Assembly (NCBI RefSeq): GCF_000314995.1
Contig: NZ_BAEO01000063.1
Coordinates: 1-46,947, forward strand
Source: Paraglaciecola arctica BSs20135
GTDB lineage: Bacteria; Pseudomonadota; Gammaproteobacteria; Enterobacterales; Alteromonadaceae
Direction of reading: 5' to 3'
DNA: 46,947 nucleotides
Shown here: in pieces, positions 1-46,947 of the stretch
Position numbering within the stretch: position 1 is the first letter of the stretch
How the letters are laid out: each line of letters starts with the position of its first letter
The notes under the pieces: model-generated
The model's input: the letters and a program-made list of their open reading frames with translations, nothing else
Told to the model about the DNA's origin: nothing
The model's database searches: none
Translations under genes and position numbers: made by a program

Positions 1-104
1 ATGGGGGATACAAAGAATTACCGCCACTAAGGATCATACATAACCAGCCAATAAAAGCAGCTGTGTGTGTCGAGCTTAAAGCACAAAAAAATCAAAAAAT
101 TATC

Positions 105-194
105 ACCACAGAGGAAAAGGAGAGCACAGAGAAAAAGACTTAATTCTTAACAATCTAGTTCTCTGTTTAGCGAAGCGCTTTGTACCTCTGTGGT
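105..194. repeat. Dispersed palindromic repeat, copy 1
   Basis: An intergenic element of about 90 bp bounded by perfect inverted ends, ACCACAGAGG and CCTCTGTGGT, with an inner AGCG-AAG-CGCT hairpin near the right side. A second copy in the same orientation lies at 5454-5535, so the two copies bracket the GH3 and polB genes. Similarity continues a little outside the core (GTGTCGAGCT at 67-76). No protein is encoded. It looks like a non-autonomous MITE/REP-type element. The rest of the first 349 bases shows only an operator-like site at 304-317. Confidence 0.75.
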
Positions 195-303
195 TCAAAC
201 GTTTTTAATACTGAAGTCAGGAAGTATTGTAGGATATTGGGTTTAGGCGCTTTAATAGATTGTCGGTTTTTATTGCTTAATTGGGAGCAGTTGTTTATTT
301 TTG

Positions 304-317
304 TGAAAACGTTTCCA
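304..317. promoter_or_regulatory. LacI-family operator-like palindrome
   Basis: TGAAAACGTTTCCA is a near-perfect palindrome with the central CG typical of LacI/GalR-family operators. It sits 32 bases before the start of the GH3 gene. LacI-type regulators control many glucoside-use genes in Alteromonadales, so sugar-responsive repression of the glucosidase is a reasonable inference. The regulator gene is not in the window. Confidence 0.5.
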
Positions 318-349
318 AAAAAAAGAAAATATAGGCCCTATTTTTACTA

Positions 350-2917
350 ATGATAAATATTAAATATAAGCAGATACTCACCTCTACAGCATTAATTTTA
401 CCACTATTAGCCTCCCTAGTCGTATATTCTGATACAAGTCATGAGCAGACAAGTGAAAAACTCAAACCTGTTTTTGCTGAAAAAATTACTGCCATAACTG
501 TTACACCTGAAAACTGGCCTAAACAAACATCTCCTATAAAACGTTCCCCAGAGCAAGAAGCTAAAATTGTTGAAATTTTAGCTAAGATGACTCTTGAAGA
601 AAAAGTCGGTCAGGTTATCCAAGGAGATATTGCTTCAGTCACACCACAAGAGGCCGGAGAATATAATTTAGGCTCAGTGTTAAACGGTGGCAGCAGTGCA
701 CCTAATGGCGATATTCACGCGCCACCAGAAGAATGGTTGCAACTGGCAGATGAATTTTACCAAGAATCAACAGATACCAGTGATGGTGGCGTGGGTATTC
801 CATTGTTATGGGGTATAGACGCGGTGCATGGTAATAACAATGTAGTGGGGGCGACTCTTTTTCCTCATAACATTGGTTTGGGGGCGGCGAATGATCCTAA
901 TCTGATGCGCAAGATCGGAGAAATCACGGCTAAAGAAATATTGGTGGTGGGCATTGATTGGACATTCGCACCTACTTTAGCTGTGGTACAAAATGATAAG
1001 TGGGGACGTACCTACGAGAGTTATTCTGAAAACCCTGAGATAGTAGCAAGTTTTGCAGGACCTTTAGTCGAAGGGATCCAAGGGAAAGTAAATAGCGATA
1101 ATTTTCTAAGCAAAAATCATTTATTAGCCAATGTTAAGCACTTTTTGGGCGATGGCGGTACCAAAGACGGAAAGGACCAAGGTGATACCCTTGTTAGTGA
1201 AGCCATCATGCGCGACATTCATGGTGCCGGTTATCCTCCAGCTATCCAGCACGGAGCACTAGTCGTTATGGCATCGTTTAATAGCTGGCACGGCAGAAAA
1301 ATGCATGGCAGCCGCGAAATGTTAAATGATATTTTGGTCGAACGTTTAGGCTTTGATGGCGTAGTCGTCGGCGATTGGAATGGCCATGGGCAGGTGGCGG
1401 GTTGCAGTAATGTGTCTTGTCCACAAGCGTTTAATGCTGGCTTAGATATGTTTATGGCCCCCGATAGCTGGAAAGAACTGTATAAAAACACCCTCAAACA
1501 AGTCAAGTCGGGTGAGATCAGTTTAGCGCGATTAGACGAAGCAGTGTCACGTATCTTACGAGTTAAATTACGTGCTGGTTTATTTGATGCTGGGTTACCA
1601 TCAAAACGTCCTTTTGCCAGTAAGTTCGAGTTATTGAGCTCTAGCGAACATAAAGCTGTTGCCAGAGAAGCGGTGCGAAAATCCTTAGTGTTACTCAAAA
1701 ATAATAATCAGTTGTTACCTCTGCAAGCTAATTCAAAAGTCTTGGTTGCTGGCGGCGGAGCTAATAATATTGCTCAACAATCGGGCGGTTGGACCTTAAG
1801 TTGGCAAGGTACAGGCAATAATAATTCACACTTCCCTAATGCTGAGTCAATTTATCAAGGTATTGAAAAAGCTGTTCAACAAGCTGGTGGACAAGTTGAA
1901 TTGAATGAGAATGGGGATTTCGAAACTAAACCTGATGTCGCCATAGTAGTGTTTGGCGAGCAACCCTACGCCGAATTTCAAGGTGATGTAACAGATTTAG
2001 ATTACAAACCTAATGCAGATTTAGCTTTATTAACATCACTTAAAGAGCAGGGTATTCCTACTGTGACTGTATTTTTGTCAGGCCGGGGTATGTGGGTAAA
2101 TCCTGAGTTGAATGTGTCTGATGCCTTTGTTGCAGCTTGGTTACCGGGTTCTGAGGGCGGCGGTGTGGCGGATTTATTGTTTAAAAATGCCCAGGGTAGT
2201 GTTCAATATGACTTTACTGGACGTTTGTCTTTTTCTTGGCCTGCCACTCCTCTTGATGTAGAAGTGAATATTGGTGATGAAAATTACCAACCGTTATTTG
2301 CTTATGGGTATGGATTGTCGGTAAAAGACAACCAAAATTTAGCGCTATTGAGTGAAGAAGTAGATCCTTCGGTTAGCCAAATTAATGATAGTCGATTCTT
2401 ATTTGCTGGTGATCCGGTTCAGCCTTGGCGTTTAGTGTTAAACGATGCAGGAGGTAACACCCAAGTTAGCGCTAGTTCACAAGCCAGTTCCTTGTCTAAG
2501 TTGTTGGTTGAAGCCAAAGATAACAAAGCACAAGAAGATGCTATGCAAGCTACTTGGAGCGGTGAAGCCAATCTATTAATACAAGGTAACCCAGTTGACT
2601 TAACCACAAAAATGGCTGCGGGGATGGCTCTTGCGTTTAACTACAATGTGCTGGAACAAGGTGCCAGCAAGATTATCTTAAGCACAGGGTGTGGTTTGGA
2701 TTGTGGCGGCGAACTAGATATCACCACATCACTAAAATCTAAGACAGGCCAAGGTTGGCAACAAGCAACTATTGCACTTAGCTGTTTTGCGAAGGCTGGC
2801 AGTAATATGCAGCAAGTGGATGTTCCATTTATATTGGCCTCTGACGCTGGATTGACAATACAATTAAGCGAAATAAAAATTGTAGCGGCTGAAAACATAG
2901 CAAATTGCGATCTCTAA
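350..2917 (+). CDS. GH3 exo-beta-glucosidase/glucanase, exported
   Basis: An 855-residue glycoside hydrolase family 3 protein that would remove glucose from the non-reducing ends of beta-glucans or cello/laminari-oligosaccharides. A hydrophobic segment (about residues 8-25) indicates export to the periplasm or envelope. The GH3 N-terminal barrel follows, with KHF at 263-265 and the nucleophile region VVVGDWNGHG, putting the catalytic Asp at about 342. The second GH3 domain covers roughly residues 430-680. A further C-terminal region of about 170 residues resembles the extra beta-sandwich of ExoP-type marine exo-1,3/1,4-beta-glucanases. Family and fold are clear; the exact linkage is not. No strong ribosome-binding site precedes the ATG. 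The LacI-like site upstream suggests sugar control. It stands alone between two repeat copies with polB. Confidence 0.9.
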   Translation: MINIKYKQILTSTALILPLLASLVVYSDTSHEQTSEKLKPVFAEKITAITVTPENWPKQTSPIKRSPEQEAKIVEILAKMTLEEKVGQVIQGDIASVTPQEAGEYNLGSVLNGGSSAPNGDIHAPPEEWLQLADEFYQESTDTSDGGVGIPLLWGIDAVHGNNNVVGATLFPHNIGLGAANDPNLMRKIGEITAKEILVVGIDWTFAPTLAVVQNDKWGRTYESYSENPEIVASFAGPLVEGIQGKVNSDNFLSKNHLLANVKHFLGDGGTKDGKDQGDTLVSEAIMRDIHGAGYPPAIQHGALVVMASFNSWHGRKMHGSREMLNDILVERLGFDGVVVGDWNGHGQVAGCSNVSCPQAFNAGLDMFMAPDSWKELYKNTLKQVKSGEISLARLDEAVSRILRVKLRAGLFDAGLPSKRPFASKFELLSSSEHKAVAREAVRKSLVLLKNNNQLLPLQANSKVLVAGGGANNIAQQSGGWTLSWQGTGNNNSHFPNAESIYQGIEKAVQQAGGQVELNENGDFETKPDVAIVVFGEQPYAEFQGDVTDLDYKPNADLALLTSLKEQGIPTVTVFLSGRGMWVNPELNVSDAFVAAWLPGSEGGGVADLLFKNAQGSVQYDFTGRLSFSWPATPLDVEVNIGDENYQPLFAYGYGLSVKDNQNLALLSEEVDPSVSQINDSRFLFAGDPVQPWRLVLNDAGGNTQVSASSQASSLSKLLVEAKDNKAQEDAMQATWSGEANLLIQGNPVDLTTKMAAGMALAFNYNVLEQGASKIILSTGCGLDCGGELDITTSLKSKTGQGWQQATIALSCFAKAGSNMQQVDVPFILASDAGLTIQLSEIKIVAAENIANCDL

Positions 2918-2943
2918 CTACTTCCCATAACCCAAAATTTCCG

Positions 2944-2980
2944 AGGCATAGGTGCACAGCATTGCTGTATGTCTATGCCT
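2944..2980. other. Imperfect hairpin between GH3 gene and polB
   Basis: AGGCATAG and CTATGCCT enclose a second inverted pair (ACAGCA/TGCTGT). The hairpin starts 27 bases after the GH3 stop and lacks a T-run, so it may be a weak terminator or an mRNA 3' stabiliser. No convincing LexA box was found before polB. Confidence 0.4.
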
Positions 2981-3050
2981 TGGCTTGCTTTCTAGTACAA
3001 TTACCCTTACCTTGCCGTCAATTGAATTTTTAGAAGCCTAGATCCCAATT

Positions 3051-5402
3051 ATGAACGTCTCCTTAGAGGGATTTATTCTTACTGCTCGCTCTATTGAACG
3101 CCAAGGTAAAACCTATATTGAATTCTGGTTTACCACTCAAAATGGTGTAGTAAAAGGGATCTCAACAGCGCAACAAGCTTTGTTTTTTATCGAGCAAAAA
3201 GATCAGGCTCAAACATCGCGACTGCTAAAACAAAATAACATTGAACACAGTTATAAACCCTTAGATTTACAAACCTTTGAACATCAGACCGTGGGTGCTG
3301 TGTACTTTGATAAAAATAACTCACTTTATAAAGCTAAAACATTACTAAAGCAGCACCAGATTAGCTGTTTCGAAGATGATATACGTTTAACCGAACGTTA
3401 TTTGATGGAGCGCTTTGTGTATGGCAGTGCTGTTTTTACGGGCAAGCAAGATAGCCAGAAACCAGCAGTACTTTTTGATATTCAATGTAAACCTAGCCAA
3501 TTTGTACCGAAATTCAAGCTATTATCCATTGATATTGAATGCAGTGAACACGGAGAGTTGTTCTCAATTGGCCTAGCCAGCGATACCTACAAATGTGTAT
3601 TAATGATTGGCGAGGCGCAAATAGCTGATGACTGGATCCATTGGGTCGCCGATGAAAAGGCCTTGTTGCAGCAGTTTGTAATGCAAGTGAGTCAAATCGA
3701 TCCAGATATTATTATTGGTTGGAACGTTGTCAATTTTGATTTTCGTTTGTTGATTAAACGTGCCACTTTGCATCAGGTCAAATTGACTTTGGGACGGGAT
3801 AATCAAGCTATTTCATGGCGAGATGCTAGAAACGAAGTGAATCAGGGGTTTGTATCCATGCCCGGCAGGGTAATCGTTGATGGTATCGATGCTCTAAAAA
3901 CAGCTACCTATCAGTTTGACAGTTTCAGCCTAGAAAATGTTGCTCAAACCCTATTAAGTAAAGGTAAAAAGACTGAAGACGTTGACGATAGGCTTGCCCA
4001 GATTGTGCATGATTTCAATCACAATAAAGTTAAGCTAGCTGAATACAACCTACAAGACTGCCAGTTAGTGTTAGATATTTTTGAGCACACAAAAGTATTA
4101 GACTTTTTAACTTTACGTAGTCAGCTAACCGGCCTTGAATTGGACCGAATGGGCGGTTCGGTGGCCGCTTTTATCAATCTGTACTTACCCAAACTTCATC
4201 GCGCAGGATACATCGCTCCTAATCGCCCACAGGATGGCGGTTTAGCTAGTCCAGGTGGTTATGTGATGAGCTCGAAGCCGGGGTTATATAAAAACGTCTT
4301 GGTACTGGATTTTAAGAGTTTGTACCCTTCTATCATGCGTACCTTTAAAATTGACCCTCTTGGTTTAGTCGAGGGTTTATTGTCCCCAGAGCAAGCTATT
4401 GAAGGTTATAAGGGGGCTAAATTCAGTCGCGATAAACATTTCTTACCAGAAATTATTACCTCTCTTTGGCAGCAGCGTGATGAAGCTAAGAAAAACCAAG
4501 ATGCTGCACGCAGTCAAGCCATAAAAATTCTGATGAATTCCTTTTATGGTGTATTAGGCTCAGGTGGTTGCCCGTTTTATGACACTCGGTTAGCCAGCTC
4601 AATCACTATGCGTGGTCATGACATTATGCAAACAACAGCGAAATGGATCGAACAAGCGGGTTACCAAGTGATTTATGGTGATACCGACTCGACTTTTGTG
4701 TGGTTGCAAGGAGAACATACAGCTCCACAGGCGGATCAAATTGGCCAATCTCTTGTTCTTGAAATTAACCAAAAATGGCAAGCTAACATTCGTCAACAAC
4801 ATCAACTAGATTGTGATTTAGAAATAGAATTTGAAACCCATTTTAGCCAGTTTTTAATGCCCACTATCCGTGGTTCAGAGCTAGGCAGTAAAAAGCGTTA
4901 TGCAGGATTAAAAACCACAAAAGATGGTGACGAACTGGTATTTAAAGGTTTGGAAACGGTTCGCTCAGATTGGACGCAATTGGCTAAGGGCTTTCAACTC
5001 ACGCTATATAAAATGGTTTTTGCAGGGCAAAGTGTTGAAGATTATTTGCTGAAAATCATCGACGATACTCGCTCTGGCATGCTTGATGAACAACTAGTTT
5101 ATCGCAAACGTATTCGCCGCAGGTTAGATCTTTATGTAAAAAATGTACCACCACACGTGAAAGCGGCAAGATTGGCTGACCAACAAAACAAAGCATTAGG
5201 CAAAACACTCAGATACCAACACAAAGGTTGGATATCTTATGTGATCACTGTCAATGGCCCACAACCAATAGAATACCTAAGCAGTCAAATAGATTATGAG
5301 CACTACGTAGATAAACAAATCAAACCTATAGCTGAAGGAATATTACCCTTTATACATTTATCCTTCGAAGATATGACCAGTCAACAAATGGGGTTGTTTT
5401 AA
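3051..5402 (+). CDS. polB: DNA polymerase II (family B)
   Basis: A 783-residue family B DNA polymerase, the same length as E. coli Pol II, which restarts replication and bypasses lesions with proofreading. The 3'-5' exonuclease motifs are intact: Exo I SIDIEC (Asp161), Exo II NVVNFDF (Asp230), Exo III YNLQDCQ (Asp336). The polymerase motifs are also intact: A DFKSLYPSIM from Asp420, B KILMNSFYG, and C YGDTDS at 542-547. The last residues, QQMGLF, match the beta-clamp-binding tail of Pol II. The start is the ATG at 3051. In E. coli the gene is SOS-induced, but no clear CTGT-N8-ACAG box is visible here. It converges on dsbA. Confidence 0.97.
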   Translation: MNVSLEGFILTARSIERQGKTYIEFWFTTQNGVVKGISTAQQALFFIEQKDQAQTSRLLKQNNIEHSYKPLDLQTFEHQTVGAVYFDKNNSLYKAKTLLKQHQISCFEDDIRLTERYLMERFVYGSAVFTGKQDSQKPAVLFDIQCKPSQFVPKFKLLSIDIECSEHGELFSIGLASDTYKCVLMIGEAQIADDWIHWVADEKALLQQFVMQVSQIDPDIIIGWNVVNFDFRLLIKRATLHQVKLTLGRDNQAISWRDARNEVNQGFVSMPGRVIVDGIDALKTATYQFDSFSLENVAQTLLSKGKKTEDVDDRLAQIVHDFNHNKVKLAEYNLQDCQLVLDIFEHTKVLDFLTLRSQLTGLELDRMGGSVAAFINLYLPKLHRAGYIAPNRPQDGGLASPGGYVMSSKPGLYKNVLVLDFKSLYPSIMRTFKIDPLGLVEGLLSPEQAIEGYKGAKFSRDKHFLPEIITSLWQQRDEAKKNQDAARSQAIKILMNSFYGVLGSGGCPFYDTRLASSITMRGHDIMQTTAKWIEQAGYQVIYGDTDSTFVWLQGEHTAPQADQIGQSLVLEINQKWQANIRQQHQLDCDLEIEFETHFSQFLMPTIRGSELGSKKRYAGLKTTKDGDELVFKGLETVRSDWTQLAKGFQLTLYKMVFAGQSVEDYLLKIIDDTRSGMLDEQLVYRKRIRRRLDLYVKNVPPHVKAARLADQQNKALGKTLRYQHKGWISYVITVNGPQPIEYLSSQIDYEHYVDKQIKPIAEGILPFIHLSFEDMTSQQMGLF

Positions 5403-5453
5403 AGCTGCTTCGAGTGTCGAGCTGAAAACTAGAGAAAAAAACAAAAGCTTATC

Positions 5454-5535
5454 ACCACAGAGGAAAAGGAGAGCACAGAGAAATACAATTTAAATCTTTT
5501 CCTCTGTGAAGCGAAGCGCTCTGTGCCCCTGTGGT
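5454..5535. repeat. Dispersed palindromic repeat, copy 2
   Basis: Second copy of the element at 105-194, same orientation. The ends are ACCACAGAGG and CCCCTGTGGT (one mismatch). An inner pair GCACAGAG/CTCTGTGC is intact here but decayed in copy 1. The GCGAAGCGCT hairpin and the outside words GTGTCGAGCT (upstream) and TTCAAA (downstream) are shared. It fills the space after the polB stop. Confidence 0.75.
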
Positions 5536-5573
5536 TCAAATTCTTTAATGTGTTTATTTCTAAATTTAGAATT

Positions 5574-5600
5574 AAAAAAGCCAGTTGCATAGCAACTGGC
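5574..5600 (-). terminator. Rho-independent terminator of dsbA
   Basis: Read on the minus strand, GCCAGTTG, a short loop and CAACTGGC form a strong stem followed by a run of six T. It lies about 80 bases past the dsbA stop, beyond the heptamer repeat. Confidence 0.85.
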
Positions 5601-5619
5601 TTAAAGGTTTATCATTTTG

Positions 5620-5675
5620 CGAAGCTCGAAGCTCGAAGCTCGAAGCTCGAAGCTCGAAGCTCGAAGCTCGAAGCT
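5620..5675. repeat. 8 x 7-bp tandem repeat (CGAAGCT)
   Basis: Eight perfect head-to-tail copies of CGAAGCT lie between the dsbA stop and its terminator, so they are transcribed in the dsbA 3' UTR. A 7-bp unit outside a coding frame suggests slippage-prone DNA. Each unit contains AGCT, so the RNA could fold back on itself in many registers. Confidence 0.9.
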
Positions 5676-5678
5676 GAT

Positions 5679-6302
5679 TTATTTCTTATTTGATAAGAAC
5701 ACAATCAAATCAACCATGTCATCTTGGTTCATATCTTTAGTGAAGGTCGCTTGATATTTGCCGTTAACAATAAAGTTTGGCACGCTGGTGACGTATTGGC
5801 GGTATTCTTGAACAGCCTTGTTATTCATTTTTAATCTGCTATTTACGCCAAAGCTAGACATCATTTTGTCAAAGTCTTCAGGTTCAACACCATTTACAAT
5901 AAAAATATTTTTTAAGTCTTTAATACCAGCTATGTTCGATCGGGATACGTGAATATAATTAAAGATGGCTTGAATAAGCGCATCATCTTTTTTCAACTCT
6001 CTGGCTACCATCATAGCTTTAGTTGCATCGTCCTGAATGGCTGAACTGGTGAAGCCCATAAAGTTAACGTGAATTTTTTTAAATTCAACATCATCGGCTA
6101 ATTTGGTTTTCATGTTCTTAACTATGGGTTCAAAATTAAAACAATGGCCGCACCAAAACGAAAAGAATTCCATTACTTCTTTTTTCTCAGTGGCTTTATC
6201 TGAGATGATTTTGTAGTGCGTGTCTTCGCGCCATTTTTCTTGGGCACAGGCTTGCAATGGCAGCAATAAAGTTAAACTGAGTAACAACAATATTTTTTTC
6301 AT
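5679..6302 (-). CDS. dsbA: Thiol:disulfide interchange protein DsbA
   Basis: A 207-residue periplasmic oxidase that introduces disulfides into exported proteins. The signal peptide is MKKILLLLSLTLLLPLQACA. The thioredoxin-fold active site is FWCGHCFNFEP (Cys51 and Cys54, with Gly-His between, unlike the CPHC of E. coli DsbA). The cis-proline loop TSVPNF lies near the C-terminus. Length fits the DsbA family (about 208). LQAC resembles a weak lipobox, but ordinary signal-peptidase cleavage is more likely. It is monocistronic, with its own terminator beyond a tandem repeat. srkA, often next to dsbA in other gammaproteobacteria, lies 2 kb upstream on the same strand. Confidence 0.93.
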   Translation of the reverse strand: MKKILLLLSLTLLLPLQACAQEKWREDTHYKIISDKATEKKEVMEFFSFWCGHCFNFEPIVKNMKTKLADDVEFKKIHVNFMGFTSSAIQDDATKAMMVARELKKDDALIQAIFNYIHVSRSNIAGIKDLKNIFIVNGVEPEDFDKMMSSFGVNSRLKMNNKAVQEYRQYVTSVPNFIVNGKYQATFTKDMNQDDMVDLIVFLSNKK

Positions 6303-6384
6303 AATATTTCACAACTAAATTAAAATTTGAAGCAAGATTAGCATAGCTTCTAAAAAAATCCGATAGGACTTTGTAAGCAAGTAT

Positions 6385-6410
6385 AAAAAACGCTCCACGA
6401 AGGAGCGTTT
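6385..6410 (-). terminator. Rho-independent terminator of the porin gene
   Basis: On the minus strand AAACGCTCC and GGAGCGTTT pair around a 5-base loop and run into six T. It lies about 22 bases after the porin stop. Confidence 0.9.
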
Positions 6411-6431
6411 GAGGAGCTTCTAAATAGCTGT

Positions 6432-7553
6432 TTAGAAAATATAGTTTACCGCAACACGTAATAATGTAGTTTCAGCATCATTAAGTTTGTTGTCATATCG
6501 GCTCAAGTCGGTTTTAAACGCAACGTTTGTATCGAAGTCATAGCGTAAACCTAAGGTAATGACGTTATGTTTATTAAATGAACCTTCTTGTAACCCACGT
6601 ACTAAGCCTTCAATCCCTGCTTTATTAGCGTCAGGAAGAGGAAGTGCGTTTACTTGATCAAGAAACTTATACTCTTTACTGTCGAAATTTTCATAAGTCA
6701 CTGAAGGTGTGAATTTGCCCAAACGTAAACCTGCAGTAACGTAATAAGCATCAGATTTTGGGTTAAAAGACTTTTCTGTTTCTAATATTGTGATTTCACC
6801 ACTTACAAACCAATCATATTTATCAACTTCTAATCCAAGACCTAAAAAAGGTGATGTGTCGTTTTCATAGGCCAAATTGTTATACAACTCAGTCAATCCT
6901 AAGTCATTCAATACACTTATGGCTTCTGTTATAGCTGCACTATCTAAAGTTACTTTAGATGTTCCATATACGGCTCTGGCCTTAAACCAATCGTTCACTG
7001 CTTCAACAGAAAATACCGCTGTATTGTTTGCTACAAATTTAACATTGTCGTTATCAACAGTTATTTTTCCTAGAGCAAGTTGCGTATTATATTCCCAGTC
7101 ACCCGCATAAGTACTGTAATCAAATCTTACGCCATCAATATTGTTAAACTCTACGTCATAAACTGCCCGAGGCGCATTAACCCAATGATATGAATAACCA
7201 ACATCTAGAGACGCGGAGTATTTAAACAATGGCAAGCGTAGACGCCCAGCTGAAATGCTCAGCTTATCCGTTGCTTGATAAGTCATATAAGCCCACGCAA
7301 CCTTGGCTTCATAATCGTCTTCGCCACGGGCTAATATTTGTCCTGTGGCCGTCATTTTTTCATTGATATCACCCGTTATTTGGATGGCAAATGAGCTCTC
7401 TTCAGAAAAGCTAATTTTGTCTTCATAACCATATACGGTGTCATCGCTGCTGGTAATTCCGCCGATTAGATTGGCGAAACCGTTGATACGTACTTCTGCT
7501 TGAGCAGTAAATGTGCTGGCGGTCAAAGCCGCGATAGTTAATAATTTTTTCAT
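6432..7553 (-). CDS. Outer-membrane porin-like protein
   Basis: A 373-residue beta-barrel protein. It has a clear signal peptide (MKKLLTIAALTASTFTAQA) followed by EVRINGFANL, and ends in NYIF, the terminal aromatic typical of BAM-folded porins. Alternating hydrophobic strands and the short SAGRLRLPLF segment fit the Gram-negative or phosphate-selective porin-like families. It follows the small PstS-like gene by 14 bases and ends at a strong terminator, so the two form an operon. That pairing suggests a role in phosphate or other anion uptake, but the substrate cannot be read from the sequence. Confidence 0.75.
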   Translation of the reverse strand: MKKLLTIAALTASTFTAQAEVRINGFANLIGGITSSDDTVYGYEDKISFSEESSFAIQITGDINEKMTATGQILARGEDDYEAKVAWAYMTYQATDKLSISAGRLRLPLFKYSASLDVGYSYHWVNAPRAVYDVEFNNIDGVRFDYSTYAGDWEYNTQLALGKITVDNDNVKFVANNTAVFSVEAVNDWFKARAVYGTSKVTLDSAAITEAISVLNDLGLTELYNNLAYENDTSPFLGLGLEVDKYDWFVSGEITILETEKSFNPKSDAYYVTAGLRLGKFTPSVTYENFDSKEYKFLDQVNALPLPDANKAGIEGLVRGLQEGSFNKHNVITLGLRYDFDTNVAFKTDLSRYDNKLNDAETTLLRVAVNYIF

Positions 7554-7567
7554 AATAAAGCTCCTAA

Positions 7568-7996
7568 TTAGTTCAACGAAATGACTTTAACGGCACCAGA
7601 AACTGATGCGCTGTCTACATAACCAATGGCATTCGGATTATCTGCCACTATGGCCAGTACCGCTGCATCGTTGTCTAATTCTTTAGGTGGTATACCTTTT
7701 CCTGTAAATACCAATTTTGACCAGTAAGCGGCAATTTGAGTCGAGCTACGGCCTAAGGTGTTAGTATCGAAAGAATCACGAGCTGCAGAAGAGGGCACTT
7801 GGTTTATGGGCAAAACTTCTTTGCCATTAGAAAACTTTTTCTCTTTGCCTAGGAATATTCGCTGAACGATTTTTGCATCTAATGCAGCGTCATTGCTTGG
7901 ATGTACCACTACCACTACTTCAGCTATAGATAAGAATGAAATAGAGTAAGCTAGCGCTGCGCCTATGAGTGTTTTTGAAAATTTCTTAGTGTTCAT
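7568..7996 (-). CDS. Small PstS-like periplasmic protein
   Basis: A 142-residue protein with a signal peptide (cleavage near SIAEV) and one domain like half of a phosphate ABC-transporter binding protein. Recognisable segments are RIFLGKEKKF, NQVPSSAARDSF, YWSKLVFTGKGIPP and NPNAIGYVD. True PstS has two lobes and about 320 residues, so this is the single-domain type common in Vibrio, Shewanella and Alteromonas. No permease or ATPase genes are adjacent; instead a porin follows at once. A palindrome 28 bases upstream may be its control site. Phosphate binding is inferred only from family resemblance. Confidence 0.75.
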   Translation of the reverse strand: MNTKKFSKTLIGAALAYSISFLSIAEVVVVVHPSNDAALDAKIVQRIFLGKEKKFSNGKEVLPINQVPSSAARDSFDTNTLGRSSTQIAAYWSKLVFTGKGIPPKELDNDAAVLAIVADNPNAIGYVDSASVSGAVKVISLN

Positions 7997-8024
7997 GTGT
8001 GTTACCTATGTGTAGGTTCATTAA

Positions 8025-8047
8025 GTATAATTTTCGTAAAATTATAC
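8025..8047. promoter_or_regulatory. Perfect palindrome before the PstS-like gene
   Basis: GTATAATTTT, a 3-base centre and AAAATTATAC form a perfect 10-bp inverted repeat. It starts 28 bases before the ATG of the minus-strand gene, where an operator or promoter would lie. It does not resemble a Pho box. The rest of 8048-8429 is very AT-rich and holds only a possible gene remnant at 8205-8297. Confidence 0.4.
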
Positions 8048-8204
8048 GTTTTTACCAAACGTCAACTATTGCCTTTTAATTTTAAATTACAAAATTGTTT
8101 TTATAAAACAAAGGCTTATAGTGTTCTTGTTATTCACCGAAAATTTGACGGGCATATTATGATATAAATTTTGAAAGGTTTGAGTATGTAAAAATATACT
8201 TACA

Positions 8205-8297
8205 TATGAACAGCAATCGCTAAAACCGCCATTTGGAACTATTGAAGAAACTTCATTTGATTTTTTTGAATGGTTTTACCTTGATAAACACTATTAA
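8205..8297 (+). pseudogene. Possible C-terminal gene remnant
   Basis: A 30-codon open stretch begins YEQQSLKPPFGTIEET, runs through FDFFEWFYL and ends DKHY before TAA. It reads like real protein, rich in acidic and aromatic residues, but has no start codon and is closed by a stop a few codons upstream. I do not recognise the family. It may be the tail of a lost gene or chance. Confidence 0.2.
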
Positions 8298-8429
8298 CTT
8301 ATTGTTATATATATAAAATACAATATGTGGCTGATATCAATGCTACTTTAGTATTCTTCATGTTCACAATAAACAAGAATGTCTATGTACTCGCAAGTTA
8401 TGTCTCGTTAAGTACTAATGTGGTTATGT

Positions 8430-9395
8430 TTATAGTGCTAAAGGTGGTTCTTGTAATGCAGAATACTGTTCTTTTAATCCCAGTATTTGTTGTTCCCAAT
8501 ATTTGCCGTCGGCAAACCAAGGGAAAGCTTGTGGAAATGCGGGGTCTTGCCAGCGTTTTGTTAGCCAAGCCATATAATGCACCATACGCATGGCTCGCAA
8601 GGGCTCTATTATGGCAAGCTGTGTATTATCAAATTCACAAAACTCCTCATAGGCTTCGACTAGTGTATCCATTTGAATAAACTGCTGTTGTCTGTCCCCC
8701 GATAGCATCATCCACAAGTCTTGGATCGCAGGCCCGCTTCTGCAATCATCTAAATCAACAAAAGTTGGGCCGTCGCGCCACAATATGTTGCCTGGGTGAC
8801 AATCCCCGTGCAGCCTAATGTTATTTGTGCTTTGGTAAAGTGATAGGGCTAAATCGACAACTTGCTGTAAAATAGTGAAAAATGCTTGCTGTAAGCCTGA
8901 AGGGATCAGTGGACTGTTTTGTAGCTCTTGTAATGGTTTCACCAAATACTCATCAACACTTATTGTTGGCCGATAGGCAAAATCAGCACTTTTGGCAACA
9001 GCATGAATTCGGCCAATAAAGCGTCCCATCCATTCGACTTGATTTAAATTGTCGACTTCAAATTGTCTACCGCCTACCGAAGGGAAAAGTGCAAAGCAGT
9101 AGTCGTTATAAAGATGCAGGCTTTGTTTGTTGTAAACTAACGGTGCAACCACAGGAATTTCATGAGAAGCCAACTCAATAGAAAAATCATGTTCTTCTTG
9201 AATTTGAGCTTGGCTCCAACGTTGTGGTCGATAAAATTTGGCCACATAACGTTTTTTGTCTTCAGCAATAAACTGATAAACCCTGTTTTCGTAGCTGTTG
9301 AGTGCTAACAGTCCCGACTCAACGCGAATGTCTTGTGATTCGATCGCATCAAGTATCAGGTCTGGAGTGAGTCCAGAAAAATCAAAAGTACTCAT
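8430..9395 (-). CDS. srkA: Stress response kinase A (YihE family)
   Basis: A 321-residue Ser/Thr protein kinase of the aminoglycoside-phosphotransferase fold (E. coli SrkA has 328). It is linked to protection from envelope-stress-induced death. The catalytic loop is LHGDCHPGN (about 195-203) with Asp198 as base; the Mg-binding motif is FVDLDD (about 213-217). The N-lobe has ENRVYQFI and a YVAKFYRP segment carrying the ATP-binding lysine. Its start codon overlaps the ccoG stop by four bases, so it is translationally coupled to ccoG. In enterics srkA precedes dsbA; here dsbA is about 2 kb downstream with the porin pair inserted. Confidence 0.93.
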   Translation of the reverse strand: MSTFDFSGLTPDLILDAIESQDIRVESGLLALNSYENRVYQFIAEDKKRYVAKFYRPQRWSQAQIQEEHDFSIELASHEIPVVAPLVYNKQSLHLYNDYCFALFPSVGGRQFEVDNLNQVEWMGRFIGRIHAVAKSADFAYRPTISVDEYLVKPLQELQNSPLIPSGLQQAFFTILQQVVDLALSLYQSTNNIRLHGDCHPGNILWRDGPTFVDLDDCRSGPAIQDLWMMLSGDRQQQFIQMDTLVEAYEEFCEFDNTQLAIIEPLRAMRMVHYMAWLTKRWQDPAFPQAFPWFADGKYWEQQILGLKEQYSALQEPPLAL

Positions 9396-10825
9396 AAATC
9401 AGGATACAAAAATTTACTTATTGCTTGTACCTTGACTGCGTTATTTTCATCACCTATTGATTCAACTCTAAAGCTAAATTCTGTGGATTCTTGGGTTAAT
9501 TTACTTGGGTTGATGGCAATGCTTATAGGTAAATTGAACACCTCACCACCTGCAACAGTTGCTTCATCTTCACCAATATAAGTGTGTCCTTCAAGGTTAT
9601 CAACGTATATGTGGTAGCGTTGTGTGAGTTGTGATTTATTCAGAATTTTTATGGTAAATACGTTCTCAATAAGCCCATAACCGGTTTCTCGAAACATGGG
9701 AACTCGGTCTTTTATAATATCTATTTCCAACGGTTTCCTAGACGCAATTTCAAAAATAAGCAGTCCTGACATTAATAATAAAACCATTGCGTAACCAATT
9801 AGTTTAGGTCGAAATATTTTTGTTTTCCCGCCAGCTAATTCTGTTTCTGAGGTAAAACTAATCAATCCCTTGGGATAGTTCATTTTTTCCATAACACCAT
9901 TACAGGCATCTACGCAGGCACCGCAATTTATACATTCATATTGCAAACCGTTACGAATATCAATGCCTGTTGGGCAAACTTGTACGCAAAGGTTGCAATC
10001 AATACAGTCACCTAGTCCCTGAGTTTGATTTTCTTCACGACTGACTTTTCGTCCTCTTGGGCCTCTTTGTTCTCCCCGCGTAGTATTATAGGCAACGGTG
10101 AAAGTGTCTTTGTCGAACATGGCAGATTGAAAGCGTGCATAAGGACATATGTGTGTACACATGATTTCTCGCATCCATCCTGCGTTACCATAAGTACAAA
10201 GCGTAAAAAACAGTACCCAAAAAACCGCCCAAAAACTGCTTGAGAAGGTAAAAAACTCAACAAATAAATTGTCAATGGGGGTGAAATAACCAACAAAGGT
10301 CAAAGAGGTAAGTAATGCAACTGAAACCCAAGCAAAATGCTTAAGTGTTTTGCGCCAAAATTTATCAAAGTCCATTTTTCTTTGATCTAGCTTCATTCGT
10401 TTATGGTTGCTGCCTTCAATTCTTTCTTCAAACCAGATGTAAATAAAGGTCCAGGTAGTTTGTGGACACATAAAACCACACCAAACACGACCCGCAAAGG
10501 TGGTTACAAAAAATAATGCAAAGGCGGCCACTATCAAGATCCATGCAAATAACGTCAAATCTTGTGGCCAAAGTGTTAAGCCAAATATATTAAAACGCTG
10601 TGCACCAATATCAAATAAAACGGCTTGACTACCATTAAACTGTAGCCACGGAAGCATCGCAAAACTTCCCAAAAAAAACAGTCCAAAAAATCGACGAATA
10701 TTTTCCAGCATGCCAGTAACCGCTCGCACATATATTCTACTGCGAGGTGTGTTGTCATGTTTGTTTTTATCTGGGCGGTGTACTTTTACGGGTGAGATGT
10801 TTTTAACGGGAATGCGCTCACTCAT
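9392..10825 (-). CDS. ccoG: Cytochrome oxidase assembly protein CcoG/FixG
   Basis: A membrane iron-sulfur protein needed to mature cbb3-type oxidase, acting as a copper reductase in the family. After several membrane helices it shows RVWCGFMCPQTTW. Two ferredoxin cysteine clusters follow, CIDCNLCVQVCPTG and CINCGACVDAC. The C-terminal third is the FixG immunoglobulin-like periplasmic domain. I chose the ATG at 10825 (MSERIPVKN) because AAGGA lies 6 bases before it; the longer reading from 10855 has no ribosome-binding site. Length is 477 residues. No cco oxidase genes are in the window. It overlaps srkA. Confidence 0.93.
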   Translation of the reverse strand: MSERIPVKNISPVKVHRPDKNKHDNTPRSRIYVRAVTGMLENIRRFFGLFFLGSFAMLPWLQFNGSQAVLFDIGAQRFNIFGLTLWPQDLTLFAWILIVAAFALFFVTTFAGRVWCGFMCPQTTWTFIYIWFEERIEGSNHKRMKLDQRKMDFDKFWRKTLKHFAWVSVALLTSLTFVGYFTPIDNLFVEFFTFSSSFWAVFWVLFFTLCTYGNAGWMREIMCTHICPYARFQSAMFDKDTFTVAYNTTRGEQRGPRGRKVSREENQTQGLGDCIDCNLCVQVCPTGIDIRNGLQYECINCGACVDACNGVMEKMNYPKGLISFTSETELAGGKTKIFRPKLIGYAMVLLLMSGLLIFEIASRKPLEIDIIKDRVPMFRETGYGLIENVFTIKILNKSQLTQRYHIYVDNLEGHTYIGEDEATVAGGEVFNLPISIAINPSKLTQESTEFSFRVESIGDENNAVKVQAISKFLYPDL

Positions 10826-10901
10826 TGGGTGTCCTTGGTATATCAAAAAATGCAAGAATAGAGAGTTTTATAGACTCTGATAACTAAAGGAGTATACCAG
10901 T

Positions 10902-11000
10902 ATGTTAACTACCATGCTTGATCTTGGTCAGGCTTTTTCTCGTTTTACCCACGGTTACTATATGCTATGGATTGTTATTCTTGGTTATCAGAAGATATAA
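10902..11000 (+). CDS. Candidate 32-residue membrane peptide
   Basis: A short frame starting MLTTMLDLGQAF and ending in a hydrophobic stretch YYMLWIVILGY then QKI. It is preceded by a strong ribosome-binding site, AAAGGAG, nine bases before the ATG. It lies between the divergent ccoG start and the next hypothetical gene. No family is recognised. The site and the single membrane segment make it more than noise, but there is no conservation evidence. Confidence 0.35.
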   Translation: MLTTMLDLGQAFSRFTHGYYMLWIVILGYQKI

Positions 11001-11081
11001 CTATTGACTATATTTTATGAGCCTGTTCTCGAGTAGCATATACAATCTTCTAATGATTGAATAGTTTTTGAGTCACAGAGT

Positions 11082-11441
11082 ATGTTGCGTTTTGTTGTAG
11101 TTACATTTGAAATTTTGGCATTGATAATGATTTTGCGCAGCGCATTTGTACAATTTTGGTTGTCGGATATGCAAACAAACACATCACAGTGGATGCACGG
11201 TATCTCTATGACCATAGATAATCAACAACTGGCTAAGTTTAGAAATCAAATTTCGGATCATGTGCAAGATTTATCCGAACCCCAAACAGAATATTTAAAT
11301 AGGATCACTAGTACAAAAACTGAGCTTAACAATTTTAATCTACATTATTGTTACGCTGGGGATAAAAATCCTTATATTTATGGAAGCAATTTACATTATG
11401 TCTGTGGTGAAATTAGCCGTAAAGGTATTCTAAAAGTGTAA
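11082..11441 (+). CDS. Hypothetical membrane-anchored protein
   Basis: A 119-residue frame with one N-terminal hydrophobic helix (about residues 3-26) and then a soluble, probably periplasmic part. The C-terminal half has the distinctive segments HYCYAGDKNPYIYG and HYVCGEISRKG, with two cysteines that could pair. The ribosome-binding site is weak. It is the only open frame in its stretch and converges on the sensor kinase gene 20 bases away. I do not recognise the family. Confidence 0.5.
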   Translation: MLRFVVVTFEILALIMILRSAFVQFWLSDMQTNTSQWMHGISMTIDNQQLAKFRNQISDHVQDLSEPQTEYLNRITSTKTELNNFNLHYCYAGDKNPYIYGSNLHYVCGEISRKGILKV

Positions 11442-11461
11442 TCAGAGTTCAGATTGGGGCG

Positions 11462-12690
11462 TTAAAAAGGATTGGGTAAGGTAATTACAAATTTAGCGCC
11501 TCCCAACTCCCCATCTGTGACGTAACAATCCCCTTGATGCCAATCGACAATTCTCTGTACTATCGCCAATCCAAGACCCGCTCCCCCTTTTTGCCTATCT
11601 CGACTTTCATCAGGACGAAAAAAGGGTGAGAATATTTTTTTACGCATAGCCTGCGAAACGCCAATACCGTCATCTTCGATACATATTTTAATGACATCTT
11701 TTTGCTTGATGACATGTATCTCTAGTTTTTCTTTAGCATAACGCGCACCGTTTAATACTAAATTTTCAATCGCTCTTTCGATAAAGTGTTCATCGGCTAA
11801 TACTTGAGGATCATCACCATAAACCCTTACGTTTAAGTTAGTTAGATGACTTCCTTTCAAACGATAAATCAATTGCTGACACAGTTGTTTAATTGGAATT
11901 TCTGCTAGGTTCATTTCGGGAATTCTTGCGTCGGTACTGGCATAATCCAACATTTCTTGTACAAGATGTTCTAATTCATTGACGTCTTTTTGCATATCCA
12001 GCCAAGGTTCGCTTTGTGCCGTGGGGTTCATCGCCAGGGCAAATTTTAATCGTGCCAGTGGAGTCCGAAACTCGTGGGTCACAGCACCACTTAGTTCTCG
12101 CTGATTTTGCATCAGTTGGGTGATTTGGCGTCCCATATTGTTAAGGGATTTTGCAATAGGGTAAATCAAAGATGTTTTACTAATATTGTTTTGCACAATG
12201 CTGCCATCGGGCTTGACGTTGGAAACGGTTTTTTCAAGATTTGATAAATCACGCCATAATGGCCAAATCCAAAATGCAATAACGCCACCTAACAACAAAA
12301 AAACAAAACACTGTATAACAGAAATCTTCCCGAGTCTGGTCTGCTTATAGGCAGTGATATTTCTAGCAGTTGGGTTTCATTATCAAGTATATAAATTTGC
12401 TCTGTTACACTTGAGTCACTAAGTACTATTGCTTGCCCATCATGTAATTTTTTTAAATTGCTATCGGACCATGCAATATCGCCTAAAGTGCGTATTTGAT
12501 GAGTGCCTCCTAAGCGTTGAATAAAGCTTGGCATATCAACATTTTGCAGTTTGGCTGCTTCAAACACAGGCCCTAACAGTTGAGTGTTAGATGTTTCTGA
12601 CTGAGTGTAAAATATGCGTTCAAGACCGGCACTAAGGCCCACTAAAGATACCGCAATAAATAAATACAAACTTATGAATAGGCGCGCCAT
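11462..12690 (-). CDS. Sensor histidine kinase (RstB-like), frameshifted
   Basis: Two frames together make one RstB-like kinase. The first (12690 down to 12289) carries the first membrane helix and periplasmic sensor and enters the second helix as RFLLYSVLFF before an early stop. The second (from about 12298 to 11462) resumes that helix as LLLGGVIAFWIWPL, then HAMP, HisKA with VTHEFRTPLARLK, and an ATPase domain with ENLVLNGARYA, EDDGIGV and GGAGLGLAI. The join is a run of seven T on the coding strand; one more T, or a -1 slip, restores a continuous kinase of about 410 residues. All catalytic motifs are intact, so this is a sequencing error, a recent mutation or recoding. It follows its regulator by 6 bases. 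Confidence 0.85.
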
Positions 12691-12696
12691 ATAAGG

Positions 12697-13398
12697 TTAA
12701 TCGTCCCAAGCATCTGCGACAAAGAAAAATCCCTTACCCCAAATAGTCTTTATCCGGTAGGGATGTTGGCTATTGTCTTGTAGTTTTTTACGTAACCGGG
12801 AAATTCGTACGTCGGCACTGCGATCCAAACCATCATATTCACGTCCTATTACGTCTTTATACAAAGTTGTCCGGTCAACTAAGGTTGCTGGATTTTTGGC
12901 TAGTTTCCATAACATATCAAATTCGTGGCTGGTTAATTGTACATCTTGACCTTTTAAGCATGCCGAACGCGTTGCACGGTCAATAATGAGTTGTCCATAT
13001 TGTAATTTTTGTTGTGAATTGGTTGCAGCAGTTGGCACTTTATGGCGACGCAACAAAGCGTTGATCCGAGCCAGTAATACTCTTGGCTCAACGGGTTTGA
13101 TGATGTAATCATCGGCACCAATTTCTAAACCAAAAACCTGATCGAAATCATCGTTTTTTGCGGTCATAAATAACAGTGGACCAGAGTAAAAAGGCCTGAC
13201 TTTATTACATAACGTAAAACCGTTTTCACCAGGCAACATTACGTCTAACAGCAATATGTCGGGAGGTGAAGTTTGCACATGTTGCAGCAAGTTTTCGCCA
13301 TTGGGCAAACTCTGAACAATAAAATCGTGTTCAGTAAGATATTGGCTGATGAGTCGGCTTAATCTTTCGTCATCTTCGACTAATAAAACTTGTTTCAT
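12697..13398 (-). CDS. OmpR-family response regulator (RstA-like)
   Basis: A 233-residue two-component regulator. The receiver domain begins MKQVLLVEDDERLS, with the phosphorylated Asp in LLLDVMLPGENG, Thr in LFMTAKN and Lys in YIIKPVEP. The SGP and GADDYIIK segments resemble RstA. A winged-helix DNA-binding domain follows (LTSHEFDMLWKLA, DVRISRLRKKL). I chose the ATG at 13398 because it overlaps the preceding stop as TGATG and has GGAG nine bases before it. The frame can be extended to 13413, but that start has no ribosome-binding site. It is the third gene of the MipA operon. Confidence 0.92.
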   Translation of the reverse strand: MKQVLLVEDDERLSRLISQYLTEHDFIVQSLPNGENLLQHVQTSPPDILLLDVMLPGENGFTLCNKVRPFYSGPLLFMTAKNDDFDQVFGLEIGADDYIIKPVEPRVLLARINALLRRHKVPTAATNSQQKLQYGQLIIDRATRSACLKGQDVQLTSHEFDMLWKLAKNPATLVDRTTLYKDVIGREYDGLDRSADVRISRLRKKLQDNSQHPYRIKTIWGKGFFFVADAWDD

Positions 13399-13772
13399 CA
13401 AAAAAGACTCCATGGAGGTCGGATCCGTCTACGTTGTTCATGTGGTTCCAAGTATTTGATCAATAATTTTTTTGAAAGTATGGTTTTCTGTGCTTTATTC
13501 TTTAATTCAATTAGTGAATTTTTTTTAATCAATATAGATGTTTTTTTATGGAAGTAAGCCTTCTGAGAACAATTTAACAAATGTCCGTCAAGATAAAGAC
13601 AGAGTTGCTCTGAAGGCATATTTTGTGTCTCAATGCTAAAAGACATTTGGCACTCGTCACCCACTCTTTGAGCAACACATATATTGGGTTGTATAGTCCA
13701 CGCAGGTGTTTGTGCAGAGATATTACTGCAAAAAAAGATACCCGCAATTATTACAATTGCTCTCAATGCCAT
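13398..13772 (-). CDS. DUF3019 family protein
   Basis: A 124-residue exported protein: signal peptide about 1-20 (cleavage near NISAQ), then a small domain with spaced cysteines (NICVAQRVGDECQM, EQLCLYLDG, LLNCSQ). It ends RRRIRPPWSLF, the characteristic end of DUF3019 proteins. It lies 6 bases after the MipA-like gene, and its stop overlaps the response regulator start. Gene order MipA - DUF3019 - RstA - RstB is a pattern known from Shewanella and Alteromonas, pointing to a periplasmic part in the sensing or output of that system. Biochemical function is unknown. Confidence 0.8.
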   Translation of the reverse strand: MALRAIVIIAGIFFCSNISAQTPAWTIQPNICVAQRVGDECQMSFSIETQNMPSEQLCLYLDGHLLNCSQKAYFHKKTSILIKKNSLIELKNKAQKTILSKKLLIKYLEPHEQRRRIRPPWSLF

Positions 13773-13778
13773 TGCCTA

Positions 13779-14693
13779 CTAAAAACGATACGCTACACCT
13801 AAGAATATCCTACGAATATTATTTTGCTCTATTAGAGGGCTGCTTGTTAGCGAGTTGGGTAGCCATCGATAGCCCATACTTGCCAACCATGACCAGTTTT
13901 CATTAATAGGCTTTTGGGTATTAATAGACATGTAAGGTTGCCATCCGGATTTACCATCAAAATAAAATTCCTTGAGTGGAGTATCTCTTTGTGAAACGCC
14001 ATAATAATAGTCAATCAAACGGGCGCTTTTCCAATCAGTGCCTATACGCGCACCCAATCGAAAATCATTCCATAACCACCTATGGCTATATTCTAACCCT
14101 AGTTGACTGCCTTTGTGTACATTGCTGATATCTTGTTGAAATGTTAATTGCCATTCACCATTAGATAAAAAATAATGGCCTCGAATACCAGCATTGATTG
14201 CCCACTTACGGCTCGCTATTTCGTCAATCGATAAATTGGATTGAGGTGTTTTGATTATTTCAGAAGGCGAATCAGTCGAATCAGACGTTCCTGACCAATC
14301 AGGGGAGATGGGCATGGAAGTGGATATGCTATTTGTCGGTGCTAAGATGTTGGCAGGATGCAAAAAACTAAAAAATGCACTTTCTCGATCAAGGTGTAGA
14401 AAAGTTTCAAATGCAAATTGGGATTGGTTTAACCACTGATACCCCAGCTCGCCATTATCAAAATATGCTTTTTCTGCATACCAAGCGACGTCTGGTAATA
14501 TCACCAAGGGAATGTCATCCCCATCAACAAGTGGGTTGCTTTTTATGCCTAAGCCAAAGGCGATACCAAGGTGCCAGCTACTTTTTTCAATGCATGTTTC
14601 ATCCCCAGAACAAGCGAGTATTGTTCCGGAAAAAAATATAGATAACAGAATGAGTAAACGAAAAAACACAGCGTACAAAAACAAAGTCCTCAC
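13779..14693 (-). CDS. MipA/OmpV family outer-membrane protein
   Basis: About 300 residues with an N-terminal signal sequence (LLILLSIFFSGTILA) and a barrel domain. MipA/OmpV hallmarks are the opening WHLGIAFGLGIKSNPLVDG, DIPLVILPDVAWYAE and a C-terminal RIFLGVAYRF ending in Phe. These proteins sit in the outer membrane, and some scaffold murein enzymes. The start is uncertain: GTG at 14693 has no ribosome-binding site, while TTG at 14678 has GAGG eight bases before it. It is first in a four-gene operon with DUF3019 and a two-component system, which probably regulates it. Confidence 0.8.
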   Translation of the reverse strand: MRTLFLYAVFFRLLILLSIFFSGTILACSGDETCIEKSSWHLGIAFGLGIKSNPLVDGDDIPLVILPDVAWYAEKAYFDNGELGYQWLNQSQFAFETFLHLDRESAFFSFLHPANILAPTNSISTSMPISPDWSGTSDSTDSPSEIIKTPQSNLSIDEIASRKWAINAGIRGHYFLSNGEWQLTFQQDISNVHKGSQLGLEYSHRWLWNDFRLGARIGTDWKSARLIDYYYGVSQRDTPLKEFYFDGKSGWQPYMSINTQKPINENWSWLASMGYRWLPNSLTSSPLIEQNNIRRIFLGVAYRF

Positions 14694-14839
14694 ATCGATA
14701 ATATGCGTAGCCTAGCAGAGTTTTTGTGCTGCTTGTAATAGGGTTACAATTATTCACAAATAGATCCAAATTGGCGCATATATAATACGCTGGATTCACT
14801 ACAATCATCTACATCATTTATATAAAAAGGTATTTGATT

Positions 14840-16849
14840 ATGCTTCAACCCAAAAACCACAATATTGGCGACCTGTTGTGCGTAGCTGTTATTCTGATGA
14901 TCGTTTTGGTATTAGCGGCTTGTTCGGATGAAAACACCAAAGTTATTGATGATCCCATTAATGAAAGACCTACTGAGCCTCCGAAGCTGAATTCGGCTAC
15001 TTCTTTTGATGGACCGTTGGTTAAGGCTGGGCAACTTTCTGTTAGTCGCTTTATTAAAAATGGTATTTACTCAGCGGCATTTGATTATGCCAATTCTTAT
15101 AAAGAAGGGGTGCCTGAACCTACCTCGAATCTAGATAGTGCATCTAGTGATTTTTCTAGCACTAATACTCAAGAGTCAGGAGTCGATGAAGCGGACCGTA
15201 TAGAATACGATGGAAATATACTGTATCTAGCTGCTTACCCAGAATGGTTCGAGGGCGGAACTGATAAATCGAAAGTGAGAGTTTTGGAGAGACAAAATGA
15301 CTTTTCTCTAAATTCACTGACTGAATTACCTCTGGGAGATGAAAATTCTAATATTGAAGGTATGTATCAACATAATGATAGGTTAGCGGTGTTAAGTACC
15401 AACACTCAATTTTACACCATTGATGCGCTTTCCTTTGCACCAGAACCTTGGTCGTTAAGTGAGCAAAAATTAACTTTAGATATATATGACACTTCTTTAC
15501 CAAGTAGTCCTTCCACAGTGAGCAATATCAAAATAGATGGTTCGATGATTTCGAGTCGTCGTATAGGTGATGAGCTTTATATAGTGACCAGTTATACTGC
15601 CTATATTGAAGGGCTTAACCCTAATGCCAGCACCGAAGAAGAGTTACTAGCAAATTATCTGACTATTTTAGACACAGCAGATTCCGAGCTTATGCCAAAA
15701 ATCTATCGAGATGGTGACCAAGGCACGCCTTTAAACACAACTGAAGACTGTGTTATCCCTGCTCAAGCTACAGACAAAGATGGATATGCCCAGCTTTTAA
15801 GCGTCAGCAGAATTAACTTAACTGACCCTAACGATATTCAGTCTAGTTGCATTAGTTCAGTGGCAAATATGTTGTATATGTCTGAGGCAAACCTGTATTT
15901 AAGTTCGACTGTGGATAATCAAACTGTTTTACATAAAGTGTCGTTAGATGCAGATTTGACCTATCAGGCAACAGGTAAGGTTGATGGTGTTATTGGCTGG
16001 CGAGGAGCGCCTAATCTGCGTTTAAGTGAACAAGATGAATATTTACGGATAGTGACCAGTGATTATTCTCAAACAGGGCCTCAACACAAACTTTCAATCT
16101 TGAGTCAGCAAGGCAGTGAGTTAGCTATTGTGGCTGCGTTACCCAATGACACATCCCCTGAACCAATAGGAAAGCCTGGTGAAGATATCTTTGCTGTTCG
16201 ATTTTTTGGAGACAGAGGTTACATAGTCACTTTTGAAAGAATAGACCCGCTTTATGTACTCGACTTAGCCAATCCCAATGCTCCGAAAGTGTTAGGTGCG
16301 TTAGAAATTCCTGGGTTTTCTAGTTATTTACACCCGTTGGATAATGGCTATCTGCTTGGAGTAGGTCAACAGGTTAATATTAATAATATTCCTGAAAATG
16401 GAAAAGTAACTGACGAACCTGTGACCCAAGAAGGAATGAAAATCAGTTTATTTAATGTAACTGATCCAAGTAATCCTGTTGAGGTGAATAGTATTGTTAA
16501 ACCTAGTAGTTATACGCCAGTTGAGTATGATTATCGCGCATTGTCGGTGCTAAATAATAATGGCAATTACCAATTCGCATTACCTCTTGAGAGTTGGTAT
16601 ACAGGGTCCAATGAACTAGTGGGTATTTGGGCACCTTCTAATAGCTTGCTATTGCTAGAAGTTGACACTACATCTAACACGCCTGAGTTAATTCAAAGGA
16701 GTGAGATGCGACCTAAAGTAAGTGACGCCTATGCCGGAGGATGGAATGACAGAAGTATTATTCATGGTGATAACGTCTATTATATCCATGGCAATCAAGT
16801 ATGGCATACCACTTGGGCTGAGGATGCCCCAATATTTGGGCCTTTTTAA
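14840..16849 (+). CDS. Beta-propeller domain lipoprotein
   Basis: A 669-residue secreted protein of the C-terminal beta-propeller family. From the ATG at 14840 (AAAAAGG nine bases upstream) the signal reads to a lipobox VLAAC with Cys28, so it should be lipid-anchored. The family signature TNTQESGVDEADRIEYDG is present near residue 110, followed by repeated blades such as LYIVTSYTAYI, RGYIVTFERIDPLYVLDL and VYYIHGNQVW. Function in this family is not established. It is transcribed divergently from the MipA operon and ends 45 bases before a strong hairpin. Confidence 0.85.
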   Translation: MLQPKNHNIGDLLCVAVILMIVLVLAACSDENTKVIDDPINERPTEPPKLNSATSFDGPLVKAGQLSVSRFIKNGIYSAAFDYANSYKEGVPEPTSNLDSASSDFSSTNTQESGVDEADRIEYDGNILYLAAYPEWFEGGTDKSKVRVLERQNDFSLNSLTELPLGDENSNIEGMYQHNDRLAVLSTNTQFYTIDALSFAPEPWSLSEQKLTLDIYDTSLPSSPSTVSNIKIDGSMISSRRIGDELYIVTSYTAYIEGLNPNASTEEELLANYLTILDTADSELMPKIYRDGDQGTPLNTTEDCVIPAQATDKDGYAQLLSVSRINLTDPNDIQSSCISSVANMLYMSEANLYLSSTVDNQTVLHKVSLDADLTYQATGKVDGVIGWRGAPNLRLSEQDEYLRIVTSDYSQTGPQHKLSILSQQGSELAIVAALPNDTSPEPIGKPGEDIFAVRFFGDRGYIVTFERIDPLYVLDLANPNAPKVLGALEIPGFSSYLHPLDNGYLLGVGQQVNINNIPENGKVTDEPVTQEGMKISLFNVTDPSNPVEVNSIVKPSSYTPVEYDYRALSVLNNNGNYQFALPLESWYTGSNELVGIWAPSNSLLLLEVDTTSNTPELIQRSEMRPKVSDAYAGGWNDRSIIHGDNVYYIHGNQVWHTTWAEDAPIFGPF

Positions 16850-16894
16850 TCAGTCCTGACTATATTGACTTAACTTTTTTTGATGGCTTGATCC

Positions 16895-16940
16895 AAGTTG
16901 TCATCTAAGATCGCTGTTAACCGACCTTAGATGACAACTT
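16895..16940. terminator. Long hairpin after the beta-propeller gene
   Basis: AAGTTGTCATCTAAG and CTTAGATGACAACTT are perfect 15-bp arms. After one mismatch TCG/CGA extends the stem, leaving an 8-base loop CTGTTAAC. There is no T-run, so it may be a processing or stability element, or a symmetrical operator before the DUF3016 gene, rather than a classic terminator. Confidence 0.55.
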
Positions 16941-17013
16941 ATTTGTATTAAATTCAGTATATATTCAGGTATTAGTGCAATACTGGAAAGTAGTTCAACG
17001 TAGGGGATTTATT

Positions 17014-17571
17014 ATGAAAATATTAACCGGTCTTATTATATCTGCAGTGACATTAGGCCTGTCTAGTCAAGTTTTGGCACAAACAGAAGTTGAAATCGAA
17101 TGGGACAAACCGGAAAAATACCGTGATGTCAGGCCCAGCAATGAATCGCGCAAAAGATTCAGAGAAGCGACTTTTGAGCGTATTAACAAATATATGAATG
17201 AATTGGCATCGGCAATACCCGATAATAAAAAATTGCTTATGAAAGTAAGCGACCTTGATTTGGCTGGGCAAGTTTGGCCTGCGTCTTTTGTTGGATTGGG
17301 GCATAGTGTATCTGACGTACGGGTCATTAAAAATATAGATATCCCAAGGATGAACTTTAGTTACCAGTTATTGGATGAGTCTGGTGAGATAGTGCAAGAA
17401 GCGGAAGTAAATCTCAAAGATATGTCATTTCTCGATCGTGGTAACCGGTTTTTCAAAAGTGAAATGTTACGTTACGAAAAAAACATGTTGAAACGTTGGT
17501 TTGATGAAGAGTTCGAATCACAAATAACACCGCAGACTGCTAATAAAGAACTAGTTAACCAGAACAGTTAA
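17014..17571 (+). CDS. DUF3016 family exported protein
   Basis: A 185-residue periplasmic protein. The start is taken at ATG 17014 because it is preceded by TAGGGG and begins a proper signal peptide (MKILTGLIISAVTLGLSSQVLA). The mature part contains VEIEWDKPEKYRDVRP, a KVSDLDLAGQVWP segment and ends with a basic-aromatic helix (EKNMLKRWFDEEF), as in DUF3016 proteins. Function is unknown. Its stop codon overlaps the stop of the convergent diguanylate cyclase gene. Confidence 0.8.
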   Translation: MKILTGLIISAVTLGLSSQVLAQTEVEIEWDKPEKYRDVRPSNESRKRFREATFERINKYMNELASAIPDNKKLLMKVSDLDLAGQVWPASFVGLGHSVSDVRVIKNIDIPRMNFSYQLLDESGEIVQEAEVNLKDMSFLDRGNRFFKSEMLRYEKNMLKRWFDEEFESQITPQTANKELVNQNS

Positions 17572-19202
17572 TCTAAATGTTCAGTGGGTGAATATACGCT
17601 GTAAGAGTTTTTATTTGTTGTTTTGGCAACATACAAGGCAGTGTCGGCTTGTTTAATGATTGTTTCTGGCGTCAATAATTGATTGGGCTGTGAAGTCGCT
17701 ATACCAATACTTATGGTCACGTAGTCTGCAACATTGCTATATTTATGTGGCAGCGCTACGTTTTTGAATTTTTCAAGGATATGTGTTGCTATATCTTGTG
17801 CTCCTTTTGACCCCGTGTTTGGCAGAACACAAATAAATTCCTCTCCTCCATATCGGGCAACGAAATCGTTATCTCGATGCAGGGAATCGCATATAATCTT
17901 AGATACTTCCTTTAAACACTCGTCTCCCGCTGAGTGACCATAGTTATCGTTATATAATTTGAAACAATCTATATCCATGAGCAATATGGATACGCTATAT
18001 TTTTGTCTAGTCGATAGCTCAAGATCATGTTTTAAACGAGTGTCTAACGCTCTTCGGTTAGCAATACCGGTTAGCCCATCTGACATAGAGAGGTGTTCAA
18101 GTTTTTGCTTTTGTATTTCAATTGTCTGTGTGAATTCTTTAAAGGCTTCAGCCAAATCAGTAATTTCATCATTACCATTTAACATAGTTTGATACTCGAA
18201 CCCTTGGGTTTCGTTACGCACCATTTGATTGAAAATACTGATCCTTCTAAGGATACGTTGCTGAAACAAAACGACTATAACCAATAGAAAAACAACGCCA
18301 CCTATCAAGACAAGCCTGATAAGTTGGGTCTGCTTTTTCATTTCGATAACAGAGGCGGCTACATGATCGGTAATACTCATTTCTGTTTGGTTAGTAACAA
18401 AACCAAGTTGTGCGACGTAATCTTTAATTAAGTTGTGTACAAAATTTTCTCGACCTATAGATCTGCCTTCTAAACGTAGAGATTTTATTGTTAATGCCTC
18501 CATACCATTCTCATTAAAAAGTAATGTTTTGAACTGGTTAGTTAATTGATGCTTAATTGCCTGATCTTGCCCTTTGGCAGAAATAACACCTAGTTCGTCT
18601 AGTTGTTTGTTTAATTGGCCAAATAAAAACCTAACTCGTTGCAGTCTTTTTTCGTTCAATGCTCTGCTGACATCCACTGAAGCTTGCGAAAACCCTAACG
18701 TCCAAATGGACGAATTCTGATTATTAAGATCAATAGCTTGAGCGTTAAGCTCGTACATTTGCGCTTTTAGTAACTCGATATTATTCTTATTTTGCAAACG
18801 CTCTTCTATCAAAGAAGAAAATTCAACTAATTCCATGGCAATGGTGCTTAGCTGTGTATCTAAAAACTCATTTTCGAAGATTTCTTTCGCTGCTTTACTG
18901 GTATTAGTCAGGTTAGTCTGGAGTTGTTTGTCAGCTAAACGTTTTGACGCATTTGATGAAGAATTTGACAAAATATCTGTGGACTCTAATAGGGTAGCAG
19001 CTTGACTATAGAGCTGGCTTATTCGTATTAGGTTGGGTAAGGATTTATCTGATACATCTGTTAATGTCGATTCAAAACTAAGTAAGCGCGTAAAGGTAAA
19101 ATAACTGAGTAGGACAAAAACAAAGAGTATTCCCAGTAGGCCAGCACTAAATACTTTTAGCAGTGAAATACGTGGGCTTTTTTTGGTTACTAACACAGTC
19201 AT
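17568..19202 (-). CDS. Membrane diguanylate cyclase (GGDEF)
   Basis: A 544-residue c-di-GMP synthase. There is a helix at about 15-38, a long helical periplasmic domain (40-290), a second helix (295-313) and a HAMP-like linker. The GGDEF domain has LLMDIDCFKLYND, the active-site variant GGEEF at 452-456 and an inhibitory I-site RDND exactly five residues before it, so it should be active and product-controlled. The all-helical sensor recalls TorS-like receptors that take their signal from a periplasmic partner. Its start overlaps the stop of the upstream nucleotidase-like gene (ATGA), implying coupled translation and a shared task. Confidence 0.92.
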   Translation of the reverse strand: MTVLVTKKSPRISLLKVFSAGLLGILFVFVLLSYFTFTRLLSFESTLTDVSDKSLPNLIRISQLYSQAATLLESTDILSNSSSNASKRLADKQLQTNLTNTSKAAKEIFENEFLDTQLSTIAMELVEFSSLIEERLQNKNNIELLKAQMYELNAQAIDLNNQNSSIWTLGFSQASVDVSRALNEKRLQRVRFLFGQLNKQLDELGVISAKGQDQAIKHQLTNQFKTLLFNENGMEALTIKSLRLEGRSIGRENFVHNLIKDYVAQLGFVTNQTEMSITDHVAASVIEMKKQTQLIRLVLIGGVVFLLVIVVLFQQRILRRISIFNQMVRNETQGFEYQTMLNGNDEITDLAEAFKEFTQTIEIQKQKLEHLSMSDGLTGIANRRALDTRLKHDLELSTRQKYSVSILLMDIDCFKLYNDNYGHSAGDECLKEVSKIICDSLHRDNDFVARYGGEEFICVLPNTGSKGAQDIATHILEKFKNVALPHKYSNVADYVTISIGIATSQPNQLLTPETIIKQADTALYVAKTTNKNSYSVYSPTEHLD

Positions 19203-20746
19203 TCAATCACTCGTTTTATTCTTAATTCAAATTTAGGCGTGATAGTTTTCTTCTGTTGTATCGTGCGCGTGACAATATCGGACAACAAGGGAGCGGGTTG
19301 AGTATTTTGTTGATGATGCTGTGCATTCAGAAATACACTATAACCATCTCCACCGTGTGCCAGATAATCTGAGATAGCTACTGAATATGTTTGCTTAACA
19401 TCTAATGGCTGCCCATTTACTTGTATTGTTTGTATACGTTCATTGACCGGCTTTTCAATAGAATATGTAAAAGAAATACCTGATACTTGCAAAAAACGTC
19501 CTTTGACGTCTTCCACTTGACTTACGCTATTTTCTAAAGCCTGCCTTAATTGCTCTCCTGTCACACTTAACACGGTAGCACGTGACCTAAAAGGTAATTC
19601 AGTGGCAATGTCTCTGCGAGTGATTGCAGCTCCTTTTTTATAACTTTTATCACCACGAATATCGCCACCATTTACTAAAGCAATATCTGTTTTGGCATGA
19701 TTTTTCAAGGAATCCGCTATAAAGTTCCCAATGGGCATTTCCATCGTTCGAATGAGTGTTTTGGATGTGTCTATTGTACTACCCCAAACTCCGATCTTCT
19801 GATTTAAGAGTCTGTCAAGCCTATGATTATATTCGTTAATCAGCAATGAAGTGGTTGGCCTAGTAGGCAAAAGCGAGTAATTAATTTTAGGGGTATCGAT
19901 AATAAGGTTTTTTTCTTGTTTGTTTCCTTGCCAACTCATGCGTAGCAACATGAATGGTTCTTGGTTAATAATTGAGTAGACTTTATTAAGGTGATCTTGT
20001 TTAGGTACACTAAGTACCCTTAATGCAAAATCAATTTTATTTTCTGATATAAGAGTTTGGTAATAGTCTCTTTCTTTGGAATAAACTAGTACCATTAATT
20101 CTGCGCCTTGTTGTTTTAGCGCGACAATTTGCTGTTGAATAATTTGTCGAGGTTCAAACACTCGGGCCCTTTGTAATAAATATTCCTCAACCACCTCTTC
20201 ATCAAGAATCGATATAAAACCAACTTTAGTGTTACCTTTTTCGACAATAAGGCTTGTTAAAATACCTTCAAGGTTACTATTGGTTAATGGATCATAAAGA
20301 TTGCTACTGACAATTGGGAATGCCGCTTCATAGGAACGCAAAGTGAGTTCATCTTCAAAATAACTAAAATCTCTTTTGGTGAGTGTCATTAAATCAGGTT
20401 CTAGTGTATTAAGAATGTCAATGATATGTGAGCCCTTGTCTAGGCTGGAAAAGGGACTAGGCCCTAAACTCCCCCCTGCAAAAGTAAATATAGTGGGGGT
20501 GTCTTCAGCTCTCATTTTTTCTAGCAAGCCTGCAAGGCCAGAGTAAGTGCCGCGGGTTTGAATTCCTATGTCAGGCATACTGCCTGCAAACACTAAGGTT
20601 AAATGTTTTTCTGTTGATGGTGAAGAAGATGCAGACGCTGAAGAAGGTGCAGATGCTGAGGAAGGTGCAGATGCTGAGGAAGGTGCAGCTTTTGTCATTA
20701 TAATCATCAAAAGCACAACGATTAAGAATCGAAATATTATGACCAT
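19199..20746 (-). CDS. Degenerate 5'-nucleotidase-family periplasmic protein
   Basis: A 515-residue exported protein with the UshA/5'-nucleotidase layout. After the signal peptide comes a Ser-Ala-Pro repeat spacer (21-44), then a metallophosphatase-like domain (48-300) and a 5'-nucleotidase C-terminal domain (330-475). The metal-site motifs have been replaced: TNDxH reads AGSMP, GGD reads GGS, GNHE reads KRDF, and the two later histidine motifs are absent. The C-terminal substrate pocket is kept (MEMPIGNFIAD, NGGDIRG at 359-365, LPFRS, GGDGYSVF at 465-472). Hydrolysis is therefore unlikely and ligand binding possible. It overlaps the diguanylate cyclase gene by 4 bases; a sensor role is inference. 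Confidence 0.8.
   Translation of the reverse strand: MVIIFRFLIVVLLMIIMTKAAPSSASAPSSASAPSSASASSSPSTEKHLTLVFAGSMPDIGIQTRGTYSGLAGLLEKMRAEDTPTIFTFAGGSLGPSPFSSLDKGSHIIDILNTLEPDLMTLTKRDFSYFEDELTLRSYEAAFPIVSSNLYDPLTNSNLEGILTSLIVEKGNTKVGFISILDEEVVEEYLLQRARVFEPRQIIQQQIVALKQQGAELMVLVYSKERDYYQTLISENKIDFALRVLSVPKQDHLNKVYSIINQEPFMLLRMSWQGNKQEKNLIIDTPKINYSLLPTRPTTSLLINEYNHRLDRLLNQKIGVWGSTIDTSKTLIRTMEMPIGNFIADSLKNHAKTDIALVNGGDIRGDKSYKKGAAITRRDIATELPFRSRATVLSVTGEQLRQALENSVSQVEDVKGRFLQVSGISFTYSIEKPVNERIQTIQVNGQPLDVKQTYSVAISDYLAHGGDGYSVFLNAQHHQQNTQPAPLLSDIVTRTIQQKKTITPKFELRIKRVIE
20625..20688. repeat. 18-bp in-frame minisatellite
   Basis: Three and a half copies of an 18-bp unit (GAAGGTGCAGATGCTGAG on the plus strand; units 2 and 3 identical, unit 1 diverged) lie inside the nucleotidase-like gene. 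They encode the hexapeptide repeat SSASAP after the signal peptide. Copy changes keep the frame and only alter spacer length. Confidence 0.9.
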
Positions 20747-20803
20747 TGTCTCACCCCCATAAAAACTAATTTATTCAAATAATAAACGTTCTTCAATAGT
20801 TTC

Positions 20804-20833
20804 AGGGGTGTCATCAATATCGATAACACCCCT
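20804..20833 (-). terminator. Probable valS terminator hairpin
   Basis: AGGGGTGT and ACACCCCT pair about 18 bases past the valS stop, with an inner ATC/GAT pair in the loop. The T-run is missing, so termination is only likely. Confidence 0.45.
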
Positions 20834-20851
20834 TATAGTCACAATTACACT

Positions 20852-23704
20852 TTAAATAGATTCAATGCTACTACGTTGTTCATGTAATTTTCCCATCAGC
20901 ATAGTAAAGTCGGCTAGCTTAGCTTTTTCTTTCTCAATCACAGCGTCAGGTGCATTACTCACAAACTTCTCATTATTGAGTTTTCCTTGAGTACGAGCAT
21001 AGTCTTTTTCTAACTTATCCAATGCTTTGGCAATCCTAGCTAATTCGGCTCCTTTATCAATCAAGCCTGCCATGGGGATCATAACTTCAAGTGAGCCCAA
21101 TAAAGATGTCGCACATGCTGGTGCTTTTTCACCTTCACTTAATGCTGTTACTGTCTCTAGCTTGGCAATTGAGTGTAAGAAAATGGCATTTTCTTCGAGT
21201 CGTCTAATATCCTCAGCAGAAGCATTGCGCAACAACACGGGTAAAGGTTTACTTGGGGCAATGTCCATTTCGCCGCGAATGGTGCGAACGGCTAATACAA
21301 ATCCTTTCACCCATTCCAAATCTTGCATCGCTGTGGCATCAACCTTAGCGGCATCATATTCAGGGTAGGCCTGATTCATGATGGTGGCAGAATGACAGTT
21401 AGTCAGAGGAGATACATTTTGCCAAATTGTCTCAGTAATAAACGGCATAATAGGATGCATCAATCTAAGTAAAGATTCTAAAACAGTGACTAGAGTATGC
21501 CTAGTGCCCCGCTGTTGTTCTTCGTTACCTTGTAATAACACCGGCTTGGTTAATTCTATATACCAACCACAAAACTGATCCCAAGTGAATTCGTATAATG
21601 TATGTGCCGCAATGTCAAAACGATAAGTATCCATCGCATTACGATAGGCTTTTATAGTGTTTTGGTATTGGCCGATGATCCACTTGTCAGCCAATGAAAA
21701 AGTCATTTTTGAATCTGCTTTAAACCCACAGTCGAACTCTTGGGTATTCATCAGTACAAAGTTACTGGCATTCCACAACTTGTTGCAAAAATTTCTATAA
21801 CCTTCTAGGCGCTTCATATCCCAATTGATATCACGCCCAGTAGAAGCAAGGGCTGCAAGGGTAAAGCGTAATGCATCTGTACCGTGGGCCTCTATGCCAT
21901 TCGGAAATTGTTTAGCTGTTTGTTTTTTGATTTTTTCAGCCATTTTTGGCTGCATCATATTACCAGTACGTTTTTCGAGTAAATCTTCCAGAGAAATACC
22001 ATCAATCATATCCAAAGGATCGATAACATTACCTTTAGATTTAGACATTTTATGGCCATCATCATCTCGAATAAGACCTGTCACATATACGGTTTTGAAA
22101 GGCACTTGAGGTTTGCCATTTTCATCTTTAAGAAAATGCATGGTCATCATGATCATTCTGGCCACCCAGAAGAAAATGATATCGAAGCCAGTGACTAAAA
22201 CATCGCTAGGATGGAAGGTTTTTAAGTCTTCAGTATTTTCAGGCCAACCTAAGGTAGAAAATGTCCAAAGCGCCGAAGAGAACCAAGTGTCTAATACATC
22301 TTCATCTTGTCTAAGCACCACATTAGCAGCTAAGTCGTTTTCTGCTCTCACTTCAGCTTCATCGCGACCCACATAGACTTTACCTTGCTCGTCATACCAA
22401 GCCGGTATTCTATGACCCCACCATAGTTGACGAGAGATACACCAATCTTGGATATCATTCATCCAAGAAAAGTACATGTTTTCATATTGTTTAGGTACAA
22501 ATTCAATCTCGCCATTGGTCACAGCATCTGCTGCAACTTTGGCTAATGGTGCGGCGCGCACATACCATTGATCGGTTAACATAGGTTCAATTACCACACC
22601 ACCTCTATCACCATAAGGGACAGTCAAGTCGTGGTCTTTTACTTCTGCTAATAAACCCATTTCATCAAATTTGGCCACTATGGCTTTACGGGCGACAAAA
22701 CGGTCTAAATTTTGAAACTCTTCAGGTATTGCAGAACTCAGAGCATCACTGGGTTCACCCTTAGTATCGTATATTTCAGCTTGCTGGCGAATTTCACCAG
22801 AGAAAGTCAAAATATTGATCATAGGTAATTGATGACGTTTACCCACTTCATAATCGTTAAAGTCATGAGCAGGAGTTATTTTTACGCAACCTGTGCCTTT
22901 TTCCATATCTGCATGTTCATCACCGACAATAGGAATACGCCGATTAACTAAAGGTAAATCGATAAACTTGCCAATTAAGTCTTTATATTTTGGATCTTCT
23001 GGATTAACCGCTACGCCTGTATCACCTAACATGGTTTCAGGTCTGGTTGTGGCGACCACAAGGTAATCTTTGCCTTCAGTGGTTTTGACCCCGTCAGCTA
23101 AAGGATAACGAAATTGCCACATGTGCCCTTTTTTATCTATATTTTCGACTTCAAGATCAGATATGGCAGTAAGAAGTTTAGGATCCCAGTTAACCAGTCG
23201 TTTACCGCGATAGATTAAATTTTCTGAATGTAGGCGCACAAACACTTCGTTTACTGCGTTTGAAAGCCCTTTGTCCATGGTAAAACGCTCACGATCCCAA
23301 TCCACTGATGCACCCAAACGACGCATTTGGTTGGTAATGGTATTGCCCGATTCGGCTTTCCATTCCCAAATTTTGTCGATAAAGGCTTCGCGGCCTAATT
23401 CTTTTCGAGTTGGGCCATCTTCTGCTGCTAGTTTTCGCTCCACTACCATTTGAGTGGCGATCCCAGCGTGGTCAGTACCCACTTGCCATAAGGTATTATT
23501 ACCCGACATACGTTTGTAGCGGGTTAAGGCGTCCATAATGGTTTGTTGAAACGCATGACCCATATGCAGGCTGCCTGTTACGTTAGGCGGCGGGATCATG
23601 ATGCTATATGACTCGCCTTCTCCTGAAGGCTTAAATTGTCCGCTGTCTTCCCACTTTTGGTATATATCGCGTTCTATATTTTGTGGATTAAATGTCTTAT
23701 CCAT
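20852..23704 (-). CDS. valS: Valyl-tRNA synthetase
   Basis: A 950-residue class I synthetase (E. coli 951) that charges tRNA-Val. The HIGH motif is [15 protein letters not shown] and the KMSKS motif is [12 protein letters not shown]. The editing domain carries [17 protein letters not shown], and the C-terminal coiled coil is seen in [20 protein letters not shown]. The start is ATG 23704 (MDKTFNPQ), which overlaps the holC stop by 8 bases; a longer frame to 23746 lies inside holC and lacks family residues. It is last in the pepA-holC-valS operon, the same order as in E. coli. Confidence 0.98.
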
Positions 23705-24164
23705 TATTTTGTGTCTCGTTAATGCTTGAGGCGGGTAGGGTATCAAGTTGATTGCCTAACGCTCTATATTGTTTATATCTTTCTCTGGCCTGTGGTTTGA
23801 GTTGTTCTTTTGCAGGCACAAAATCAATGACTTGTCTAAATCGTTGATGGAAATCGGGGATGTTGTCAGCCAGATTAATCAGTATTGGTCGATTAAATTG
23901 GCTAGGTGTTTGCCAGCATATTTCAACTGGGGCTCCGCCCACTGGACCCTCTCCGCTTAAATTATGTGGAACAAAGGCATCATTGGGTAACTGCCATAAC
24001 AATTCATCAAATTGTTCAGCCTGTTGTTGATCTTGGCAATACACTAAACATTTTTGTTTTTGCCGATAACTACGGGTTGCCAACAAACAAGCCAGCGCAA
24101 AGTGCGCTGGCTGTTGATGTGTATCGTTTGTTTCATCAAGCAGATAAAACCTTACATTTGACAT
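23697..24164 (-). CDS. holC: DNA polymerase III chi subunit
   Basis: A 155-residue protein that links the clamp loader to single-strand-binding protein. Family features are the N-terminal [48 protein letters not shown] and [22 protein letters not shown]. It lies between pepA (24 bases) and valS (8-base overlap), the usual gammaproteobacterial order. Confidence 0.95.
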
Positions 24165-24188
24165 ATGCGAAGTGGTCCCTAGGCGTGA

Positions 24189-25694
24189 TTAATCTTCTGA
24201 TTCAATGCCAGCTCGGTTCATTAAGAACTGAGATAACATGGGCACAGGTCGACCTGTTGACCCTTTTTCTTTACCGCCAACCCAAGCTGTGCCTGCAACA
24301 TCCATATGGGCCCAATTATACTTACGAGTAAAACGAGATAAAAAACAGGCTGCGGTTATAGCACCTGCAGGACGCCCACCTAGATTACTCATATCGGCAA
24401 AAGGACTTTCGATTTGGTCTTGGTATTCATCCCATAAAGGTAAACGCCAAGCTTTATCACCACTTTGTTCAGATGCATTGATCAATTCATGAGCAAGAGG
24501 ATTGTGGTTACTAAATACACCGCTGGCATGTTTACCTAAGGCCACCACACAAGCACCTGTTAGTGTTGCCACATCGACTACCAACTCAGGATCAAAACGT
24601 TCCACATAAGTTAATGCATCACATAATACTAAACGGCCTTCGGCATCAGTATTGAGCACTTCAACTGTTTGGCCTGACATAGTGGTCAAAATATCACCAG
24701 GGCGGTAGGCGTTAGCATCTGGCATGTTTTCACAACCTGCGAGAATACCTACTATGTTAATAGGTAGGTTGAGCGCACAGATTGTATGCATTGCGCCTAA
24801 TACTCCAGCTGCACCACCCATGTCGTATTTCATTTCATCCATGGCTTCACCAGGTTTGATAGAAATACCACCAGAGTCAAAGGTTAATCCCTTTCCAACT
24901 AAAACAATCGGTGCTTGACCTGATGGTCCACCTTTATGCTCCATGATGGTCATGATTGATTCATTTACTGAGCCTCGACCCACTGCCAAGTATGAGTGCA
25001 TACCTAGGTCATCCATTTGTTTCTCATTCACAGAGCTAACATGCAAATTGTCGTATGTTGCGGCTAATCCTTCTGCTTGCTCAAGCAGGTATTTAGGATT
25101 ACAAATATTAGGTGGCATATTGGCCACATCTTTAGCCGTTTTAACACCCTCAGCGACGGCCAACCCATGTTCAAGTGCCCGTTCGCCAATAGGCAACTCG
25201 CGGCGAGTCGGAACATTAAAAACAATTTTCCGTAATGGTCTGCGTAATTCACCCTTTTTGGTTTTAAGCTGTAAAAAGGTGTAAAGGGAATCTTGGGTTG
25301 CTTCGACTGCTTGGCGCACCTTCCAATAAGTATCGCGGCCCTTAACATGTAATTCAGTTAAGAAGCTGACTGCTTCCATGGAGCCCGTTTCGTTTAGGGT
25401 TTTAATGGTTTTCGATATAATTTGTTTGTATTGACGTTCGTCTAGTTCGCGCTCTTTGCCACATCCTACCAGCAATACTCGCTCACTTAAGATGTTGGGC
25501 ACATGGTGAAGTAGTAACATTTGACCGGCCTGACCTTCCAAGTCACCTCTTCTTAGTAGGTTACTAATATAACCTTCACTAATAATATCGAGTTGTTCGG
25601 CAACAGATGTTAAACGCCTAGGTTCAAATACACCCACTACAATACAGGCGCTGCGCTGCTTTTCTGGACTGCCACTTTTTACGCTAAATTCCAC
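24189..25694 (-). CDS. pepA: Leucyl aminopeptidase (cytosol aminopeptidase)
   Basis: A 501-residue M17 peptidase (E. coli PepA 503) that releases N-terminal residues with two metal ions. The metal and catalytic segments [32 protein letters not shown] and [14 protein letters not shown] are complete. In E. coli PepA is also a DNA-binding partner in carAB control and plasmid recombination; that cannot be judged here. It is first gene of the operon and is divergent from lptF. Confidence 0.97.
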
Positions 25695-25941
25695 TTCGAA
25701 CCTCGTCTCATGATGAATAAAACTGTAACCTTTTATCCTTTTAATTAAAAATTGAAAGGTGATATTGGGTAATACAGCTATATTATTGTAAGATTAACTT
25801 CAGCCGGACATAATCTGTAAATAAGATCGTGGCTGAGTGCTTTAAATACGCACACTTTATAAATTAAACTTGTGAAAACGTTAAGTTTACTTAAAATTTC
25901 CCATAGTGCCACTAAAATACTACTTTTCCCTTGGATGTGTT

Positions 25942-27051
25942 GTGCTGATTTTCCGCTATTTAATGAAAGAAACGTTGAAGTCTCAAGTAGCAATTTTTAT
26001 GCTATTGATGGCTATTTTTATCACTCAGAAATTTGTCAAAGTGTTGGCTGAAGCATCAGAAGGTGAAATTCCTGCTGGTTTAGTATTAGGTTTTTTGGCT
26101 TTACATATGCCTGTTTTAGCGTCGCTTGTGTTACCCCTTAGTCTTTTTTTGGGGATTATGTTGGCTCATGGTCGACTGTACGTAGACAGTGAGATGACTG
26201 TTATGCGGGCGTGTGGGATCAGCGAATGGTATGTCACCCGTGTAATGCTAATTTTGGCCTTGATTATGTCGGTGTTAACAGCGGGCTTAACTATGTGGTT
26301 AACACCTTTGTCTGTGGAAAGTACCTATCAACTAGAAGAAAAAATCGGTGCTCAAAGTGGCCTAACAAGCTTGATCCCCGGACGTTTTCAACAAACTGCT
26401 AATCAGCAGGCAGTAATATTTGTACATGACATCGATAATAGCCAAAACCCTTTAAGAAAGGTCTTTCTAGCGCAAAGAGATAGCGACTCTGACTCTGAAA
26501 ACGTACGAATAGTGTATGCCAATAGTGGTGGGATCCAAGAGCAATCAAATGGCGCACAAAAATTGATACTGAATCAAGGCAAGCAATATGAAGGTGAAGT
26601 GGGCCGACAAGATTACCGAATTGTTGAGTTTGAAGAGTATCAAATTCAAATTGCCGAACAACAAGCTGAAAAGAAACGCAGAAAATTAAGTGCATATTCA
26701 ACCACTGACTTGATTGCTGATCCGTCTATCTTTGCCATAGCAGAATTACATTGGCGTATTGCTATTCCTTTATCATTACCGTTTTTGGTGCTGATTGCGG
26801 TGCCCCTTAGTGCGGCCGATCCCAGGCAAGGTCGTTTCGGTAAAATGTTTCCCGCATTAATGTTATATCTTGGGTATTTTATGCTGTTAATGGCGGGCCG
26901 AAAAGCGTTAGAAGATGGCAACATACCTCAACAATTAGGCTTATGGTGGGTGCATGGGGTGTTGTTTTCAATCGGCATAGCATTATTACTTAAAGGCAGA
27001 CCTATTGGTGTGAAATTACGGGCTAGATTAAAAGGGGATGCCAGTGTTTAA
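25942..27051 (+). CDS. lptF: LPS export permease LptF
   Basis: About 369 residues, inner-membrane half of the LptB2FG transporter that pulls lipopolysaccharide toward the outer membrane. The N-terminus LIFRYLMKETLKSQ and the segment LPLSLFLGIMLAHGRLYVDSEMTVMRACG closely follow E. coli LptF. There are three N-terminal and three C-terminal helices around a periplasmic jellyroll. I chose GTG 25942, preceded by a GGA six bases away and matching the family start; a GTG at 25906 would add 12 unrelated residues. It overlaps lptG by 14 bases. Confidence 0.95.
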   Translation: MLIFRYLMKETLKSQVAIFMLLMAIFITQKFVKVLAEASEGEIPAGLVLGFLALHMPVLASLVLPLSLFLGIMLAHGRLYVDSEMTVMRACGISEWYVTRVMLILALIMSVLTAGLTMWLTPLSVESTYQLEEKIGAQSGLTSLIPGRFQQTANQQAVIFVHDIDNSQNPLRKVFLAQRDSDSDSENVRIVYANSGGIQEQSNGAQKLILNQGKQYEGEVGRQDYRIVEFEEYQIQIAEQQAEKKRRKLSAYSTTDLIADPSIFAIAELHWRIAIPLSLPFLVLIAVPLSAADPRQGRFGKMFPALMLYLGYFMLLMAGRKALEDGNIPQQLGLWWVHGVLFSIGIALLLKGRPIGVKLRARLKGDASV

Positions 27052-28111
27052 AATACTGGATGTATATATTGCTAAGACCTTGTTGGCAACAACCGCATTG
27101 AGTCTGAGTGTTCTAGTAGGTTTGAGCGCCTTAATTAAATTTATCGAACAAATGAAACAAGTAGGACGTGGCAGCTATGATATGACTGTAGCTGCAGTGT
27201 ATGTGTTGCTTAGCTTACCTAGAGAATTAGAACAGTTTTTTCCTATGGCCACCTTGATCGGAGGGCTGATAGGTATGGGGATTTTGGCAAGCAACAGTGA
27301 ATTGGTTGTGATGCAAGCAGCGGGTCAAAGTCGTTGGAATATTATTACTTCTGCCATGAAATCAGCACTACTAATGGTGCTATTTGTGATGTTTATAGGT
27401 GAATGGGTCGCTCCAGTTACTGAAACAAAAGCGAAAGAAATCCGTACTCAGGCGATTTCTGGCGGAAGCTTATTTGCTTCTGACAGAATAACTTGGGCTA
27501 AAGACGGTGATAACTTCGTTAGTATCGGGGAAGTGGTCGATACCAAAACTTTACGCAGAGTAAACGTATACGAATTTGATGAAAGCTTAGAGCTAAGAAA
27601 AATCACTAGTGCTTTGGAAGCCAATTATAGCGATAATGGTTGGCAATTAAAGCAAGTCAAATATACCTTTATAGGCGACCAGCGGGTCCGATACCAACAA
27701 CTTGAAAAAGGAGTTTGGCAGTCAACACTCACGCCAGACAAATTAGGAGTTGTGACAGTTAAACCTGAAGCATTGTCGATCCGTGGATTAGCTGAGTACG
27801 TCAATTATCGTAATAATAACAGTCTAGATCCTAGTCGTTACGAATTAGCACTATGGCGAAAAGTGCTGCAACCTCTGTCTGTAGGTGTGATGTTGTTAAT
27901 GGCATTGTCTTTCATTTTTGGCCCGCTGCGCAGTGTCACTATGGGCGCACGAGTGATCTTAGGAGTGTTAACCGGTTTTGGCTTTTTTGTAAGTAACGAA
28001 GTTTTTGGTGCTTTAAGTTTGGTTTATCATCTGCCGCCGTTTCTTGGGGCATCTTTACCAAGTTTAGTTTTTGCTGCTTTTTCTATGTATTTGCTACAGA
28101 GAAAGGGATAG
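27038..28111 (+). CDS. lptG: LPS export permease LptG
   Basis: A 357-residue partner of LptF. Family features are LDVYIAKTLLATT at the start, GRGSYDMTVAAVYVLLSLPRELEQFFP, NSELVVMQAAGQSRW, IGEWVAPVTETKAKEIR and the C-terminal WRKVLQPLSVGVMLLMALSFIFGP. It overlaps the end of lptF, so the two are made together. It ends 6 bases before the convergent RDD gene without a visible terminator. Confidence 0.96.
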   Translation: MPVFKILDVYIAKTLLATTALSLSVLVGLSALIKFIEQMKQVGRGSYDMTVAAVYVLLSLPRELEQFFPMATLIGGLIGMGILASNSELVVMQAAGQSRWNIITSAMKSALLMVLFVMFIGEWVAPVTETKAKEIRTQAISGGSLFASDRITWAKDGDNFVSIGEVVDTKTLRRVNVYEFDESLELRKITSALEANYSDNGWQLKQVKYTFIGDQRVRYQQLEKGVWQSTLTPDKLGVVTVKPEALSIRGLAEYVNYRNNNSLDPSRYELALWRKVLQPLSVGVMLLMALSFIFGPLRSVTMGARVILGVLTGFGFFVSNEVFGALSLVYHLPPFLGASLPSLVFAAFSMYLLQRKG

Positions 28112-28117
28112 TTAAGG

Positions 28118-28633
28118 TTAATCTTGAAGCTCTTTCCACGCCGCATGATGGTTGTCTTCTTTGCTTAATACCAATATTTCGGTGTTAGCGATCCTATCTT
28201 GCAATGACTGCTTTGATTTGAAATCGAATAACACTAACAATGTGCCTAATCCGCCGAATGAACACACTAGGCGCAACAATGCTCGACTATAACCAAAAGG
28301 TTTTTCATTAGTGCTAAATAATCGCAGTCGCCACGCTCTCATACCTATAGTTTGACCGCCATTACGCCAAAACCACAAGAAAAAGCCTACAATCCATAAA
28401 CCTACCCAAACTTGGAGGATTAGTTTGTAGGCAAAGGAATGCTGCATTAGCTCACTAAAACCTTCATAACCTTGATTACTCAAGATATTGTTTTCTACTA
28501 ATATCATCATAGTTACTAACATTATCATAGCAGCACACATACCTACGGCGACAGCTACCAACAGGTCATAAACCATAGCAGCAAGTCTGCGAAAGAAACT
28601 TGCTCGAGAGTGTTGTTGGGTTGTAGTTGTCAC
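28118..28633 (-). CDS. RDD family membrane protein
   Basis: About 171 residues with the RDD signature in RASFFRRLAAMVYDLLVAVAVG, then two more helices. It also has the conserved NGGQTIGMRAWRLRLF, where the Gly-Met-Arg region is diagnostic, and ends with SLQDRIANTEIL. RDD proteins are small membrane proteins, some linked to ion or proton exchange; no specific role is assignable. I chose GTG 28633 (VTTTTQQ), which has AAGG seven bases before it; a longer frame from 28714 adds residues unlike the family. Confidence 0.85.
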   Translation of the reverse strand: MTTTTQQHSRASFFRRLAAMVYDLLVAVAVGMCAAMIMLVTMMILVENNILSNQGYEGFSELMQHSFAYKLILQVWVGLWIVGFFLWFWRNGGQTIGMRAWRLRLFSTNEKPFGYSRALLRLVCSFGGLGTLLVLFDFKSKQSLQDRIANTEILVLSKEDNHHAAWKELQD

Positions 28634-28846
28634 AGATAAGCCTTGAAAAATAAAACTGATGTTATCAGTAAAGTCGACAAAACATAAACCTTGAATAAAT
28701 ATTACTGCTAACAAAATTTTGATTATCCATTTTCATCATAAATGTTAATAAATGTATGCCAATACTTACTGAGGATAATCTAGGGGTATCGTTAAATAGT
28801 GTTACTTACAACATGAAATTTACAAAAGGTTAATTTTAAATCACAT

Positions 28847-28859
28847 TTGGTAATACCAA
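28847..28859. promoter_or_regulatory. GntR-type operator, SDR promoter region
   Basis: TTGGTAATACCAA is a perfect 13-base palindrome of the TGGT-N3-ACCA type bound by FadR-subfamily GntR repressors. It lies 15 bases upstream of the -35 box of the SDR gene. The same half-sites cluster before the TonB receptor gene, and a FadR-type regulator gene lies between. Otherwise the 380-base gap 28634-29014 shows only the promoter and the GATTGGTT repeats. Confidence 0.65.
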
Positions 28860-28867
28860 TATGTATT

Positions 28868-28924
28868 GATTGGTTGACAATTTGAGTGTGATTGGTTATT
28901 TTCATGCAGTAAGCCTGATTGGTT
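28868..28924 (+). promoter_or_regulatory. SDR promoter with three GATTGGTT repeats
   Basis: TTGACA at 28874-28879, a 17-base spacer and TATTTT at 28897-28902 form a sigma-70-type promoter. GATTGGTT occurs three times in direct orientation at 28868, 28890 and 28917, touching the -35, the -10 and the early transcribed region. Each contains the TTGGT operator half-site. Confidence 0.55.
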
Positions 28925-29014
28925 CGTCATCTTGATAAGACATTGTGCTTTGTTTATTTGGGGCCAGTTGTGGGTTAAATGATAATTAATTAGTTAGATT
29001 TAGTGGAGTACTTT

Positions 29015-29761
29015 ATGACAATGAAAGGCAAAGTGGCAATTGTTGCTGGCGGCGGCAGAGATATAGGCCGAGCTTGTGCAATAGAGTTAGCACAACGTGG
29101 TGCCAACGTAGTAATTACCTACCATTCAAGTAAAACAACAGCCCAAAGCGCAGTAGCAGAAATTGAAGCTTTTGGCGGTAAAGCACTAGCTCTTCAGGCA
29201 GATTTGACTGATCAAACAAGTGTTGATGTAACTGTAAAAGCAACGCTAGATACCTTCGGTAAAATTGACTGCCTTGTTCATGTTTCTGGTGGTTTAATAG
29301 CCCGGATTAAAATTGCAGATATGAGTATCGAGCATTGGAACAATGTTATGAACTTGAATATGACATCTTTGTTTATGATGTCTAAAGCCTGTATCCCCCA
29401 TTTAGGTGCGGGTAGTTCAATTGTTACATTAGCATCTCAAGCCGGTCGTGATGGCGGCGGCGGCGGCGCGGTTGCTTATGCAAGCTCTAAAGGTGCAGTT
29501 ATGACATTTACACGAGGCTTGGCCAAAGAGCTCGGCCCTGATATTCGAGTAAACGGCGTGTGCCCAGGCATGATCAGTACTGGATTTCACGATACGTTCA
29601 CACCAGGTGAAGTACGTGAGAAAGTAGCCGGCATGACCTGTGCAAAACGTGAAGGAACATCAGAAGAAGTAGCGAAACTAGTGGGGTTCTTGGCTTCAGA
29701 TGAGTCTTCATATATGACAGGTAACAATATTGATATTAATGGCGGAATGCTTTTCTCATAA
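29015..29761 (+). CDS. SDR oxidoreductase, probable DEH reductase
   Basis: A 248-residue short-chain dehydrogenase. The cofactor loop is [12 protein letters not shown], the catalytic Tyr-Lys motif [11 protein letters not shown], and the C-terminus is [12 protein letters not shown]. Within an alginate locus with KDG kinase, the expected reaction is reduction of 4-deoxy-L-erythro-5-hexoseulose uronate (DEH) to 2-keto-3-deoxygluconate, as for the SDR-type DEH reductases of other alginate users. KduD-like dehydrogenases are close relatives, so the exact reaction is inferred from context. The start is ATG 29015 with GGAG six bases upstream; the GTG at 29003 overlaps that site. It has its own operator region and terminator. 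Confidence 0.82.
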
Positions 29762-29813
29762 GAGATAACAACTAACTAATAATAAAAGTAGAATATTAGC
29801 TACTGTACCCTGC

Positions 29814-29841
29814 AAGGCCATGTTGATACATGGCCTTTTTT
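29814..29841 (+). terminator. Rho-independent terminator of the SDR gene
   Basis: AAGGCCATGT and ACATGGCCTT pair around a 4-base loop and run into a T-stretch (29836-29841), about 50 bases past the stop. Confidence 0.9.
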
Positions 29842-29853
29842 ATGGCCTGTATA

Positions 29854-29869
29854 TTACCAATACCAATTG
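29854..29869. promoter_or_regulatory. Extra ACCAA half-site pair
   Basis: TTACCAATACCAATTG holds two ACCAA half-sites in tandem, in the gap between the SDR terminator and the regulator terminator. It may be a distal binding site for the GntR repressor or a chance match. Confidence 0.3.
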
Positions 29870-30002
29870 CCTATATGCAGGTACAACCCTCAAGTCATAT
29901 TTTCGGAGTGTAGAAAATTCTAAACAAAAGATGTCAGAAATAATATTTTGGTTGCAACAGAATGATTGAAATTGGATTTGTTATACATGGAGTAAAGTTG
30001 TA

Positions 30003-30037
30003 TTTCTATAAGGCACCTTTTAGGTGCCTTATAGAAA
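30003..30037. terminator. 16-bp hairpin after the gntR gene
   Basis: TTTCTATAAGGCACCT and AGGTGCCTTATAGAAA are perfect arms around TTT. It begins 7 bases past the minus-strand regulator stop. A T5 run follows on the plus strand, so it may stop transcription from either side. Confidence 0.75.
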
Positions 30038-30043
30038 ATATTT

Positions 30044-30775
30044 TTAAGAAACTAAATGGCTGAGGGAATATAAATCACGAGTTTGACTAGTTTGTCTTCT
30101 CACTTCTTCTAAGGCTTTTGCTTCACTGGCCTCAAATAACGCATTAATAAGTCGATTAAAATGCAAGTGCATCGCTGCTCTTGCTGCTTGTGAGTTTCGA
30201 TTTTGCAATGCATTGTAGATTGCTCTGTGTTCGTCTAACCTTTTAACATCACTTTGGCTACATACGCCTTTATATGCCAATTTGACTGTTGGACTGGTTT
30301 CACGCATCGTCCACAAGCTATTTACCGCCATCAAAATTGCGCTGTTACGCGTAGCTGTTGATATAATCAAATGAAATTCTTTATCAGCAGCTTCTGGGTT
30401 GGCACCTTTCTCCATCTCAGTGAGTGTTTGATTTAATCGGATAAGTTCTTCTTCTGAAATGGTGGTAGCGGCAAGCGCAGCTGCTTCACCTTCTATCAAT
30501 GCCCTTGCCTGAGTAAGTTCAAACGCACTAATATTTTGATGAATATTTTTATTTTTGGGATTTTCTAATACATAAACACCTGAACCAGTTTTTACTTCTA
30601 CTTGTTCAAGTACTTCTAGGGCAATAATTGCTTCTCGAATAGTCGGACGGCTTACTTCAAAATTCTCAGCAAGCTCTCTTTCTGGCGGAAGTCTACTACC
30701 TGCAGGGTATTGTCCAGAATCAATAAGTGATTCAATCCTTTCGACAATAGTCCAAAACAAACGCCTATTCTTCAT
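30044..30775 (-). CDS. GntR/FadR-family repressor of the alginate locus
   Basis: A 243-residue regulator. The N-terminal winged helix has SGQYPAGSRLPPERELAENF and VSRPTIREAIIALEVLEQVE, followed by KTGSGVYVLE. The C-terminal FCD all-helical domain (about 80-230) has conserved Asp, His and Glu residues that normally bind a metal and a carboxylic-acid ligand. It is divergent from the TonB receptor. TGGT/ACCA sites before both the receptor and the SDR gene fit this subfamily, so it probably represses the locus until a uronate-derived ligand appears. I chose ATG 30775, with AGGA seven bases upstream; TTG 30781 is an alternative. Confidence 0.88.
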   Translation of the reverse strand: MKNRRLFWTIVERIESLIDSGQYPAGSRLPPERELAENFEVSRPTIREAIIALEVLEQVEVKTGSGVYVLENPKNKNIHQNISAFELTQARALIEGEAAALAATTISEEELIRLNQTLTEMEKGANPEAADKEFHLIISTATRNSAILMAVNSLWTMRETSPTVKLAYKGVCSQSDVKRLDEHRAIYNALQNRNSQAARAAMHLHFNRLINALFEASEAKALEEVRRQTSQTRDLYSLSHLVS

Positions 30776-30820
30776 CCTCAATTCCTCTCTTATCTGTACA
30801 TAAACTTATAATATATCGAA

Positions 30821-30996
30821 CTGGTATATCACTTCAGTTTTATTTTAACGTTATACCATAATGTTTGCTTAATACCAAATTGGTAACATTCAATTAACGA
30901 ATTTGGTTATTACCAATAAAACATATATTGGTAATAAATCAAATGTTAAATTGGTTAATATTTGTTTGACATTGTATTTAACTATTGGTTACATTG
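30821..30996 (+). promoter_or_regulatory. TonB receptor promoter with clustered GntR sites
   Basis: The 258-base gap holds several TGGT/ACCA sites: TGGTATATCAC at 30822, TACCAAATTGGTA at 30873-30885, TTGGTTATTACCAA at 30903-30916, TTGGTAATAA at 30928, TTGGTTAATA at 30951 and TTGGTT at 30985. TTGACA at 30966-30971 with TTACAT at 30989-30994 is the likely promoter. The last half-site lies on its -10, as expected for repression. Autoregulation of the divergent gntR gene is probable. Confidence 0.65.
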
Positions 30997-31033
30997 TGCT
31001 GTCTGTACATAAAAACGCAATGCGAGAACACAC

Positions 31034-34000
31034 ATGATCAAACTAAATAAGGTAAGTAGCGCGATGGAAAACGGCAAGTTTAGCCGGGTACTTAGCAAAA
31101 CAGTATACACCTCTACGTTAGCTTGCATGATGGCGATCCCTATAATGGCGCAAGAAAGCGATACCGCACCTGCAGTTGACGATGCAACCGAGGTGATCGA
31201 AGTAAAAGGTATTCGTCAGACGATACAAGATTCAATCAGTATTAAAAGATTATCTACCAGCATTGTTGACGGTTTATCAGCTGATGATATAGGTGACTTA
31301 CCAGCACTATCTATTGGTGAAGCTCTAGAAACCTTAACCGGTGCCTCGTCTCATCGTGAGCAAGGCGGAGCAACTGAAATTTCTATTCGCGGTTTAGGTC
31401 CATTTTTAGGCAGTACAGTGTTTAATGGTCGTGAAGCGGCTAATGGTAGTGGAGACCGTTCTGTTAACTTCTCGCAATTTCCTTCAGAACTTTTCAATAA
31501 AATTGCCATATATAAAACTCAAGAAGCTAGCTTAATTGAAGGCGGTGTTTCTGGTCAGATTTCGTTAGAAACTGTTAAACCATTGGATTATGGTAAAACT
31601 CGTTTTCAAGCCCAAGTTAAAGGCAATTGGAATCCTGGTGAAAGTGATATAAATAATAGTGCGCAAGACTTCGGTTCTAGGATCACAGCAAGTTTTGTTG
31701 ATCAATACGAAACGGATAACATTGGAGATATTGGTTTCTCTATTGGTGTGCAAAAAGATCTTAAATCCAACCCAGAACAAGAAGCCCGTACTACCAGTGG
31801 CTGGGCTAGTTGTAAAATTGATCCAAGCGACACAGGTAGCGGTCTTTATAATTCAGGTGATTGTGGCAGTAGTGGTACCAATAATTTAAATTTGGAAGTT
31901 GATCCTGCTACTGGTGTTGCACCAGATCAGGGTGTTCCGTATATATTTGTACCTAGCTCCTATTCTTACCGTCAAAATATTACAGAAGACGACCGAGAGT
32001 CGATTTTCGCGGCAGTACAATGGCGTCCATCTGAAACATTCGAAGTTAATATCGATGCGCAATATTCAGACCGAGTGTTTCAAGAAACCAGAAATGACTT
32101 TTTGTTTCCTAATTCCAGAAGACCCGATTCAGCCAATGTTTCACGGGATGGGCAATTACCAGTAGATCTAGTGATTACAGATGAGGGCTCCCTAGTTTCT
32201 GCTACTTACTTACAAAGACCAGAAACCATAAGCGCGTTTCAAGAAAGAATGGAAGAGTATAAAGGTGGTGGCATCTCATTTATCTATGATGTGAGTGATG
32301 TATTGTCAATTTCATCAGATTTTTCAGTTTCCAAAACTGAACGTCGCGAAAATATCTATGAAACTCGTTTGCGTACTAGTAACACTGATATCAATGGTAA
32401 TTCGGTTTCGGGTACAGATGCTAATGGTTATGCTGAGGCGGCTATTGTCGTAGGGCAAGATGGGTCTCTGATCCCACTTATGACTTTACGTAATTTTGAT
32501 GTAAATAATGCAGAAGCTTTTGCGAATGCAAGTGAAGTACGTACAAGGGTTGATACCAATCAATTTCGCAATAATACTATCACTGCATTTAGAACTGATT
32601 TTGAATACTTAACTGATAGCGAAGTAATCAGTCAGATAAAAGGTGGCGTGCGATACTCAAAGTTGGAATATGTTGGTTATCCTCGTACTCGTGAAGAATA
32701 TACCGATTTCAATGACGCTGATGCTTTGAAAGCGGGGATCACAAATTGTAAAAATGACAGTTTTCCAGAAAGTGGTTTTTTGTCTTCTGTAACAGGTGGA
32801 CAGCCTCTTTTCACTAACCTTGATGATGATGGCAATGTTATTGCACAAGGTACAGGTAATACTTACGCCACGTTCGACCCACTATGTATCGCCACCATGT
32901 CTATCGGTTCAGCGCCAGTGTTTCCGGATCCCGAGGATACTGTAGCCAAAGTTGATGTGGAAGAAAAAACAACAGCTGTATACCTTCAAGCCGATTACGA
33001 CACGCTTATTGGAGACTATGGGGTTCGTGGGAACTTTGGTATACGTTATGTCACAACCGATGTGACTTCTCTTGGCCTAAGAGGGCCATTGGAAACAACC
33101 ACCGCGATAAACCAAGAGGGTTTAGAAGTCATCACTAGTATCGATTTGGTCAGTGGTGCTGAGCTAATTGAGGTTGCTGGCGGTAGTAGTTATTCAGAAT
33201 TGTTACCTAGCTTAAATGTGGTTGTAGACGTAAGTGATGATGTGTTGTTAAGGGGGGCCGTATATAGAGCTCTTTCTCGACCTTCCCCTTCTGATATGGG
33301 CTTTGGCCGTTCGTTTAATGGTCTTGCAGATGAAAGCGAGGAAGTTGAGTCAATTGACGTAGCCATAGGCACAGCTACTGCTAACGGTAACCCAAATATT
33401 AAACCTTTCACATCTTGGAACGCTGATGTAGCCATTGAATGGTATCCGAATGAAGATACCATTTTAGCTTTCGGAACTTATTATAAAAGTTTTGAAGGTG
33501 GTTTTGAAAACGTATCTACAACAGAAACATTCACAGTTGATGGGCAAGAGCTAGATACGCTAGTAACTGTTCAACAAACTAACAACGATACTAGTGCCAT
33601 TTATGGTGTGGAAATGACAGCAACACATGCTTTCTCATACTTACCGAGTATTTGGAGTAACTTTGGCGTTAAGTTGAGTTATAACTGGGCAGATTCTGAC
33701 TTTGAAGTAGAAGACACTAATTTTGGTTCGTCTAATATTGTTGCAGCAGATGGCACGGTAATACAACGAGTTGGCATAGTAGACCCAGCTGAAATATTCG
33801 GTTTCTCAGACACTGTTATGTCAGGACAGTTTTATTATCAAGATGGCGGCTTTAATGCCCAGCTAATATACAAATACAGAAGTGAGTACTTTCAACAGTA
33901 CTTATCTACTCCTGGTAATTTAAGATACGTTGGCTCCACTGGTGTTTATGAAGCCCGTGTTAGCTATAAAGTTAATAAAAATCTAAAAGTGTCTGTTGAG

Positions 34001-34114
34001 GCCATTAACTTGTTTGATGAACCTAAAAGACAATTTATTCCATCTCCTAATAACTTTGGTGAGATTAATGTTTACGGACCTCGTATTTATGTCGGGATCC
34101 AATACAAACTTTAG
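31034..34114 (+). CDS. TonB-dependent receptor for alginate oligomers
   Basis: A 1026-residue outer-membrane active transporter. The export signal ends near MAIPIMAQES. A TonB-box-like stretch EVIEVKGIRQTIQDSI follows, then a plug with IGEALETLTGASSHREQGG and EISIRGLGPFLGSTVFNGRE, and a 22-strand barrel ending RIYVGIQYKL. It is of the large oligosaccharide-type receptor subfamily common in Alteromonadales and Xanthomonas. Its place beside a PL6 lyase and under the GntR sites indicates alginate or its oligomers as substrate; this is inference. It is probably first gene of an operon running through kdgK. Confidence 0.9.
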   Translation: MIKLNKVSSAMENGKFSRVLSKTVYTSTLACMMAIPIMAQESDTAPAVDDATEVIEVKGIRQTIQDSISIKRLSTSIVDGLSADDIGDLPALSIGEALETLTGASSHREQGGATEISIRGLGPFLGSTVFNGREAANGSGDRSVNFSQFPSELFNKIAIYKTQEASLIEGGVSGQISLETVKPLDYGKTRFQAQVKGNWNPGESDINNSAQDFGSRITASFVDQYETDNIGDIGFSIGVQKDLKSNPEQEARTTSGWASCKIDPSDTGSGLYNSGDCGSSGTNNLNLEVDPATGVAPDQGVPYIFVPSSYSYRQNITEDDRESIFAAVQWRPSETFEVNIDAQYSDRVFQETRNDFLFPNSRRPDSANVSRDGQLPVDLVITDEGSLVSATYLQRPETISAFQERMEEYKGGGISFIYDVSDVLSISSDFSVSKTERRENIYETRLRTSNTDINGNSVSGTDANGYAEAAIVVGQDGSLIPLMTLRNFDVNNAEAFANASEVRTRVDTNQFRNNTITAFRTDFEYLTDSEVISQIKGGVRYSKLEYVGYPRTREEYTDFNDADALKAGITNCKNDSFPESGFLSSVTGGQPLFTNLDDDGNVIAQGTGNTYATFDPLCIATMSIGSAPVFPDPEDTVAKVDVEEKTTAVYLQADYDTLIGDYGVRGNFGIRYVTTDVTSLGLRGPLETTTAINQEGLEVITSIDLVSGAELIEVAGGSSYSELLPSLNVVVDVSDDVLLRGAVYRALSRPSPSDMGFGRSFNGLADESEEVESIDVAIGTATANGNPNIKPFTSWNADVAIEWYPNEDTILAFGTYYKSFEGGFENVSTTETFTVDGQELDTLVTVQQTNNDTSAIYGVEMTATHAFSYLPSIWSNFGVKLSYNWADSDFEVEDTNFGSSNIVAADGTVIQRVGIVDPAEIFGFSDTVMSGQFYYQDGGFNAQLIYKYRSEYFQQYLSTPGNLRYVGSTGVYEARVSYKVNKNLKVSVEAINLFDEPKRQFIPSPNNFGEINVYGPRIYVGIQYKL

Positions 34115-34206
34115 CAATGGGCTCTCTTTAGTTAATGCATGAGAGCTTGTTTCTAGTTCGATTTACACTCTCAAAATTTCAATTTATTAGTAACATGAGT
34201 AATATT

Positions 34207-36456
34207 ATGCAACGCAGTTTTTCTTTAATCGTTTTTACCTATGTGGCTATTGTTTTATTTAGCCAAAATACATTTGCCAGTGAATATTTAGTAAAGACTC
34301 AGAATGAGTACAAGGAGGTCTCAAGTAAACTAAAAGCTGGAGATGACGTGGTGCTGGCCAACGGAATTTGGATAGACTTTGAAATTCTATTCAAAGCCAA
34401 GGGGACCGAAAAACAGCCCGTCACCTTGAGAGCTGAAACGCCAGGCCAGGTTATCTTGTCCGGTTTATCAAACTTACGTTTAGCTGGTGAGTATTTAGTT
34501 GTATCTGGCTTAGTGTTTAAAGACGGTTATACGCCTACTGGTGAAGTGATTTCATTCCGTAGCAATGAAGACGATTTAGCTAACCATAGTCGTGTAACTG
34601 AAGTGGTGATTGATAACTACAGCAACCCTGAAAAGTTTGAGCAAGATAAATGGGTAGTTATGTATGGTAAGCATAACCGTTTTGATCACAGTAATTTAGT
34701 CGGCAAAAAGAACGCCGGTGTCACAATGGCTGTGCGCTTAAACACTGCAGAAAGTCAGCAAAACCACCATCGTATTGACCACAACTATTTTGGCCCACGA
34801 CCTATCTTAGGCTCAAATGGCGGTGAAACTTTGCGAATTGGTACCAGTCATTATTCACTCACTGATTCTTTCACTACTATCGAAAATAACTACTTTGACC
34901 GTTGTAATGGTGAAGTAGAAATCATTTCTAACAAGTCGGGTAAAAACCAAATACTGAATAACGTGTTTTTCGAATCTCGCGGTACTCTAACCCTACGTCA
35001 TGGCAATGGTAACTTAGTGGAAGGAAACGTGTTTTTTGGTAACGGTGTTGATCATACCGGCGGTATTCGCGTCATTAACAGCGACCAAATCATTCGTAAC
35101 AACTATATGGAAGGTTTAACTGGCTACCGTTTTGGTAGTGGTTTTACTATTATGAACGGTGTCCCCAACTCTACAATAAATCGTTATCATCAAGTCGATA
35201 ATGCCCTGATAGAAAACAATACTTTAGTTAATGTCGATCACGTTCATTTTGCGGCAGGAAGCGACGCAGAGCGCAGTGCAACGCCTATCAATAGTAAATT
35301 TCAAAACAACCTTATTTTTAGCAATAAAAACACCGATGGCATTAGTATTTTTGATGATATCAGTGGTGTGACATTTAGCGGTAACTTGTTATCTGAAGGG
35401 ATTAATCCTTCGATAAGTGAGGGGTTCAAGGTGACTCCACTTAAAATGCAGCGAGCTAAAAATGGTTTGTTGTACCCTGAAGAAAATATGCAAAATGTAG
35501 GTGCAGGTAAGACCCTAACTCCAATACAAAAAGATCAAGTCGGTGCGAGTTATTACCCTAAGACTGAACCTGATGTAGCCTTTGATTCTGGTAAAGTTAC
35601 TCAAGTTAAACCTACTGAAAATGCACTTTTTAACGCAATCAATAATGCAAGCTCTGGTGACGTTCTGATTTTAGAAAATGGTAACTACAACATTGGAAAA
35701 GTTATCAAATTAGATAAAACCATCACCATTAAGGCTAAAAATAGAAAACACGTTACCTTATATCCTGCTCGTTCTACTTTTGTAGATATCAATAATTTTG
35801 GCAGCCTGAAGTTAGTTAATTTAATTATTAGCGGTAAACGCGCACCAGACTCAGCAGGTAACACCCTAATACGTACATCTAGAGTGCCAATGCAGCGTAA
35901 TTTTCGTTTAGAAATTACAGGAAGCATTATCGAAGATTTAGACGTTAATCATTCATTTCACCTTTTTGACGCCGGGCATAGAAGTTTTGCTGATTATATA
36001 AAAATCACCAAAACCACAATGAGTAATATTAGCGGTGACATTATGCGCCTGAATAAAGAAACAGATGATTTAGGTATTTACAATGCAGAGTACATCTACT
36101 TCAACGATAATTTGCTAGAAAACGTTGAGGGTGCTGTGGCTAAGGTATACAGAGGTGGTACAGATGAAAGCACCTTTGGACCACATTTTATTATGAGTGG
36201 TAATCTGCTTAAAAATGTAGGTAATGGAAAGCGCAATAAAAATGCTGCTTCGGTATATCTGCATGGTGTGCAAGTTGCACAAATCAGTGAAAACCAATTG
36301 TTTGATTCAGCACCGATAGACATTGAACATACAGTGGGTGAGCCAGTAACAGCGGTAATCAATAATGAGATGACTAACACTAGTGCTCCTAAAGTAGTTG
36401 AACTAATAGTCAAAGGTCCGCATACCGCCACACTAGAAAATAATATAGTTAAATAA
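34207..36456 (+). CDS. PL6 alginate lyase, two-domain AlyGC type
   Basis: A polysaccharide lyase of family 6 (chondroitinase-B-like parallel beta-helix) that cleaves alginate by beta-elimination. The frame opens at 34135, but the signal peptide starts at ATG 34207 (MQRSFSLIVF, cleavage near TFASE); ATG 34195 is also possible. Counting from 34135, the site residues are Asn228 in GSNGGE, Glu260 and Glu262 in NGEVEII, Lys267 in SNKSG and Arg288 in LTLRHG. These keep exactly the spacing of the Ca-ligands and Lys220/Arg241 pair that I recall for AlyGC of Glaciecola. A second beta-helix domain fills the C-terminal 300 residues, as in that exolytic dimer. It is likely periplasmic or surface-bound. 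Confidence 0.92.
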   Translation: MQRSFSLIVFTYVAIVLFSQNTFASEYLVKTQNEYKEVSSKLKAGDDVVLANGIWIDFEILFKAKGTEKQPVTLRAETPGQVILSGLSNLRLAGEYLVVSGLVFKDGYTPTGEVISFRSNEDDLANHSRVTEVVIDNYSNPEKFEQDKWVVMYGKHNRFDHSNLVGKKNAGVTMAVRLNTAESQQNHHRIDHNYFGPRPILGSNGGETLRIGTSHYSLTDSFTTIENNYFDRCNGEVEIISNKSGKNQILNNVFFESRGTLTLRHGNGNLVEGNVFFGNGVDHTGGIRVINSDQIIRNNYMEGLTGYRFGSGFTIMNGVPNSTINRYHQVDNALIENNTLVNVDHVHFAAGSDAERSATPINSKFQNNLIFSNKNTDGISIFDDISGVTFSGNLLSEGINPSISEGFKVTPLKMQRAKNGLLYPEENMQNVGAGKTLTPIQKDQVGASYYPKTEPDVAFDSGKVTQVKPTENALFNAINNASSGDVLILENGNYNIGKVIKLDKTITIKAKNRKHVTLYPARSTFVDINNFGSLKLVNLIISGKRAPDSAGNTLIRTSRVPMQRNFRLEITGSIIEDLDVNHSFHLFDAGHRSFADYIKITKTTMSNISGDIMRLNKETDDLGIYNAEYIYFNDNLLENVEGAVAKVYRGGTDESTFGPHFIMSGNLLKNVGNGKRNKNAASVYLHGVQVAQISENQLFDSAPIDIEHTVGEPVTAVINNEMTNTSAPKVVELIVKGPHTATLENNIVK

Positions 36457-36658
36457 TAAAACAAAATTTGACTGACTAATTCAGACAAATATGAACTCTT
36501 AAATAGGGAGTGAGTTTTAAGTGTAAAAGCAAGCGATTGTTAATTTGTAGCACCCAATATTGAACATGCTAGGGTATGTAAATAAGCAGGCGTTTTAGTC
36601 GATACTTTTAATCCTCACAGTGACGATTTTTTTAGCCGAGTAATACGAGTAGAAGTTT

Positions 36659-37960
36659 ATGAAAATGAAAAATTTACGTTGGTGGGTGATCGCATTAATC
36701 GCACTAGCCACCGTTATTAACTATATAGACAGACAAGCACTGAGTGTTCTATGGCCTTATATGGGGAGTGATATTTATCCTGACAAAAGTGCCGATGAAT
36801 TAAAACAAGTTTTAGGAACGGTAAGCGTTGTATTTTTATTCTCATATGCGATAGGTCAGGCAGTATTCGGCAAAATTTTTGACTGGATTGGTACTCGACT
36901 AGGTTTTGTTTTATCTATTGGCGTATGGTCTTTAGCAACAGCATTACATGCATTTGCTCAAGGCGTTTTAACCTTTAGTATTTTTCGAGCAATTCTAGGT
37001 TTATCAGAAGCAGGTAACTGGCCTGGTGCTGCAAAAGCTAACGCCGAATGGTTTCCAAGTAAAGAGCGTGCTTTAGCACAAGGCATCTTTAATTCGGGCG
37101 CAGCGATTGGTGGTATTATTTCAGTGCCACTCATTGCATATTTAGCGCTATTCTTTAGTTGGAAAATTATTTTTGTCTTAATAGGCGTAGTGGGTCTTTT
37201 ATGGTTGATCCCATGGTTAGTGCTAGTTAAAGCCCCACCAATTAAGCATCCTTGGATAACAGAGGAAGAGCGCGAATATATCTTATCAGGCCAAAAAGCT
37301 GTTACTACTGAAGCAGGCGAAATAAAACTAGAAGAGTATGTACCAAGCTACGGTGAGATGTTACGCCGTAAAGAAAGCTGGGGCGTAATTATTGCTACTG
37401 CTGCAATTGACCCCATTTGGTGGCTATTTATTGTTTGGATACCAACCTACCTTGTAGAAGTTTACAGTATGGACGTTAAAGGCTTAGCAATCATTGGTTG
37501 GGTTCCCTATGTAGGTGCTATGTTCGGCGCTTGGTTTGGTGGTCTATTATCTCAAAACCGAATTAAAGCGGGTTGGAGCGTTAACAAAACGCGTAAAGCC
37601 GTTATCGTGTTAGGTTGTTTAATAATGCTACCTGCATTGTTACTGTTATCTAATCCTGGTAGTGCAAACACTGCGGTTCTTATTATGGCTGCAATATTAT
37701 TTGGTTTCCAAACCTCGATTGGTAGTATTCAAACATTACCAAGTGATATGTTAGGTAAAGACAGTGTAGGTTCATTATCTGGTTTCGCTGGTATGGCTGC
37801 TAAATTTTCTGCTGCAGGGTTAACTGCAATGGTGCCATTTTTGACTGCGGGCGCAAATTACCAAAATGTATTCATTCTTGGTGCGGTGTTGGCTTCTATC
37901 GTAATGGTAAGTATTTTATTCCTTTGCCCTAAAATAGAGCCACTAAAAAGTAACAAGTAA
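36659..37960 (+). CDS. MFS hexuronate/uronate transporter
   Basis: A 433-residue major facilitator permease of the anion:cation symporter (ExuT-like) family with 12 predicted helices. Typical features are VINYIDRQALSVLWP in helix 1, FDWIGTRLGFVLSIGVWS in loop 2-3 and RAILGLSEAGNWPGAAKANAEWFP. In this locus it should bring lyase products (DEH or unsaturated uronates) into the cytoplasm. It starts 202 bases after the lyase gene, a gap with no obvious promoter, and is followed by kdgK. The substrate is inferred from context. Confidence 0.88.
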   Translation: MKMKNLRWWVIALIALATVINYIDRQALSVLWPYMGSDIYPDKSADELKQVLGTVSVVFLFSYAIGQAVFGKIFDWIGTRLGFVLSIGVWSLATALHAFAQGVLTFSIFRAILGLSEAGNWPGAAKANAEWFPSKERALAQGIFNSGAAIGGIISVPLIAYLALFFSWKIIFVLIGVVGLLWLIPWLVLVKAPPIKHPWITEEEREYILSGQKAVTTEAGEIKLEEYVPSYGEMLRRKESWGVIIATAAIDPIWWLFIVWIPTYLVEVYSMDVKGLAIIGWVPYVGAMFGAWFGGLLSQNRIKAGWSVNKTRKAVIVLGCLIMLPALLLLSNPGSANTAVLIMAAILFGFQTSIGSIQTLPSDMLGKDSVGSLSGFAGMAAKFSAAGLTAMVPFLTAGANYQNVFILGAVLASIVMVSILFLCPKIEPLKSNK

Positions 37961-37979
37961 AAAGATAATTTTAATTAGG

Positions 37980-38003
37980 GTTCGCAAGTCATTACTTGCG
38001 AAC
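37980..38003. other. Intercistronic hairpin before kdgK
   Basis: GTTCGCAAGT and ACTTGCGAAC form a perfect 10-bp stem with a CATT loop, without a T-run, 20 bases after the transporter stop. It probably tunes mRNA stability or read-through between the two genes. Confidence 0.55.
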
Positions 38004-38020
38004 AAGATCCAAGGTTTATC

Positions 38021-38944
38021 ATGCAAAAAATAGTATTAATGGGCGAATGTATGTTGGAACTTCGTCAAGCAAAAGATGGGTTAATGAATCAGTCTTTTGC
38101 TGGTGATACCTTCAATACTGCCGTCTATATGAAGCGAACATTTGCTCAGCAAGATATCGCTTTTATGACAGCTGTTGGGCAAGACACCATTAGTCAACAA
38201 ATGGTCTCTAGATGCAGTTCAGAAAATCTTAACAACCAGCATATCTTTGCCAAGAGCGACAGAAACCCTGGTATTTATTTAGTGCAAACTGATGAGCAGG
38301 GCGAACGTTCATTTTTGTATTGGCGTGATAGTTCTGCTGCCAAACAGGTGATGCAATATGTCGACCAAGCCGCTATAGATGAACTTTGTAAAGCCGATTT
38401 ATTCTTCTTCTCTGGTATATCCATTGCGATATTAGAGCCTCAAGACAGAGATGCTTTTTGGGCGATGCTTGAGCAACTAAAAAAAGCGGGTGTGAAAATT
38501 GGCTTTGATCCCAATTATCGCCGTCGTCTTTGGAACAGCGCCGATGAAGCCAAAGCAGAGTTTGCCAAGGCTTATGCTGCTAGCGATATCATGATGCCGG
38601 GTGTTGATGACTTTAAGCAGCTTTACGACATCGAATCCCTTGAGGACATCCTAGCGTTTTGTCAGCCTTTTGGTATTGCCGAATTGGTGCTTAAAAACGG
38701 CCCAGAGAGTGTCTATTGTCAGTTAGATGGTCAACTAACACATGTTGCTATAACACCAGTCACTAATGTAGTGGACACCACCTCTGCAGGTGATTCCTTC
38801 AATGGCGTTTATTTAGGTGCTAGGTTGTCTGGGCAAGATATTACATCCTCGGTTAATCTCGCTGCAACTGCAGCGGGCATTGTGATCCAGCATCCAGGAG
38901 CTATTGCTCCGGTTGATGCCTTCGATAATATCCATCTATCATAA
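38021..38944 (+). CDS. kdgK: 2-keto-3-deoxygluconate kinase
   Basis: A 307-residue PfkB-family sugar kinase that turns KDG into KDPG, the entry to the Entner-Doudoroff aldolase. It begins MQKIVLMGECMLELRQ. It has the substrate segment SFAGDTFNTAVYMKR and the ATP/catalytic signature VDTTSAGDSFNGVYLGA with the catalytic Asp in AGDSF. It is last gene of the alginate operon and ends at a strong terminator. No eda aldolase gene follows, so that step must be encoded elsewhere. Confidence 0.93.
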   Translation: MQKIVLMGECMLELRQAKDGLMNQSFAGDTFNTAVYMKRTFAQQDIAFMTAVGQDTISQQMVSRCSSENLNNQHIFAKSDRNPGIYLVQTDEQGERSFLYWRDSSAAKQVMQYVDQAAIDELCKADLFFFSGISIAILEPQDRDAFWAMLEQLKKAGVKIGFDPNYRRRLWNSADEAKAEFAKAYAASDIMMPGVDDFKQLYDIESLEDILAFCQPFGIAELVLKNGPESVYCQLDGQLTHVAITPVTNVVDTTSAGDSFNGVYLGARLSGQDITSSVNLAATAAGIVIQHPGAIAPVDAFDNIHLS

Positions 38945-38968
38945 AATAAAAAGTAGTCTTTTTTTGAT

Positions 38969-39003
38969 AAAGCCATACTGTAATTAGTGCAGTATGGCTT
39001 TTT
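38969..39003 (+). terminator. Terminator of the alginate operon
   Basis: AAAGCCATACTG and CAGTATGGCTTT pair around 9 bases and end in a T-run, 25 bases after kdgK. Confidence 0.92.
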
Positions 39004-39117
39004 GCATTTATTCTCTAAAAATCCCCGCAATATCATATTGAACATAAATACTGTGAATTTACATTCCACTCTTAAATAAGCCATATTTATTCTAGTACTT
39101 TAAATTTTGAGGTTTTT

Positions 39118-40290
39118 ATGACGATTCTCGCGTTTCCTGCTGAACTTAAACCACTGGAAAAGCGTTGTGCTGTGTTACCAGTCAACGTTAAAGCATACAA
39201 ATTATTGGGTGCTACTGTGCTTGTACAAGCCGGTATCGGCGAACATATCCATGTGACTGATAAAGAATATGTAGCGGCTGGGGCAGAAATTGTGACAACT
39301 CGCAGTGAGCTCTTAGCCAAGGCCGATATTGTACCTAGCTTGCACAAGTTAAGTGTAGATGACCTAAGCCACGTAAAACCCGACACACTTATTGTTAGTT
39401 ACTTAGATCCATTTAATGAGAAGGGTTTTGTAACCAGTTTGTGCGACAAAAACATCACTAGCATTAGCATGGAAATGATCCCGCGCATTAGCCGTTGTCA
39501 AAAAATGGATGCCTTAAGTTCCCAGGCCAGTTTGGCGGGTTATGTAATGGTGATGCAAGCAGCAAATCAGCTAGACAGTGTGTTACCCATGATGATGACA
39601 CCGGCAGGCACCCTTAAGCCCGCTAAAGTATTTGTGATTGGTGCTGGAGTGGCAGGTTTACAGGCTATTGCTACAGCTAAACGTTTAGGAGCCAGTGTAA
39701 CTGCATTCGATACCCGAACAGTGGTAGCCGAGCAAGTGCAATCACTAGGTGCTAAATTTTTACATATCGATTTAGGTGAAACCGGTGAAACGGGGCAGGG
39801 TTACGCTCAGGCTCTTACACCTGAACAAATGTTAATCCAGCAACGTGAACAGGCCAAATGTATTGCCGATTCAGACATAGTGATCACTACGGCTCAGTTG
39901 TTTGGGCGCAAACCGCCACTGTTGATTGACCAACAAACCGTTGAATTGATGCAGCCAGGTAGTGTGATAGTGGATATGGCTGCCGAAAATGGCGGTAACG
40001 TTGAAGGCACTATAGCGGGTGAAATTATTCAGCACCAAGGAGTGACTATCATTGGCACCGGGAGTTGGGCTAATGGTGTGGCCAAACATGCTACGCAAAT
40101 GTATGCCAACAATCTGTTTAATTTAATCAGCGAATTTTGGAACAAAGAAGACAATGTTTTCAAATTAGATATTGAAGACGAAGTGCAGTCTGGTTGCATC
40201 ATTACTCATCAAGGGCAAGTCGTGAATGCCATGCTTAAATCTATCTATGCCGCCAATAATTCATCCACAACCGATAAAGAGGAAGCCTAA
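39118..40290 (+). CDS. pntAA: NAD(P) transhydrogenase alpha subunit, part 1
   Basis: A 390-residue cytoplasmic NAD(H)-binding domain I of the proton-translocating transhydrogenase. It has VFVIGAGVAGLQAIATAKRLGA as its dinucleotide fold, DTRTVVAEQVQSLGAKF, and the mobile-loop region GRKPPLLI. In E. coli alpha is one 510-residue chain; here it is split, as in Rhodospirillum. GAGG lies five bases before the ATG. Its stop overlaps the next start by one base. Confidence 0.93.
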   Translation: MTILAFPAELKPLEKRCAVLPVNVKAYKLLGATVLVQAGIGEHIHVTDKEYVAAGAEIVTTRSELLAKADIVPSLHKLSVDDLSHVKPDTLIVSYLDPFNEKGFVTSLCDKNITSISMEMIPRISRCQKMDALSSQASLAGYVMVMQAANQLDSVLPMMMTPAGTLKPAKVFVIGAGVAGLQAIATAKRLGASVTAFDTRTVVAEQVQSLGAKFLHIDLGETGETGQGYAQALTPEQMLIQQREQAKCIADSDIVITTAQLFGRKPPLLIDQQTVELMQPGSVIVDMAAENGGNVEGTIAGEIIQHQGVTIIGTGSWANGVAKHATQMYANNLFNLISEFWNKEDNVFKLDIEDEVQSGCIITHQGQVVNAMLKSIYAANNSSTTDKEEA

Positions 40291-40571
40291 TGGACGCCGT
40301 ATATTTACTATTTATTTTACTACTGTCGATCTTTGTCGGCTTTGAACTTATCCAAAAAGTCCCTGCTACGTTACATACCCCTTTGATGTCTGGCGCTAAT
40401 GCTATTTCTGGTATCACAGTTGTAGGTGCACTGGCCTTGGCGGGCAGCGACAGCATGGGAGGATATTCCTCTTATCTAGGGGCATTCGCAGTCTTTTTAG
40501 CGACCATAAACGTTGTGGGAGGTTATTTGGTTACTGACCGAATGCTCGCCATGTTTAAGAAAAAGCAGTAG
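40290..40571 (+). CDS. pntAB: NAD(P) transhydrogenase alpha subunit, part 2
   Basis: A 93-residue membrane protein with three helices. It contains TLHTPLMSGANAISGI, the conserved segment of transhydrogenase domain II, and ends with a cytosolic basic tail. It is the membrane half of the split alpha subunit and lies between pntAA (TAATG overlap) and pntB (8 bases). Confidence 0.94.
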   Translation: MDAVYLLFILLLSIFVGFELIQKVPATLHTPLMSGANAISGITVVGALALAGSDSMGGYSSYLGAFAVFLATINVVGGYLVTDRMLAMFKKKQ

Positions 40572-40579
40572 AGAATATT

Positions 40580-41983
40580 ATGATAGAAACAACCACAACC
40601 GATCTCATTATCAACTTCAGCTACGTGCTCGCTGCTGCCTTGTTCATTTTTGGCCTAAAGCTGCTTGGACATCCTTCTTCAGCTCGTAAAGGTAACTTGC
40701 TCTCTGCCATTGCCATGCTTATTGCCATAGTTGTCACTATGTTTGATAACAATATTGTTAGTTTTCAGATGATAGCCATTGCTATGTTAGCGGGCAGCAT
40801 ACTGGGAGTGTTAGCCGCCAGATTGATAGCCATGACAGCCATGCCTGAAATGGTGTCTTTGCTAAACGGCATCGGCGGCCTTGCCAGTTTATTTGTTGCT
40901 TGGGCGACAGTTGAAGCTAACAGTGAATTTAGCGTTTTCACTATGATAGTTACCTTTCTGGCCTTGTTAATTGGCGGCGTAACCTTTTCCGGTAGCCTAA
41001 TCGCATGGGCAAAACTCAGTGAACGCATTACGGGTCGCTCTGTCACCTTCGCAGGCCAAGCAGTGTTCAATAGCCTGTTGGTATTGGTCATTATTTTTGC
41101 TGCATACCTTTTTGTTGCTCAGCCTACTATGTTAGCTGGGGTGAATATCGATTTTAATATGGTGTTGTATACTGCCATGGGTTTAGCGTTGTTATTTGGC
41201 ATTATGTTGGTATTACCCATAGGCGGCGCAGACATGCCTGTGGTGATATCACTGCTGAATTCTTATTCTGGGCTCGCCGCCTGTGCCGCAGGTTTTGCTC
41301 TACATAATAACATTTTGATTGTGGCCGGTTCGCTGGTTGGTGCTAGCGGTATTATCCTTACCAACATCATGTGTAAAGCCATGAACCGCTCGTTAACTAA
41401 TGTGTTATTCAGCGGCTTTATGCCAGTCACTAAAACCGACATGGTGATAGAAGGAGAAGTTAAGCCTTTATCTGCTGAGGACGCATATTATGTGCTCGAA
41501 GCCGCGCAATCGGTAGTTGTTATTCCCGGTTACGGTATGGCAGTTGCCCAAGCGCAACACGCCATGAAAGAGCTACAACAATTGTTAGAAGAAAACGGCG
41601 CTGAAGTGGCCTACGCCATTCACCCAGTAGCAGGGCGGATGCCTGGGCACATGAACGTACTATTAGCTGAAGCCGATGTGTCTTATGAACAGTTATTTGA
41701 AATGGACGAAATCAACAAACGTATTCAAAACTTTGACGTGGCCATGGTGATTGGCGCCAACGACGTGGTTAACCCAGCCGCCCGAGAAATGAAAGGCAGC
41801 CCCATTTACGGTATGCCTGTGATTAATGCGGATTTGGCGAAAAACGTGTTTGTGCTTAAACGTGGTATGGCATCGGGTTTTGCCGGTATCGACAACCCGC
41901 TGTTTTTCAAACCTAATTGCCGAATGATATTTGGTGATGCCAAAGAAACCTTAGGTCATATGATCCGACAGTTTTCGGACTAA
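40580..41983 (+). CDS. pntB: NAD(P) transhydrogenase beta subunit
   Basis: A 467-residue protein with about nine membrane helices, then the NADP(H)-binding domain III: VVVIPGYGMAVAQAQHAMKEL, YAIHPVAGRMPGHMNVLLAEA, VAMVIGANDVVNPAA and FVLKRGMASGFAG. With the alpha parts it uses the proton gradient to make NADPH from NADH. NADPH supply could support the DEH reductase of the neighbouring locus, but they are separate transcription units. Confidence 0.96.
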   Translation: MIETTTTDLIINFSYVLAAALFIFGLKLLGHPSSARKGNLLSAIAMLIAIVVTMFDNNIVSFQMIAIAMLAGSILGVLAARLIAMTAMPEMVSLLNGIGGLASLFVAWATVEANSEFSVFTMIVTFLALLIGGVTFSGSLIAWAKLSERITGRSVTFAGQAVFNSLLVLVIIFAAYLFVAQPTMLAGVNIDFNMVLYTAMGLALLFGIMLVLPIGGADMPVVISLLNSYSGLAACAAGFALHNNILIVAGSLVGASGIILTNIMCKAMNRSLTNVLFSGFMPVTKTDMVIEGEVKPLSAEDAYYVLEAAQSVVVIPGYGMAVAQAQHAMKELQQLLEENGAEVAYAIHPVAGRMPGHMNVLLAEADVSYEQLFEMDEINKRIQNFDVAMVIGANDVVNPAAREMKGSPIYGMPVINADLAKNVFVLKRGMASGFAGIDNPLFFKPNCRMIFGDAKETLGHMIRQFSD

Positions 41984-42058
41984 ATGACATATTAAAGCTC
42001 GCTAATGCCTTTGCTGATTAAAAAGTCAGCAATGAGTCATGATAATGTCACAAAAAAC

Positions 42059-42086
42059 TTGCAAGGCAGGCGCTGCTCGCTATAAT
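42059..42086 (+). promoter_or_regulatory. tRNA-Leu promoter
   Basis: TTGCAA, a 16-base spacer and a consensus TATAAT, followed by the GC-rich word GCTCGCC typical of stable-RNA promoters. The leader contains a perfect palindrome GTTTGGTTCAACCAAAC at 42101-42117. Confidence 0.75.
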
Positions 42087-42133
42087 GCTCGCCTCTTGAC
42101 GTTTGGTTCAACCAAACATTAAGTGTTTGCAAA

Positions 42134-42218
42134 GCCAGTGTGGTGGAATTGGTAGACACGCTAGATTCAAAATCTGGTTTCTTCGGGAGTGGCGGTTCGA
42201 GTCCGCCCACTGGTACCA
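42134..42218 (+). tRNA. tRNA-Leu (CAA)
   Basis: An 85-base class II tRNA with encoded CCA. The acceptor arms GCCAGTG and CACTGGT pair with one G-T. The anticodon loop TTCAAAA gives CAA, reading UUG. A long variable arm (GTTTCTTCGGGAGT region) and the T-arm GGCGGTTCGAGTCCGCC are complete. It marks the border between ordinary genes and a repeat-rich region. Confidence 0.97.
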
Positions 42219-42265
42219 CTTTGCAGATAACAATAAACCGACATTTGTCGGTTTTTTTGTGTCTG
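42206..42265 (+). repeat. 60-bp direct repeat, tRNA end plus terminator (copy 1)
   Basis: Covers the last 13 bases of the tRNA, the spacer ACTTTGCAGATAACA, the terminator and GTGTCTG. It is repeated nearly exactly at 42472-42531. Confidence 0.9.
42235..42258 (+). terminator. tRNA-Leu terminator
   Basis: AAACCGAC and GTCGGTTT pair around ATTT and run into seven T. Confidence 0.92.
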
Positions 42266-42305
42266 GGGTTTGGAAGGATGTCTTTTGAGTAGTCATATAC
42301 ACATC

Positions 42306-42389
42306 CATGATGATCCGCACCCAATCTCAGCGTCCATGCTGAGATGAAAAACTAGGCGATGCAGTGCATCTAAAGAATCTAGCTTTCCC
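42306..42389. repeat. Structured element, copy A
   Basis: An 84-base unit made of a conserved lead (CATGATGATC..CACCCA), a hairpin ATCTCAGC/GCTGAGAT with loop GTCCAT, an outer stem CTAG/CTAG, an inner stem GATGC/GCATC with loop AGT, and the unpaired word TAAAGA. Copy B follows head to tail with different but still paired stems. It encodes no protein. Confidence 0.8.
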
Positions 42390-42471
42390 CATGATGATCA
42401 TCACCCAATCTCGACTTCCTTGTCGAGATGTTCAGTCAGGCGGAGCCGTGCTCCTAAAGAGACTGACTGAA
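42390..42471. repeat. Structured element, copy B
   Basis: The same layout as copy A with compensating changes: ATCTCGAC/GTCGAGAT with loop TTCCTT, TTCAGTCAG/CTGACTGAA, GGAGC/GCTCC with loop CGT, and the kept unpaired words GC and TAAAGA. It ends where the second copy of the tRNA 3' end begins. Confidence 0.8.
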
Positions 42472-42531
42472 CCCACTGGTACCACTTTGCAGATAACATT
42501 AAACCGACTTATGTCGGTTTTTTTGTGTCTG
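42472..42531 (+). repeat. 60-bp direct repeat, tRNA end plus terminator (copy 2)
   Basis: Near-identical to 42206-42265: it begins CCCACTGGTACCA, includes a working terminator hairpin (AAACCGAC/GTCGGTTT, T7) and ends GTGTCTG. There is no complete tRNA before it. Confidence 0.9.
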
Positions 42532-42604
42532 AAATTCGGCGGGTGTTTGAAGGTGGAATTCACCTTTTGGGTTAGTTATTACCAAAAGTGCATGCGCTGC
42601 GCTT

Positions 42605-42681
42605 ACTGGCGTCCATGCCAGTTTTTGACTCGAATCCTTTCGAGCCAGTTACTCTTTTTTCTGCAGCAAAAAAAGAGTAAC
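42605..42681. repeat. Three-hairpin cluster
   Basis: ACTGGC/GCCAGT with loop GTCCAT (42605-42622), CTCGA/TCGAG with loop ATCCTT (42629-42644), then a 13-bp stem GTTACTCTTTTTT / AAAAAAGAGTAAC (42648-42681) around CTGCAGCA. The loops of the first two match those of the elements at 42306-42471. Confidence 0.75.
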
Positions 42682-42694
42682 CAGAAAAACGCCG

Positions 42695-42837
42695 CTCGAG
42701 GGCAAAGCTCTTCATCCAATAATTGATTCCATTTTGCAGGTCGCGCTGAGCCGTTCCAGACGGCGCACCGCTCAATCGCCTGTCCATGGCGATTGACCCA
42801 CAAAATGGAATCAATTATTGGCGAGCTTTGAGTCGAG
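42695..42837. repeat. 143-nt three-helix palindrome
   Basis: Nested inverted repeats: CTCGA/TCGAG outermost, CAAAGCTC/GAGCTTTG, and a perfect 21-bp helix (42716-42736 with 42801-42821). The inside folds into two hairpins, GCCGT/ACGGC with loop TCCAG and a 9-bp stem TCAATCGCC/GGCGATTGA with loop TGTCCAT. It encodes no protein; frames across it are shadows of the palindrome. Confidence 0.8.
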
Positions 42838-42880
42838 GGTAGATCAAGTGCATCGGCTTTGCCGACTAAGAGATTTTGGT

Positions 42881-42960
42881 TGCTTCGCAATTTATTAACA
42901 TGGGTGGCTTGGTAATTCACTGCTTCGCAATTTATTAACATGGGTGGCTTGGTAATTCAC
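42881..42960. repeat. Exact 40-bp tandem duplication
   Basis: Bases 42881-42920 are repeated without change at 42921-42960. The 16-base core ATGGGTGGCTTGGTAA occurs a third time, inverted, at 46714-46729, just ahead of the transposase gene. Confidence 0.95.
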
Positions 42961-43062
42961 TATTGGAATAACACAATTGAGCGCTTGGATAGCTTGAAGG
43001 CCGGTAAATTTGCTGATCAAGTTGCGGAACTTCAGTTAGCAATTAACCAATCAATGGATTGA
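42940..43062 (+). pseudogene. Probable gene remnant, 40 codons
   Basis: From the ATG in the second 40-bp unit the frame reads MGGLVIHYWNNTIERLD then SLKAGKFADQVAELQLAINQ and SMD before TGA. The second half looks like a real amphipathic helical C-terminus. There is no ribosome-binding site, and the duplication would shift any longer frame. The parent family is not recognised. From 43063 to 43340 I see no supportable gene. Confidence 0.35.
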
Positions 43063-43340
43063 GTGGAGCGCTGCCTAAGTGCGTCTCACGGTAAATAGTG
43101 CTTGGCCGTAAGTGTTTGAAGCAATACTCTCAGTGCCAAGCTTCAAACTCGGTTCTTGGCCAGTTTGCTGAAAGTTCAGGTACCAGAAACTTACCTGAGA
43201 AATTGATCATCACTGTAAAGGCTTCCATGTCGCTACTTTGCCTCGACAACAATCCTGACACAGGGGCATCCAGTGGGCGGTTTCGGATAACGCCTCCACT
43301 TTAAGTAAGTATAGTGTTGCGTTGACCAGTTGAACTCACA

Positions 43341-43397
43341 GCTCATTTTTGCCATTCGACTTGATAAATTATTTAGTCCGCTTTGGGCGTGAAGCAG
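43341..43397. repeat. Flanking direct repeat, left copy
   Basis: About 57 bases ending TAGTCCGCTTTGGGCGTGAA then GCAG, matched in the same direction at 46315-46370 on the other side of the VCBS gene. A hairpin AGGTCTGC/GCGGACCT follows at 43408-43428. The remaining bases to 43602 hold only AT-rich sequence with the word CTGTCCCCAG. Confidence 0.8.
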
Positions 43398-43602
43398 TGG
43401 TGCATCTAGGTCTGCTTTTGGCGGACCTAAACAAATAGACTCTATTAAACTATTGATATAATACTTCAGTTAACCCTGTCCCCAGTTTTATTGAAAATAT
43501 TATGCCTATTTTAATTTTTACAAATCAATTGGATATAAATATAAGAAAACACTCTGCAAATTCTTTGCATAGCACTCACAGAGCAATAATAAAAGCCAAC
43601 GA

Positions 43603-46033
43603 CTACTTGGTAAATTTATTCAGATGGATAAGCAACTCACGTCCAGTTGTCATCACTACGTCAGGCTTACCGTCTTCATTAATATCTTCAATTAATGCAT
43701 CTTGAGAGATAAATGGGATACGCACTGAAGGTCCAAAAGTTTTTCCTTCCTGTTGAAACAATAGCAGTGAATAATCAAAATTCACATTAACTAGGATGTC
43801 CAACAAACCATCAGCATTGAAATCTGCAAATCGTGCAGGCCGGTCTTCAAGCTCCACAGAATTATAAGAGTGCCTTACTTCTACAGGCAATGTATCAAGA
43901 AAGGTTGAAGTACCACTCAAGGTGTCACCATCAATGCTGTACACAAATAATTCATAGCCTTTGTACCTTTGACCTAGAGCAAAAACAATCTCACTCACAC
44001 CGTCTCCATTCAGATCCTGAATAGTAAAATTGTACGGAAAACAAGCTCGTTCAGCACTCAGATTACAATCATCATCAACCTGCACTTCCTGGGTTGTAAT
44101 AAAATCTTTCCCATCAAAACTGACTATTTGTAAATACAAATCCCCAAAAGACCGTCTAATTAAGACAGCCAACTCAGTTTGCCCATCAGAGTCAATGTCA
44201 CCAACAGCAAAAGCAGTGAGTGATTGTGTATTAGGGATGTCGACGGAAGAATCTCTATCGAAAACGACAAAGTCAAATTCGCCTTGTTCAGATTGCAATC
44301 CAAAATGAAGCTCTTTGTATACGTGTTCCAAATTCATAAAAATATCAGGGATTTCATCGCCGTTAAGATCTACAACCTGTGGCCATTTCAGACTAACATT
44401 TGGCACTTCTGTGAGCTCAACTTGTGGTCCCAATTCGCCGCTGGGGGAAATGGGCGAATAAACCAGAGCAGATGTTAACCCACGCCCTTCAATAAAAAGC
44501 CACTCCGGATTTCCATCCCCCGTAATGTCTGCAAAATTGTGACGACCTCTACTAAGACTAGATTCCAGTTTATTAGTGACTAAATGATCATAACTCCCTT
44601 GTTCATTGCGGTTGAATACATACCCACGAGTGCCGGTATTGTGATGTAAAAACAATTCGTGCTTGCCGTCAGCATCTATATCGACAGTCGTCATAGAATT
44701 AAGTCTTGTGAAGCGACCATCTACCACCATTTCCTGCCGGTAAGTATCAAATAGCTCTATTTTATTGAACCTCACGGCAATTGAGTCTGTGGATTTGTTG
44801 CCAGTATCATCCGTTACCGTAAGTCCAATACAATATTCGCCATATTCACTTACTATGACTGAAGGAGTGGCCGTCTCTTCATTGATAAGTTGAATATTCG
44901 ATGCATGGGAACTGAAGTTAACTGATAACTGACAGAGATAAGAAGACGCAGGTTCTACATGCCATGAATATGAAAAAGAGTCTCCATCGGCATCAAAGCT
45001 GAGTAAGCCAGATAAGGAAACTTTATTACTACCATTGAAATTAACGGCAATGTCATCACCAGCAAAAGCAAAAGGAGGTGTATCGCTTGACGTACCACCT
45101 AAATGAACTAGTTCTAGAGGTTTCGCGGCACCGTTTCCATTTTCATCAATAAGTATTTTGAGAATTTGACCATAATCCTCATACTTATGCTCAACAAAAG
45201 AGAGTATGGCTTTCGAATTCTGATTGCCGTTAATAATAACTTTACCAGTTCCAATTACATCCGCCAGGCAATAGCTACGGTCGGATGCTACGCAGACTAA
45301 ATCGGTATTGGTTTCAACATCTATAAAACCTTGATCAGACAAATATAATCGGCCTTGTATATTGAGCCCAATCTCATTGGTCAGCGACCTACTATCGTCA
45401 TACTTTGTTACTTGCTGATAGTTTTCAAACCAGTACTGCTTCCCATTCACGTTGTCGTTGATCTCCAGTGAATGCATGTTAAATGATTCTGTCGCTGTTC
45501 CAGGTTCAAGATGGTAGTTTAAATCACCGTGAAGACTAAGGTTTGCTTCTTGATCTCGGAGAGTAACTTTAGAAAACTCAATACTGCCACTTCCCAAATC
45601 ATCACGATAAAAGTCCCAGTCTTTTATATCAAATGTCACCCCCCCATCTAACACTGTACCGGAGCAGTCGTTATAGTTGGAAAATTCAAGCAGCAAGGTT
45701 CCCCTCAGGTTGGCGGCGTTACGATTGTCTGTGAATTTTGCTGTTCCACCGCAACCGCCTATGAGCTGGTCCCCCTCGACGGTGGATTGACCGTCGGAAG
45801 AGGCCGTCGCTAATCCAGCTGAAAATACATCTCCAATCAATACATCCACAATCGATTTTGCATTAGCTTCTGTAATGTCGGCTTTAGACTGCAAACCTGA
45901 ATACAATTGGGTGGAAGGTTGTGATGGAGTTGAAGGTGTATCTGGATTCTTAGTGGTTGAGCCCCCCCCCTCCTCCTCCGCAACCTGAGATAATAAAAGG
46001 GTATAGAAAAGACAGGAATACAATGCGATTCAT
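43603..46033 (-). CDS. FG-GAP/VCBS-repeat lipoprotein, out of frame at G9 tract
   Basis: A surface or periplasmic lipoprotein of about 810 residues. Translation should start at ATG 46033, with AAGGA seven bases before it: MNRIVFLSFLYPFIISGC, a signal ending in a lipobox. Right after the cysteine a poly-glycine coding stretch contains nine G in a row; as sequenced the frame then meets a stop, while eight G would join it to the 800-residue frame (STTKNPDTPS onward). That frame has a novel beta-rich N-terminal part, a PKD-like domain (FAGDDIAVNF, DADGDSFSYSWHV) and a propeller with seven Asp-rich calcium loops such as DIDADGKHE, DLNGDGVSE and DINEDGKPD. Function is unknown; such proteins often mediate adhesion. 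It is flanked by direct repeats. Confidence 0.8.
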
Positions 46034-46314
46034 CTCGACATCCTTGTTTATAAAATAAATTAACGGCTAGTACTTCAGCTTCAGGCATAGTTTTACTTTT
46101 GGCTTACAACAAGTAACTTTAATTTACGAAGTACATGTTTACGAGATCTTACCCTGTGATGTTTGGTTTGACTAGAAATAGAGTCATTCTATTGAGATAT
46201 CTTTACGCCATTCTACGAGTTTAAAGAAGCAGTGTATTTAGGGGGACCTTTTAAGGTTCAGAACTTGTAAACCACACGAACTTGTCTGGTTGAAAAGTCC
46301 AGAGCCCGAGATTC

Positions 46315-46370
46315 GCTCATTTGTCCGTTCGACCTGATAAGTTATTTAGTCCGCTTTGGGCGTGAAGCAG
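46315..46370. repeat. Flanking direct repeat, right copy
   Basis: Matches 43341-43397 with few changes; the last 29 bases are almost identical. The 280 bases between the VCBS gene start and this repeat, and the stretch up to 46464, show no gene. Confidence 0.8.
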
Positions 46371-46464
46371 ACGGTTGCATTGGTCAAGTAATATTTGCGG
46401 GGGATATTTCAGGAATTGACCGCATTTCTTCCCCGCCTCATTTTTTCAAATTAAGGAATAGATA

Positions 46465-46713
46465 TCAAACCCTAAAAGCTCGACTGCGACCTATCCCCAG
46501 CCCGAGCAAACCCAATGCAAATATGACTAATGTTGATGGCTCAGGTACAGATTGCCTTACCAGTGCCACACCATTTCTGAGTCGGCTAAAATCCGGTTGT
46601 CCGGTAGAAACGGCATTATATCCATTGGAAATATTAACGTTGTCTAAGTTACTGCTAGGGGAAGGGCTGATGCCTATGGTGCCGTAACCATCAATATGTG
46701 CATACGCAAGGAT
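46465..46713 (-). pseudogene. PEP-CTERM protein, 5'-truncated remnant
   Basis: An 82-residue open stretch without a start codon, closed upstream by TAA. It begins ILAYAHIDGYGTIGIS, apparently the end of a signal peptide and the mature start, and finishes with a full sorting tag: VPEPSTLVIFALGLLG, then LGIGRSRAFRV. The VPEP motif, hydrophobic helix and arginine cluster are diagnostic of exosortase substrates, which are usually linked to extracellular polysaccharide. The missing head coincides with the 16-base repeat at 46714-46729, suggesting a rearrangement there. Confidence 0.7.
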
Positions 46714-46729
46714 TTACCAAGCCACCCAT
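46714..46729. repeat. Inverted third copy of the 16-base core
   Basis: The minus strand reads ATGGGTGGCTTGGTAA, identical to the core of both 40-bp units at 42881-42960. It lies exactly at the broken end of the PEP-CTERM frame, 66 bases before the transposase start. Confidence 0.85.
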
Positions 46730-46795
46730 AACAATTTGACTAAACATGAAGACAAGCTAGGCTTTGAATAGGAAATAAATCAAAGGATTGATGTC

Positions 46796-46947
46796 ATGCC
46801 CCAGCCACGTAGCAGTCAAATTTGTTTATCGGATACTCCTTATTACCATTGTGTTTCCCGTTGTGTACGGCGCTCTTTTTTGTGCGGTGTGGATAGTTAT
46901 TCAGGCCAGAGTTATGAACATCGTCGGGGGTGGGTTGAACAACGACT
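46796..46947 (+). CDS. REP-associated tyrosine transposase (RAYT), partial
   Basis: The first 50 codons of a Y1_Tnp/RAYT-type transposase, cut by the window end. It begins MPQPRSSQICLSDTPYYHCVSR, continues CVRRSFLCGVDSYSG and QSYEHRRGWVEQR. The opening, the YYHCVSRCVRR motif and the SYEHRR motif are characteristic of this family. AAGGA lies eight bases before the ATG. The HUH and catalytic Tyr motifs would lie beyond the window. RAYTs are thought to move or maintain REP hairpins, which fits the many palindromes at 42.3-42.9 kb. Confidence 0.85.
   Translation, partial: MPQPRSSQICLSDTPYYHCVSRCVRRSFLCGVDSYSGQSYEHRRGWVEQR

Follow-up and report, generated by a model that had tools for sequence, protein, structure and literature searches.

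The Locus

The window (the whole stretch of 46,947 nucleotides analysed here) belongs to a 5.96-Mb genome of Alteromonadaceae type and carries two adjoining genes on its minus strand, with valS (20852-23746) upstream of the pair (Table 1). The first gene encodes a 5'-nucleotidase homologue which we propose to be a periplasmic receptor, and the second encodes a membrane protein predicted to be a diguanylate cyclase. Both ORFs confirm that the stop codon of the former overlaps the start codon of the latter, as had been read from the sequence.

Table 1. Features of the nucleotidase-cyclase locus (window positions).
Feature	Position	Strand	Basis
Nucleotidase homologue, probably catalytically dead, 515 aa; proposed periplasmic receptor	19199..20746	(-)	ORF, PF02872, two-domain fold, family conservation
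Export signal, hydrophobic N-terminus, ~residues 1-20	20687..20746	(-)	Translation read by eye; helix 2-18 in model
N-domain, phosphatase fold without metal site, ~residues 45-290	19877..20614	(-)	Alignments and fold
Lys124-Arg125, replacing UshA metal/catalytic Asn116-His117	20372..20377	(-)	Alignment
C-domain PF02872, residues 333-472, substrate pocket R333, R364, F386, Y461, D467	19331..19750	(-)	Pfam; pocket conservation
ATGA overlap, receptor stop/cyclase start	19199..19202	(-)	TGA 19199-19201, ATG 19200-19202
Membrane diguanylate cyclase, 544 aa	17568..19202	(-)	ORF; PF00990 E 1.7e-50
Periplasmic helical sensor domain, TorS fold, ~residues 43-290, between two membrane helices	18333..19076	(-)
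GGDEF domain, residues 373-532	17607..18086	(-)	Pfam
GGEEF, residues 452-456	17835-17849	(-)
I-site RxxD, residues 443-446	17865-17876	(-)

The proposed receptor matches PF02872 (E 5.1e-42) and lacks a Pfam match to PF00149 (Metallophos) even at E<=1. The 5'-nucleotidase fold spans both of its domains, and the motifs NGGDIRG and GGDGYSVF are present, so that the retention of fold and C-terminal pocket described in the sequence-only reading stands. The replacement of the phosphatase metal motifs is borne out likewise, as all seven ligand positions of UshA are substituted: D41, H43, D84, N116, H117, H217, and H252 are S, P, G/S, K, R, S/K, and L, respectively, the alternatives at D84 and H217 stemming from two different alignments. 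In UshA these seven positions are metal-binding or catalytic, and the arginines listed in Table 1 belong to the substrate pocket. Alignment with UshA also gives the protein an aromatic base sandwich and a pocket aspartate (F386, Y461, and D467). The structural model is uncertain at the lost metal site (residues 93-98 and 126-128, pLDDT <50). Taken from its sequence, the protein probably lacks a phosphatase-type catalytic centre and is a candidate pseudoenzyme. It has one match in the whole source genome (E<=0.001). An Ala-Pro-Ser-Ser repeat linker follows the export signal (20630-20690) and is gapped in nearly all other family members.

The cyclase proved to have all the parts previously read in it, namely a large helical periplasmic domain, GGEEF, and an I-site. 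A helical region of ~250 residues separates two hydrophobic helices, the GGDEF domain has an intact GG[DE]EF motif and RxxD I-site, and Pfam finds no EAL domain. The sensor domain has the TorS fold. The Pfam TorS model does not match the window cyclase and matches its relatives weakly (E 0.016 for locus L154 and E 0.024 for a kinase at locus L198, discussed below); a search of PDB sequences with the sensor profile returned chiefly helical proteins unrelated to it, torS scoring E 0.99.

Around the pair, an inverted repeat of two perfectly matched 8-base arms about a 14-base loop, without a T run, lies between valS and the receptor gene (20804-20833). On the other side a DUF3016 gene (16975-17571, plus strand), itself preceded by a beta-propeller gene (PF09826), meets the cyclase gene tail to tail with a four-base overlap. 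There is no Rfam element near the pair, the only hit being a tRNA at 42134. Promoter-like sites are rarer than in shuffled sequence (7 vs. 11.0), and terminator-like sites are commoner (7 vs. 2.3) but fall inside the receptor and cyclase genes.

Catalytic Residues and Substrate Pocket Across the Family

Two alignments were used, one of 64 relatives with Escherichia coli UshA and one of 73 proteins without the metal site (hereafter dead proteins) with 35 canonical homologues out of the same searches, and the seven ligand positions given above were scored in UshA numbering. None of the seven is kept in 32 dead proteins, one in 38, and two in three, whereas the canonical homologues keep seven (22 proteins), six (11), or five (2). 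H43, H117, and H217 are retained in 0/73 dead proteins, H252 in 1/73, N116 in 4/73, D84 in 7/73, and D41 in 32/73; the aspartates are therefore not uniformly lost. The N116-H117 pair, intact in all 35 canonical homologues, is replaced by K (60/73) and R (67/73) in the dead proteins.

The pocket tells a different story from the metal site. The base-stacking aromatics, D504, and R379 are present in every one of the 73 dead proteins and R410 in 72, while R375 and N431 are variable, as is the former metal site. Phe429 and Phe498 are named as the base-stacking aromatics of the nucleotidase pocket in PMC7922932. The dead proteins also have invariant residues of their own, D103, G105, and H107 being found in 73/73. 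A D-x-G-x-H motif was considered as a hallmark of dead proteins and rejected, as active relatives share it (P0175, P0178-P0182, P0191, and L221-L225); six further dead proteins read D-A-N instead of D-x-G (P0158-P0161, P0166, and P0167).

Co-Occurrence of Receptor and Cyclase

Full-length relatives of the receptor were found in 62/295 Alteromonadaceae genomes and the cyclase sensor part in 62/295, in searches that scored a limited number of candidates per genome, and these are the same 62 genomes. We read 64 loci (61 genome loci, two Paraglaciecola MAG contigs, and the window), and in all 64 the cyclase adjoins the receptor on the same strand, with a spacing of -92 to +94 bp and a 4-base overlap in 28. 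Two loci (L073 and L087) have a truncated or split cyclase ORF; GGEEF and RxxD are present in 62/62 uninterrupted cyclases. A pair found with identical losses in 64/64 loci is more than chance. Loss of the metal ligands and adjacency of the genes occur together, in favor of the sequence-only reading, and the pairing of a dead nucleotidase with a sensor-cyclase is well supported.

Beyond the family, 19 of 394 genomes searched across the order have a receptor match of >400 bits, and 17 of these 19 also have a sensor of >280 bits; the best sensor match elsewhere in the 394 reaches 51.4 bits. Nine loci outside the family were read (L154-L162); seven of them have the same cyclase, and the other two depart from this pattern. 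At L161 (5115-7494) the partner is a protein of 289 aa with the sensor and both membrane helices and without GGDEF or other output domain, and the pocket of the receptor has drifted too. At L162 (Alginatibacterium sediminis, identical protein) the next gene encodes a cyclase of 645 aa whose similarity to the sensor is weak (13.2 bits), and this receptor type occurs in only one (G382) of 12 genomes of another family. At L163, L164, and L165, in genomes of another family of the order, three to four canonical 5'-nucleotidase-type genes are clustered.

The pair is kept across 48 combinations of flanking-gene clusters in 73 loci, a count inflated by mechanical ORF calling and contig ends. Where valS is shared (22 loci), receptor distances track sensor distances over and above those of valS (partial r 0.93, 0/2000 permutations), and they track GGDEF-part distances likewise (partial r 0.84). 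These sequence distances indicate that receptor and cyclase evolve together as a unit, although such a correlation does not prove contact.

Intact Relatives and a Lone Dead Member

An intact metal site beside the same cyclase would speak against the proposed coupling, and no such case was found at 18 family loci or 20 loci from other classes. The family controls are 18 of 38 weaker receptor matches (L095-L112), and none of the 18 has a sensor-cyclase partner beside it; at L111 an unrelated GGDEF gene without a sensor domain lies 272 bp downstream, and at L096 a GGDEF gene lies 3 kb off on the opposite strand. In the phylum search (229 genomes), 26 genomes of other classes match the receptor at E<=1e-45. 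The 20 loci read from those genomes all have N116 and H117 and keep 5-7 of the seven ligands, and their flanks, several of which end at contig ends, hold no sensor or GGDEF match. No further dead member appeared at E<=1e-40 among the 369 genomes of the class search.

One dead member stands alone. At L094 a dead nucleotidase gene (5812-7269) follows a nucleosidase-like gene (PF01048; 4597-5616) with an apparent export signal, and there is no sensor partner within the 8.9-kb stretch. It is a dead member without a receptor-sensor system, although the receptor-cyclase pair occurs elsewhere in its genome.

A Second Output in Azospirillum

A tblastn search of plasmids with the receptor gave 36 records, with Azospirillum on top among the best ten of the 36. 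The homologue at L198, on plasmid p3 of A. brasilense Cd, lacks a Metallophos match; its seven ligand positions are T-A-S-K-R-N-S and its pocket residues R-R-R-F-Y-D. The gene for a hybrid histidine kinase of 1012 aa starts five bases after it; residues 18-386 of this kinase match positions 14-372 of the 374 in the cyclase-sensor profile (113.9 bits), and its output is HisKA-HATPase-receiver-Hpt. The whole kinase occurs in eight plasmid records, and the same eight head the nucleotidase search; the two genes stand side by side in them, the motifs having been read in one of the eight. The Azospirillum pair thus resembles that of the window in its homologous dead receptor, its homologous sensor domain, and the adjacency of their genes, but differs in feeding a kinase phosphorelay instead of a GGDEF domain. 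That the same receptor-sensor unit feeds two types of output is the strongest single argument that its parts work together. We found no description of the Azospirillum pair among the titles and abstract openings that searches of the open-licence PMC literature brought up.

Tistrella and A. oryzae homologues retain GNHE, and the Azospirillum sp. B510 homologue has a Metallophos match. At L198 (4890-10662) the dead nucleotidase, the hybrid kinase with its TorS-like sensor, and a second kinase/receiver gene stand in a row. At L196 (837-3426) an OpuAC-type binding-protein gene is followed directly by the gene of a cyclase whose sensor is weakly related (46 bits, whole profile), possibly a sister system.

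Breadth and Origin of the Dead Proteins

With the L162 protein as query, 57 proteins were listed. PF00149 is missing from 31 of them, in all of which the N-H pair is absent; these 31 include proteins from Marinomonas, a Vibrio MAG, and a spirochaete MAG. In a tree of 64 proteins a single branch (100/98) splits 37 dead from 27 active members, the alignment containing the motif columns. A quick tree of the C-domain alone needs three changes, but a C-domain tree that keeps the dead proteins in one group has the higher score and is not rejected (p-AU 0.825). Several independent losses were considered; on these trees a single origin is likely, although not proven. If the receptor reading is right, genes named 5'-nucleotidase/UDP-sugar diphosphatase or bifunctional metallophosphatase/5'-nucleotidase include probable non-enzymes.

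A broader reading, to which we give an even chance, is that one ancient loss gave rise to a family of pseudo-nucleotidases, at least in the Gamma- and Alphaproteobacteria, which serve as extracellular nucleotide receptors on TorS-like sensors and are annotated as 5'-nucleotidases. They would sense nucleotides released, for example, from lysed neighbors or DNA, and sensor outputs would have been swapped between c-di-GMP synthesis and phosphorelay.

Proposed Mechanism and Alternatives

We consider it probable that the two genes form a receptor-transducer pair, in which the dead nucleotidase binds a nucleotide-like ligand and controls c-di-GMP synthesis via the TorS-like sensor. The proposed architecture has the backing of independent comparative evidence. 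Conservation of the pocket sequence makes nucleotide binding, a physical complex, and control of the cyclase plausible; together with the loss of the catalytic centre and the tightly kept gene pair, it suggests an old nucleotidase turned into a sensor of something nucleotide-like outside the cell. The receptor, exported, with its dimetal centre gone and its nucleotide-binding C-domain kept, would bind a periplasmic nucleotide, nucleoside, or related phosphorylated compound without hydrolysis. We infer that the ligand shifts the receptor between open and closed states and that the receptor docks on the helical domain of the cyclase, as TorT does on TorS; the signal would then travel along both membrane helices and a HAMP-like linker to alter the activity of the GGEEF domain, and the ligand may raise or lower c-di-GMP. 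If true, this would link extracellular nucleotides at the molecular level to decisions of the biofilm type, and it would show clearly how an enzyme fold can be taken on as the periplasmic receptor of a sensor related to TorS.

Three other explanations share the remaining ground. A receptor-transducer pair whose ligand is not nucleotide-like, the pocket being repurposed or a partner protein or envelope state being sensed, is unlikely, although it would fit the variation of R375, N431, and the former metal site and the private invariant residues of the dead family such as D103 and H107. Against it stand the near-universal aromatics, D504, R379, and R410, as such retention of the pocket is not expected under a wholly new ligand. 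It is quite improbable that the cyclase itself detects a small ligand, bound by its helical domain as in a helical bimodular (McpS-like) sensor, with the dead nucleotidase no more than a co-transcribed periplasmic protein such as a scavenger. The conservation of the replacement residues themselves (K 60/73, R 67/73) could point to a nucleotidase that is still an enzyme, with a changed and perhaps metal-independent active site on the Lys-Arg pair, but with at most two of the seven ligands kept in any of the 73 proteins we regard this as very improbable.

Comparison With Known Systems

Searches of the open-licence PMC literature brought up no title or abstract opening on a dead nucleotidase that acts with a cyclase or kinase, and the word "nucleotidase" occurs 0 times in the main text of a review of c-di-GMP stimuli (PMC8846402). 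The receptor resembles the 5'-nucleotidases UshA and CD73 in its two-domain fold and C-domain pocket, but the dimetal centre and catalytic histidine of these enzymes are absent from it. The sequence-only reading had likened the pair to TorT/TorS, and this holds in part: in both a periplasmic receptor gene adjoins a transducer with the same sensor fold. The receptor fold and the output differ, however, as TorT belongs to the Peripla_BP type of binding proteins and TorS is a hybrid kinase (Pfam matches of the L191 genes), whereas the window receptor has a 5'-nucleotidase fold and its partner a GGDEF output, a kinase being found only in the Azospirillum relative. TorS-TorT complexes have been solved (titles of 3o1h and 3o1i).

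Periplasmic proteins acting on c-di-GMP enzymes have precedents. In polyamine sensing by Vibrio cholerae, the periplasmic binding protein NspS controls the membrane c-di-GMP enzyme MbaA, according to PMC8967002, and a similar action is proposed for the window pair. NspS is a binding protein and MbaA has GGDEF and EAL domains, whereas the window has a pseudo-nucleotidase, in which Pfam finds no binding-protein domain, and a cyclase without EAL. For L-arginine in Salmonella, PMC8846402 describes the periplasmic binding protein ArtI as required for sensing by the c-di-GMP protein STM1987; ArtI is a putative arginine-binding protein and STM1987 senses with a dCACHE_1 domain, both unlike the window pair. 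By analogy, the receptor-cyclase pair would work like TorT/TorS and NspS/MbaA while belonging to neither, its receptor being a putative pseudoenzyme of another fold.
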